Assembly (NCBI GenBank): GCA_014191975.1
Contig: BJHG01000007.1
Span: 1-45,575 of the forward strand
Source: Methylococcaceae bacterium
Lineage (GTDB): Bacteria; Pseudomonadota; Gammaproteobacteria; Methylococcales; Methylomonadaceae
Reading direction: 5' to 3'
DNA: 45,575 nt
Made by a program: the position numbers and the translations under genes. Position 1 is the stretch's first letter, and every line of letters begins with the position of its first letter. The notes beneath the pieces were generated by a model. It was given only the letters and a program-made list of their open reading frames with translations, searched no databases and had not been told where the DNA came from. Positions 1-45,575 of this stretch are shown in pieces.

Positions 1-73
1 TTTATCACCGTTAGCAAAAACAGCAGTTTCTCAAATTACGGTTTAACGTTTTCGTTTTTAAGAATCTAAAAAA

Positions 74-116
74 AGTAGGTTTCAACCTGCTTTTTTTATG
101 CCTAAAATTTTGGCAT
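74..116. terminator. Bidirectional hairpin terminator and adjacent palindrome
   Basis: An 8-bp stem (AGTAGGTT with AACCTGCT, one G-U pair, 2-nt loop) at 74-91 has an A-run on its left and seven Ts on its right, so it could terminate transcription from either side. Directly after it lies a second inverted repeat, ATGCC/GGCAT around an AT-only centre (98-116). It would end the minus-strand TA genes to its right. Confidence 0.55.
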
Positions 117-153
117 AACGGCTAATAATTTTTGTGTATAAATGTGTTTCGGA

Positions 154-216
154 TTCGTAACGTTGGAAAAACCATTTACCCATCACGAACGTGTCAGGAT
201 ATTCGCTTCGGTAAAT
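154..216 (-). pseudogene. 63-bp scrap of the large flavoprotein gene
   Basis: This stretch matches 4535-4597, inside the 1219-residue oxidoreductase gene, at 60 of 63 positions. Read on the minus strand it keeps the frame and encodes IYRSEYPDTFVMGKWFFQRY, against IYQSEYPDTFVMDKWFFQRY in the intact protein. Nothing else of that gene is recognisable around it. It abuts the degraded 3' end of a yoeB gene. It cannot be functional and is a recombination scar or the remnant of a second copy. Confidence 0.8.
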
Positions 217-225
217 TGGGCTGAT

Positions 226-487
226 TCAATAATGGTCAGGACATTGAGCAATCAGCAACGTGCCATGTGCCATTTTCGTAGGCATAAACCAAACGGTGCT
301 GTGCATCAATGCGTCTTGACCAAAAACCTGATAATTGATGCTTTAGCGGTTCTGGTTTTCCTAATCCCGCGAAAGATTCACGTTGAATATCTTTTATCAG
401 CGTATTGATGCGTTTTAAAATCGCACGGTCAGTGGATTGCCAATACAAATAATCTTCCCAACCTTTGCTTGAGAATTTAATTGTCAT
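226..487 (-). pseudogene. yoeB: YoeB-type mRNA interferase, frameshifted at the C-terminus
   Basis: The reading frame gives an 83-residue RelE-superfamily toxin of the YoeB type, with the catalytic-position residues Glu46 and Arg65 present (FWSRRIDAQHRLVY). YoeB normally ends in CRYHY, whose His and Tyr are needed for ribosome-dependent mRNA cleavage. Here the frame runs into VADCSMS and stops at 236. A second frame just downstream reads LLIAQCPDHY and then a stop at 226-228, which is clearly the original tail, so one frameshift near 257 removed it. The preceding gene is its YefM antitoxin. The toxin is probably inactive, unless the shift is a sequencing error. Confidence 0.8.
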
Positions 488-734
488 CTAATAATTCTCT
501 GGCAACGCCATTGTCCGCGCGCAATTCAGCAACGGATTCAAATAATCGCTGTGCGCCTGTTGGATTTCGCAATAAATAGGCTGTTTCTTCAAAACTTTCA
601 TAATCTTCCAATGACATAATTACTACTGGTTTTCTTTTTTGATGCGTGACAACGACAGGGGAATGGTCATCATTGACGGTTCGCATGATGTCAGCGAAAT
701 TTTGACGGGCATAGCTAAAAGTTAATGCGTTCAT
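477..734 (-). CDS. yefM: YefM/Phd-family antitoxin
   Basis: This 85-residue protein has the Phd/YefM fold signature: an N-terminal DNA-binding part (MNALTFSYARQNFADIM, then PVVIMSLEDYESF at about 45-57) and the acidic toxin-binding tail YLLRNP...ARELLDD. The ATG at 734 follows a CGAGG ribosome site and is preferred to the upstream ATG at 752. It overlaps the start of the YoeB-type toxin gene by 11 bp, the usual antitoxin-first order. It is expected to neutralise YoeB and repress its own operon. Since the partner toxin is frameshifted, this antitoxin may now act only as an orphan or on other YoeB copies. Confidence 0.9.
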   Translation of the reverse strand: MNALTFSYARQNFADIMRTVNDDHSPVVVTHQKRKPVVIMSLEDYESFEETAYLLRNPTGAQRLFESVAELRADNGVARELLDDN

Positions 735-748
735 GTTGTGACCTCGTT

Positions 749-850
749 TCAAAGATTTTTTAACAATTTATCGTATTCAGCGTGTGAGCCAATCCAAAAC
801 CAAACAATTGTTTGGCTGTCTTTCATTACGCCAAAATATGCTGCACTTGT
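749..850 (-). pseudogene. C-terminal fragment of an unidentified toxin-like protein
   Basis: An open frame with no proper start reads AAYFGVMKDSQTIVWFWIGS followed by HAEYDKLLKNL and a stop at 749. It resembles the end of a small toxin-type protein (FWIGSHAEYDKLL). An ATG at 826 overlaps the stop of the preceding small reading frame (TAATG), but would give only 25 residues. It is most likely a remnant of a truncated TA module. I cannot assign a family with certainty. Confidence 0.45.
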
Positions 851-963
851 TCATCGAGCGGCAACTTTTCAAGTTTTTGTACCTGCATCGCAATGAGGTC
901 GTCTTCTTCCATTGCCACCGCGTTTTTGATGTTGTCGAGGCGTTTTAAAATGTCGTTGGGCAT
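826..963 (-). CDS. 45-residue antitoxin-like small protein
   Basis: ATG at 963 opens a 45-codon frame ([20 protein letters not shown]...VQHILA). It is acidic, predicted helical, and overlaps the following toxin remnant by TAATG, the spacing typical of TA pairs. The opening NDILKRLD recurs in a mini-frame at 1376-1426, which suggests a family of related leaders or antitoxins. It could be a surviving antitoxin whose toxin partner was truncated. Function is not established. Confidence 0.4.
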   Translation of the reverse strand: MPNDILKRLDNIKNAVAMEEDDLIAMQVQKLEKLPLDEQVQHILA

Positions 964-966
964 CGT

Positions 967-1173
967 TTAAAGTTCCGTTTCGCTAATTTCGGCGATTTTC
1001 ATAAAATGTTTTAGCAATCCGATTTTTAAATCTTCGTTTTTATGAATCGGTAGCGAAATGCGAGCAGGATTCCCAGCTTTTATATAAACGTGATGGCTGC
1101 CATTTACTCGCACTGAACGCCAACCTCGAATTTCAAGCAATCGCGCAAAGTGTTTTCCTGAAATGGATTTCAC
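967..1173 (-). CDS. hicA: HicA-type toxin
   Basis: This 68-residue HicA (YcfA-like) mRNA interferase has a double-stranded-RNA-binding-like fold. The catalytic histidine lies in NGSHHVYIK (about residues 24-32), after the signature G-R/E-GW-x-x-V segment ([11 protein letters not shown]). The tail [19 protein letters not shown] is also typical of HicA. It overlaps the end of hicB by 4 bp (ATGA), so the two are translationally coupled. It looks intact. Confidence 0.9.
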
Positions 1174-1373
1174 ACCACAATCTCCATGACTCTGTCGTTT
1201 TGAGCCAGTTCAATGTGGTCTAAATCCACATAAAGACAGGCTTCAACCGCTTCATAGATATTTGTAAAAAGCTCTTCAATCGTATCGCCTTGTGTGGCAC
1301 AGCCTTGAATTGCGGGAACTTCTGCCCAAAAACCGCCTTCTTCTGCGGGGTGAATAATGATTTTTAATTTCAT
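1170..1373 (-). CDS. hicB: HicB-type antitoxin
   Basis: This 67-residue HicB antitoxin has the degenerate RNase H-like fold: [20 protein letters not shown], then [13 protein letters not shown]. It lacks a long C-terminal DNA-binding domain, so it is the short form. It lies upstream of hicA, the reverse of the order in E. coli. A 17-codon mini-frame stops only 2 bases before its start. It is expected to bind and block HicA. Confidence 0.9.
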
Positions 1374-1375
1374 GG

Positions 1376-1426
1376 CTATTTGTCCTGATTGATAGTGTCG
1401 AGGCGTTTTAAAATATCGTTTTGCAT
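1376..1426 (-). other. Mini-frame repeating the NDILKRLD leader
   Basis: ATG at 1426 encodes [16 protein letters not shown] and a stop at 1376, just ahead of hicB. The first ten residues nearly repeat those of the 45-residue frame at 826-963 ([12 protein letters not shown]). It is either a broken antitoxin 5' end duplicated during module shuffling or a short leader peptide for hicB. I favour the former. Confidence 0.4.
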
Positions 1427-1478
1427 TACAGTCCCATTTTCAAAATATCGTTAAATCAAACAAAAAGGAAAAACACTG

Positions 1479-2028
1479 TCATCCACGCACCAACCGAACA
1501 CCAAAGTAATGGCCCTTAAAGTCGTCGTTCGAACCGCCGTAGCTGAAGCCGACATACCACGCATTGACACTATTGCTAGCACTAGGCGAGGAAGACCAAA
1601 ACCATGGCTCATTTTCAGGAAAAACATCTGCATCAATGTAATTTCCTTCTTTTCCTTTGATTTCATCGATTAACGATTTTAATTCATCAACGTCAGGAAC
1701 ACGCCAATCGTTATAACCAGCGTAACCTTGTTGATTGAATGTATCGGGGGATTTTCATTGCATCGTCCCATGTAAATTGTTCAGCATCTCCCACAACATT
1801 TCCATTTCCCCATCGTTGCTCATGAGCAAATCGTAACCACGTCAAACCAGTTTCAGTGTCGGTTGCAATGCCGTCTTTAATGATAAATTTCCCAATTTGC
1901 TGTTCTGTAACCAGCGTTTTGCTTGCCAGAATCTTGTCGGTGATACTCAATAAATTGCGGGTTTTGTGTAATGCTAATCCCGAATTTTCTATTATTTTCG
2001 GGAGGTTTTTGTTTTCATCTGACTTCAT
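1479..2028 (-). pseudogene. DUF1566 (Lcl C-terminal domain) protein, frameshifted
   Basis: The first frame (from ATG at 2028) gives about 100 residues including TDTETGLTWLRFAHEQRWGN and TWDDAMKIP. The second gives GYAGYNDWRVPDVDELKSLI, WFWSSSPSASNSVNAWYVGF and a final FGVRLVRG before a TGA at 1479. Together they are a classic DUF1566/Lcl domain of the FGE-sulfatase/C-type-lectin-like kind. The break falls at a run of five Cs (minus strand ...ATCCCCCGAT); one C fewer restores a single frame of about 180 residues. It may be a sequencing error, a decayed gene or a slippage site. Function is unknown. Confidence 0.75.
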
Positions 2029-2290
2029 AAAGCGTTCCTGAAACGTACTTATGCAAAATGCTAGAAATGAAGGCTTGATGTGGAATGCCTTGTTGCAACG
2101 CCGCTTTTTGAATGGCTGTGAAATCGCTTTCAGAAACTTTGATATTCACGCGCTTATTTTGTTGAAAAGATTGTTTGGCGACGGTTTCAATAAATTGTTT
2201 TCGTTCTGGTGTCATCACAGATTGAAATTCACCCGCGTCAAAAGCATCGAGTAATTCTTGTTCTTCTGCGTCTAAGCTAAATTCTTTCAT
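2015..2290 (-). CDS. CopG-like antitoxin of a toxin-first TA pair
   Basis: This 91-residue protein has an acidic N-terminus (FSLDAEEQELLDAFDAGEF) and a ribbon-helix-helix-like C-terminal half (VNIKVSESDFTAIQKAALQQ, then GIPHQAFISSILHKY). This is the usual CopG-type antitoxin that follows a BrnT-like toxin gene. Its ATG overlaps the toxin stop by 4 bp. Its end overlaps the start of the downstream DUF1566 pseudogene by 14 bp. Confidence 0.8.
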   Translation of the reverse strand: MKEFSLDAEEQELLDAFDAGEFQSVMTPERKQFIETVAKQSFQQNKRVNIKVSESDFTAIQKAALQQGIPHQAFISSILHKYVSGTLYEVR

Positions 2291-2574
2291 GATTCACTCT
2301 TGTTCAAGTAGTGTTTAGTGGCTTTGCGACTTGGAATAATGGTTTTTAAGAAAATATCGGTTTCAGTTTCAACATACGGTACCAAATAAATGTAGTCGTC
2401 GATTTTAATCACAAACATTCGTTGATGCGCGTAATCCGTCGTATTCGGATGTTCGACATCATCAAGTAAATTCCCCGATTGCAAATTGAAAACCGCCGTT
2501 TCAAAAGAGATACCGCGCTCTTCGATGAGTTTGCGATTTTTCTCTGGATTCCAGTGAATTGGTTTTTTTATCAT
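2287..2574 (-). CDS. BrnT-like toxin
   Basis: This 95-residue protein begins IHWNPEKNRKLIEERGISFE and continues with MFVIKIDDYIYLVPYVETET, then FLKTIIPSRKATKHYL. That is the pattern of BrnT/DUF4258-like ribonuclease toxins: W..EKN......G..FE, a central strand pair and a terminal R.A...E/Y. The antitoxin gene follows with a 4-bp overlap. It looks intact. Confidence 0.75.
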   Translation of the reverse strand: MIKKPIHWNPEKNRKLIEERGISFETAVFNLQSGNLLDDVEHPNTTDYAHQRMFVIKIDDYIYLVPYVETETDIFLKTIIPSRKATKHYLNKSES

Positions 2575-2605
2575 TCAAAATGCCTGTATTTAGTGGAACG
2601 ACGTG

Positions 2606-2679
2606 GATTCTAAACCACGTCGCCACAATGTAAACCTACTTCGTCAACAAATAATCCACCCAAAGATTAGACAATTTTT
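2606..2679. repeat. 74-bp direct repeat, copy A (scrap of flavoprotein 3' end)
   Basis: It is identical to 3245-3318 at 73 of 74 positions. Copy B contains the last 14 codons and stop of the large flavoprotein gene plus 30 bp downstream. Copy A therefore carries an orphan ...LSNLWVDYLLTK-stop on the minus strand. It ends 2 bp before the stop of the DUF2442 gene, so the repeats bracket the DUF4160/DUF2442 pair exactly. Confidence 0.9.
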
Positions 2680-2681
2680 GT

Positions 2682-2951
2682 TTAGGCTGCTTTCAATTCA
2701 AAATGTAATTGCTGTTTTTCGGCTAGTTTTTGATAAATGCTATCGGGGCATAATTCCAAACCGTTTTTCCAACACAACGCGCCTAATTCTAAAAAAAACT
2801 GCTTGAAATAAGCCTCATCTTTTAACGGTAAAACCAATTCTGCGTCTCTATCGACTAACGGCTGTAAATCGTAATCCCCGTAGGAATTATCAGAAAAATA
2901 AAGTCGCAGCGTTCTTTGTTGTAAGTAATAAGCACGAATAATTTTAATCAT
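2682..2951 (-). CDS. DUF2442 domain protein (putative TA partner)
   Basis: This 89-residue protein (MIKIIRAYYLQQRTLRLYFS, then GDYDLQPLVD and FKQFFLELGALCWKNGLELC) matches the DUF2442 pattern: short strands followed by a W-N/K-N-G-LE-L/I-xPD motif. It overlaps the end of the DUF4160 gene by 8 bp. DUF2442 and DUF4160 genes are very often adjacent and are suspected TA components, but no activity is assigned. The start at 2951 is chosen because the longer frame begins inside its neighbour. Confidence 0.75.
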   Translation of the reverse strand: MIKIIRAYYLQQRTLRLYFSDNSYGDYDLQPLVDRDAELVLPLKDEAYFKQFFLELGALCWKNGLELCPDSIYQKLAEKQQLHFELKAA

Positions 2952-3210
2952 TGTCAGCTCCCGCAATACGTTGTAAAGGTTTTAAAGCAACAGCTAATTC
3001 CCAATTTTCGCGTAATTCTTGTTGATGGTCTTTTGCCCATTCGCGCACTAATTTGACTGCTTTGCTAGGTAATTTCCCTGCTAACAATTCACCAGTTTCG
3101 ATAGCAAATTGCGCTTGTTGCCCTTGATAATCAACATGAAAATGAGGCGGATTGTGGTCATCGTTGTACATCCGAATGTAAATACCGAAGAAATAAGAAA
3201 TGACGGGCAT
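2944..3210 (-). CDS. DUF4160 domain protein (putative toxin-like)
   Basis: This 88-residue protein carries the DUF4160 signature: FFGIYIRMYNDDHNPPHFHV (about 6-25), then a short strand-rich part and a Trp-rich helix (KLVREWAKDHQQELRENWEL). The NPPHFHV histidines are invariant in the family. The ATG at 3210 has an AGGAAA ribosome site; the longer frame would start inside the 74-bp repeat. It is the first gene of the repeat-bracketed pair. Confidence 0.8.
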   Translation of the reverse strand: MPVISYFFGIYIRMYNDDHNPPHFHVDYQGQQAQFAIETGELLAGKLPSKAVKLVREWAKDHQQELRENWELAVALKPLQRIAGADND

Positions 3211-3244
3211 TTGGGTTTCCTTTTGAAGATTAAACAGTGACGCA

Positions 3245-3318
3245 GATTTTAAACCACGTCGCCACAATGTAAACCTACTTCGTCAACAAATAATCCACCC
3301 AAAGATTAGACAATTTTT
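3245..3318. repeat. 74-bp direct repeat, copy B (genuine flavoprotein 3' end)
   Basis: This is the partner of 2606-2679 with a single mismatch. It spans the authentic stop codon (3275-3277) of the large oxidoreductase gene. The 639-bp period contains only the DUF4160/DUF2442 module. Confidence 0.9.
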
Positions 3319-6300
3319 CCTGCACAGCGTTTTGTTTGAGGCGTGCATTTAAGTTCGGGAAATCGACTTTATCCAAATCCTGATCTTGGTTGTAACACGA
3401 ATAAACAAAGAACTCTTTGCCGGTATCTTTATCAACGTGTTTGCACAAACATTGAGCGCAAATGCCTTTCATCATGCACTGCATCGGCGAATTGATTGAA
3501 CCGACCGCGTGATGCGCTTTGGTCAAATACGGTTTCAACACATCAAAACGCGCGTGCTTCACAGCTTCCATCATTCTGTCCGACCCAATTACAATCAAAT
3601 GGTCAACATCCGCAAGTGAAATTGGTTGTTCGCCCAATTCACCTTTGCCGTAAGCAATCATCGATTCCAAAATGTTGCCAACAAATGTTTTATCTTGCGA
3701 ACGGGTTGATGTGAATGGCTCAACATTTTCGCCTTTATTGACAGACCAAATCACAATATCAGCTGCGGCTTCCACGTCTTCGACTTTAAAACGATCTTGT
3801 GCCAAATTGTAACCCGCGAAATAAATCACTTTATTTCCCGCGTTGCGTAACGCTTTGCCGATTGAAAACAACACCGCATTTCCCAAACCACCACCGATTA
3901 ACAACACAGTTTGACCTGTTGGAATTTCAGTTGGCGTGCCTGTTACGCCCATCAACACAACGGGGTCGCCAATTTTCCACGTTGCACACAACCGTGACGA
4001 TGAACCCATTTCCAGTGTAATCAACGAAATCGTGCCTGCTTCTTTGTTCACTTCTGCGCCTGTCAACGCCAAACCTTCTGCTGCTAAAACTGTACCTTCA
4101 ACCGTCGGCGCAATCGCTTCATAATTTTGCACACGGTAAAATTGACCCGCTTTAAATTTTTCAGCTGCCAACGTTGATTTAACTACCAACTCAATAATCG
4201 TCGGCGTTAAACGGTTGATTTCAACAATCGTCGCATTGAAAGCCGCATCCAAACGCGCAAACAAGTTTTTCGCCGCCGCATCACGTTCATTTTGTTGGGC
4301 AGGATTTAAATTGGCTAATTCTTGCTCAAATAATTTCACGACATACGGATAACCATTTTTCGCACTTGCCATCGCTTTCACAACGTTACCCGCATAAACT
4401 GGGTGATTGTCGCCGTAGAAACTGATGAATTTACCGTCTTTTTGATACGACGTGAGTGGCGCAGGTTTGCCTAATTTCGGCATTTTTTCGTCGTGCATTT
4501 CGACCAACGAAATCGCGCCATTTTCAAATTCTGGTTCGTAACGTTGGAAAAACCATTTATCCATCACGAAGGTGTCAGGATATTCGCTTTGGTAAATCGT
4601 GTTCGGAGATGTTCCAGCGGCAACGTATAAATTACGCAATGGCACATTCACAGCGGCTTTGGTTTGGGTGTTTTGGAAATCAACTGAAACCAAATGTCCA
4701 AATTCATCGGCATTCGCACCGACGGGACTCATGAATTCTGCCAATGCAATGCCCTCTTCTAAGGCTTCGCTGATTTCTTCGTGGTTTTGACGATACGCAG
4801 GCGCGTCTTTGATGCCTTTGCGATAGAACAACGTCACGCCGCCCCATGATTCAACGAGTGGTTGAAAATCTGGCAATTCATCTTCTTCTTTGGCGCGTTC
4901 ACGTTCAGCAACAATCGCTTTTCCGTGCGCTAAAAACTCGTCCAAAATACCATTTTCTTCTTCGTCATAACGGGCGCGAACTATTTCGTCTCCGTAAAGT
5001 TTCGTTAAAATTTCATAACGATGCAGAATTTTTTCAACTTGAACGGGATAATACGCCATCAATTCCGTTGCGGTATCAATCGCCGTTAACCCGCCACCAA
5101 TCACGCCCGCAGGCAAACGCACTTGTAAATTTGCAAGTGAAGAGGCTTTTGCTGCGCCCGTTAATTGCAACGCCATCAAGAAATCCGACGCTTTGCGAAT
5201 GCCGCGTAGGAGGTTGTTTTTCAAATCAATAATCGTCGGTTGACCCGCGCCCGACGCAATACAAATATGGTCAAAACCCATTTCCCAGGCATCATCAATC
5301 GTCAATGTGCCACCAAAACGCACGCCGCCGTAGGCGCGAAAAGTTTGACGACGCAACAACATCAAATACATAACTTTTAAAAAGTTTTTGTCCCAACGCA
5401 CGGTAATCCCGTATTCCGCCACGCCACCAAAACCTGCCAAAATACGTTTGTCCAAATCTTCGTAAAGGTCTTTGAAATCAGAAATCGGCTCAGGCAAGTT
5501 GTTTTCGTCGCCTGTTAATTCGACGGGCAACGGTTCCAATTTCAAACCATCAATTCCCGCCACCGCAAAACCTTCGTTGAGCAAATAATGGCTCATCGTG
5601 TAACCCGCAGGACCTAAACCCACAACGAGTGCGTTTTTACCGTTATACGGCAACATCACGGGACGTTTGACGTTGAGCGGATTCCAGCGCGTCAATAAAC
5701 TGTAAATTTCAAAACCGTAAGACATAAACAAAACGTCGGTTAAAACGTTAGTTTCGATTTGTGGAATGTTCACAGGGTCGGTTTTTTGGTAAATACAGCC
5801 CTTCATACATTCGTTGCAAATCCGATGCCCCGTGCCTGCACACATTGGATTATCTAGGGTCACAATCGCTAACGCGCCAATGTTATCGCCGCCACGCTTG
5901 ACCAAATTCATCTCTGAAATTTTTTCATCAAGCGGACAACCGATGGTGGTCACGCCTAACGGGTCAGTTTTAAAAATCTGCGTTTTCTTGTTAATCATGC
6001 CTTTTGAACATGAATCGGTATCACGTTCGTGGCAGTAAATACAATGATTCACTTCCGATAAAACTTGGCGTTCGTTATAACGCGGGTCGGTCAATTTGAA
6101 ACCATCACGACGGCGACGATGTTCGCCCATCCAAACGTTGAATTCGGTTCTATCAATCAGTTCGTGTTCAACTAAATTATCGAAATCCCGTTTTTCAGGG
6201 AATTTGAAACTGAGCCAATCTGCCACCACGTCGTTATCTTGTTGTGCGACAAAACACCAACGTTGCACGACCTCCATTAATCCAGCGGTGAATTCGGTTA

Positions 6301-6934
6301 AATCGGGCGCGTTGAGAATGTCAGCGAATTCGGTTGCTGCGAGTTCATGAGCTTTTAATTTGTCGCGTAAGGCTTCGGCTTGCAAATCAGCATTTTCATA
6401 GTTGCTTTCTTTGCCTTTTGCCAACGTTTTGTAATGGTTTGCCAATGAACCAATCACCGCGCCAACTTGTGCGACGCGATGTTCGTCGTCTTCGGTCGTG
6501 TTCGCTTCGGGAAAACCTGCTTCGATTAACAAATCAAAACGATTTAACACATCAGGCATTTTCCAATCGTCTGTTGTTTGACCTTTGAAAACCACGCCTA
6601 ATTTTTCGACAACTTCATTTTTAAACGTAAAAATCGTTTCGATTTCTGATTGAATGTGTGATTTTTGCGCTTGATGTTCGGCTTCAACATTGAATAATTT
6701 GGCGACAAATTTACCAACATAAGGTGCGACTTGAACGAGCATCGCTGATTGCTTTTCGGGCGATAAATCCGCGCCTTGTGTGTTGCGATACGAAATATAA
6801 TTTTCGTACAAATCGGCATCGTGATATTTCACGGATTCATCAAAAACCCCGAGTAAATCGGTCAATCGCACCGAATCGTACAAATCAGCGTAGTTAAAAT
6901 TAGCAATGCCGAGAGTTAAATTTTTTTGTGTCAT
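3275..6934 (-). CDS. Fused Nfn/SudAB-like iron-sulfur flavoprotein oxidoreductase
   Basis: This 1219-residue protein has four parts. Residues 1-290 are mostly helical and unrecognised. Next comes a cysteine-rich segment (Cys298, 301, 309, 333, 365, 373, 376, 380) able to hold [4Fe-4S] clusters. A GltD/NfnB-like pyridine-nucleotide-disulfide oxidoreductase core follows, with one dinucleotide motif at VVGLGPAGYT (437-446) and another in VIGGGLTAIDTATEL. The last ~270 residues are a ferredoxin-reductase/PyrK-like module, with LIGGGLGNAVLFSIGKAL for NAD(P) binding and a terminal CMMKGICAQCLCK...C set typical of the PyrK/NfnA [2Fe-2S] site. Separate NfnA and NfnB subunits form electron-bifurcating transhydrogenases or sulfide dehydrogenases; here both types sit in one chain, large-subunit part first. 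The exact reaction is unknown. No partner gene is adjacent. Confidence 0.75.
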   Translation of the reverse strand: MTQKNLTLGIANFNYADLYDSVRLTDLLGVFDESVKYHDADLYENYISYRNTQGADLSPEKQSAMLVQVAPYVGKFVAKLFNVEAEHQAQKSHIQSEIETIFTFKNEVVEKLGVVFKGQTTDDWKMPDVLNRFDLLIEAGFPEANTTEDDEHRVAQVGAVIGSLANHYKTLAKGKESNYENADLQAEALRDKLKAHELAATEFADILNAPDLTEFTAGLMEVVQRWCFVAQQDNDVVADWLSFKFPEKRDFDNLVEHELIDRTEFNVWMGEHRRRRDGFKLTDPRYNERQVLSEVNHCIYCHERDTDSCSKGMINKKTQIFKTDPLGVTTIGCPLDEKISEMNLVKRGGDNIGALAIVTLDNPMCAGTGHRICNECMKGCIYQKTDPVNIPQIETNVLTDVLFMSYGFEIYSLLTRWNPLNVKRPVMLPYNGKNALVVGLGPAGYTMSHYLLNEGFAVAGIDGLKLEPLPVELTGDENNLPEPISDFKDLYEDLDKRILAGFGGVAEYGITVRWDKNFLKVMYLMLLRRQTFRAYGGVRFGGTLTIDDAWEMGFDHICIASGAGQPTIIDLKNNLLRGIRKASDFLMALQLTGAAKASSLANLQVRLPAGVIGGGLTAIDTATELMAYYPVQVEKILHRYEILTKLYGDEIVRARYDEEENGILDEFLAHGKAIVAERERAKEEDELPDFQPLVESWGGVTLFYRKGIKDAPAYRQNHEEISEALEEGIALAEFMSPVGANADEFGHLVSVDFQNTQTKAAVNVPLRNLYVAAGTSPNTIYQSEYPDTFVMDKWFFQRYEPEFENGAISLVEMHDEKMPKLGKPAPLTSYQKDGKFISFYGDNHPVYAGNVVKAMASAKNGYPYVVKLFEQELANLNPAQQNERDAAAKNLFARLDAAFNATIVEINRLTPTIIELVVKSTLAAEKFKAGQFYRVQNYEAIAPTVEGTVLAAEGLALTGAEVNKEAGTISLITLEMGSSSRLCATWKIGDPVVLMGVTGTPTEIPTGQTVLLIGGGLGNAVLFSIGKALRNAGNKVIYFAGYNLAQDRFKVEDVEAAADIVIWSVNKGENVEPFTSTRSQDKTFVGNILESMIAYGKGELGEQPISLADVDHLIVIGSDRMMEAVKHARFDVLKPYLTKAHHAVGSINSPMQCMMKGICAQCLCKHVDKDTGKEFFVYSCYNQDQDLDKVDFPNLNARLKQNAVQEKLSNLWVDYLLTK

Positions 6935-6968
6935 AAGTTCCCTATTCAGGTTTTAAAGTAAAAATAAC

Positions 6969-7013
6969 AAAAGAATCAGATAGAAAAATTAACTTTTCAC
7001 ACTGATTCTTTTT
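6969..7013 (-). terminator. Rho-independent terminator after hslU
   Basis: An 11-bp perfect stem, AAAAGAATCAG with CTGATTCTTTT, has a 22-nt loop and is followed on the minus strand by a T-rich run. It separates hslVU from the flavoprotein gene, so the latter needs its own promoter in 6935-6970. Confidence 0.75.
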
Positions 7014-7038
7014 AAATGCACTTTTCTGTGCCAAAAAA

Positions 7039-8367
7039 TTACAAAATGTATCGACTTAAATCTTCATCTTTGACTAATTCACCAAGATATTTATTCACAT
7101 ACGCCGCATCGACCACCACTTTTTTATCGCCTACATCCGAGGCTTCAAACGAAATTTCTTCTAACAATTTCTCCAGCATAGTATGTAAACGACGTGCGCC
7201 AATGTTTTCAGTCGTTTCGTTCACTTGCCAGCCCATTTCCGCAATGCGTTGAATACCATCTTTAGAAAAACTCAAATCTACGCCTTCAGTTGCCAGTAAA
7301 GCCGTATATTGTTCGGTCAACGAGGCATTCGGCTCGGTCAAAATCCGCACAAAATCATCCGCTGACAATGCACTTAATTCAACGCGAATCGGGAAACGTC
7401 CTTGTAATTCAGGAATTAAATCAGATGGTTTTGCGACATGAAACGCCCCTGACGCAATAAATAAAATATGATCAGTTTTAATCATGCCATATTTGGTGCT
7501 GACCGTACTGCCTTCGACAAGTGGCAACAAATCACGCTGCACACCTTCACGTGAAACTTCACCGCCACCACTTGATTCAGCGCGTTTACAAATTTTGTCA
7601 ATTTCATCTAAAAACACAATGCCATTTTGCTCAACGGCTTCAACCGCTCGCAACCGAATATCATCTTCATTGACTAATTTTTCTGCTTCTTCTTCTTGCA
7701 AAACTTGTAACGCTTTGCTGATTTTCATTTTACGTGATTTAGTTTTTTCGCGTCCCATGCTTTGAAACATACCCTGCAATTGACTGGTCATTTCTTCCAT
7801 ACCTGGAGGTGCCATAATTTCAACACCAATTGCGCCGCAAGCTACCTCAACGTCAATTTCTTTATCGTTTAAATCACCATTACGCAATTTCAATCGCATT
7901 TTCTCGCGCGTCGTGTCGCCGTTTGGCGAATCATTGGACGACCAGCCTTCTGCACGCGGAATCAAAATATCCAAAATACGTTCTTCAGCTGCATTCGCTG
8001 CTTCGGTTTTCATTTTTTCCATTTCAGTTTGGCGCGTTATATTTACCGCTGTATCAACCAAATCACGAATGATCGATTCTACGTCGCGCCCGACATAACC
8101 GACTTCAGTAAATTTTGTGGCTTCAATTTTAATGAACGGCGCATGTGCCAGCTTCGCCAAGCGACGCGCAATTTCCGTTTTTCCCACGCCCGTTGGTCCA
8201 ATCATCAAAATATTTTTTGGTGTAATTTCGTCGTGCAAAGTGCCAGTGATTTGCTGTCTTCGCCACCGATTCCGTAATGCAATCGCGACGGAACGTTTCG
8301 CGCTCGATTGTCCAACAATATGCTTGTCTAATTCATTGACAATTTCTTTTGGTGTCATTTCTGTCAT
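7039..8367 (-). CDS. hslU: HslU, ATPase subunit of the HslVU protease
   Basis: This 442-residue AAA+ unfoldase feeds substrates to the HslV chamber in the cytoplasm. The Walker [10 protein letters not shown] lies near residue 60. The I-domain insertion follows, then Walker B ([10 protein letters not shown]), the sensor/arginine-finger segment ([12 protein letters not shown]) and the C-terminal DLSRYIL that inserts into HslV to activate it. Length and motifs are normal. It lies 4 bp downstream of hslV and is surely co-transcribed as a heat-shock operon. Confidence 0.97.
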
Positions 8368-8371
8368 TTTT

Positions 8372-8923
8372 TTAGCCTTTTATTTCAGTATCAAGTTCTT
8401 CGATACGCAAATTGTGATTGGTGTAAATGCAAATATCTGCCGCGATATTTAACGATCGTTCGACAATTTCACGCGCACTCAAATTCGTATTTTCAAGTAA
8501 GGCACGCGCGGCTGCTTGGGCAAATGAACCGCCTGAACCAATTGCCATTAAATCAAATTCTGATTCGGGTTCAATGACGTCGCCTGTGCCAGAAATAATC
8601 AGCGACGTTTTAGAATCGGCAATAGTCAAAAGTGCTTCTAATTTGCGTAATGCTCTGTCGGTGCGCCAATCTTTCGCCATTTCTACTGCTGCACGCGTTA
8701 AATTACCACGATGTTTTTCAAGCTTGCCTTCAAAATGTTCAAATAAAGTGAACGCGTCTGCCGTCGCACCGGCAAAACCGGCAATCACTTTGTCATGATA
8801 TAAACGGCGAACTTTGCGAGCATTGCCTTTCATAACAGTGTTTCCCATTGTGACTTGTCCGTCGCCGCCAATCACGACTTTTCCGTCACGTCGTACAGAT
8901 AGAATAGTTGTGCCTCTAAACAC
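8372..8923 (-). CDS. hslV: HslV, peptidase subunit of the HslVU protease
   Basis: This 183-residue threonine protease of the proteasome beta type forms double hexameric rings. The chain begins [12 protein letters not shown]; cleavage after Gly4 would expose catalytic Thr5, so there is a short propeptide unlike the E. coli form that starts at Met-Thr. The lysine at the active-site position is in [12 protein letters not shown]. First gene of hslVU. Confidence 0.96.
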
Positions 8924-9053
8924 GATTTTCTCCAGAGTTAAAAATAAAATCTAATTTTACAGTTTTCACAGATTTCGGGGCGTAAAAATAATTTTGTGCT
9001 ATAAAATATCAGTTAAAATACAAATTTCCTACTTTACTACTCAGGTATTTACT

Positions 9054-9386
9054 ATGACAAACCCTATTATTTTTAGCGACAGTGCAGCCACGAAAGTTCA
9101 CGAATTGATTGAAGAAGAAGGTAATGACCAGTTGAAATTGCGTGTTTACGTTTCAGGTGGTGGTTGTTCAGGCTTTCAATATGGCTTCACCTTTGACGAA
9201 GAAGTGAACGAAGACGATACGCAAATTGAGAAAAATGGTGTAACCGTTTTAATTGATTCAACCAGTATTGGTTATTTGGCAGGTTCAGAAATCGATTATA
9301 AAGATGATTTAAATGGCGCGCAGTTTGTGATTCGTAATCCTAATGCGACAACAACTTGTGGTTGCGGATCATCTTTTTCGGCTTAA
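9054..9386 (+). CDS. erpA: ErpA-type A-type iron-sulfur carrier
   Basis: This 110-residue A-type carrier delivers iron-sulfur clusters to apoproteins. The three ligand cysteines are present: Cys38 in [11 protein letters not shown], and Cys102 and Cys104 in TTCGCGSSF. The spacing and the C-terminal CGCGSSFSA favour ErpA over IscA. The ATG at 9054 is preferred to an upstream in-frame one that lacks conserved sequence. It is not in an isc operon. hisS follows 8 bp later, so co-transcription is likely. Confidence 0.93.
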
Positions 9387-9394
9387 AAGAAATC

Positions 9395-10669
9395 ATGGCA
9401 AATATTCAGGCAATTCGAGGGATGCACGACATCCTCCCAGACCAAACACCCTTATGGCAATATGCAGAGAAAACTATTCGTGATGTTTTAGGTAATTACG
9501 GTTACAGCGAAATTCGCTTACCTGTCGTTGAAAAAACAGAACTTTTCAAACGCTCAATCGGTGAAGTAACTGACATTGTCGAAAAAGAAATGTACACGTT
9601 CGATGATAGAAATGGTGATTCATTAACGTTACGTCCAGAAGGCACAGCAGGTTGTTTACGGGCTTGTTTAGAACATGGTTTATTACATAATCAAGTCCAT
9701 CGCCTTTGGTATTACGGCGCAATGTATCGTCACGAACGACCACAAAAAGGACGCTATCGCCAATTTTTTCAAATTGGTGTTGAAACCTATGGGATGGCGA
9801 GCGCGGATATTGATGCCGAATTATTATTTTTAACTGATCGACTTTGGAAACGCTTAGGCATTCGTGACAAAGTGCGTTTACAGCTAAATTCGCTTGGTAC
9901 CATTGCCGAGCGTTTGATTTATCGTGATGCATTGGTTAACTATTTTGAACAGCATTTAGATGCCTTAGACGAAGACAGTTTGCGCCGTTTAAAGTCGAAT
10001 CCGTTGCGAATTTTAGATACTAAAAATCCTGCAATGATTGATGTTGTAAAACATGCACCAGAATTAATGGATTATTTAGGTGACGATTCGCGCCAACATT
10101 TTCAAACAATCTTAGATTCATTGATGGATTCAGGTGTGAGTTATGAAATCAATACCCGTTTAGTACGTGGTTTGGATTACTACAGCAAAACCGTTTTTGA
10201 ATGGGTCACAGATGAACTCGGATCACAAGGCACAATTTGCGCGGGTGGACGTTACGATGGATTGATTGAGCAACTTGGAGGCAAAGCAAATTCCGCTATT
10301 GGTTTTGCGATGGGCATGGAGCGTTTATTGTTATTACTCGAAACGCTAGATTTAAAAATCGAAAACTCAGTTGATGTGTATTTAATTCGTGTCGGTGAAA
10401 ACGCTGAAAAAGTTGGTTTACGTTTAGCAGAGCAATTACGAACGGATATTCCGACATTAAAATTACAAGTTGATTGTGCGGGCGGCAGCATCAAAAGCCA
10501 ATTCAAAAAAGCCGACAAAAGCGGCGCAAAGTTCGCACTGATTTTAGGTGAAGAAGAAGTTGCACATGGTGAAATTGGGATAAAATCATTGCGTGATGCA
10601 CAATTTGAACAGCAAACGTTAGTAATGTCTGACGTAGTTAATTTTTTACATATAAACATTTGTGCCTGA
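9395..10669 (+). CDS. hisS: Histidyl-tRNA synthetase
   Basis: This 424-residue class II synthetase charges tRNA-His. Visible are the N-terminal [12 protein letters not shown], motif 2 ([20 protein letters not shown]), the HisA motifs ([15 protein letters not shown] and CAGGRYDGL), motif 3 ([12 protein letters not shown]) and the C-terminal anticodon-binding domain. The ATG at 9395 gives the conserved [12 protein letters not shown] start. Confidence 0.97.
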
Positions 10670-10940
10670 TTATTTCGTTGAAATTTTAGGTTACGTTGCG
10701 GCAACCTTGACGACTGCATCTTTCTTGCCACAAGCGATTTTAACGATTCGCACTCGTGACACCGATGGATTGTCACTTTCAATGTACAGCACATTCACAC
10801 TAGGCGTTTTGTGCTGGTTAATCTATGGGATTTACTTGAAAAATAACGTGATTATCGTGGCGAATGTGATTACGTTATTTTTAGCATTTTTAATTTTAAG
10901 TTTTAAAATCTACAACACTTTTTTCAAAAAGAAAGCGTAA
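10662..10940 (+). CDS. SemiSWEET/PQ-loop small membrane transporter
   Basis: This 92-residue protein has three predicted membrane helices (about 6-25, 40-57, 63-84). The PQ motif is in [11 protein letters not shown] (Pro23-Gln24), followed by TDGLSLSMY, the signature of bacterial SemiSWEET proteins, which dimerise to move small sugars across the inner membrane. It starts with GTG and overlaps the hisS stop by 8 bp, so it is translationally coupled to hisS. The substrate cannot be read from sequence. Confidence 0.88.
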
Positions 10941-11038
10941 ATTTAGTCTAAATTTGATTTATTCAGATTAATCAGTGCAAGCCATCCAGCACGCAGTTAA
11001 AATCCAATAACCTCAATATCAGATTCAAAGGCATAAAA

Positions 11039-11905
11039 ATGATTAAAAGTATGACCGCGTTTTCAAATAATGAAGCAGAATTAGGTGATTTAATAGTGAA
11101 TTGTGAATTACGAACGGTGAATCATCGTTATTGTGATTTGTCGTTCAAAATTCCTGAACGGTTGCGTTTTATCGAAAGTGATGCTCGTACAATTCTTAGT
11201 GGAAAGCTCAATCGCGGTAAAATTGAATGTTCGTTTAATTACAAAAAACAAAACCTTGAAGGACAAGGCTTGACTATTAATTTAGAAGCCGTTGCCACGT
11301 TATTGAAAACAACACAACAAATTGAAAATTTGATGTACTCTCCAGCCAATTTTTCAGCATTAGATATTTTAGCGTTACCTGGAATTCGACACGAAGCGAG
11401 CGTTGATAGACAAGTTCTACACGATGGTTTAGTGGCATTAATTCGAAAAACGCTGACACAATTGATTGAGACTCGTGAACGTGAAGGTCGTCAATTAGCT
11501 ATTTTAATTGAAGAGCGTTGCGTAAAAATGCAGGGCTTTGTTTTTCAAGCATCACAACGAATGCCTGAGGTTTTGATAAATATCCGTACAAAATTGCACG
11601 AGCGCGTTGTTGAATTGGTTTCAAATCCTGACATGGATAGAGTGGAACAAGAATTGGTTCATTTGACACAAAAACTCGATATTGCAGAAGAGCTTGATCG
11701 TTTAAAGACGCACATTACTGAAGTATTACGAATTATTAAGCAAAAAGAACCTGTTGGTAGACGACTCGATTTTTTGATGCAAGAAATGAATCGTGAAGCT
11801 AATACACTTGGTTCAAAAGCGGCGGATATTGAAATGACTCAAATCGCAATTGAGTTAAAGGTGTTAATTGAACAAGTACGCGAGCAAATTCAAAATATCG
11901 AATAG
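11039..11905 (+). CDS. yicC: YicC-family endoribonuclease-like protein
   Basis: This 288-residue YicC protein begins MIKSMTAFSNNEAELGDLIV and includes LRTVNHRYCDLSFKIPERL. The C-terminal DUF1732 part is GRRLDFLMQEMNREANTLGS followed by KAADIEMTQIAIELK. YicC homologues are linked to RNA degradation and stationary-phase survival. It lacks the common gmk neighbour. A 98-bp gap precedes it. Confidence 0.93.
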   Translation: MIKSMTAFSNNEAELGDLIVNCELRTVNHRYCDLSFKIPERLRFIESDARTILSGKLNRGKIECSFNYKKQNLEGQGLTINLEAVATLLKTTQQIENLMYSPANFSALDILALPGIRHEASVDRQVLHDGLVALIRKTLTQLIETREREGRQLAILIEERCVKMQGFVFQASQRMPEVLINIRTKLHERVVELVSNPDMDRVEQELVHLTQKLDIAEELDRLKTHITEVLRIIKQKEPVGRRLDFLMQEMNREANTLGSKAADIEMTQIAIELKVLIEQVREQIQNIE

Positions 11906-12272
11906 GTATATTTTAAAATCAGTAAATTCCTACATTATTACAAATGTAGATATAATAAAGAAATTACACGAAATGAAAAAATCGCAGTTTATTTTTTATA
12001 CAATTAAAATAAATTTTGTCTCTCATAATTCATTCACATTTAATAACTAAAATTTAAACGTTGTTTCTTCTAACATTCATTTCAAGAACATTTCAAGAAC
12101 ATTGTTTTGATATGAAATTTAAATTTCTCGAGAAGTTGTTTTTTTATTGTATGCGAGGTTGCTACTGCTAAGTTTAGTTATTTGAGGCTTTAAAAAAATG
12201 CTTAACCGCTTATCTTCAAAATCTGACAACTGTTAAAATGTCAGCGTATTTAACCTAACTTTGATAATAATT
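11906..12272. promoter_or_regulatory. 367-bp AT-rich intergenic region upstream of the haem-c gene
   Basis: No gene is seen here. It holds a 7-bp stem (CTACATT/AATGTAG, 11930-11949) shortly after yicC without a T-run, a perfect tandem repeat of CATTTCAAGAA (12078-12088 and 12089-12099), and a 10-bp palindrome TTCTCGAGAA at 12125-12134. The tandem repeat and palindrome look like regulator-binding sites for the following gene. Confidence 0.35.
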
Positions 12273-13253
12273 ATGCAACCTTACGTCGCACCACCCGAAG
12301 AAATTGACGAAATTCACGTAGTCAAAACATCAAAATATATTCCACTCAAAGATCACGATACGCCTGTTAAAATTTTATTTACGGGCTATCTTTGTACTGT
12401 TGCAGTGGGTTATTTATTTGCTATTATTCAAATTCTATTTACGCACGGTATGGCGGACGGTAAATTTGGCTTATCCGTCGATGATATTGTGTACAGTTAT
12501 TATGGAAATCGTTCAGGAACTGTTTTAGAAACACAACTTAACGGCTCGATGAAAGATAAAGCCTCTGAACAAGAACGTTTCGAGATTATTCAATGGGTGC
12601 GTGATGGTGCCGATAAAGACGATTATATCGATAATGGCATTCAAAAAATTATCGAAAATAAATGTATTAGTTGTCACAACAAAGAAGCAAGTGGTTTGCC
12701 AGATTTTTCAAAGTTCGACAATCTAAAAGCATATGCAGCACAAGATACCGGGACAACTTTTGCTTCATTGACACGTGTTTCACATATTCATTTATTTGGC
12801 ATTAGTTTTATTTTCATGTTTGTCGGACTCATTTTTAGCTTCGCTGAAACAACTCAAATGCGGTTGAAATGCGTTGCAATCGGAATGCCTTATGTCTTTT
12901 TGATTGCCGATATTTTGTCGTGGTGGCTGACTAAAATTCATCCAATGTTTGCAATGCTTGTAATCATTGCCGGTATCGGAATGGCGGCATCATTTGTTTA
13001 CATGTGGGTGATTTCTTTGCTTGAAATGTGGCTTTATAAACCTGTTTTCGTCAGTGGTTTAGGTATGCACTATTTACAATGGCGAGATAACGTTAATTCT
13101 AAAATGGTTGGCAAAATTGCAGATTCTATTTTCAATCTAATCAGAAAAATCCAGCAGTTCATTTGTAAGCATGCCGTGATAACTGTAATGCCTTTGCTGC
13201 AAAAATTTCTGGGAAAATTATGGGATTTTTTACTGAGTAAAATCAAAAAATAA
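12273..13253 (+). CDS. Membrane-bound mono-haem cytochrome c-like protein
   Basis: This 326-residue protein begins MQPYVAPPEEIDEIHVVKTS. A first membrane helix lies at about 33-57, then a periplasmic domain with one CxxCH haem site (NKCISCHNKEASGLPDFSKF, about residue 128). At least three further helices follow (SHIHLFGISFIFMFVGLIFS, then MPYVFLIADILSWWL and an AMLVIIAGIGMAASFVYMW segment). Similar proteins are known in sulfur oxidisers and methanotrophs, but their function is unproven; electron transfer at the inner membrane is the natural inference. It could start at TTG 12261, but ATG 12273 is preferred. A strong terminator follows. Confidence 0.7.
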   Translation: MQPYVAPPEEIDEIHVVKTSKYIPLKDHDTPVKILFTGYLCTVAVGYLFAIIQILFTHGMADGKFGLSVDDIVYSYYGNRSGTVLETQLNGSMKDKASEQERFEIIQWVRDGADKDDYIDNGIQKIIENKCISCHNKEASGLPDFSKFDNLKAYAAQDTGTTFASLTRVSHIHLFGISFIFMFVGLIFSFAETTQMRLKCVAIGMPYVFLIADILSWWLTKIHPMFAMLVIIAGIGMAASFVYMWVISLLEMWLYKPVFVSGLGMHYLQWRDNVNSKMVGKIADSIFNLIRKIQQFICKHAVITVMPLLQKFLGKLWDFLLSKIKK

Positions 13254-13275
13254 TCCCCGTTTTAATGTTTGTTTT

Positions 13276-13310
13276 TGCGCGATAACGAATCGTTCGTATC
13301 GCGCATTTTT
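13276..13310 (+). terminator. Rho-independent terminator
   Basis: A perfect 9-bp stem TGCGCGATA/TATCGCGCA, with further inner pairing (CGAA/TTCG), is followed by TTTTT. It separates the haem-c gene from tusD. Confidence 0.85.
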
Positions 13311-13320
13311 ATGTAAGCCT

Positions 13321-13677
13321 ATGAAATTCGCACTACAAATCAATTCCAGCCCTTATCATTCATCTGCTAGTTTGACCGCATTTCGTTTTGCAACGGAAGT
13401 CCTAGGGCAACATCATGAGATTTTTCGTGTTTTTTTCTATCATGACGGCATTTATCACGCACTGAAATGGGCGAGTCCGCCTGATGACGAAATTTCTATT
13501 TTCAAAAATTGGTCGGAACTTGCACAAAAATACGATTTAGATTTAGTTGTATGTATTTCTGCCGCACAACGGCGCGGTTTAATTAATGAAAATGTCGCAG
13601 ATGGTTTTCGATTAGGAGGCTTGGGGCAATTGCTCGAAGCGACAATTTTGGCAGATCGTTTTTTAGTTTTTGGGTGA
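13321..13677 (+). CDS. tusD: TusD/DsrE-family sulfurtransferase subunit
   Basis: This 118-residue protein begins MKFALQINSSPYHSSASLTA. The active cysteine Cys78 is in LVVCISAAQRRGL, the exact TusD position, and the C-terminal GLGQLLEATILADRFLVFG is characteristic. TusD carries persulfide sulfur in the TusBCD relay for tRNA 2-thiouridine; the homologous DsrEFH works in sulfur oxidation. tusC overlaps by 8 bp. No tusB follows. Confidence 0.9.
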   Translation: MKFALQINSSPYHSSASLTAFRFATEVLGQHHEIFRVFFYHDGIYHALKWASPPDDEISIFKNWSELAQKYDLDLVVCISAAQRRGLINENVADGFRLGGLGQLLEATILADRFLVFG

Positions 13678-14041
13678 AATAATGACGAAGCGTTTTTTAT
13701 TTATTCTTCGCAAATCCAGCTATAACGGAATTTATGTGCAAGAAATGGTCGATATTATTTTAACAACTGCTGCATTTGAGCAAGATACAAGTGTTTTATT
13801 ATTAGATGATGCCGTTTTTCATTTGAAAACGAATCAAAATGCCCAAAATTCGGGTTATAAAAATACCACAACGTTATTTGACCTTTTTCCGACAATGGAC
13901 ATAAATCTCCTTTTTGTCGAAAGTGAATCGATGGCTGAACGTGGTTTAATTCCAGAAATGTTGACACAATCGGTACAGCTTCAATCACGAGACACGCTTG
14001 TGGATTTTATGACGCAATTTGATATTGTTTTTTCAAGTTAA
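13670..14041 (+). CDS. tusC: TusC/DsrF-family sulfur relay subunit
   Basis: This 123-residue DsrE-fold protein (KRFLFILRKSSYNGIYVQEM; SVLLLDDAVFHL; AERGLIPE) matches TusC/DsrF. It lacks a conserved active cysteine, as usual for this scaffolding subunit. It could start at 13670 or at ATG 13682 (MTKRFLF); the latter fits the family better. It overlaps tusD, so the two are co-translated. Confidence 0.88.
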   Translation: MGEIMTKRFLFILRKSSYNGIYVQEMVDIILTTAAFEQDTSVLLLDDAVFHLKTNQNAQNSGYKNTTTLFDLFPTMDINLLFVESESMAERGLIPEMLTQSVQLQSRDTLVDFMTQFDIVFSS

Positions 14042-14139
14042 GATTAAAAAGATAACAAATCACTGCAATTTTTCTTAAAAAAACGTGTTACTATCCCGAT
14101 GCACTTAAATTAAAAACTATAATTATTTAGGGAGATATT

Positions 14140-14334
14140 ATGGGTACAGTTATTGAAATCTCATTTTTTATGTTTCTTATTGCGTCAATAGCATTCGCAC
14201 CACTAGGTTATTTTATTTACAACTACACAAAAAAAGACGGCGATCCATTTGGTGATTTCGAACATCCAGATACACATGCACATTCAGTTATTGACGATTT
14301 TGCGGAAAAAGTAAAAGAAAAACTCGTACATTAA
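14140..14334 (+). CDS. Small single-pass membrane protein
   Basis: This 64-residue protein starts after a GGGAG ribosome site. One helix spans about 5-30 (ISFFMFLIASIAFAPLGYFI). A polar tail follows, with an acidic/His-rich stretch (FGDFEHPDTHAHSVIDDF) that could bind metal. I do not recognise the family. Sitting between the sulfur-relay genes and the hyp remnants, it may be a small subunit or assembly factor of a membrane redox complex. It has its own terminator. Confidence 0.6.
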   Translation: MGTVIEISFFMFLIASIAFAPLGYFIYNYTKKDGDPFGDFEHPDTHAHSVIDDFAEKVKEKLVH

Positions 14335-14344
14335 AAAATCTAGG

Positions 14345-14373
14345 TGGCGTAATAGAAATTTTTTATTACGCCA
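14345..14373 (+). terminator. Rho-independent hairpin
   Basis: A perfect 10-bp stem TGGCGTAATA/TATTACGCCA closes an A/T loop just after the 64-residue gene. The T-run after it is weak (TTTGTA), so it may act mainly as an mRNA 3' end stabiliser. Confidence 0.65.
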
Positions 14374-14416
14374 TTTGTACGTGATGCCCAAAAATAATAT
14401 TTCCCAAGAAATTCTT

Positions 14417-14660
14417 ATGTGCAGCTGTTCCTAGAAAAATTATAAGTTTAAATGTAAGTGCTGACCAGCTATTGCGTACTGGAAATGTCTATTTTTCAGA
14501 TGTTCAAAAAGAAATTAGTTTAGCGTATGTTCCCGAAGCAACTCTTGGCGATTATGTAATTGTTCAAGTGGGTTTTGCCATTTCCGTTTTAGACGAAGAT
14601 GAAGCCTTAGGGAGTTTTCAAGCTTTTCAAGAATTAGCCAAATTTCAGGCTACACCATGA
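14417..14660 (+). pseudogene. hypC: Decayed hypC, hydrogenase maturation chaperone
   Basis: The frame reading AVPRKIISLNVSADQLLRTG, then VYFSDVQKEISLAYVPEATL and GDYVIVQVGFAISVLDEDEA, is an unmistakable HypC/HupF (usually ~80 residues). HypC starts Met-Cys-Leu-Ala-Val-Pro, with Cys2 essential. Here ATG-TGC at 14417 is two bases out of frame with the rest, as if two bases of the third codon were lost. No other usable start restores Cys2. Its TGA overlaps the hypD start, as in intact hypCD operons. Confidence 0.85.
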
Positions 14661-14845
14661 ATTATGTCAAAGCCTTTCGTAATACTGAATTCGCTCGAAA
14701 TTTAGTTGGAAAATAAATCCCTGACAACTCAAAAATGGCGAATTATGGAAGTCTGTGGTGGTCAAACGCACAGCATTATCAAATACTGCATCGATCAATT
14801 GCTTGCCGACGACATTACATTAATTCATGATCCTGTTTGCGTCAT
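14657..14845 (+). pseudogene. hypD: Truncated and frameshifted hypD remnant
   Basis: ATG at 14657 opens MNYVKAFRNTEFARNLVGK and then a stop. A shifted frame continues with WRIMEVCGGQTHSIIKYCID, then QLLADDITLIHDPVC. These are the first ~70 residues of HypD, which is normally about 370 long and inserts Fe(CN)2CO ligands. The GPGCPVC motif is degraded to DPVC. Similarity ends at ~14845, where the 3' end of the convergent nuclease gene begins, so a deletion removed the rest. Confidence 0.85.
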
Positions 14846-15729
14846 CATGGTAAGTGTGTCGGAATTTTACTCAGAGCATTTAAATTCCAAGGTGCCGTCT
14901 CTATCATACCTTCCAAATGATTTTCAACTTTATCCTCAAAATCACTTAAAAAATCCAATCCCGTTTGCGCCTCTACTGTGTCAATGGATGTGATAAATTG
15001 TGAGAGTGATTCTTTTCCTGTGACAGTTTGCGGCATAATAAACGCGAGTGCAAAAGCAGGTTTACTATCAGTTTCTTCCGTGACATAAATTTTATAAAAT
15101 GCTTTCGGAATATCAACATGCCATAACGACGATACTATTGTTTCCGGAAAATGACTAAAAATTGGTCCCGTAATCACCCAGACTTTACCAAAGTTTTTCG
15201 CAAACAATGAAAGCTCCATTTCTTCCAAACGCTGCCAAATTTGTTGATTTAACTTTGGGCGCTGTGGACTGATATTTGTCATCAAAAAACTATCTGCTTG
15301 CGCGTATTTACCATATAGCATACTCATCGCATGATTCGGCGCGTTATGCCCACGATCAAAACCACTTTTGGTATAATCATCATGACTGACACGATTCAAA
15401 CCACGCCAATCTGTTTGAAAATGGGACGGACGTTTTAAGCTTGGTGCGTTATCGGGAACTGGTGTTAGCGCATATTCCACCCATAATGGATTGCCGCGAA
15501 AATCCGAATAACCAACAATAAATCCATTATTTCGTAATACACGAAACCAAGTATTTATGTTAAATGTCGAAAGAGCTTGTGGAGAACCTTGGTACATTAA
15601 CACAGGTCGCGCAATCAACATTTCATATCCGTAGCCACACAAAACCAGTGTTAATAATGGCATGGTGACACGTGGATACTTTTGGATAAACCGAAAGACG
15701 ACTAGGAAAATCTGTAACATGTTATTCAT
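14845..15729 (-). CDS. DNA/RNA non-specific endonuclease (DRGH family), membrane-anchored or secreted
   Basis: This 294-residue protein has an N-terminal hydrophobic segment (about 20-40) that is a signal anchor. The nuclease domain carries Asp125-Arg126-Gly127-His128 (SGFDRGHNAPNHAM), with catalytic His128, then TNISPQ and the metal-ligand Asn161 with Glu170. This is the NucA/EndoG beta-beta-alpha-metal family, which degrades DNA and RNA. It is the last gene of the long minus-strand run, 3 bp after moaE, and its tail abuts the hypD truncation. Confidence 0.9.
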   Translation of the reverse strand: MNNMLQIFLVVFRFIQKYPRVTMPLLTLVLCGYGYEMLIARPVLMYQGSPQALSTFNINTWFRVLRNNGFIVGYSDFRGNPLWVEYALTPVPDNAPSLKRPSHFQTDWRGLNRVSHDDYTKSGFDRGHNAPNHAMSMLYGKYAQADSFLMTNISPQRPKLNQQIWQRLEEMELSLFAKNFGKVWVITGPIFSHFPETIVSSLWHVDIPKAFYKIYVTEETDSKPAFALAFIMPQTVTGKESLSQFITSIDTVEAQTGLDFLSDFEDKVENHLEGMIETAPWNLNALSKIPTHLP

Positions 15730-15732
15730 AGT

Positions 15733-16161
15733 TTAAAACTTAGAAACCCAACGATTTTGATTCGTCGCTAATTTTTCTAACTTCCAAAACGGTGCATTTG
15801 CTTTTAATTCTTCCATTAAATAGCGGCATGCTTCAAACGCTTCGTTTCGATGCGCTGACCAAACTGCAACCAAAACAATCGGTTCATTAGGCAAGATTTC
15901 ACCAATACGATGCACAATCAAAAAATCCAAAATTTGCCATTTAGATTTTGTGGTAGTGACCATTTTTGTCAATTGCTTTTGCGTCATTCCGTCGTAATGC
16001 TCGAGCATCATCGCTTGCACGTCGTCACCGTCATTAAAATCACGCATTGTGCCGATGAAAATACTCGTCGCACCAAATTTCCCATTCAATGCTAACGCAT
16101 TTTGAAACGTTTGAATTTCAGAAAATGGTTCAAAGGCAACATCACAAATTTTTATCGTCAT
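15733..16161 (-). CDS. moaE: Molybdopterin synthase catalytic subunit
   Basis: This 142-residue MoaE binds precursor Z and, with MoaD thiocarboxylate, makes the dithiolene of molybdopterin. GATSIFIGTMRDFNDG, HRIGEILPNEPIVLVAVWSA, HRNEAFEACRYLMEELK and the active lysines in PFWKLEKL are all present. moaD lies 2 bp upstream. No other moa gene is nearby. Confidence 0.95.
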   Translation of the reverse strand: MTIKICDVAFEPFSEIQTFQNALALNGKFGATSIFIGTMRDFNDGDDVQAMMLEHYDGMTQKQLTKMVTTTKSKWQILDFLIVHRIGEILPNEPIVLVAVWSAHRNEAFEACRYLMEELKANAPFWKLEKLATNQNRWVSKF

Positions 16162-16163
16162 GG

Positions 16164-16400
16164 TTAGCCGCCAGTTACGGGTGGAAAAAATGCCACTTCG
16201 TCGCCGTCATTCACGACATGCGAACGTGTCACATAATCCATATTGAGCGCCGTCAAAATATTTTCAGCTAACGGAAAATCCCCGTTTACATAGTGCCAAA
16301 CATCTAAAACTGTCAATGATTCCAACTCTGATATTGATAATGTTTCGGTTGAACGCCCGATTGTTTCTTTTAGACTGCCAAAATAACGTATCGTAATCAT
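16164..16400 (-). CDS. moaD: Molybdopterin synthase sulfur-carrier subunit
   Basis: This 78-residue ubiquitin-fold protein ends in the required Gly-Gly (VAFFPPVTGG), which is thiocarboxylated to donate sulfur to MoaE. Its ATG overlaps the tatD stop by 4 bp, and moaE follows directly. Confidence 0.94.
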   Translation of the reverse strand: MITIRYFGSLKETIGRSTETLSISELESLTVLDVWHYVNGDFPLAENILTALNMDYVTRSHVVNDGDEVAFFPPVTGG

Positions 16401-17170
16401 GATTTTTTAAACAACGTGTAAAAATTACGGGTAGAAATATCGGCAACCGAATGAAGTGAAATGCCGCGCAAATCTCCGACTCGTTGCGCGATGTGCTGCG
16501 CATATTGTGGATAATTCGGTCTGCCACGATGAGGAACGGGTGATAAATATGGGGAATCAGTTTCAATTAAAAACCGCTCGCTAGGCACTTTTTTCGCAAC
16601 GTCTTGAATGTCTTTTGCGCTGTTAAACGTGACGATTCCCGAAAATGAAATGTAAAAATTCAAATCTAACACTTGTTTGGCGAATTCCCAATCTTCGGTG
16701 AAGCAATGAATAATACCGCCAATTTCACCCGCATTTTCTTCACGCAAAATTCGCAAAGTATCGGCTTTTGCCTCGCGGGTGTGAATAATCAGCGGCTTAT
16801 TTAAAATTTTTGCGGCTTGAATGTGATTTCTAAAACTGTCGTGTTGCCGGGTGTAATCGCCTTCGGTACGAAAATAATCCAACCCCGTTTCACCAATACC
16901 AATCACTTTTTCATCCTGACCTAATGCGACCAACTCAGCAACGGTAGGATTTTTTCCCTCGTCTTCGTTGGGATGCACACCCACCGTCACAGAAATATCG
17001 TCGTAGTGCGCGACCAACTCACGCATCGCGGGATAGGCTTCTAAATCAATCGCAATGCACAACAAATGTTCAATCTGTTGATTGCGAATGTGTTCCATCA
17101 AGCACGAAAAATCATTTTGATACGGCGTTAAATCAAGGCGATCGAGGTGGCAGTGTGAATCAATAAGCAT
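16397..17170 (-). CDS. tatD: TatD-family metal-dependent DNase
   Basis: This 257-residue TIM-barrel hydrolase has the metal-binding DSHCHLD at 4-10, a second metal ligand in IGIGETGLDYF, histidines in PLIIHTREA and GGIIHCFTED, and the terminal Asp in LIETDSPYLSPVPHRGRPN. TatD/YcfH proteins are 3'-5' exonucleases on DNA. This placement after holB-pilZ is conserved in many gammaproteobacteria. Confidence 0.94.
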   Translation of the reverse strand: MLIDSHCHLDRLDLTPYQNDFSCLMEHIRNQQIEHLLCIAIDLEAYPAMRELVAHYDDISVTVGVHPNEDEGKNPTVAELVALGQDEKVIGIGETGLDYFRTEGDYTRQHDSFRNHIQAAKILNKPLIIHTREAKADTLRILREENAGEIGGIIHCFTEDWEFAKQVLDLNFYISFSGIVTFNSAKDIQDVAKKVPSERFLIETDSPYLSPVPHRGRPNYPQYAQHIAQRVGDLRGISLHSVADISTRNFYTLFKKS

Positions 17171-17182
17171 AATTTTCTCTTA

Positions 17183-17530
17183 TTACATCGTGTAAGTTGG
17201 GCGTTCTAATTCTGATGTACCGGCTAAATACATTTCAATTTTATTTTTTATAGCAAAATCTTCTTCGCCAAATTGCACACCAATGCCCGTTAAACGATAA
17301 CCATCAGACGAGCCCGGCCGTGTTTTCCAAATAACTTTACCGTTAATCAAAAAACGTTCCGTTTCTGACATTAAATTTAATAGCATAAAAACTTCTGAAC
17401 CCATTTCATATTCATGTGTTGTTGGGACAAAAATTCCACCATTTTTTACAAATGGCATATACGACATACAAAGTGTATTTTTATCTTTAAGCGAGAGTGA
17501 TAGCACACTTTGATTTGAGCTTTCAGCCAT
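17183..17530 (-). CDS. pilZ: PilZ-domain protein (type IV pilus biogenesis type)
   Basis: This 115-residue PilZ protein has LSLSLKDKNTLCMSYMPFVK, then GGIFVPTTHEYEMGSEVFML and GIGVQFGEED. It lacks the N-terminal RxxxR c-di-GMP motif, as does the true PilZ of Pseudomonas and Xanthomonas, which acts in type IV pilus assembly by protein contacts. The holB-pilZ-tatD order supports that identity. Confidence 0.88.
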   Translation of the reverse strand: MAESSNQSVLSLSLKDKNTLCMSYMPFVKNGGIFVPTTHEYEMGSEVFMLLNLMSETERFLINGKVIWKTRPGSSDGYRLTGIGVQFGEEDFAIKNKIEMYLAGTSELERPTYTM

Positions 17531-17533
17531 AAC

Positions 17534-18505
17534 TTAACTCCGATTCAGTAATGACCACGTGATTAAGATCTCTTCCCACAATACTTGTTTGTTGATTTGA
17601 GTTTCAAGTCGTCGCCGACTAAATAACAATAAATCATAAAATTCAATCAATTTTATTGGATTCAAACGCACCGCAAGTTCACTTAATGGCACGTTCAAAT
17701 CCGCATGATACAGATTTTTGGGCGCAGTTTGATAGCGATAGCGCATTAAATCAATCACCCACGAACTCAGCCAAAATAATAACGTCGCTTCCGGTAACTT
17801 TAACCACTGCTCCGCCACAATTACAGGATGACTTTGTTGTTTAGCAACTGAAAGCCATGCGGCAAAACAGTCGTGACGTTGTTGCGTGTGTTCGTCAGTG
17901 GCGTATTTTTTTGCGAGTAACGGCGCTCCCTGCGCTAAATTTAACACGATTTCTGCATTATTTGTTTGTTGCGAAAGCCACGGCAAAACTAAATTTTTAT
18001 CCGGCATGACGACAGTAAATTTTTGACAGCGACTTTTAATCGTCGCGGGTAATTTATTCAGCCGATGCGTCACTAAAATCAACACAGTGCGTTCTGTCGG
18101 CTCTTCTAAGAATTTTAAAAACGCATTCGCCGCAGCATTATTTAACGCATCCGCAGGATGAATCAGAATCACACGATAACGTTCAAATTGCGGTTTTAAA
18201 GTCAGCTTTTCCATTAACGCGCGAATTTGCGCGATGGTGATATTTTTGCCGACTTCTTCAGGTTGCACGTCCATAAAATCAGGATGCGTTTGGGCTTTGA
18301 CCAACAAACAACTGCCGCATTCGCCACAACTCAAACCGTCCGATTTTGGGCGTTCACACAATAAAGCGTGTGCGAATTGTTCGGCTAAATATTGCTTACC
18401 AATCCCTAACGCGCCGTTGATGAGTAGAGCTTGCGGCACGCGTTGTTGCGTCACATAACTTTGCAATTGTTGCCAATCGTTTTGTTGCCAAGGATATAAT
18501 TTCAT
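17534..18505 (-). CDS. holB: DNA polymerase III delta' subunit
   Basis: This 323-residue clamp-loader subunit has a Walker A-like GALGIGKQ (31-38), the zinc cysteines Cys50, 60, 63 and 66 (CGECGSC), NAFLKFLEEPTERTVLILVT and the SRC motif (TIKSRCQKF). It is part of the DnaX complex that loads the beta clamp. The start overlaps the tmk stop (ATGA). Confidence 0.95.
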   Translation of the reverse strand: MKLYPWQQNDWQQLQSYVTQQRVPQALLINGALGIGKQYLAEQFAHALLCERPKSDGLSCGECGSCLLVKAQTHPDFMDVQPEEVGKNITIAQIRALMEKLTLKPQFERYRVILIHPADALNNAAANAFLKFLEEPTERTVLILVTHRLNKLPATIKSRCQKFTVVMPDKNLVLPWLSQQTNNAEIVLNLAQGAPLLAKKYATDEHTQQRHDCFAAWLSVAKQQSHPVIVAEQWLKLPEATLLFWLSSWVIDLMRYRYQTAPKNLYHADLNVPLSELAVRLNPIKLIEFYDLLLFSRRRLETQINKQVLWEEILITWSLLNRS

Positions 18506-19125
18506 CGCAACAACGGACTCAAAACGTTAATAATGGCTTGTTGAACATCGGCGAGCGGCTGATTCGCTTTAATCAATTTTATACGCTGAGGGTGCAGTTC
18601 GACTTGCAACAAATACGCACGACGTACATTTTCAAAAAATTGTACTGTTTCCGATTCAAACCGATCAAACGCACCCCGTTTTCCGGCGCGTTCCATACCT
18701 ATTTTCACCGGTGCATCGAGCAACAACGTTAAGTCGGGTCGTAAATTTCCTTGCACCAAATTTTCTAATCCTTCAATTGTGCTGATTTTCATATTTCGCC
18801 CACCGCCTTGATACGCATAGGTTGCGTCCGTAAATCGATCACAAATCACCCAATCGCCCCGCGCCAAAGCGGGTTCGATAACGTGTTTGATGTGCTGCGC
18901 TCTCGCGGCGAACATCAATAATAATTCGGCTTCTTCGGAAATCGCTTCACTTTTTTTGCTGAGTAATAACGTGCGTAGTTTTTCGGCTAACGGCGTGCCA
19001 CCAGGTTCACGGGTAACGACGAGTGAAATTTTTCGGGCTTGAAAATAATTTTCGACAAATGCCACGTTAGTCGTTTTTCCAACGCCTTCGCCGCCTTCAA
19101 ATGTGATAAATTTTCCTCTGCTCAT
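18502..19125 (-). CDS. tmk: Thymidylate kinase
   Basis: This 207-residue dTMP kinase has the P-loop FEGGEGVGKTT at 9-19, TREPGGTPLAEKLR, VICDRFTDATYAYQGGGR and the lid FDRFE. The ATG at 19125 with ribosome site GAGGGG is preferred to the one at 19164, which would overlap the VF530 frame and adds 13 unconserved residues. Confidence 0.95.
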   Translation of the reverse strand: MSRGKFITFEGGEGVGKTTNVAFVENYFQARKISLVVTREPGGTPLAEKLRTLLLSKKSEAISEEAELLLMFAARAQHIKHVIEPALARGDWVICDRFTDATYAYQGGGRNMKISTIEGLENLVQGNLRPDLTLLLDAPVKIGMERAGKRGAFDRFESETVQFFENVRRAYLLQVELHPQRIKLIKANQPLADVQQAIINVLSPLLR

Positions 19126-19139
19126 TTCGTCCCCTCGTT

Positions 19140-19363
19140 TTAACCGTGTTCTTTTAACGAGCAATATAACATTTCAACTTCTGTTCGCGCCCACGATGTT
19201 TTTCGTAAAAAAGTTAAACTGGATTTGATGCTGGGGTCATTATAAAAACAGCGAATGTCTACCAATTCACTTAATTTACGCCAGCCATAATAAGCTACTA
19301 ATTATTAAGTATTGTTTCCAGCGTCACGCCATTCAAATGCTGGAGAAGTTTTTTATCTGTCAA
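19140..19363 (-). pseudogene. VF530-family DNA-binding protein, frameshifted
   Basis: The minus strand reads [13 protein letters not shown] in one frame, then [20 protein letters not shown] followed by [21 protein letters not shown] and a stop at 19140 in the next. Joined, this is a complete VF530 domain (HGVTLExI..LVxxYGW..L...I.IRCF..NPSIKSSLKFLRKTPWAR). A single lost base in the AATAATTAG stretch near 19305 splits it. It would start at TTG 19363 inside the 3' end of mltG and run into tmk, so it was part of the operon. It is either a very recent pseudogene or a sequencing error. Confidence 0.85.
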
Positions 19364-20399
19364 AGCGTATTGCCTCGTTTTTGTGACGTTGATAAATTTC
19401 GACGGCGGCATTGTGCGTGTCTAAGTTCTCAGAAAAAACGTGTGTGCCATCGCCTTTTGCAACGAAGTATAACGTGTCGCTCACGTCAGGATGCAATGCC
19501 GCGTGAATGGCTTCACGTCCTGCCATTGCAATCGGTGTTGGCGGCAATCCTTTGAAAGTATAGGTATTATAAGGCGTTGGTTTTTTCAAATCAGCTGTTT
19601 TAATATTGCCTTGATACGTTTCCCCCATGCCATAAATCACCGTTGGATCAGTTTGCAACATCATATTTTGTTGTAAACGGCGACTAAAAACACCGGCAAT
19701 TTGTGCGCGTTCAAGCGGCGCAGCAGTTTCTTTTTCAATAATAGAAGCCAAACAAACGGCTTGATATGGTGTCGTAATGGGCAAATTTTCTGCCCTTCCC
19801 TGCCATTCCTGCTCTAAAATAATCTGCATTTTCGTATAAGCGTGTTTTAAAATCACTATATCCGTTGTGTGTTTCACAAAAAAATAAGTGTCTGGGAAAA
19901 ATAAACCTTCAGGGTGATTTTGTGAAATCCCCAATTTTGCAGGAATCATCTCGAATGGTACGGATTGCAAAGTATGTTCAATATAAGGATTCGCGTCTAA
20001 TTCGTGGCGAAGTTGTTTGAAATTCCAGCCTTCTGGGAAGGTTATGGCGTGCTGCTTAACTTTTCCCTGCACAAATAACGCTAAAATATCTTTTGCTGTC
20101 AACCCTTTGGTGAGTTCATATTCACCCGATTTTATTTTTTTATTTTCGCCATTTATTTTCGCCAAAAATTTAAACCAAAACGGTTTAATTTTCACATTTT
20201 GCGCGACCAGTTTGTTGGTGATTTGTTTAAGTGAATCGCCTTTTTCAATGTCAATCGTGACGGTTTTTTCAAATACAATTGGATTTCTGATGGCACTTTC
20301 GTAATCCATCCACAACCAGCCGCCAAAATAACTCAAGCCAATCAGCAGATAACCGATAATTTTATTAACTGGCATATGTGACTTGTTTTTGCTTTTCAC
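19353..20399 (-). CDS. mltG: MltG endolytic transglycosylase
   Basis: This 348-residue YceG/MltG has an N-terminal membrane helix (KIIGYLLIGLSYFGGWLW). An LysM-like region (VTIDIEKGDSLKQITNKLVA) precedes the catalytic domain with Glu in CLASIIEKETAAPLERAQIA, then GVFSRRL and LQTDPTVIYGMG. It cuts nascent peptidoglycan to end glycan chains. It starts at GTG 20399 or ATG 20375, both overlapping the pabC end, so it is coupled to pabC. Confidence 0.95.
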   Translation of the reverse strand: MKSKNKSHMPVNKIIGYLLIGLSYFGGWLWMDYESAIRNPIVFEKTVTIDIEKGDSLKQITNKLVAQNVKIKPFWFKFLAKINGENKKIKSGEYELTKGLTAKDILALFVQGKVKQHAITFPEGWNFKQLRHELDANPYIEHTLQSVPFEMIPAKLGISQNHPEGLFFPDTYFFVKHTTDIVILKHAYTKMQIILEQEWQGRAENLPITTPYQAVCLASIIEKETAAPLERAQIAGVFSRRLQQNMMLQTDPTVIYGMGETYQGNIKTADLKKPTPYNTYTFKGLPPTPIAMAGREAIHAALHPDVSDTLYFVAKGDGTHVFSENLDTHNAAVEIYQRHKNEAIRFDR

Positions 20400-21180
20400 T
20401 TTCTAACATGAGTTGTAAATTTTGGGTTATTTTATTTGCGGAATAAATTTGCCCATTTAATTCACGAATTCCCCAAATACCAATCACCGAATTACACACA
20501 AAAATCTCGTCAGCGGCGCTCAAATCGTGGATAAAAAAATCGTGTTCCATCACGGGAATTTGTTCCAAAATCCAGCCACGTAAAACCCCCGCAATACCAC
20601 ACAGATTCAAAGATGCTGTAAAAACTTGACAGTTTTTAACGTAAAAAAGATTCGTCATCGTGCCTTCAATCACCCGTCCGTTGAAATCAAGCATAATGCC
20701 TTCTTGAATCGCCGCATCATTCCATTCTGCACGCGCCATGACTTGTTCCAAACGATTCAAATGTTTTATACCAGCTAAATCCGGATTTAAACCCAATCGC
20801 GTTTTGCAGATTCGCGCGACAATGCCATCGAAATAATAACTTTTTGGATAATCGGGAAAAGGATACAAACTCAGAATGCGCGTCGGTTGAATAACATCAG
20901 GTTGGCGATAACCGCGCCCACCCGAACCGCGTGTGATTATGATTTTCAAAACGGCATTACCGACATTTTGGCAAAGCTGGTGAATTTCAGAATGCAGTAA
21001 ATCCACATCAATTTGGGGCAGATAAAGCCTTTTAGAATCAGCGTTTAGGCGTTTCAGATGTTGCTCAAGAAAAATCGGCTGATTGGCGCGAACTTCGATA
21101 GTTTCAAACAAACCGTCGCCGTATTGAAAACCACGATCCATAATCGCAATAGTGTCATGCTGTTCACCATTGACGAGCAT
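20365..21180 (-). CDS. pabC: Aminodeoxychorismate lyase
   Basis: This 271-residue class IV PLP enzyme converts aminodeoxychorismate to p-aminobenzoate for folate. Visible are MDRGFQYGDGLFETIEV (14-30), the PLP lysine Lys139 in GIKHLNRLEQVMAR, and EGTMTNLFYVK. The fabF-pabC-mltG-tmk-holB order is classic. Confidence 0.94.
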   Translation of the reverse strand: MLVNGEQHDTIAIMDRGFQYGDGLFETIEVRANQPIFLEQHLKRLNADSKRLYLPQIDVDLLHSEIHQLCQNVGNAVLKIIITRGSGGRGYRQPDVIQPTRILSLYPFPDYPKSYYFDGIVARICKTRLGLNPDLAGIKHLNRLEQVMARAEWNDAAIQEGIMLDFNGRVIEGTMTNLFYVKNCQVFTASLNLCGIAGVLRGWILEQIPVMEHDFFIHDLSAADEIFVCNSVIGIWGIRELNGQIYSANKITQNLQLMLESEKQKQVTYAS

Positions 21181-21209
21181 TTTTAAAATCGTGGTTTGTG
21201 TGGGATTTT

Positions 21210-22451
21210 TTATTGGTAACGTTTAAAAATCAACGTTCCGTTTGTGCCGCCAAATCCAAATGAATTTGACATTGCCACGTCAATTTTCATATTACGCGCC
21301 ATGTTTGGTACATAATCTAAATCGCATTCGGGGTCTTGGTTTTCTAAATTTATTGTCGGTGGTGCAATTTGATTTTGAATACTCAAAGCCGTTAAAACAG
21401 CTTCAATACCGCCGGCCGCGCCTAACATGTGTCCAATCATTGATTTGGTCGAACTAATGGCAACCTTATAAGCGTGTTCACCCAAAGCCGCTTTCATAGC
21501 GTGTGTTTCGCCCAAATCACCTGCTGGCGTTGACGTGCCGTGTGCGTTGATATAATCCACGTCAGACACATTCAAACCGGCGTCGCGCAACGCATTTCGC
21601 ATACAACGTGCCGCGCCTTCGCCGCCTTCAGACGGTGTGGTGACGTGATACGCATCGCCACTCATGCCGTAACCCACTAATTCTGCGTAAATTTTCGCGC
21701 CACGGGCTTTGGCGTGTTCAAGTTCTTCCAAAACAACTACACCCGCGCCGTCACTTAATACAAAACCGTCGCGGTCTTTATCCCACGGACGACTGGCTTG
21801 CTGTGGCGCGTCGTTACGACGTGACAGAGCTTTTGCCGATGCAAAACCACCCATTGCGGTCGGTGACGTGGTACAGCGTTCAGCACCGCCGGCAATCATG
21901 ACATCGGCATCGCCGTATTTAATCAAACGCGCTGCGTCGCCGATGTTGTGCGTTCCCGTAGCACACGCGGTAACAATCGCAAAGTTTGGCCCTTTCAAAC
22001 CGTATTTAATCGATAAATTGCCCGAAATCATGTTGATAATATTACCGGGGACGAAAAATGGTGAAATGCGCCGCGGTCCAGATTTGTCATACGTTGCATA
22101 ACAATCTTCAATGCCGGTAATTCCACCAATGCCTGAACCAATTGCTACGCCAATACGCTCTGCGTTTTCTTCGGTGACGACTAAACCAGAATCTTCAAAT
22201 GCCTGACAACCCGCTGCGATGCCGTAATGAACAAAACCGTCCATGCGTTTTGCGTCTTTTTCAGCGATGTATTGGATGATGTCAAAATTGCGAATTACAC
22301 CACCAAATGTGGTCGCAAAAGGGGAAATATCAAAAGAATCAATTGCGCTAATGCCACTTTTGCCGCTGATAATACCAGCCCAAGTTTTTGCAACTGTGTT
22401 AGCTAAAGGCGTAACTGCGCCTAATCCTGTGATGACGACTCGACGTTTCAA
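21210..22451 (-). CDS. fabF: Beta-ketoacyl-ACP synthase II
   Basis: This 413-residue condensing enzyme has the catalytic Cys in [14 protein letters not shown] and two His in [12 protein letters not shown] and [12 protein letters not shown]. It elongates acyl-ACP with malonyl-ACP. The open frame extends 27 codons further upstream, but TTG 22451 gives [15 protein letters not shown] and the usual 413-residue length, so I choose it. A hairpin separates it from acpP. Confidence 0.95.
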
Positions 22452-22506
22452 TGTTATGTACCGTAGAAAATAAAGAAGGAAAAGAATCGAAGATTCAGTG
22501 GGTGTC

Positions 22507-22530
22507 GTGGATAGACGAGTGTCCATCCAC
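22507..22530. other. Hairpin between acpP and fabF
   Basis: GTGGAT/ATCCAC forms a 6-bp stem with inner GAC/GTC pairing, 14 bp after the acpP stop. There is no T-run, so it is more likely an mRNA-stability or processing element that sets acpP above fabF than a full terminator. Confidence 0.4.
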
Positions 22531-22543
22531 ACACACTTTAAAA

Positions 22544-22774
22544 TTAAGCGTGAGAAGTAACGTAATCAATCGCTTGTTGAACAGTGGTAATTTTTTCAGC
22601 TTCATCATCTGGAATTTCGCACTCAAATTCTTCTTCTAAAGCCATAACGAGTTCCACAGTGTCAAGTGAATCAGCACCTAAATCATCAACAAATGATGCG
22701 TCATTAGCGATTTCATCTTTAACACCTAATTGCTCAGAAACAATTTTTTTAACTCGTTCTTCAATGTTACTCAT
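22544..22774 (-). CDS. acpP: Acyl carrier protein
   Basis: This 76-residue ACP carries 4'-phosphopantetheine on Ser36 of [19 protein letters not shown]. It is acidic and of normal length, with a normal start ([18 protein letters not shown]). It serves FabD, FabG, FabF, FabH and PlsX in the cytoplasm; the Sfp-type transferase at 34902 could modify it. Confidence 0.97.
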
Positions 22775-22878
22775 AATTTATTCCTCTTACAAAACAAGCG
22801 ATTGAAATGACGCTTATCTTGGATATTGTTATTGTTTTTACTAAAAATGCCGCCATCAATTGGCAGGCAACGGGGTAA

Positions 22879-22907
22879 ATTATACGGTATTATCCCGCAA
22901 AGTCACA
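22879..22907 (-). promoter_or_regulatory. Candidate sigma-70 promoter for acpP
   Basis: In the 136-bp gap between fabG and acpP the minus strand has TGTGAC (22902-22907), a 17-nt spacer and TATAAT (22879-22884). The match is good, and acpP usually needs its own strong promoter. Not tested. Confidence 0.4.
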
Positions 22908-22910
22908 CAT

Positions 22911-23639
22911 TTACGGCATGAACATTCCGCCATTCACATGAAGGGTTTCACCTGTGATGTAGGCTGCTCCCTCAGATGCTAAAAAGCTCACAGCATGAGC
23001 AATTTCTTTTGCATCGCCTAAACGTGCCAACGGAATCGCGCTTAATAAATGGTTTTTGATGTCGTCGCTGAGTTCTTTTGTCATGTCGGTATCAATAAAA
23101 CCTGGCGCAACCGTGTTTACCGTGATGTTGCGTGAACCGACTTCTTTTGCCATCGATTTTGTGAAACCTATCATGCCCGCTTTCGCCGCCGCGTAATTGG
23201 CTTGACCTGCATTTCCAGTCGAACCAACGACGGACGAAATGTTGATAATACGCCCTGTTCTTGCTTTCATCATGCCGCGCAAAACCGCTTTACTCATGCG
23301 GAAAACTGACGTTAAATTGGTCGAAATAATATCGTTCCATTCGTCGTTTTTCATTCGCATCAATAAATTGTCACGGGTAATTCCTGCGTTATTGACCAAA
23401 ACGTGTGGCGTGCCAAATTCGTCCGAAATCGCTTTCATCACGCTTTCGATTGATTCAGAACTGGAAACGTCAAGCGTTAAGCCCCTGCCATTTTCGTCCA
23501 AATACGTTGAAATTGCCGCCGCGCCACTTTCAGACGTTGCCGTTCCCAAAACGAAAAAGCCGTCTTCGACTAATCTTTCCGCAATCGCGCGTCCAATTCC
23601 GCGACTTGCGCCCGTTACCAATGCGATTTGTTTAGTCAT
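22911..23639 (-). CDS. fabG: 3-oxoacyl-ACP reductase
   Basis: This 242-residue short-chain dehydrogenase has NADP binding in TGASRGIGRAIA (9-20), NNAG at 83-86, and catalytic Ser136, Tyr149 and Lys153 (ISSVVGSTGNAGQANYAAAK). It reduces 3-oxoacyl-ACP. It overlaps the end of fabD by 8 bp. Confidence 0.96.
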   Translation of the reverse strand: MTKQIALVTGASRGIGRAIAERLVEDGFFVLGTATSESGAAAISTYLDENGRGLTLDVSSSESIESVMKAISDEFGTPHVLVNNAGITRDNLLMRMKNDEWNDIISTNLTSVFRMSKAVLRGMMKARTGRIINISSVVGSTGNAGQANYAAAKAGMIGFTKSMAKEVGSRNITVNTVAPGFIDTDMTKELSDDIKNHLLSAIPLARLGDAKEIAHAVSFLASEGAAYITGETLHVNGGMFMP

Positions 23640-24585
23640 TGAGTTGCTCCATTACGTTGTTCATTGTTTTTGTATCGTAAAGCGTGAAATGTTCGGCATC
23701 TTTGGCGATACGTTTATTTAGTCCGATTAACACTTTCCCCGCCCCACATTCCACAAAGCTTGTCACGCCTTGATCTGCCATAAATTTAATCGTATCCACC
23801 CAGCGTACAGGTTTATAAAGTTGTTCTTTGAGCGCGTGACGAATCAGCTCAGGCGATTGGTGCAAAAGCACGTCAACGTTGTGAATTAGCGTCACGCTTG
23901 GCGCGTGAATCGTGATATTTTCGAGGGCTTCGGCTAATTTTTCCGCAGCGGGCAACATCAACGCGCAATGTGATGGCACGCTCACAGGCAATAAAAGCGC
24001 ACGTTTTGCACCCGCTTCTTTTGCGCCAATCATGGCGCGTTCAACAGCGGCTTTATGTCCTGCAATCACGACTTGACCTTGCGAATTAAAATTCACCGCT
24101 GAAACGACTTCATTTTTTGCGGCTTCGGCGCAAACTTTAACGACTTCATGGTCGTCCAAACCCAAAATTGCTGCCATCGCGCCAACGCCTTCGGGAACAG
24201 CTTGTTGCATCAATTCACCACGCAACGCGACAAGTTTTATCGCATCTTCAAAATCCAACGCACCCGCGCAAACTAACGCGCTGTATTCGCCCAAACTGTG
24301 TCCCGCCATCCATGACGGACGAACTGCACTGTGTTTTGTCCATACATTCCAAACCGCTACGCCTGTTGCAAGCATTGCTGGTTGTGTGTTGTGCGTTTGA
24401 TTTAATTCTGCGTTTAACGCTTCGTCAGTGACTAATGCCCACAAATCTTTTTGCAATGCGTCCGAAGCACGTTCAAACGTCTGTTTTATTTCAGGATACG
24501 TTGCCGCTAAATCGCCTAGCATTCCTGTTGATTGCGAGCCTTGTCCAGGAAAAACGAAGGCTAAATTTTGTGTTTGTTCTGTCAT
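23632..24585 (-). CDS. fabD: Malonyl-CoA:ACP transacylase
   Basis: This 317-residue transacylase has FVFPGQGSQSTGML, the catalytic Ser97 in [11 protein letters not shown] and the partner His in VPSHCALM. It makes malonyl-ACP. In most relatives fabH lies directly upstream; here about 3.2 kb of TA genes and a diverged partial copy of fabD itself intervene. Its transcription therefore must come through or from the island. Confidence 0.96.
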   Translation of the reverse strand: MTEQTQNLAFVFPGQGSQSTGMLGDLAATYPEIKQTFERASDALQKDLWALVTDEALNAELNQTHNTQPAMLATGVAVWNVWTKHSAVRPSWMAGHSLGEYSALVCAGALDFEDAIKLVALRGELMQQAVPEGVGAMAAILGLDDHEVVKVCAEAAKNEVVSAVNFNSQGQVVIAGHKAAVERAMIGAKEAGAKRALLLPVSVPSHCALMLPAAEKLAEALENITIHAPSVTLIHNVDVLLHQSPELIRHALKEQLYKPVRWVDTIKFMADQGVTSFVECGAGKVLIGLNKRIAKDAEHFTLYDTKTMNNVMEQLND

Positions 24586-24619
24586 ATTTTAATATTTTTA
24601 GAAAAGGAATAAAGCTAAA

Positions 24620-25030
24620 TTACCGAATAATTGCCCACAATTCATCAGGCGTATAGATTGGCAAGTTTACGGTTTTAAAATCTTTGCCATTGCGCGTCAC
24701 AACACCATCGACAGCGACACAATAACCTGCGTGATATAAAACGGCATCTTCAAAATCACTAAAATCAGAATTAAGAGCCAATTTCAAAACAACTTGATTC
24801 ACGTCAGCAATTGAAAATAATTCCAACAAACCTGAAATTGCCGTTTTTGCTGCCGCTCTACCAATTGATTTTGTCGCTAAATAATCCACTGTTGTGTTGG
24901 TTGTCGCACACAAATAACCTTGAATTTTTCGTTTTTCGACCGCAGCAAATAATTCAACCGCCACTTCAGAATAAGGCGCACGATTTAGCAACACATCAAG
25001 TACGACATTGGTATCAAACAAAATTTTCAA
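24620..25030 (-). CDS. PIN-domain toxin (VapC-like)
   Basis: This 136-residue PIN ribonuclease begins MKILFDTNVVLDVLLNRAPY with acidic Asp6. The central acidic pair lies in SDFEDAVLYHAG (Glu94/Asp95), and VVTRNGKDF supplies the terminal Asp117. PIN toxins cut tRNA or rRNA. The start overlaps the antitoxin stop by 4 bp. It looks intact and is the last gene of the TA island before fabD. Confidence 0.88.
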   Translation of the reverse strand: MKILFDTNVVLDVLLNRAPYSEVAVELFAAVEKRKIQGYLCATTNTTVDYLATKSIGRAAAKTAISGLLELFSIADVNQVVLKLALNSDFSDFEDAVLYHAGYCVAVDGVVTRNGKDFKTVNLPIYTPDELWAIIR

Positions 25031-25239
25031 AGGTGCTTGCTCTCTAAATACTTTTTGTAATCCGCTTCATTACAATTCGATTTCGACAACAAACCCACTA
25101 ACGATTGTGTTATCGGTGTTTGTGTTGTCTGTTCTTCTAACAGCAACTTTTCAATCGCTCGTTGCACAAATTGCTGAACATTCACACGTTGTAAAATCCG
25201 TTGCCCCAGTTCGTCGGGTAATTCAAACGCTAATTGCAT
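25027..25239 (-). CDS. VapB-like antitoxin
   Basis: This 70-residue protein has an N-terminal strand/helix part (MQLAFELPDELGQRILQRV). Its C-terminal tail LVGLLSKSNCNEADYKKYLE is typical of antitoxins of PIN toxins (G-L-L...DY..YL..K). The ATG at 25239 follows GGAGG in the leader shared by the other island antitoxins. Confidence 0.75.
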   Translation of the reverse strand: MQLAFELPDELGQRILQRVNVQQFVQRAIEKLLLEEQTTQTPITQSLVGLLSKSNCNEADYKKYLESKHL

Positions 25240-25264
25240 CAATACCTCCAAAAATCAAAAATCA

Positions 25265-25437
25265 CTCAATAATGATACCGACATTGAACAATGATTAGAC
25301 TGTCATCAGCAAACGTATAAACCAACCGATGCTCATCATCAATGTGACTTGACCAAAAACCACTAAACTCATATTTCAACGGTTCAGATTTGCCAATGCC
25401 TTCAATATGAATTTCGTTGAATATCTTTAATCAACAA
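25265..25437 (-). pseudogene. 3' remnant of a yoeB toxin gene
   Basis: This 173-bp stretch matches 26855-27026, the C-terminal two thirds of the intact YoeB gene, with roughly 15% differences and one inserted base near 25408. It keeps the coding for [10 protein letters not shown], then [12 protein letters not shown] and the CRYHY tail. Its 5' end is fused to a fabD fragment at a CAAACTAACGCG stretch. Confidence 0.85.
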
Positions 25438-25752
25438 ACTAACGCGCTGTATTCGCCTAAACTGTGTCCCGCCATCCATGACGGACAAATTGCACTGTGT
25501 TTTGTCCACACATTCCAAACTGCAACGCCAGCGGCAAGCATGGCAGGTTGTGTGTTGTGACTTTAGATTTAATTCGGTTGCCAACGTTTCGTCGGTGACT
25601 AATGCCCACAAATCTTTTTGCAACGCCTCCGAAGCACGTTCAAACGTTTGTTTAATTTCGGGATATGTCGCCGCTAAATCGTTCACCATTCCTGTTGATT
25701 GCGAACCTTCTCCAGGAAAAACGAAAGCTAAGTTATAAGTTTGTTCTGTCAT
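25435..25752 (-). pseudogene. Diverged 5' third of fabD, partial duplication
   Basis: It begins MTEQTYNLAFVFPGEGSQST, against MTEQTQNLAFVFPGQGSQST in intact fabD, and matches 24269-24585 for about 318 bp. Many differences fall in third codon positions, and the active-site Gln of GQGS has become Glu. A frameshift occurs after about codon 62 (near 25565). Similarity ends inside GEYSALV, where it is fused to a yoeB remnant. It is non-functional. The pattern suggests the copy came from a diverged fabD, through transfer or an old duplication, rather than a fresh copying event. Confidence 0.88.
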
Positions 25753-25844
25753 TTTTAAAAAGTTTTAAAGTAAAAATATAAAAATTGAATTGGGGCAAAA
25801 AACTAACAAAATGTTTCAGAAGCGGCGACGGGGGTCGCCATCAT

Positions 25845-26288
25845 TTATTGATGAAATACAGGAACATGTATTTTGTATACATTATTTTCATAAATTTCAA
25901 TGCTGCCACTAATTGCGCCTGATGTAACCTGTCCACGATAAAAGAATTTTTTAAATCCTTTTCCCATATCATTAATCCTCGCTGGATGTCCTAAAATAGA
26001 TTCGACCTCAGCTTCTGACATCCCTTCTTTAATTTGCAGCCAAGATTTTCGATGCTTCCAACCTGTTTGTGGGTCTATTTTTTCTTCATTATGAGCAGAT
26101 TCTGTTTTCGATTTAGGATGTTTTTCTAAACGCCCCACTCGATCTTCTAAGTCAGCAATCACACTTTTCAAATAACCTATTTCTTCTGAAATGGATTTTT
26201 CTATAATTTCTTCATGTCCTGCAAAAGCAGCATTTTGCGTGGCAAAAAATAAAATGCCGCTGATGATAATTTTTGTTTTTTTCTTCAT
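25845..26288 (-). CDS. Secreted protein with coiled coil and BamE/SmpA-like motif
   Basis: This 147-residue protein starts at ATG 26288 with a signal peptide (KKKTKIIISGILFFATQNAAFA). A heptad-like coiled coil follows (about 28-58, SEEIGYLKSVIADLEDRVGR). Then comes a domain with WLQIKEGMSEAEVESILGHP, the W..I..GM...EV...LG.P pattern of SmpA/OmlA (BamE)-like folds. It is probably periplasmic. The family is not further recognised, and it does not belong to the TA genes around it. The longer frame upstream has no conserved sequence. Confidence 0.7.
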   Translation of the reverse strand: MKKKTKIIISGILFFATQNAAFAGHEEIIEKSISEEIGYLKSVIADLEDRVGRLEKHPKSKTESAHNEEKIDPQTGWKHRKSWLQIKEGMSEAEVESILGHPARINDMGKGFKKFFYRGQVTSGAISGSIEIYENNVYKIHVPVFHQ

Positions 26289-26323
26289 AAAGTTATTCTC
26301 ATTTTTGATTACAAGTAGTGCGC

Positions 26324-26378
26324 TTATGTGTAGTAGCCAATTATGTTCATCGTAAAACCTCCAAAAAATCAAAATTCC
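26324..26378 (-). other. Orphan TA-type leader with an 8-codon frame
   Basis: 26353-26378 repeats the leader found before three antitoxin genes (minus strand GGAATTTTGATTTTTTGGAG then GTTTT). It is followed by ATG at 26350, which opens only MNIIGYYT and stops at 26324. It is probably the stump of an antitoxin gene lost by deletion. Confidence 0.4.
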
Positions 26379-26382
26379 GAAA

Positions 26383-26634
26383 TCAACGTGTTTTATAGCT
26401 TTCTTGGCGATGTAAAACTCGACCAATTAAAATTTTATCGCCTTCAACATCAAACAAAATTCGATAATCACCAATACGCTGACGATAAGCGGGTTCAAAT
26501 TGCGTGAGTTTTTTCACTTGTCTGACATTCGGAAAATTAACCAGTTCGCTAATCGTATTATGAATGTGGACTTTTGCGGCATTCGGAATGGCTTTTAAAT
26601 CTTTTACCGCCGACTTTTTTAATTCAATCTGCAT
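26383..26634 (-). CDS. RelE/ParE-family toxin
   Basis: This 83-residue toxin (MQIELKKSAVKDLKAIPNAA, then YRQRIGDYRILFDVEGDKI and VLHRQESYK) matches RelE mRNA interferases: the R-x-R-x-GDYR-I-x-Y/F-x core followed by V-x-H-R-x-x-x-Y. It overlaps the end of the DUF2281-type antitoxin gene by 11 bp. It looks intact. Confidence 0.9.
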   Translation of the reverse strand: MQIELKKSAVKDLKAIPNAAKVHIHNTISELVNFPNVRQVKKLTQFEPAYRQRIGDYRILFDVEGDKILIGRVLHRQESYKTR

Positions 26635-26818
26635 TTTTCAAATAATCAGCAAATGAAATCGTTGGTTCATCACGAGTTTCACGCAACAAACGTAAATCGT
26701 CCAAATCCTCTTGCTCGGTTTTTGCTTGATATTTCTGCAACAAAAACTGATAAAAATCCCATAATTCAACTTGAGCAAAATCGGGCAAGTTTTCTAATTC
26801 AATCGCGTGAGTATTCAT
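26624..26818 (-). CDS. DUF2281-like antitoxin paired with RelE
   Basis: This 64-residue protein has an N-terminal part MNTHAIELENLPDFAQVELW followed by DFYQFLLQKYQAK, of the DUF2281 kind. Its acidic tail (DLDDLRLLRETRDEPTISF then ADYLKNAD) is typical of RelE-partner antitoxins. The first 37 codons and the leader lie in the 139-bp direct repeat shared with the gene at 27104. ATG at 26818 follows GGAGG. It is coupled to relE. Confidence 0.8.
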   Translation of the reverse strand: MNTHAIELENLPDFAQVELWDFYQFLLQKYQAKTEQEDLDDLRLLRETRDEPTISFADYLKNAD

Positions 26819-26848
26819 TTTCAAACCTCCAAAAAATCAAAATTTCAA
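26710..26848. repeat. 139-bp direct repeat, copy 1 (antitoxin 5' half plus leader)
   Basis: It matches 27217-27355 with only a handful of mismatches. It contains the leader, ribosome site and first ~36 codons of the RelE-paired antitoxin. Such a repeat 507 bp apart allows recombination that swaps antitoxin tails. Confidence 0.85.
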
Positions 26849-26855
26849 CACCTGC

Positions 26856-27107
26856 TCAATAATGATACCGACATTGAACAATAATTAAATTGTCGTCAAT
26901 AAATGTATAAACTAACCGATGTTCGTCATCAATTCGACGTGACCAAAAACCACTAAATTCATATTTCAACGGTTCAGGTTTGCCAATACCTTCAAATGGA
27001 TTTCGTTGAATATCTTTAATCAACAAGTTGATGCGCTTATGAATGGCTTTGTTCGTTTGTTGCCAAAATAAGTAATCATCCCAAGCGCGTTCACGAAAAG
27101 AAATCAC
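26856..27107 (-). CDS. yoeB: YoeB-type mRNA interferase, intact
   Basis: This 83-residue YoeB has the catalytic set in place: Glu46 (GIGKPEPLKYEF), Arg65 ([10 protein letters not shown]) and the terminal His-Tyr of CRYHY. It binds the 70S A site and cleaves mRNA. Its 4-bp overlap with the preceding gene marks that gene as its antitoxin. A C-terminal fragment of a sister copy lies at 25265-25437, and a frameshifted distant paralogue lies at 226-487. Confidence 0.93.
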   Translation of the reverse strand: MISFRERAWDDYLFWQQTNKAIHKRINLLIKDIQRNPFEGIGKPEPLKYEFSGFWSRRIDDEHRLVYTFIDDNLIIVQCRYHY

Positions 27108-27325
27108 GCTTCGATTAACTCACGCTCAATTAAATTACGTCGTTCTGCAATTTCTTTAACTGCATCCAATAAGTCAGCGGCATTGGCTGGCGAACGTGTG
27201 AGATATTGTGTTTCTTCTTGCTCGGTTTTCGCCTGATATTTCTGCAACAAAAACTGGTAAAAATCCCACAATTCAACTTGAGCAAAATCGGGCAAGTTTT
27301 CTAATTCAATCGCGTAAGTATTCAT
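27104..27325 (-). CDS. Chimeric antitoxin: DUF2281-like head, YefM tail
   Basis: This 73-residue protein has residues 1-37 (MNTYAIELENLPDFAQVELW... to TEQE) almost identical to the RelE-paired antitoxin at 26624-26818. Residues 38-73 (ETQYLTRSPANAADLLDAVK then EIAERRNLIERELIEA) instead align with the toxin-binding tail of YefM (compare ETAYLLRNPTGAQRLFESVA at 477-734). The YefM DNA-binding head is missing. The gene is followed by an intact YoeB with a 4-bp overlap, so the tail should still neutralise YoeB while autoregulation is swapped. ATG 27325 has GGAGG in the shared leader. Confidence 0.8.
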   Translation of the reverse strand: MNTYAIELENLPDFAQVELWDFYQFLLQKYQAKTEQEETQYLTRSPANAADLLDAVKEIAERRNLIERELIEA

Positions 27326-27355
27326 TTTTAAACCTCCAAAAAACCAAAATTTCAA
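27217..27355. repeat. 139-bp direct repeat, copy 2 (antitoxin 5' half plus leader)
   Basis: Partner of 26710-26848. The similarity stops exactly where the antitoxin changes to a YefM-like tail, which marks the fusion point near 27216. Confidence 0.85.
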
Positions 27356-27394
27356 AACCTACAAAGCTAAATCAATCAACAAAACTACAAGTTT

Positions 27395-27784
27395 TTATTG
27401 CTTACTGGCATTGAATGAACCGCTATAAAAATTAGTTCCAACAGATTCGTACCACATTCCACTCATACTATCTTTTCCTTTGCTAACGTAAGCATCAAAA
27501 TAAGTAGTGCCTGTGCCATCAAAAGAATAGCCAACAAAATGACAACTTTTGTCGAATGACGTTATTGTGAAATCACCCGTTCCAGAAACACCATTTGCGC
27601 TTAAAGAAGTTCCAGACACTACATTTCCCTTAGCTGGAACAGTAAAAGATGTTCTAGCTGCATTTGAATAAGCCCCAGTGGAATAAGCAACCCAACTACC
27701 TGTTAAATCCGCACGAGTACAAGCTGCATTTGCAGTAGAGCCAAAAGTTAAAAGCATTGCAGCTATTAAGATGATTTTTTTCAT
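27395..27784 (-). CDS. Small secreted protein of unknown function
   Basis: This 129-residue protein has a clear signal peptide (KKIILIAAMLLTFGSTANA, cut before ACTR). The mature part is rich in Ser, Gly, Thr and aromatic residues (SWVAYSTGAYSNAARTSFTV; KDSMSGMWYESVGTNFYSG), suggesting a small beta-barrel or lipocalin-like domain. It has two cysteines that could pair. Not recognised. It sits between the TA island and fabH, 41 bp from fabH. Confidence 0.7.
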   Translation of the reverse strand: MKKIILIAAMLLTFGSTANAACTRADLTGSWVAYSTGAYSNAARTSFTVPAKGNVVSGTSLSANGVSGTGDFTITSFDKSCHFVGYSFDGTGTTYFDAYVSKGKDSMSGMWYESVGTNFYSGSFNASKQ

Positions 27785-27825
27785 TAGTTTTGTTCGTTAA
27801 AAAATAGAAAGATAAAAAGTGAAAT

Positions 27826-28788
27826 TCAATACCGAACCAACGCACTGCCCCAAGTAAATCCCGCCCCAAAGGCTTCAAGCAACACCGTTTGTCCACGTTG
27901 AATTCGACCGTCACGAACGGCTTCATTGAATGCTAATAAAACTGACGCTGACGACGTATTACCTTGTGTTTCGAGCGTCACAACCACTTGTTCCATCGAC
28001 ATTTTTAATTTTTTCGCCGTCGCCGCGATAATCCGAATGTTAGCTTGATGCGGTACGAGCCAATTAATTTCAGATTTATCCATATTGTGCGCTTCGAGCG
28101 TTTCGTCAACAATACGTCCGAGCGTATTCACTGCGACTTTAAACACCTCATTTCCACGCATCGCAATGTAGCCCAATGATTCGTCATCGCCCATCGCTTG
28201 TGGGTTTGGGCAATTTAATAAATCTTCATATTGACCATCGGAATGAATGTGCGTCGATAATACGCCGACTTCGCAGGAAGCCTGCAACAACATGGCACCT
28301 GCGCCATCACCAAATAAAATGCACGTGCCACGATCCGTCCAATCAACAATTCGTGAACACACTTCTGAACCGACGATTAACACGGTTTTTGCTGCGCCAG
28401 ATTTGATGTATTGGTCGGCGATACTTAACGCGAAAATCGAACCGCTGCAAGCCGCTTGAATATCAAACGCCACGCCGCCTGTCACGCCTAAACGATGTTG
28501 CAACAAACACGCGGTACTCGGATAAACATTGTCTGGCGTTCCCGTCGCGACAATAATTAAATCAATGTCATTCGGTTCGATTTGCGCGGCTTCAATCGCT
28601 TGACGGGCGGCAATTTCCGCCATACTCGCGGCGGTTTCATGTGCCGCAACAATGCAACGGCTCCGAATTCCCGTGCGTTCAAAAATCCACTCGTCGGACG
28701 TTTCAACACGTTCCGCGAGTTGCTGATTGGTGACGACGTTTTCAGGCAAATAACCGCCTGTTCCAATAATTTTTGTGTGACGGCTCAT
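27826..28788 (-). CDS. fabH: Beta-ketoacyl-ACP synthase III
   Basis: This 320-residue enzyme starts fatty-acid chains by condensing acetyl-CoA with malonyl-ACP. The catalytic triad is Cys114 ([12 protein letters not shown]), His247 (VPHQANIR) and Asn277 (TQGNTSSAS). It overlaps the plsX stop by 4 bp. Confidence 0.97.
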
Positions 28789-29813
28789 AAGGCAACTCGC
28801 TGGGCTAAAGTCGCTTCGACTTGTTCGGTGATTTTTTGAATGACGTTTTGTTGCACTTCGATTTCCGCTAATTTAATCGCTGTTTTGAATGCTAACACGT
28901 CCGCGCCGCCGTGACTTTTAATCACCAATCCGCGCAAACCTAGGAAACTCGCGCCATTGTATAAACGTGGGTCGATGCGATTTTTGAAACTTTTTAAGAC
29001 GGGATACGCAACGATTGCGGCAAGTTTGGTCAACCAATTTTTAGAAAACGCCTCTTTCAATGTGGTGGCAATCATTTTTGCTGCGCCTTCGATAGATTTC
29101 AACGAGACATTTCCGACAAATCCGTCGCAAACAATCAAATCGACTTTGATATTGCCTGCGTTAATGGAATTACCTTCGACATAACCGATGTAATTTAAAT
29201 GCGAACTTTCTAATAATTTGGCGGCGGCTTTGACTTGTTCATTGCCTTTCATGTCTTCTTCGCCGATGTTCAGCAAGCCTACACGGGGACTTTCAATGCC
29301 TTCAATCGCTTTCACGAGTTCGTTGCCCATGACGGCAAATTGAAATAAATGCTCGGCGGTGCAATCGACATTCGCGCCCAAATCCAAAACGTGCGTGTGT
29401 CCGTGAATCGATGGTAAGGTTGAAATAATCGCGGGGCGATCGATGCCAGCTAACATTTTCAATACAAATCGTGCGGTTGCCATTAACGCGCCGGTATTTC
29501 CTGCGCTCACACACGCATCCGCACGCTTTTCGTGAACCAAATTAATCGCAACACGCATCGAAGAATCTTTTTTATTTTTGAGGGCTTTGGCGGGTGATTC
29601 ATCCATATCGACAGTTTGCGAGGCGTACTGAACTTGTAGCCGTTCGCCATAAATCGGCAAGGCTTGCGCTAACAACGGATTCAAAATGGTTTCGTCGCCA
29701 ACTAAAATGAGAGTTAGAGCTGGGTTTTCTTGTAATCGGGCTAATGACGCGGGAACAGTAACATCTACCCCGAAATCGCCGCCCATTGCATCAATGGAAA
29801 TAGTTAAACTCAC
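28785..29813 (-). CDS. plsX: Phosphate acyltransferase PlsX
   Basis: This 342-residue PlsX makes acyl-phosphate from acyl-ACP for phospholipid synthesis. Visible are [74 protein letters not shown] and [11 protein letters not shown] terminator-like hairpin separates it from rpmF, so it is probably expressed at a lower level. Confidence 0.96.
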
Positions 29814-29846
29814 GTTGACTAATCACTCCGCAGTGCATAAAAAGAA

Positions 29847-29873
29847 GCCGAATCAGAAAAAATCTGATTCGGC
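29847..29873 (-). terminator. Rho-independent terminator/attenuator between rpmF and plsX
   Basis: A perfect 11-bp stem GCCGAATCAGA/TCTGATTCGGC with a 5-nt loop is followed on the minus strand by TTCTTTTT. It lies 28 bp after the rpmF stop and 34 bp before plsX, so it should let ribosomal protein L32 be made in excess over PlsX and the fab genes. Confidence 0.8.
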
Positions 29874-29900
29874 GTGGGTTTTGCTCACTAATTTTAACGC

Positions 29901-30086
29901 TTAATCAACTTCAGCCGCTGAACCAACAATTAAACGACCTTTGAAATAGCCATCTGGTGTCATGTGATGACGTAAGTGCATTTCACCTGTGATTGGATCT
30001 TGTGAAATTGTTTTTGCTGTTAATGCGTCGTGTGAACGACGTTGACCACGTCTTGAACGTGTAACTTTACTCTTTTGTACTGCCAT
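29901..30086 (-). CDS. rpmF: 50S ribosomal protein L32
   Basis: This 61-residue basic protein is [20 protein letters not shown] then [20 protein letters not shown] and GYFKGRLIV. It is of normal length and lacks zinc-ligand cysteines, as in other gammaproteobacteria. It follows yceD with a 1-bp overlap, the standard arrangement. Confidence 0.97.
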
Positions 30087-30610
30087 TAGGCTTCTCCAGT
30101 GGATTTTAATTTGGCTAAAACAGAAAATGGATTAGGTTTTTTAGTAGCTGCTTCATCGAAAGCAACTGTATGTTTTTTAATTACTTTATTTGCAATGCAA
30201 TCGTGCGAATGTTTAGGGTAATCGGGTAAATGCAATAACAATTCATCTTCAACGAGTGTAGTTAAAGGAATCGTTTCTTCTTCGAGAAGTAAAGGTTCAA
30301 GTTCTTCAGATAAACGCTCAACTTGCTCAAATGTAATAACAACACCCAAATTTACTTTGTGATCAATCTCAAATTCGACACCTTCCAAGCAATTTTGACA
30401 TTCAAGCTGCAAAGTTGCTTTTAAACTGCCATCAATTTTTGGTGTGCGACCTTCACGTCCAAAATAGAGGTCAACCATCACAACACCTTGATCACTGACT
30501 AACTTTTCACTTAAACGTGTTAAGCGTTTAAGTGAAATTTGTCCGTGTAACTCGCCCCGTTTATCGGCAAGATGTGTGGGGTCAATGATTTCTGGAAGTC
30601 TATTTTGCAT
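30086..30610 (-). CDS. yceD: YceD (DUF177) protein
   Basis: This 174-residue DUF177 protein has [20 protein letters not shown] with the conserved C-x-x-C, then [20 protein letters not shown] and [11 protein letters not shown]. YceD homologues act in 23S rRNA accumulation and usually precede rpmF. ATG 30610 ([11 protein letters not shown]) is preferred over a frame start at 30646. It is the first gene of the long minus-strand run. Confidence 0.92.
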
Positions 30611-30761
30611 ATTGCAATAATATATTGAAACAGGTGTAATCGTCAAATTGCATGATTAAATCCCCAATTCACTTTATTCTCTTTGTTTTTCAATTCCTGT
30701 TTAACGTGCCTCAGAATAAATCCTGTGCTAATTTAATACTTTATTTTTTAAGAGAGTTTTT

Positions 30762-31502
30762 ATGACTACTTTAGCCATCATCGGCGGCACAGGTTTAAGC
30801 CAACTTACCACATTAAATAATCCACGTAGCGAAGCAATCAATACACCTTATGGTAATCCATCAGCCGAATTTATCATCGGTGAAATTCAAAACAAAAGCG
30901 TGGTTTTTCTAGCTCGTCACGGTAATCCACAAGCCATTCCACCACATAAAATAAATTATCGGGCGAATATTTGGGCGTTAAAGCATTTGGGTGTTCAAAA
31001 TATTATTGCGGTCGCCGCTGTTGGGGGTATTACACCTGAAATGATACCCGCATCACTTGCTATTCCTGACCAAATCATTGATTACACTTATTCACGTGAG
31101 CATACATTTTTTGACGGCATAGAGGGTAATGTTACGCACATTGACTTCACTTATCCATATTGCCAAAAACTTCGGGCAGGCTTAATTACAGCCGCGAAGA
31201 CTGCGAATTTACACGTTAGCCCGATTGGCACTTATGGTTGTACACAAGGTCCAAGATTAGAATCTGCCGCTGAAATTACTCGTATGGAACGTGATGGTTG
31301 TGATTTAGTTGGTATGACAGGAATGCCCGAAGCCAGTTTGGCAAAAGAACTGGGGTTGAATTATGCGGCGCTCGCGGTAATGGCGAATTGGGGAGCAGGC
31401 AAAACCGCAGGTGAAATTACGATGGCAGAAATTGAAGAAAATTTGCATCACGGCATGGTAAATACTGCCAAATTATTACAATCCTTTATTGCAGCATATT
31501 AA
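30762..31502 (+). CDS. S-methyl-5'-thioinosine phosphorylase (MTAP family)
   Basis: This 246-residue family 2 nucleoside phosphorylase has phosphate-site motifs GGTGLSQL and ARHGNPQAIPPHKINYRANI, then LVGMTGMPEASLAKELGLNY. Adenosine-specific MTAPs have Asp in the purine-recognition loop. Here the loop reads VMANWGAGK with Asn, as in the Pseudomonas methylthioinosine enzyme, which points to a 6-oxopurine substrate. It recycles methylthio groups from polyamine or quorum-signal synthesis. Start ATG has an AGAGAG ribosome site. Confidence 0.85.
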   Translation: MTTLAIIGGTGLSQLTTLNNPRSEAINTPYGNPSAEFIIGEIQNKSVVFLARHGNPQAIPPHKINYRANIWALKHLGVQNIIAVAAVGGITPEMIPASLAIPDQIIDYTYSREHTFFDGIEGNVTHIDFTYPYCQKLRAGLITAAKTANLHVSPIGTYGCTQGPRLESAAEITRMERDGCDLVGMTGMPEASLAKELGLNYAALAVMANWGAGKTAGEITMAEIEENLHHGMVNTAKLLQSFIAAY

Positions 31503-31504
31503 CA

Positions 31505-32314
31505 ATGCAATCTATTTTCGATTTTTCTGAAAAAGCGTTACATTGCGCCGACCGCGATGAATTATTACATTTAACACATGAAGCATGGCGACTTGCTGGG
31601 GATGAAGGATTGAATTTCGAATCGACAAACAACGTGCAAGAAATTGAGTTGGTTCGCTTTCCTGATCGACCACATTTGTTACCTCCGCGCGAAATGCCAA
31701 AACGTAAATTCCATACCCCAGAAGGGCTTGCTGCTTTTTTTCACGCAATTGCTCATGTTGAATTTGTGGCGATTTATTTGGCGTGGGACATTATTTATCG
31801 CTTTCGGCATTTACCTGAAGAATTTTATCGTGATTGGTTGCGCGTTGCTGATGAAGAAGCTCAACATTTTTCGTTATTACAAGGAAAATTGCAAACTTTT
31901 GGTGTCAATTATGGTGATTTGCCAGCGCATAGTGGTTTGTGGGATTTGGCACAATATACTGCGGACGATTTATTGATGCGATTGGCTTTAGTGCCTCGAA
32001 ATATGGAAGCACATGGTCTAGATGTCACGCCACCATTAATCGAGAAATTTAAACAACTCGACGACGAAAATGCCGTTCAAATTTTGACCCGTATTTTGAC
32101 AGATGAAGTCGGGCACGTTGCACTTGGTTCAAAATGGTTTAAATGGTTGTGTGCTGAACAAAATTTGGACTCTGAAAGGACATTTCAATCACAACTTTTA
32201 AATTATTACACAAAAAAAGGCGGCGGTTTAAAAGGGAATTTTAATCGAGAAATGCGTTTGGCTGCGGGATTTTCAGAATCAGAATTAACGTGGTTAACAC
32301 AACAAAGTCATTGA
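31505..32314 (+). CDS. DUF455 ferritin-like protein
   Basis: This 269-residue protein has three helix motifs with carboxylate/His ligands: FHAIAHVEFVAIYLAWDIIY, VADEEAQHFSLLQGKL and LTDEVGHVALGSKWF. This E-x-x-H pattern is that of DUF455, a ferritin-like di-iron family of unknown reaction. It starts 3 bp after the phosphorylase, so the two form an operon. Confidence 0.88.
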   Translation: MQSIFDFSEKALHCADRDELLHLTHEAWRLAGDEGLNFESTNNVQEIELVRFPDRPHLLPPREMPKRKFHTPEGLAAFFHAIAHVEFVAIYLAWDIIYRFRHLPEEFYRDWLRVADEEAQHFSLLQGKLQTFGVNYGDLPAHSGLWDLAQYTADDLLMRLALVPRNMEAHGLDVTPPLIEKFKQLDDENAVQILTRILTDEVGHVALGSKWFKWLCAEQNLDSERTFQSQLLNYYTKKGGGLKGNFNREMRLAAGFSESELTWLTQQSH

Positions 32315-32402
32315 ATCCGCGTATTTTAAAATCGCGGCACATAATGAATGTTGGTTATAATGGGCTCACGCGACAAAATTATAATTTCTTTTGGTAGACT
32401 GA

Positions 32403-32945
32403 ATGACGCAAAACTCTAAAACTTTTACGCCCGATCTTGATTGGACGCAAATTCGCGAAACGGTAAAATTACTTAATTTATCCGCAGGACAAGTTGAAAA
32501 TATCCTGATTACAGCAGATATTTCAGTTAATACCTTGACGAACTCTTTCACGTCAATGGTTGAACACATGCAAACTATTTACAATCATTTACAGGATTTA
32601 GAAGAATCAACTTCACGAGAAGATGCATTACAATGCTGCGTTGAAACGAGTGGGCACATTCAAGATTCAATCGTGGCATTTCAGTTTTACGATAGATTGC
32701 AACAATGTTTACTTCATGTAACAGCAAATTTAAAAGGTCTATCGTCTCTTGTTGAAAGTCCAGGACGTTTATACAGTCCATTTGAATGGCATAAATTTCA
32801 AATGGAAATTCGCTCCCATTACACGATGGAATCTGAAAAAATAATGTTCGACGCTATCTTAAATGGTAAAACAATTGAAGAAGCGTTAGTAATAAAACAA
32901 ACCTTTGAAGCAGAACACAATGACGACGACATTGAATTATTCTAA
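32403..32945 (+). CDS. Helical protein of unknown function, chemotaxis-like motif
   Basis: This 180-residue, mostly helical, acidic protein has a central SIVAFQFYDRLQQCLLHVTA motif. Similar FQF-x-DR-x-QxL sequences occur in CheZ-like and other chemotaxis-associated helical proteins, but I cannot assign it. It has no signal peptide. Its stop is 19 bp before the lipoprotein start; the two probably share an mRNA. Confidence 0.6.
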   Translation: MTQNSKTFTPDLDWTQIRETVKLLNLSAGQVENILITADISVNTLTNSFTSMVEHMQTIYNHLQDLEESTSREDALQCCVETSGHIQDSIVAFQFYDRLQQCLLHVTANLKGLSSLVESPGRLYSPFEWHKFQMEIRSHYTMESEKIMFDAILNGKTIEEALVIKQTFEAEHNDDDIELF

Positions 32946-32964
32946 TAACACGATAACAACTTCT

Positions 32965-33699
32965 ATGCTTAAAAAAGTGGTTTTAATTAGCGGAATTTTA
33001 CCTGTTTTTATTACGGGCTGTACAGGATTGAGCGGTTCTCAACCTCCAGCACCCGTTTATAACAGTAATCACCCATACAATGCACCTCCCATACAAAAAA
33101 ATAAGCAAGTCGCAGCTATTCAAAAAGTAGAAGAGGTAGTACAAGTTCAAACATTGGAAGAATTTACACCGATTATTGAACCACTTGAAATTAAAATTGA
33201 GCCTATCGTCGCGCCGACTCCCATTACACCCACAATTAATTCAGACATTCCAAAAGTTATTGAAGTAGCACCGTCTACAAAACATTTGTTAATGCCTACG
33301 CCACCAACCGAAACAGGCGTGCCAAAATTTGAACCTAAACCACTTGCTGAGTTCAAGCCTGCAGAATCGAGTAATTCACAATCGCCTGCTATAACTGCGT
33401 TGGTAACTGCCGCAGCACAAAGCAGTAAATCGGGTGATACTGAATCGGCCTCCGCAGCGATTGAACGGGCAATTCGCATTGATCCTCGTAATGCTGAATT
33501 GCTTTATAAATTAGCTGTTTTACGCTTAAAACAATCCAAACCTGATTTAGCTGAAGATTTAGCAAAAAAAGCAGCATTATTGGCAGGTAAAGATAATACG
33601 CTAAAGAAAAATAGTTGGCTGCTGATCGCGCATGCGAAAGAAATGCAAAACGATAATATCGGTGCAGAACAAGCAAAAAATAAAGCAGCTGGATTTTAG
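32965..33699 (+). CDS. TPR-repeat lipoprotein
   Basis: This 244-residue protein starts at ATG 32965 with a lipoprotein signal (LKKVVLISGILPVFITGC, lipid on Cys19). A ~130-residue Pro/Glu-rich linker follows, then C-terminal TPR repeats (TESASAAIERAIRIDPRNAE; LYKLAVLRLKQSKPDLAEDL). It is likely outer-membrane-anchored, with TPRs for protein contacts. The longer frame from 32905 overlaps the previous gene and lacks a signal. Confidence 0.85.
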   Translation: MLKKVVLISGILPVFITGCTGLSGSQPPAPVYNSNHPYNAPPIQKNKQVAAIQKVEEVVQVQTLEEFTPIIEPLEIKIEPIVAPTPITPTINSDIPKVIEVAPSTKHLLMPTPPTETGVPKFEPKPLAEFKPAESSNSQSPAITALVTAAAQSSKSGDTESASAAIERAIRIDPRNAELLYKLAVLRLKQSKPDLAEDLAKKAALLAGKDNTLKKNSWLLIAHAKEMQNDNIGAEQAKNKAAGF

Positions 33700-33700
33700 G

Positions 33701-33729
33701 CAAAAAAAAGCGACTTTAAACAAAGTCGC
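33701..33729 (-). terminator. Terminator pointing leftward, antisense to the lipoprotein gene
   Basis: A perfect 8-bp stem GCGACTTT/AAAGTCGC with a 4-nt loop (33710-33729) has eight As on its left (33702-33709), i.e. a U-run only for minus-strand RNA. No minus-strand gene is convincing in 33730-33930, so it may end a small antisense or regulatory RNA. Confidence 0.6.
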
Positions 33730-33934
33730 CAGAAGTCTTAGGAAGGATATAACACAACTTAAATTGTCAGTTAGAGAAAAATAATTGATAACACCTAATA
33801 AGTTGAAGTAAGTATAGCAACTAAAAATCATAAGCAGAATGTGACAAATTGTCGCAGGTAAGAAATAAAGTTTATTCATAGTTACAATTTTGCTTGTGCC
33901 ATGACAAAATTCAACGAGCTTTAATCAACACTAA

Positions 33935-34918
33935 ATGACTATTTTTAACGCCAATTACGACACGATTCAACTAGCCAAAAATTGTTTAAGAGACGGTGGT
34001 TTAGTTGCTTTTCCAACGGAAACTGTTTATGGATTGGGTGCAGATGCAAAAAATCCCGACGCGGTAAAACGTATTTTTTTAGCTAAAAATCGCCCGGAAA
34101 ATCACCCACTAATCGTTCATGTTGCTAGTTTTCAACAGTTTGATTTGTGGGCCCAAGACATTCCTGATACAGCTTTAAAATTAGCTACACACTTTTTCCC
34201 CGCACCACTTGCGTTGATTTTAAAAAAACATCCTAATGTGAACTCTGTTGTAACAGGTGGACAAAATACCATCGCATTACGTGTGCCAAATCATCCTATT
34301 GCATTGGAATTATTACACGCTTTTGATGGGGGAATTGCAGCACCGTCAGCAAATCGTTATTGTAGAATTAGCCCAACGCAAGCACAACACGTTGCAGAGG
34401 AATTAGGTGAAAGTGTCGATATGATTTTAAATGGTGGCGCCTGTAAAATCGGTGTGGAATCAACAATTATTGATTTAAGTGGTGACAAACCAATGCTTTT
34501 ACGTTTTGGACAAATCACCCGCCATGAATTGGAAAAAGTTTTGCAAACTGAAATTTTTATTCCAAATTCATTATTGAAAACTACTGTACGAACGTCTGGA
34601 ATGATGGCAACACATTACGCACCAACGACCATTTCGATGCGTTGTGAAACAAACTTCCTTCCTATTTTAGTTTTGGAAAATGCAGATAAAAAAATTGGTG
34701 TACTGACTTGTGGCGCACACATTTCAGCAACTAAAAACTGTACTGTCATTTCATTGCCAATCGATTCAGTTATTTATGCCCAAAATCTCTATGCAAAATT
34801 ACGAGAATTAGACGGACTTAAACTGGATTTGATTTTAGTTGAAAAGCCACCAAAACATGAAGAATGGCAAGCAATTAACGATCGTTTAAGCAAAGCAACA
34901 CATGATGCAACAGATTGA
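33935..34918 (+). CDS. Threonylcarbamoyl-AMP synthase, Sua5 type
   Basis: This 327-residue YrdC/Sua5 protein makes threonylcarbamoyl-AMP for t6A37 of tRNA. The YrdC domain carries FPTETVYGLGADAKNPDAVK, KNRPENHPLIVHV and LRVPNHPIALELL. A linker with SGMMATHYAPTTI leads to the extra Sua5 domain. It overlaps the next gene by 17 bp. Confidence 0.93.
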   Translation: MTIFNANYDTIQLAKNCLRDGGLVAFPTETVYGLGADAKNPDAVKRIFLAKNRPENHPLIVHVASFQQFDLWAQDIPDTALKLATHFFPAPLALILKKHPNVNSVVTGGQNTIALRVPNHPIALELLHAFDGGIAAPSANRYCRISPTQAQHVAEELGESVDMILNGGACKIGVESTIIDLSGDKPMLLRFGQITRHELEKVLQTEIFIPNSLLKTTVRTSGMMATHYAPTTISMRCETNFLPILVLENADKKIGVLTCGAHISATKNCTVISLPIDSVIYAQNLYAKLRELDGLKLDLILVEKPPKHEEWQAINDRLSKATHDATD

Positions 34919-35486
34919 TGTTTTTGAAATTAATTTATTGCCAAAGCAACCTTCCGAAACCTTGTTACGAGAAATGTTAGCCAAGCATTTGCAAATTCCA
35001 GCCGAAGAATTGGTGATTGAACGAGGTGAGTTTGGCAAACCGTATTTACGTGATTTTCCAGAATGGTACTTTAATCTTTCACATTCGGGCGAAAAAATGC
35101 TACTGGCAATTAGTCATAACATCTCAGTTGGCATTGATATTGAGCGTATAAAATTACGTCATTCAATCGCTAATCTAGTCAAAAAATGTTTTTCCACATC
35201 AGAACAAAATTATTGGTTTAACTTGCCAGAAGAGTCACAACTAAGGACATTCTACGATTTTTGGACACGCAAAGAAGCCGTTATAAAAGGTATTGGGCGT
35301 GGAATTGCGCTAGGATTAAATCGGTGTGAAATTGATACAAATCAGCCAAATAATTTTTTAAATTTACCTGTAAATCAAAAATGGCACACGCACTCCCTAC
35401 AAATTTCACCGGATTATTGCGCCGCAATTGCGACGCCGTGTTATGTCGTCAAAATTAAAACACATCCAAATTTTATTTTTACTTAA
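34902..35486 (+). CDS. 4'-phosphopantetheinyl transferase, Sfp family
   Basis: This 194-residue transferase has Asp79 and Glu81 in VGIDIERIK and Glu125 in WTRKEAVIKGIGRG, the Mg2+ and CoA ligands of Sfp/AcpT enzymes. FGKPYLRDFPEWYFNLSHSG is the other family motif. It converts apo-carrier proteins to the holo form. No NRPS or PKS is in view, so AcpP is the likely target. Confidence 0.92.
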   Translation: MMQQIDVFEINLLPKQPSETLLREMLAKHLQIPAEELVIERGEFGKPYLRDFPEWYFNLSHSGEKMLLAISHNISVGIDIERIKLRHSIANLVKKCFSTSEQNYWFNLPEESQLRTFYDFWTRKEAVIKGIGRGIALGLNRCEIDTNQPNNFLNLPVNQKWHTHSLQISPDYCAAIATPCYVVKIKTHPNFIFT

Positions 35487-35507
35487 AAACTAAAGGCACT
35501 CTTTTTT

Positions 35508-36356
35508 ATGAAAATGACCGCTCAAGAATTTATTGATTGGAAATCAAAACGCATTACGTTATTAGCGATGTCTGGCGCAGGAAAAACCACACTTGCTAAC
35601 AAATTACCGAAATCAAAGTGGTACCATTATTCAGGTGATTACCGCATTGGCACGAAATATCTCAAAGAGCCCATTTTAGACAACATAAAGCGTCAGGCGA
35701 TGAGCATACCTTTTTTACGTGAATTGCTTCGTGCAGATTCGCTTTATATCAAAAGCAAAATTTCGTTCGATAATTTAACCGCTGTTTCAAGTTTTTTAGG
35801 GAAATTAGGCAATTCTGAAAAAGGTGGTTTATCGTTAAAAGAATTTAAGTACCGCCAAAATCTACACCGCCACGCTGAAATCGAGGCGATGAAGGATGTG
35901 CCTGCATTCATTCATAACGCCGAAGATATTTATGGCTATCACCATTTCATCAACGATGCTGGCGGCAGTGTTTGTGAATTGGATTCTCTTGAGGCTTTAG
36001 AATCATTGGCAGAAAACACGCTGATTATTTACATCAAAATCCCACCCGAACTCGAACAAACTATTATTGACCGTGCCCGAAAAGAACCGAAACCGTTATA
36101 TTATCGTGATGCATTTTTGGATGAGCAATTAACCACGTTTTTAGCCGTAAAAAATTACAATTCAATCGATGAAATGTCGCCAGACGAATTTGTATCGTGG
36201 GTTTTTCCGCAATTATTTAAAGCTCGTGTGCCACGTTATGAGGCGATTGCAGAGCAATATGGCTACACGATTGACGGAAATGACATGGCAAAAGTTGAAA
36301 ATGAAGAGGGTTTTATTGCGTTGATTGCAGACGCGCTGGCAAAACAAACAGGTTGA
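35508..36356 (+). CDS. P-loop ATPase/kinase-like protein of unknown function
   Basis: This 282-residue protein has Walker A at 20-28 (AMSGAGKTT), preceded by a short helix (AQEFIDWKSKR). YHYSGDYRIGTKYL after it may be a substrate loop, and a possible Walker B is in LENTLIIYIKIPPEL-type strands near 170. Its length and order resemble small kinases. I do not recognise the family. It ends 10 bp before metA, so co-transcription with metA is likely. Confidence 0.65.
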   Translation: MKMTAQEFIDWKSKRITLLAMSGAGKTTLANKLPKSKWYHYSGDYRIGTKYLKEPILDNIKRQAMSIPFLRELLRADSLYIKSKISFDNLTAVSSFLGKLGNSEKGGLSLKEFKYRQNLHRHAEIEAMKDVPAFIHNAEDIYGYHHFINDAGGSVCELDSLEALESLAENTLIIYIKIPPELEQTIIDRARKEPKPLYYRDAFLDEQLTTFLAVKNYNSIDEMSPDEFVSWVFPQLFKARVPRYEAIAEQYGYTIDGNDMAKVENEEGFIALIADALAKQTG

Positions 36357-36366
36357 GGGTGGCAGA

Positions 36367-37446
36367 ATGCCTTTAGTTGCACACACACATTTACCCACAT
36401 TTGAACGTCTGCGCGAAGAAGGCGAAGAAATTATTGATCCAAGACGTGCCAGCCATCAAGAAATTCGTGAAATTCATATTGGATTACTGAATATGATGCC
36501 GGACGCAGCATTGGAAGCGACAGAACGGCAATTTTTTCGACTCGTTGGCGCATGCAATCAAATTGCCCAATTTCACGTTCATCCGTTTACGATTGAGGGA
36601 TTGAAACGTAGTCCTGAAACACAAGCGCATATTGATAAATATTACGAACCATTTGAAAAAATCAAAGTTGACGGTTTAGATGCGCTGATTATTAGCGGTG
36701 CAAATGTAACGGGTGAATTTTTGCCCGATGAAGATTTTTGGTTGCCATTGACCGAAGTTTTTTCATGGGCAAAAGAAAATGTGACATCAATTTTGTGTTC
36801 GTGTTTAGCAACACACGCGATTATTCATTATAGTTACGGAGTTGCAAGAACGCGTTTGCCAGAAAAAAAATGGGGTGTATTTTCACATACGTTGGTCGAT
36901 CGAACACATCCGCTTGTGGTTGAAATTAACACCCGTTTTGATGTTCCACATTCACGTTTCAATGCCATTTTTCAACACGAAATGGAAGAACATGGTTTAC
37001 ACGTTTTAGCAGTAAGTGCAAAAGCGGGCGTACATTTAGCGACAAGTCCAGACGGCTTTAGGATTGTGTTTTTTCAAGGTCATCCTGAGTACGACGACAT
37101 TAGTTTACTAAAAGAATATAAAAGAGAAGTATTGCGTTTTTATCGTGGTGAAATTACCCATTACCCACCCTACCCTGAGCATTATTTCACTGATGAAGTT
37201 AAGGCTATTTTTAAAGATTACGAATTGAAAGTTATAGCGGCAATATTGGCGCAACAGCCATTTCCAGAATTCCCAGAAAAAGCAGTGCTTGAATACATTG
37301 ATAATACTTGGCGTGATACTGCAAAAGCAGTTTTTAATAATTGGCTTGGTAAAATTTATCAAATTACACATCAAGATAGGCGCCTTCCATTTATGGAAGG
37401 GATTGATGCCAACAATCCATTGGGGCTAATATTTTCTAACGTTTAG
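36367..37446 (+). CDS. metA: Homoserine O-succinyltransferase
   Basis: This 359-residue MetA-family acyltransferase has IHIGLLNMMPDAALEATERQ and FFRLVGACNQ. The catalytic Cys is in ILCSCLATHAIIHYSYG. GVFSHTLVDRTHPLVVEINT and the His/Glu of FFQGHPEYD complete the site. It activates homoserine for methionine synthesis. ATG 36367 with GAGGGTGG is the start; the in-frame extension from 36325 overlaps the previous gene. It is longer than E. coli MetA (309), with a C-terminal extension. Confidence 0.93.
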   Translation: MPLVAHTHLPTFERLREEGEEIIDPRRASHQEIREIHIGLLNMMPDAALEATERQFFRLVGACNQIAQFHVHPFTIEGLKRSPETQAHIDKYYEPFEKIKVDGLDALIISGANVTGEFLPDEDFWLPLTEVFSWAKENVTSILCSCLATHAIIHYSYGVARTRLPEKKWGVFSHTLVDRTHPLVVEINTRFDVPHSRFNAIFQHEMEEHGLHVLAVSAKAGVHLATSPDGFRIVFFQGHPEYDDISLLKEYKREVLRFYRGEITHYPPYPEHYFTDEVKAIFKDYELKVIAAILAQQPFPEFPEKAVLEYIDNTWRDTAKAVFNNWLGKIYQITHQDRRLPFMEGIDANNPLGLIFSNV

Positions 37447-37450
37447 AAAA
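37432..37450. terminator. Palindrome containing both stop regions of metA and trmB
   Basis: TTTTCTAA-CGT-TTAGAAAA is a perfect 8-bp inverted repeat. The convergent genes metA and trmB overlap by 11 bp inside it, each ending in Phe-Ser and two more residues before a TAG within the repeat. It may act as a compact bidirectional terminator. Confidence 0.5.
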
Positions 37451-38122
37451 CATCACATCCCAGACACCATGCCCAAGTCGAATACCACGTTGTTCAAATT
37501 TTGTCAGTGGACGGTATTCGGGACGATCACAATAAGTTAGTGTCGTACTTAAATTTTCAAGGTTCGGCGCACGATTTAGAATCTTGAGCATCCATTCTGC
37601 ATAATTTTCCCAATCCGTTGCGGCGTGAAAATAGCCATTAGGTGCAAGTTTTTGTGCCAATAATTCCACAAAGCTATCCCGAACAATACGACGTTTAAAA
37701 TGTTTTTTCTTATGCCACGGGTCAGGAAAAAATAAATGCAAACCCATAACACTTGCATTCGGAACACGCTGTTCTAAAATTTCAATAGCATCATGGCAAT
37801 AAATTCGTATGTTTGTAAGTTGCATTTCTTCAATCAACACTAACAAATGTCCAACACCAGGGCGATGAACTTCAATACCGAGATAATTTTTATCGGGATT
37901 TTTAGCCGCTATTTTTGCCAAACTGTCACCGTTTCCAAAACCAATTTCAATAATCAGTGGCGCATCATTTCCAAAAGTATTCGTAAAATCGACGTCAATT
38001 TTCGGGTCAAGGCAATACTGTTGTGCGTGATTTTCTAGTGCGAATTTTTGTCCAGGTGTGACACGCCCTTTACGCTGTACAAAACTTTTAATGCGAGGCG
38101 GTTCCGTATTTGCAAATGTCAT
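37436..38122 (-). CDS. trmB: tRNA (guanine-N7)-methyltransferase
   Basis: This 228-residue TrmB makes m7G46 in tRNA. The SAM motif is LIIEIGFGNGDSLAKIAAKN, followed by NYLGIEVHRPGVGHLL. The catalytic/tRNA motif is LFFPDPWHKKKHFKRRIV, and the C-terminal LTKFEQRGIRLGHGVWDVMF is also typical. It converges on metA. Confidence 0.96.
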   Translation of the reverse strand: MTFANTEPPRIKSFVQRKGRVTPGQKFALENHAQQYCLDPKIDVDFTNTFGNDAPLIIEIGFGNGDSLAKIAAKNPDKNYLGIEVHRPGVGHLLVLIEEMQLTNIRIYCHDAIEILEQRVPNASVMGLHLFFPDPWHKKKHFKRRIVRDSFVELLAQKLAPNGYFHAATDWENYAEWMLKILNRAPNLENLSTTLTYCDRPEYRPLTKFEQRGIRLGHGVWDVMFSKR

Positions 38123-38155
38123 AAAATAATAAAAGTAATAAATATAAAAATGAAT

Positions 38156-39115
38156 TTAAACAACGTTTTTCGCCTGCAAATCTGCATGATAAGAAGATCG
38201 AACTAATGGTGCACTAGCGACTTGTTTAAAACCTAATGCTTTTGCAGTGTCGGCGTAACGATCAAATTGTGCTGGCGTAACATATTCCTCAACCGCTAAA
38301 TGCGCTTTACTTGGCTGTAAATATTGCCCTAATGTCAACATTGAACAGCCAACATCTAATAAATCTTGCATCACATTTTCCACCTCTTCAATCGTTTCAC
38401 CAATGCCTAACATTAAGCCAGATTTCATCGGAATTTCAGGTTTAATTGCTTGGAATTGGCGAAATAATTCCAATGAACCTTTATAATCGGCACCTGGACG
38501 CGCTTTCAGATACAAACGCGGCACGGTTTCCATATTATGATTAAATACGTCACATGGTTGTGCGGCTAAAATTTCAACCGCTTTTTCAATTCGACCACGA
38601 AAATCTGGGACGAGAATTTCAATTTTTGTCTGCGGTGTTTTTTGGCGAATTTCTTTAATGCAATTAGCAAAATGCCCGGCACCACCATCGCGTAAATCGT
38701 CACGATTCACCGACGTAATCACTACATATTTTAATGCCATTTTCTGCACTGCTTCAGCAAGTTGAAACGGCTCATCAGCATCGAGTGCTATCGGTTTTCC
38801 ATGTGCCACATCACAAAATGGGCAACGACGCGTACATAAATCGCCCATAATCATAAACGTCGCCGTGCCATGTTTAAAACATTCAGCAAGATTCGGACAC
38901 GCCGCTTCTTCACAAACGGTGTGCAATTTACTTTCACGCAGAATCTGTTTAATACGACTCGTTTCTTGACCAGAGGGTAATTTAATACGTATCCAATCCG
39001 GTTTGCGTAATGTCGTTTCAGGAATTTCAACTTTAATGGGGATTCGTGCTAATTTTTCACTGTTACGTTGATGTGTTTCAGGCGTAGAACGCGATGGAGC
39101 TTGATAATCAGTCAT
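38156..39115 (-). CDS. lipA: Lipoyl synthase
   Basis: This 319-residue radical-SAM enzyme has the auxiliary cluster Cys68, 73 and 79 ([12 protein letters not shown]), the SAM cluster Cys94, 98 and 101 (CTRRCPFC) and the C-terminal RSSYHAD serine. It inserts two sulfurs into octanoyl-protein. The start overlaps the lipB stop (ATGA). Confidence 0.97.
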
Positions 39116-39711
39116 TCAAATTTTTTAGTAAGGTTAAAAACAATTTTTTGCGCGAGTGCGTTGGTTTCAATGATTACCCCAAAATTCACCATTTGAGTCA
39201 TTTGCAAATCCACATAACCACAAGGATTAATGAAATTAAACGGCGTTAAATCCATGTTGTTATTCAAACTCAACCCATGATAACAGCCGTTTTTTTTGAT
39301 TCGTAAACCGATTGAACCAATTTTTTTATTTTCGACATAAACACCACGTGCATCGGCTCGGGCGACGGCTGAAATTTCATAATCTACGAGCGTTTGAATC
39401 ATGGCATTTTCGAGATAAGCAACAATTTGTTGGCTGTTTAGATTCAAGCGTTTCAAATCAAATAGCACATACACAATTGCCTGTCCCACACCGTGGTACG
39501 TCACTTGTCCACCTCGGTCAGTTTGAATAACGGGAATTTTTCCCGTGTTTAACAAATGCTCACGCTTACCATTTAAACCCAGAGTGTAAACAGGAAGATG
39601 TTCGACAAGCCAAATTTCATCGGTGGTTTCGAGTGTGCGTGTTTCTGTAAAATTCTGCATTTCGCGCCACACTTTCTCATAAGGTTGAATACCAAGGTTT
39701 TGAATAATCAT
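39112..39711 (-). CDS. lipB: Octanoyltransferase LipB
   Basis: This 199-residue transferase moves octanoate from ACP to lipoate-dependent proteins. Visible are [20 protein letters not shown], the catalytic Lys130 ([12 protein letters not shown]) and Cys164 ([14 protein letters not shown]). ATG 39711 is preferred over the frame start at 39774, which adds 21 unconserved residues. Confidence 0.95.
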
Positions 39712-39844
39712 GTGGTTACGGTTGAATTTTTGATTTCTGATTTTAACACAAGAAAATCGGTGCGACTCACACAATAATTACACTATTGTGCCCCCGAGTT
39801 TTAATAATATTTGACATCAAACAAAGCAGGTTTTATTCGTTAAT

Positions 39845-40606
39845 TTACAGGTGCGATAACGTCAATAATTTTATAATCCAAAACCTTATTCGTTTCACTA
39901 ACCCCAACACAGGTGCAGATCCCCCCATTGCGACAGCATCAACTAAGCAATACCAAGCCGCAACGCCGCTCGGTGGATTTCCTTGTGGCAAACCTAAAAC
40001 AGGATCAATTGCCGCCCATTGCCACGTTCCAACTGCTGTGCCGATTAACTCCAGCCACGTTGTAATAAAAAATGCCGCCAAGTAAACCAACGGCGATTTC
40101 CCTTTAAATAAATAAAACAAAAAAATCACAAATAATAATGCGCCAACCCAATCGCCTTGTGTTGCAAATGTAATTCCCCACAATGACCACGCGCCACAGA
40201 CCGCCACCACAAAAAGCGCAATTTGCCTTGCATAACGTTGAAAAAACCCTGAACGACCCAACGCGACGGCAGTTAAATAAACCATTCCGTGTCCCGCTGG
40301 AACGTAAGCGGGAACGTTGTGAAACCGATACGTGTAGCCACCCATAAACGGCGATGCGAAATGTTCGCCGACGGTTGCAAAAAGTACAGCAATTAAAACT
40401 TGGACACGAATTTCTTTATTTTCACCGAGCAACCAACCGATTAAGAATACCCAACCGCTTACGCCTAACGCATTTTGTTTTTCCAGTGTTGCATCGGCAT
40501 CCGTAATTAAGCACACTGCAACGCAAAAAAACGTAAATGCGGCAATGTAATAATCACGGTATTTGTGAGGATGAAGGTTTTTTTGGGGAGGAAAATAACG
40601 AAACAT
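39845..40606 (-). CDS. Multi-pass membrane protein of unknown function
   Basis: This 253-residue protein has about seven hydrophobic helices (for example YIAAFTFFCVAVCLIT, VQVLIAVLFATVGEH, LVYLAAFFITTWLELIGTAV). Loop motifs include FASPFMGGYTYRFHNVPAYV, GHGMVYL and WQWAAIDPVLGLPQGNPPSG. Conserved-looking His and Trp in loops hint at a metal or haem environment, but I do not recognise the family. No neighbour informs it. Confidence 0.7.
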   Translation of the reverse strand: MFRYFPPQKNLHPHKYRDYYIAAFTFFCVAVCLITDADATLEKQNALGVSGWVFLIGWLLGENKEIRVQVLIAVLFATVGEHFASPFMGGYTYRFHNVPAYVPAGHGMVYLTAVALGRSGFFQRYARQIALFVVAVCGAWSLWGITFATQGDWVGALLFVIFLFYLFKGKSPLVYLAAFFITTWLELIGTAVGTWQWAAIDPVLGLPQGNPPSGVAAWYCLVDAVAMGGSAPVLGLVKRIRFWIIKLLTLSHL

Positions 40607-40747
40607 TAAAGGCTCTAAAAATTTAAATAGGCGACGACGATTTTGAAGTCTAGCATTGAGACGCAGCTTTTCATAGCACGTTTATAGCCTGTATTCGTTG
40701 AAACCGTTATGATATACCCTTCTTCCATCTTGAACGGGTTACATCTT

Positions 40748-41062
40748 ATGAATACATCAAAATTACTTAATCGTCTTTTTCTTAGCGTATTGTTACTGAC
40801 CGCCATTCCCGCTTGCACTGAAAATACAAAACGCGAAAGCACAGGCGAATATTTTGACAACATGGTTTTAACCACCAAAATCAAATCTACTTTTTTAGGT
40901 GATTCACGTTTAAAAATGCTTGATATTAATGTCTTAAGTTATAAAGGCATAGTGGAATTGAGTGGGTTCATTGGCACTCAAGCAGAAGCCGAACGCGCGG
41001 TTCAATTAGCTCGCACTATCAAAGGTGTAAAAGAAGTTCACAATAGCCTCATCGTTAAATAA
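40748..41062 (+). CDS. BON-domain lipoprotein
   Basis: This 104-residue protein has a lipoprotein signal (LLLTAIPAC, lipid on Cys23). A single BON domain (about 36-104) includes TKIKSTFLGDSRLKMLDINV and ELSGFIGTQAEAERAVQLAR, then GVKEVHNSL. It resembles OsmY/DolP-type BON proteins, which bind phospholipid at the envelope. ATG 40748 is chosen over the frame start at 40709 because it gives the lipobox. The Lon-like gene follows 3 bp later. Confidence 0.9.
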   Translation: MNTSKLLNRLFLSVLLLTAIPACTENTKRESTGEYFDNMVLTTKIKSTFLGDSRLKMLDINVLSYKGIVELSGFIGTQAEAERAVQLARTIKGVKEVHNSLIVK

Positions 41063-41065
41063 TTC

Positions 41066-43459
41066 ATGACCGATTCTCTAAAGCTCACATTCGACACACT
41101 CAAAGCCACGATCGATTTAAGTTCAATTGATTTTACTGTACCCCTAGATTCGCAATCTAGTATTTTGGGACAAGAACGCGCTCAATCGGCATTAGAGTTT
41201 GGCGTGGCAATGACAAATTCTGGCTATAATATTTTTGTGATGGGGGAAGCAGGATCTGGACGTTTGTCGATGATTATGCAGTATTTACAAGTTCTCGCTC
41301 CAAGAAAACAGGCACCTTTTTCTTATGCGTATGTGGATAATTTTGAAAATGCACGTGAACCGATTGCAATTCAATTACCTGCAGAACAGGGATACGATTT
41401 TGGCAAAGCGATTGAAAATTTAATCACCAACGTCCTCGCTACATTTCCTGCTGCGTTTGAAAACCCCAGTTATCAACAGAAAAAAACGGCTGTCGAACGC
41501 CAATTTGTTCACACTTATCGGGATGCAACCGAATATATTGACGCACAAGCGCGTGAAATCAATATTGGTTTATTTTCTGAAAATGATACGTTTAACTTCC
41601 TGCCGCTTTTTGAAAATCGTCCGATGCGAGAAGAAGAATTGTCGGCGTTATCAATGAAAGAACGCGAGAAATTCAAACAACTCATTGAAGAGTTGGAAGA
41701 TTGTTTGAGTGAGGCCTTATTAGAATTGCCACAGTGGCGTAGAGAATTATCGGCCGCAATGACACAACTCAATAATGATACGATTCATGCCGCAATTGAG
41801 CCGTTATTTCATGAATTAAATGTACGTTATTCTGAGGTTGAAGATGTTGTAACGTATTTGTGTGAGGTTAAAAAAAATCTGCGTCACACGATTAACGATT
41901 TTTTAATGCCTGTTTCAACTAGCGATCCCATTGAACGTGATTACAACTTAAAGCGATTGATTTTAGAGCAATACGCCCCAAATATTTTAGTTGATTACAA
42001 GCAAGATAGCGGCGCGCCAGTGATCTATGAAACACATCCGACGTATCAAAATTTATTTGGGCGTGTGGAATACAGCAACGACCAAGGAACCCTTGTGCCA
42101 CATTATCGGCGCATTTGTACTGGTGCATTGCACAAAGCAAATGGTGGCTATTTAATTTTAGATGCTGAAAAAGTGCTGCATTATCCGTTCGTTTGGGAAG
42201 GTTTGAAACGGGCGTTAAAATCAGGTTGTATCGAAATCGAATCACCCTACACAGAACAAAGTGCGAATACCATTACACTTAAACCTGAAGTCATTCCGTT
42301 AAACGTCAAAATTATTTTGGTGGGAAATTGTGATATTTATTATTTGCTGGAATCAATGGACGATGAATTTAATGAATCGTTTCGGGTGTTAGCTGATTTT
42401 GATTTTCGGATTCCACGTACGCCTGCGACGATGACGCATTTCGCGCAATTAATGGTAAAACAAGCTACGGACGCAAAAACATTTCCTTTAACGCAAGCCG
42501 CAATTGAAAGTTTAATTGAATATAGTTGTCGATTAGTCGAAAGTCAGCAGTATTTTTCGGCATGTATTAATGACGCGCTAGAAATTATTAGTGAAGCGCA
42601 ATTATTTTCGACCAAAACAAAAAGTCTAAATATCGATCGCATTCACATCGAACAAGCCTTAGATACCCGGGAATATCGCAACGGGCGGATGTCACAAACC
42701 ATCTTAGAAGAAATGCTCGACGGCACCATTTTGATCGATACCGACGGCGGCGCAATTGGTAAAATTAATGGTTTAACTGTAATGGATATGGGAGGCAGTA
42801 GTTTTGGAACCCCTGCTCGAATCACAACAACTGTTTATCCAGGTTCACGCGGCGTTGTCGATATTGAACGTGAAGTCGAATTAGGACAAGCGTTACACTC
42901 AAAAGGTGTCATGATTTTAACGGGCTATTTGGGGCATTGCTACGCGCAGCAATTTCCATTAGCGATTTCTGCCAGTATTGCAATGGAACAGTCTTATGGT
43001 CACATCGATGGCGACAGCGCATCATTAGCGGAATTGTGCAGTTTGATTTCCGCGCTGACTCGCACACGAATTAAACAAAATTTTGCAGTCACAGGTTCCA
43101 TTAATCAATACGGTGAAGTCCAAGCAATTGGTGGGGCGAATGAAAAAATAGAAGGCTTTTTTAGATTATGCAAAGCGCGTGGTTTAGATGGTACGCATGG
43201 GGTAATTATTCCCGCAGCAAACAAACGTAACTTGATGCTCAAACAAGAAGTTATCGACGCAGTTGAAACAGGATTATTTTCAATTTACGCAGTCAATAAA
43301 GTCGATGAAGCATTGGAATTATTGACTGGTGAAGTTGTCGGAATGCTTGATGCCGACGGAAATATCCTTGAAGAAAGTGTTAATTTCAAAGCGATTTGCC
43401 GATTGAAAGAAATTTCAGAATTAGGTGACGATGATGACGATAAAGAAAATGAACATTAA
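41066..43459 (+). CDS. Lon-like ATP-dependent protease (YcbZ/LonB-type)
   Basis: This 797-residue protein has an N-terminal AAA part with a P-loop-like GEAGSGR (60-66), in which Arg stands where Lys is usual. Walker B is in NGGYLILDAEKVL. The helical insert and C-terminal Lon protease domain follow, with catalytic Ser651 (DGDSASLAEL) and Lys694 (GGANEKIEGF), 43 residues apart as in Lon. It would degrade misfolded or specific proteins in the cytoplasm. Co-transcribed with the BON lipoprotein. It converges with the glycosyltransferase gene with a 4-bp overlap. Confidence 0.93.
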   Translation: MTDSLKLTFDTLKATIDLSSIDFTVPLDSQSSILGQERAQSALEFGVAMTNSGYNIFVMGEAGSGRLSMIMQYLQVLAPRKQAPFSYAYVDNFENAREPIAIQLPAEQGYDFGKAIENLITNVLATFPAAFENPSYQQKKTAVERQFVHTYRDATEYIDAQAREINIGLFSENDTFNFLPLFENRPMREEELSALSMKEREKFKQLIEELEDCLSEALLELPQWRRELSAAMTQLNNDTIHAAIEPLFHELNVRYSEVEDVVTYLCEVKKNLRHTINDFLMPVSTSDPIERDYNLKRLILEQYAPNILVDYKQDSGAPVIYETHPTYQNLFGRVEYSNDQGTLVPHYRRICTGALHKANGGYLILDAEKVLHYPFVWEGLKRALKSGCIEIESPYTEQSANTITLKPEVIPLNVKIILVGNCDIYYLLESMDDEFNESFRVLADFDFRIPRTPATMTHFAQLMVKQATDAKTFPLTQAAIESLIEYSCRLVESQQYFSACINDALEIISEAQLFSTKTKSLNIDRIHIEQALDTREYRNGRMSQTILEEMLDGTILIDTDGGAIGKINGLTVMDMGGSSFGTPARITTTVYPGSRGVVDIEREVELGQALHSKGVMILTGYLGHCYAQQFPLAISASIAMEQSYGHIDGDSASLAELCSLISALTRTRIKQNFAVTGSINQYGEVQAIGGANEKIEGFFRLCKARGLDGTHGVIIPAANKRNLMLKQEVIDAVETGLFSIYAVNKVDEALELLTGEVVGMLDADGNILEESVNFKAICRLKEISELGDDDDDKENEH

Positions 43460-45126
43460 ATGGGTGCACTAAAACCATCTAATCGCACCAAATCCATTTT
43501 CGCCAACACCGCCACCGCTAAAACGATTTCACCTAAATCTATACCGCTTTGTTGCGCAAGTTCGTTCAGCGGTAATGTTTTTGCAGTTAAAACCTGAACT
43601 ATTTTTTCAACAATTATCACGTTGGGTAAAATTTGCGTGGCGTAATTAAACAACGGATTTTTAATCAATGTCGCATAAGTTTCCACCGTATTCTGGGTTT
43701 GTAAGGTAACGCGCGTGTGCGGCTGAATCAGCGTCGTCGGATAATGCCCAAAACTGTAAAACGGATCAAGCCGATTTCCCGCGACTTTAGGCGCAGAATG
43801 TTGAGCTGTATTTTGTTTCGCTACTTGTCGTAATGTGTGCAATTCCGCGTATAAATTCTGATATTGCGGATACACCACGCGCCAATCAAAATGCGTTCGC
43901 GCTCCTTCTTTTCCCGCTTCGCTCATTTTTTGCCGCAATTCAGGCTGTTCCACCAACACCGTTAATTTTTCCACCAATGCCGCCATCGATACGGAAATAG
44001 TTTGGCAAATTAACCCGCAATAAATGTCGTAATTTATCATTTCAGTTTCGTGAGATTTAGCGAAATTTTCACCTAAATTCGGCGGCGGCATGAATGTTGG
44101 AATCCGAAAACCGTCTACGCCGTCACGTACTGTGTCTTTATAACCGTTCCAATCGCTCACAATGACGGGCAAACCAGCCGCCATCGCTTCAATCGGCGTA
44201 ATACCAAAAGTTTCTTGAATATTGTCCGGCAACGAAATGAAAATATCCGCACTCGCCCAACACTGCCCGGCCAATTTTGGATTTCGTCCGTCCACAAAAC
44301 ACGCGCGAACGTCTGGACAAAATTGCGCCGCACCGTCAATAAAACTTGCTTGAATAGCATCATTTCCAAACCAACCGCATTGTAATAATGTGATTTTTTT
44401 GCCAGTCGATTTTGCTACTTCTTGTGCGGCAAGATACATCGCGTGCGGGTGCGCTTTGGCGTGAAAAGACAATCGCCCGACAAACACCAACACGATTTCG
44501 TCGTCGCAGATATTCAACGCCGTCCGCGCTTCGGCACGATTATCGGTGGTAAATTCAAAATCGCAGCAATGAATGCCCAATGGAATAACGGGCAATTGCG
44601 GCAACGTGATTTGAATTTGCGAACCAAACCGCCACCGCAACATGTCGATTTCCGCATTTAATAATAATTTGACTGTTTCCAATACGGCGGTAGATGTACA
44701 AATCAAAGCATCCCACGGCATAACGGGTGCAGCTAATAAACCTGTAATCGCATCCATTGCGCGGTGTGAAGCTGTGGTATGCGTTACGCCAACCAATGAA
44801 TACGCTGTATTACTCGCACGTAATCGTAACTTTGCCGCCACATCCAGCCCAGGTCCTGGTAAATATAACGCGCCAATTTCGCTGAGTAAATCTAATTGAT
44901 TCGCTGGAATCCATTGCGCGGTGGCAGTCGGGTCAATCGTTTGTACGAGATTTGCGAAAACCGCTGCTGATTTTTGATGTGGCGTGTACGCATAAACGGT
45001 TTGCTGATTTCGTCCCGCGACCGCCGCACGTAAAAAACTGTTTCCCGCCGCTTGCCGTCCCATCAATTTTGGCTCGGACAATAAATACGCATCGGGTTCA
45101 AAAAGAATGGCAGCTGTGTGAGACAT
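43456..45126 (-). CDS. GT4-family glycosyltransferase with extra C-terminal domain
   Basis: This 556-residue protein has a GT-B fold. The donor-site E-x7-E region is ETFGITPIEAMAAGLPVIVS, preceded by VLVFVGRLSFHAKAHPHAMY. After the transferase (to about 420), a C-terminal ~110-residue part ends in LPLNELAQQSGIDLGEIVLA, which resembles a winged-helix or helical domain. ATG 45126 (MSHTAAILFEPDAYLLSEPK) is preferred over 45180. It is likely to glycosylate an envelope polymer or lipid; the substrate is unknown. Confidence 0.88.
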   Translation of the reverse strand: MSHTAAILFEPDAYLLSEPKLMGRQAAGNSFLRAAVAGRNQQTVYAYTPHQKSAAVFANLVQTIDPTATAQWIPANQLDLLSEIGALYLPGPGLDVAAKLRLRASNTAYSLVGVTHTTASHRAMDAITGLLAAPVMPWDALICTSTAVLETVKLLLNAEIDMLRWRFGSQIQITLPQLPVIPLGIHCCDFEFTTDNRAEARTALNICDDEIVLVFVGRLSFHAKAHPHAMYLAAQEVAKSTGKKITLLQCGWFGNDAIQASFIDGAAQFCPDVRACFVDGRNPKLAGQCWASADIFISLPDNIQETFGITPIEAMAAGLPVIVSDWNGYKDTVRDGVDGFRIPTFMPPPNLGENFAKSHETEMINYDIYCGLICQTISVSMAALVEKLTVLVEQPELRQKMSEAGKEGARTHFDWRVVYPQYQNLYAELHTLRQVAKQNTAQHSAPKVAGNRLDPFYSFGHYPTTLIQPHTRVTLQTQNTVETYATLIKNPLFNYATQILPNVIIVEKIVQVLTAKTLPLNELAQQSGIDLGEIVLAVAVLAKMDLVRLDGFSAPI

Positions 45127-45287
45127 AATGAAAATTTCCGTAAAAATGTTTGATTTTTGTTGCCCAGTGTGGGGTTGCAAATAATACTGGTTGATAAAGA
45201 GGAGTGAAATGTACGTAAGGATACAGTCAAAAATAATATCCCGATTTAATGAGTTGAAATGAGATAATAAGCCCCTAAATTTTTCTC

Positions 45288-45455
45288 ATGGCAAATTATC
45301 AAATGATCAGTTATGAAAAGCACATCGAAGTAAAAATGCAACGTCTCTTTGTCACGTTATCGGAAAAGGATAAACGCCGATATGCCGCCATTGAAGCGGA
45401 GAAATTAAATCATGGAGGGACTGATTATATTTCAAGGCTCTTTGATAAACAATAG
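45288..45455 (+). mobile_element. N-terminal fragment of an ISAzo13-like transposase
   Basis: A 55-residue frame includes LFVTLSEKDKRRYAAIEAEK, then LNHGGTDYISRLFDKQ and a stop. This matches the start of ISAzo13/Rhodopirellula-type transposases (L.E.DRRRYAA.EA..LG.GG..YI..L). The catalytic domain is absent, so it is a dead remnant. No terminal inverted repeats were found within the window. Confidence 0.7.
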
Positions 45456-45575
45456 TTCGGACAGTTTTTGAAAGGTAAAAACAAAATCTAAAAATCAGCA
45501 AAAATGTAGTTCAAAAAAAACATTAACGCTGAACAAGATTTCGATGGAACTACTTGAAACGATTTTGGGAAAAAT
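45456..45575. other. Right-edge AT-rich sequence
   Basis: No complete gene is visible. A frame opens at ATG 45544 (MELLETILGK) and runs off the window, so a gene may begin here. The sequence may also belong to the decayed insertion sequence on its left. Confidence 0.2.

What the first reader, a model, noticed from the sequence alone, without database searches (positions are those of the whole stretch)
26624..27325. Chimeric antitoxin joining a DUF2281-type head to a YefM toxin-binding tail
Two adjacent antitoxin genes share a 139-bp repeat covering their leader and first ~36 codons, then diverge abruptly. The RelE-paired one keeps its own tail. The YoeB-paired one carries a YefM tail (YLTRSP...ERELIE) without the YefM DNA-binding head. 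Neutralisation specificity follows the tail, while promoter binding follows the head, so two unrelated toxins may now be under one shared repressor type. This would be a direct snapshot of modular antitoxin evolution.
Basis: partly seen in the sequence, partly recalled or inferred. Interest (0 to 1): 0.7.

Follow-up and report, generated by a model that had tools for sequence, protein, structure and literature searches.

The report
Recently spliced antitoxin with traceable parents
A bacterium of a methane-oxidising group carries an antitoxin gene made by joining the front of one antitoxin to the back of another; both parent genes survive in sister species, so one can see how such small proteins are rebuilt, although the idea that the front part controls a shared promoter is not borne out.

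Summary
The 73-aa antitoxin at 27104-27325(-) joins a DUF2281-type head to a YefM tail, upstream of a full-length YoeB. In its genus (18 genomes) the fusion occurs in two, with one junction: the window and G204 (93% identical). Sister species keep both parents apart: DUF2281-RelE (head DNA up to 97% identical) and YefM-YoeB (tail DNA up to 90%). Several lie in the same gap after fabH. The junction has a 4-bp overlap. Chimera+yoeB is far more alike between the carriers than plsX+fabH at synonymous sites (Fisher p 7e-6), which points to lateral transfer; G204's sister G259 has an empty site. Best reading: a real, recent chimera from one recombination between tandem TA genes.

Two corrections. 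The architecture is not unique: a divergent DUF2281-head/YefM-tail antitoxin occurs in another genus of the family and in two other families of the order, so the splice seems to have arisen at least twice. And "promoter control follows the head" is unsupported: the ~24-nt leader also precedes yefM, brnT, a hicA fragment and a Phd-type gene, no YefM operator core lies near, and the head is acidic. Neutralisation of YoeB is likely but untested; no structure was obtained.

The parts
27104..27325 (-). Chimeric antitoxin, 73 aa: DUF2281-type head (about residues 1-37) joined to a YefM tail (about residues 37-73)
27213..27216 (-). Junction: 4-bp overlap AAGA shared by the DUF2281 parent (..CAAGAAGATTT..) and the YefM parent (..GGCAAGAAACA..)
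   Evidence: alignments; an overlap of 4 bp or more occurs at 2.4% of random junctions of the two genes
27330..27353 (-). Leader copy upstream of the chimera (contains GGAGG a few bases before ATG, probably the ribosome-binding site)
26856..27107 (-). YoeB toxin, 83 aa, GTG start overlapping the chimera's stop
   Evidence: Pfam YoeB_toxin E 8.9e-41, PDB 2a6q_E
26624..26818 (-). DUF2281-type antitoxin with its own tail
   Evidence: the same head and tail in 5 of 18 genus genomes
26823..26846 (-). Leader copy upstream of the DUF2281 antitoxin
26383..26634 (-). ParE/RelE-like toxin paired with the DUF2281 antitoxin
   Evidence: Pfam ParE_toxin E 9.1e-11
26324..26378 (-). Leader copy plus remnant of the start of a yefM gene after RelE (8 codons, then a stop); same order as in G154 (DUF2281-RelE-leader-yefM head)
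27395..27784 (-). 129-aa ORF upstream of the chimera; in G202 the same ORF lies upstream of a canonical yefM
25845..26288 (-). Small ORF (starts MKKKTKII), no family match above cut-off
25430..25752 (-). Partial, frameshifted second copy of the start of fabD
25269..25421 (-). 3' part of a second yoeB joined to the fabD fragment (3-bp overlap TTG)
25027..25239 (-). Putative antitoxin of the PIN toxin, named by position only; its start site resembles the leader
24620..25030 (-). PIN-domain toxin
   Evidence: Pfam PIN_3 E 5.4e-20
27826..28788 (-). fabH, upstream border of the variable site
23632..24585 (-). fabD, downstream border of the variable site

Best explanation
The gene is a recent natural antitoxin chimera. 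A DUF2281-RelE module and a yefM-yoeB module stood in tandem, probably in the gap downstream of fabH. A recombination at four shared bases (AAGA, in frame) joined codon ~37 of the DUF2281 antitoxin to the linker just before the YoeB-binding tail of YefM, removing the DUF2281 tail, RelE, the next leader and the YefM head. The product keeps the YefM segment that wraps YoeB and is predicted to neutralise the adjacent, full-length YoeB. It lacks the YefM DNA-binding head, so E. coli-style autorepression is predicted to be lost; expression probably comes from the co-directional plsX-fabH-fabD operon. The cassette then moved between species, perhaps by recombination at the shared leader on one side and the tail plus yoeB on the other. 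Shown by sequence: the fusion, both parents, the shared junction, the state of the site in sister species, the lateral signal. Inferred: the type and place of the event, neutralisation, loss of autorepression, expression from the fab operon, the route of transfer.
For: Two of 18 genus genomes carry the fusion; the other strong matches are the separate parents. Head DNA is 94.6-97.3% identical to the DUF2281 genes of G000, G154, G208 and G202 (G168: 89.2%); tail DNA is 86.8-89.6% identical to sister YefMs. The junction is identical in both carriers, with the derived GAAACACAATATC after it; an overlap of 4 bp or more is expected at 2.4% of random junctions. The tandem order DUF2281-RelE-leader-yefM start exists in G154 and, as a remnant, in the window. 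Canonical yefM-yoeB lies in the same gap in G180, G192 and G221; G259, sister of G204, has no insert there. Synonymous differences between the carriers (site counts rounded): chimera+yoeB 28 of 93, plsX+fabH 256 of 459, Fisher p 7e-6. Few amino-acid changes: chimera dN 0.029, dS 0.306. The published YefM/RelJ segment that contacts the toxin (PMC7354431, passages) maps mostly to the tail by the alignments (my extrapolation). For another pair, the neutralising tail alone fused to SUMO counteracts its toxin in vivo (PMC10440598, section 12). No minus-strand terminator-like site was found between plsX and fabD.
Against: The chimera head of G000 is less like that of G204 (94.6%) than like some DUF2281 heads (97.3%), so later conversion or a long G204 branch must be assumed. 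No genome with a complete DUF2281-RelE-yefM-yoeB tandem was seen: in G154 and the window the yefM part is a remnant. One promoter-like site lies on the minus strand inside the insert (25909-25881), downstream of the TA pairs discussed. Full-length genes can persist for a while without function.
Confidence: 0.76

Rival explanations
1. Member of an old DUF2281-head/YefM-tail antitoxin family, inherited rather than newly made.
For: Such a type exists: 8 of 8 near-full-length matches read (of 10) have a DUF2281-type head and a YefM-type tail, 6 of them with YoeB found next door (families).
Against: The window's protein is only 31-40% identical to the six of them in the alignment, while its head DNA is up to 97% identical to local DUF2281-RelE genes and its tail up to 90% to local YefMs.
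Confidence: 0.06
2. One reading: the head is a DNA-binding repressor, and the YoeB and RelE operons are co-regulated through the repeated leader.
For: Leader and head are duplicated together. Some copies share about 25 nt more upstream of the leader (visible), where an operator could lie.
Against: The leader also precedes yefM, brnT, a Phd-type gene and a hicA fragment; it includes GGAGG just before the ATG, which looks like a translation start; the head is acidic.
Confidence: 0.12
3. Direct gene conversion: leader and head of a DUF2281 gene overwrote leader and head of a yefM at the site, without a tandem deletion.
For: In the window the sequence upstream of the leader (orf129 side) resembles the orf129-yefM allele of G202, as if only leader and head had been replaced.
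Against: The tandem order needed for the deletion route exists, with a yefM remnant, in G154 and the window; the G204 allele is what a deletion would leave.
Confidence: 0.25
4. A dead fusion: the antitoxin does not work and the YoeB is silent or inactive.
For: The locus contains several broken genes (fabD fragment, yoeB 3' part, yefM start).
Against: Both genes are full-length in two species and have few amino-acid changes relative to silent ones.
Confidence: 0.12

Closest known systems
YefM-YoeB (Axe-Txe) type II toxin-antitoxin, Phd/YefM antitoxin
   Same: YoeB toxin, antitoxin gene directly upstream, same toxin-binding tail
   Different: The Phd/YefM DNA-binding head (PF02604) is absent and replaced
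DUF2281 / COG5559 antitoxins (NCBIfam TA_VapB NF050009)
   Same: Head sequence; small antitoxin beside its toxin. Partners in print: PIN/VapC toxins (PMC4963859 and PMC12654330, passages)
   Different: Tail and toxin are those of YefM-YoeB
Divergent DUF2281-head/YefM-tail antitoxins of other Methylococcales (L201-L207, L020)
   Same: Same two-part architecture; YoeB next to six of the eight read
   Different: Other sequence groups (31-40% identity where aligned); apparently an independent origin
Modular antitoxins of the NetFlax/PanA network (PMC10440598, section 12 and passages)
   Same: Exchangeable linear neutralising tails on different N-terminal domains
   Different: Other domains; there the swaps are inferred from a network of families, here the event and its parents are visible

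Membership tests
YefM antitoxin | C-terminal YoeB-binding segment (ET.YLLRSPAN...) | tested here: met
   PRK11409 E 1e-6, residues 31-72; 2a6q_A residues 29-71
YefM antitoxin | N-terminal Phd/YefM DNA-binding domain (PF02604) | tested here: not met
   No PF02604 match at E up to 1, whereas a canonical YefM of the genus (L277) gives E 3.6e-21
YefM antitoxin | Gene directly upstream of yoeB | tested here: met
YefM antitoxin | TGTACA operator core near the promoter (as described in PMC4803016, passages) | tested here: not met
   None in the window's stretch; the sister yefM alleles at this site have none within about 880 bp upstream either
DUF2281 antitoxin | PF10047 head above the curated cut-off | tested here: inconclusive
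   25.2 bits against 26.5, E 2.6e-5; neighbour 24.7 bits
DUF2281 antitoxin | Tail and partner toxin of its closest DUF2281 relatives | tested here: not met
   Tail and toxin are YefM/YoeB; the relatives keep their own tail plus a RelE-like toxin
Functional type II toxin-antitoxin pair | Antitoxin neutralises its toxin in vivo | not testable with these tools
   bench assay needed
Antitoxin autorepressor | Binds its own promoter | not testable with these tools
   indirect only: leader not head-specific, acidic head

The most novel reading that the evidence does not exclude
The gap after fabH is a toxin-antitoxin shuffling site: unrelated TA modules are strung together inside a host operon, each behind the same ~24-nt leader, which serves as ribosome-binding site and as recombination seam. 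Because the host operon supplies transcription, antitoxin heads are freed from their repressor role and can be exchanged, so working antitoxins with new heads arise and spread between species.
Probability: 0.25. Interest if true: 0.7.

Novelty: new variant of a known kind. Interest (0 to 1): 0.52.

Why it matters
That antitoxins are modular and swap partners is accepted, but mostly deduced from old combinations; the proposed step, a neutralising tail joined to a new head, has been shown by engineering (PMC10440598, section 12). Here the step can be read directly: parents, junction, a site without insert and a sign of transfer are visible among sister species, and the same head-tail combination seems to have arisen at least twice. 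It offers a natural pair with which to ask whether an antitoxin needs its DNA-binding head at all and whether neutralisation follows the tail alone.

Tried and rejected
Rejected: derivation from the adjacent DUF2281 copy by simple local duplication (head closer to G154's gene); a head-specific leader. No phage or plasmid carrier was found: no match for the chimera (viral contigs; plasmids; phages); the divergent type gave only tail matches in 7 plasmid records, none, and one search gave one locus, a canonical Phd/YefM. No Rfam family or tRNA in the window. No excess of promoter-like sites (8 found, 13.0 expected). PADLOC: one weak hit, E 0.0073, to the PIN protein. No convincing solved relative of the DUF2281 antitoxin (one hit, E 7.2). 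Wider searches: in 369 class genomes 7 had a match to the chimera and only the own genome a full-length one; in 398 phylum genomes 8 had a match to the L206 antitoxin, none full-length, the longest being the window's own chimera, residues 15-75.

The survey of YoeB partners was taken roughly in the order of the tool's lists, not at random, and classified by head and tail profiles built in the script from the same sequences. Phylum: 60 of 72 non-own hits fetched (12 dropped: 3 with stops inside, the others partial or weak); 59 of 60 have a Phd/YefM head (54 with the YefM-type tail, 5 with another tail), 1 had no candidate. Family: 66 loci taken from the 138 genomes with a hit, 66 of 66 head plus tail. 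Of six further loci from the genus (L272-L277) three are head plus tail, two have other heads (L273, L275), and in one no YoeB was found by the script (L276). Near-full-length matches: 10, of which 8 were read; G012 and G018 were not. L208 (head-only match) had no YoeB.

Full report
What is there. The window lies in a genome of the order Methylococcales, judged by the titles of its nearest named relatives. On the minus strand, between fabH (27826-28788) and fabD (23632-24585), lie in order: a 129-aa ORF, the chimeric antitoxin, YoeB, the DUF2281 antitoxin, a RelE-like toxin, a remnant of a yefM start, a small ORF, a broken copy of the start of fabD joined to the 3' part of a second yoeB, and a small gene with a PIN toxin. 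All point the same way as the fab genes. The chimera's two parts are clear: DUF2281-type head (just below Pfam's cut-off) and YefM tail, with a full-length YoeB behind it. The 148-nt repeat at 94% is real.

Is it a local recent fusion? In 301 genomes of the order 114 have some match to the chimera at E up to 0.01, but only two match end to end at 93% or more: the window and G204 (the same contig as L036). In the genus (18 genomes, 9 with a match at E up to 0.001) five have the DUF2281 antitoxin with its own tail (tails) and four have YefM with a tail at least 76% identical. At DNA level the window's head is 97.3, 96.4, 96.4, 94.6 and 89.2% identical to the DUF2281 genes of G154, G208, G202, the window itself and G168, and its tail 86.8-89.6% to the YefMs of four sister genomes. 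Aligned, the chimera follows the DUF2281 gene through CAAGAAGA and the yefM gene from AAGAAACA on, an overlap of four bases, AAGA, in frame. An overlap of four or more occurs at 2.4% of all junctions of these two genes. Both carriers share the junction and the derived bases after it, so one event is the simplest reading. Against it stands that G000's head is closer to some DUF2281 genes than to G204's head (94.6%), which needs later conversion or a long branch.

Where it happened. fabH was found in 17 of 18 genus genomes, and the stretch after it was looked at in all 17: canonical yefM-yoeB in three (G180, G192, G221), orf129-yefM with a broken yoeB in one (G202), DUF2281-RelE in two (G154, G208), the chimera in two, about 60 bp and then fabD in four (G151, G232, G261, G272), about 60 bp and then ccmH in one (G259), other small genes before fabD in two (G168, G224), and other small genes cut off by the contig end in two (G273, G286). 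In G154 the order is DUF2281-RelE-leader-yefM head, and the window keeps the same leader and yefM start after RelE. A deletion in such a tandem array would give the chimera directly; a complete tandem with yoeB was not seen. Gene conversion of leader and head is the main alternative.

How it spread. Between the window and G204, plsX and fabH differ at 256 of 459 synonymous sites, chimera plus yoeB at 28 of 93 (rounded; Fisher p 7e-6). Separately dS is 0.855 for fabH, 0.47 for yoeB and 0.306 for the chimera. G259, whose fabH is 91.5% identical to G204's, has ccmH about 60 bp after fabH, where G204 has an ORF, the chimera, yoeB and then ccmH. The cassette therefore seems to have moved laterally.

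Is the architecture unique? No. Ten further matches run nearly the length of the chimera at 33-42% identity. I read eight (L201-L205, L206, L207, L020): all eight have a DUF2281-type head and a YefM-type tail, and six have a YoeB next to them. For L205 the script found no YoeB in the stretch held, and L020 was not scanned for one. They lie in another genus of the window's own family (g3) and in two other families of the order (f4, f6). Pfam gives DUF2281 for the L201 protein (E 5.2e-7, above cut-off), L206 (3.7e-4) and L020 (8.1e-5), the last two below cut-off; NCBIfam gives YefM for the tails of the first two (3.7e-7, 1.9e-7). The six in the alignment are 31-40% identical to the chimera, so they look like an older, separate case. 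In the general run of YoeB loci the head is Phd/YefM: 59 of 60 in the phylum sample (one without a candidate) and 66 of 66 in the family sample. The DUF2281-type head, in turn, goes with other tails and toxins: RelE-like here, PIN in L026, PemK in the own genome (L052; that head scores below Pfam's cut-off). Two divergent YoeB genes in the genus have other heads, by weak matches, on a second tail type (L273, L275).

The leader. GAAATTTTGATTTTYTGGAGGTTT with up to two mismatches occurs 15 times in 8 of 18 genomes, against none for the reversed control. With a shorter pattern there are 20 hits in 10 genomes against 2 in the control. Of these 20, fifteen precede the start of a TA gene or TA remnant (4 DUF2281, 2 chimera, 6 yefM of which two are remnants and one is cut by a contig end, brnT, a hicA fragment, a Phd-type antitoxin), one precedes a 9-codon ORF, and four are unrelated (families of the last three). 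The gene before the window's PIN toxin has a similar start, not caught by the pattern. The leader is thus common to several TA modules of this genus and not tied to the DUF2281 head. It holds GGAGG a few bases before the ATG, which fits translation initiation. Some copies share about 25 nt more upstream (visible), so a regulatory site there cannot be excluded. No TGTACA, the core of the YefM operator (PMC4803016, passages), lies within about 880 bp upstream of the yefM alleles at this site, and R10 and R31, reported there as essential for DNA binding, belong to the head that the chimera lacks.

Mechanism. The published YefM/RelJ segment that contacts the toxin (PMC7354431, passages) falls mostly in the chimera's tail when carried over by the alignments; this mapping is my inference. 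A neutralising tail alone on an unrelated carrier was enough for another TA pair (PMC10440598, section 12). So neutralisation of YoeB by the tail is likely. The head is acidic and has no convincing solved relative; I take it, as a guess, for a dimerising or stabilising cap and not a repressor. With no minus-strand terminator-like site between plsX and fabD, transcription from the fab operon is the simplest supply; that too is inferred.

Literature. Searches: DUF2281 and antitoxin: 3 papers; COG5559 and antitoxin: 1. In the passages I saw, DUF2281 antitoxins are paired with PIN/VapC toxins (PMC4963859; PMC12654330, which reports one such pair neutralising in E. coli), and I saw no DUF2281-YefM chimera described. 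PMC2701414 was seen in passages, PMC5105189 only in a listing. Most subscription papers and preprints are not in this library.

Verdict. Function and structure remain to be tested.

Noticed in passing
window 236-752 (-): A canonical YefM with a YoeB whose C-terminus departs from the usual CRYHY end (reads VADCSMS), so the toxin is probably inactive.
   Followed up: partly
window 25269-25752 (-): A frameshifted copy of the first third of fabD joined to the 3' part of a second yoeB (3-bp overlap TTG): looks like a tandem duplication of the yoeB-fabD stretch that later decayed.
   Followed up: partly
window 23632-28788 and L090-L105: The gap after fabH differs between species of the genus: TA modules or other small genes in 12 of 17 genomes, no insert in 5. 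A chromosomal hotspot inside a fatty-acid operon; I did not look for an integrase.
   Followed up: partly
L094 (G154), YefM remnant before fabD: A 59-aa ORF with a YefM head but without the YoeB-binding tail, followed by fabD and no toxin: the reverse of the chimera.
   Followed up: partly
L273 262-498 (-), L275 223-462 (+): Antitoxins beside divergent YoeB genes with VapB15-like or RelN-like heads (weak matches) and a second tail type otherwise seen on Phd heads (L196-L200): possibly another case of head exchange.
   Followed up: partly
L052 (own genome contig C19): Another DUF2281-like antitoxin (below Pfam's cut-off), followed by a PemK-like toxin.
   Followed up: partly
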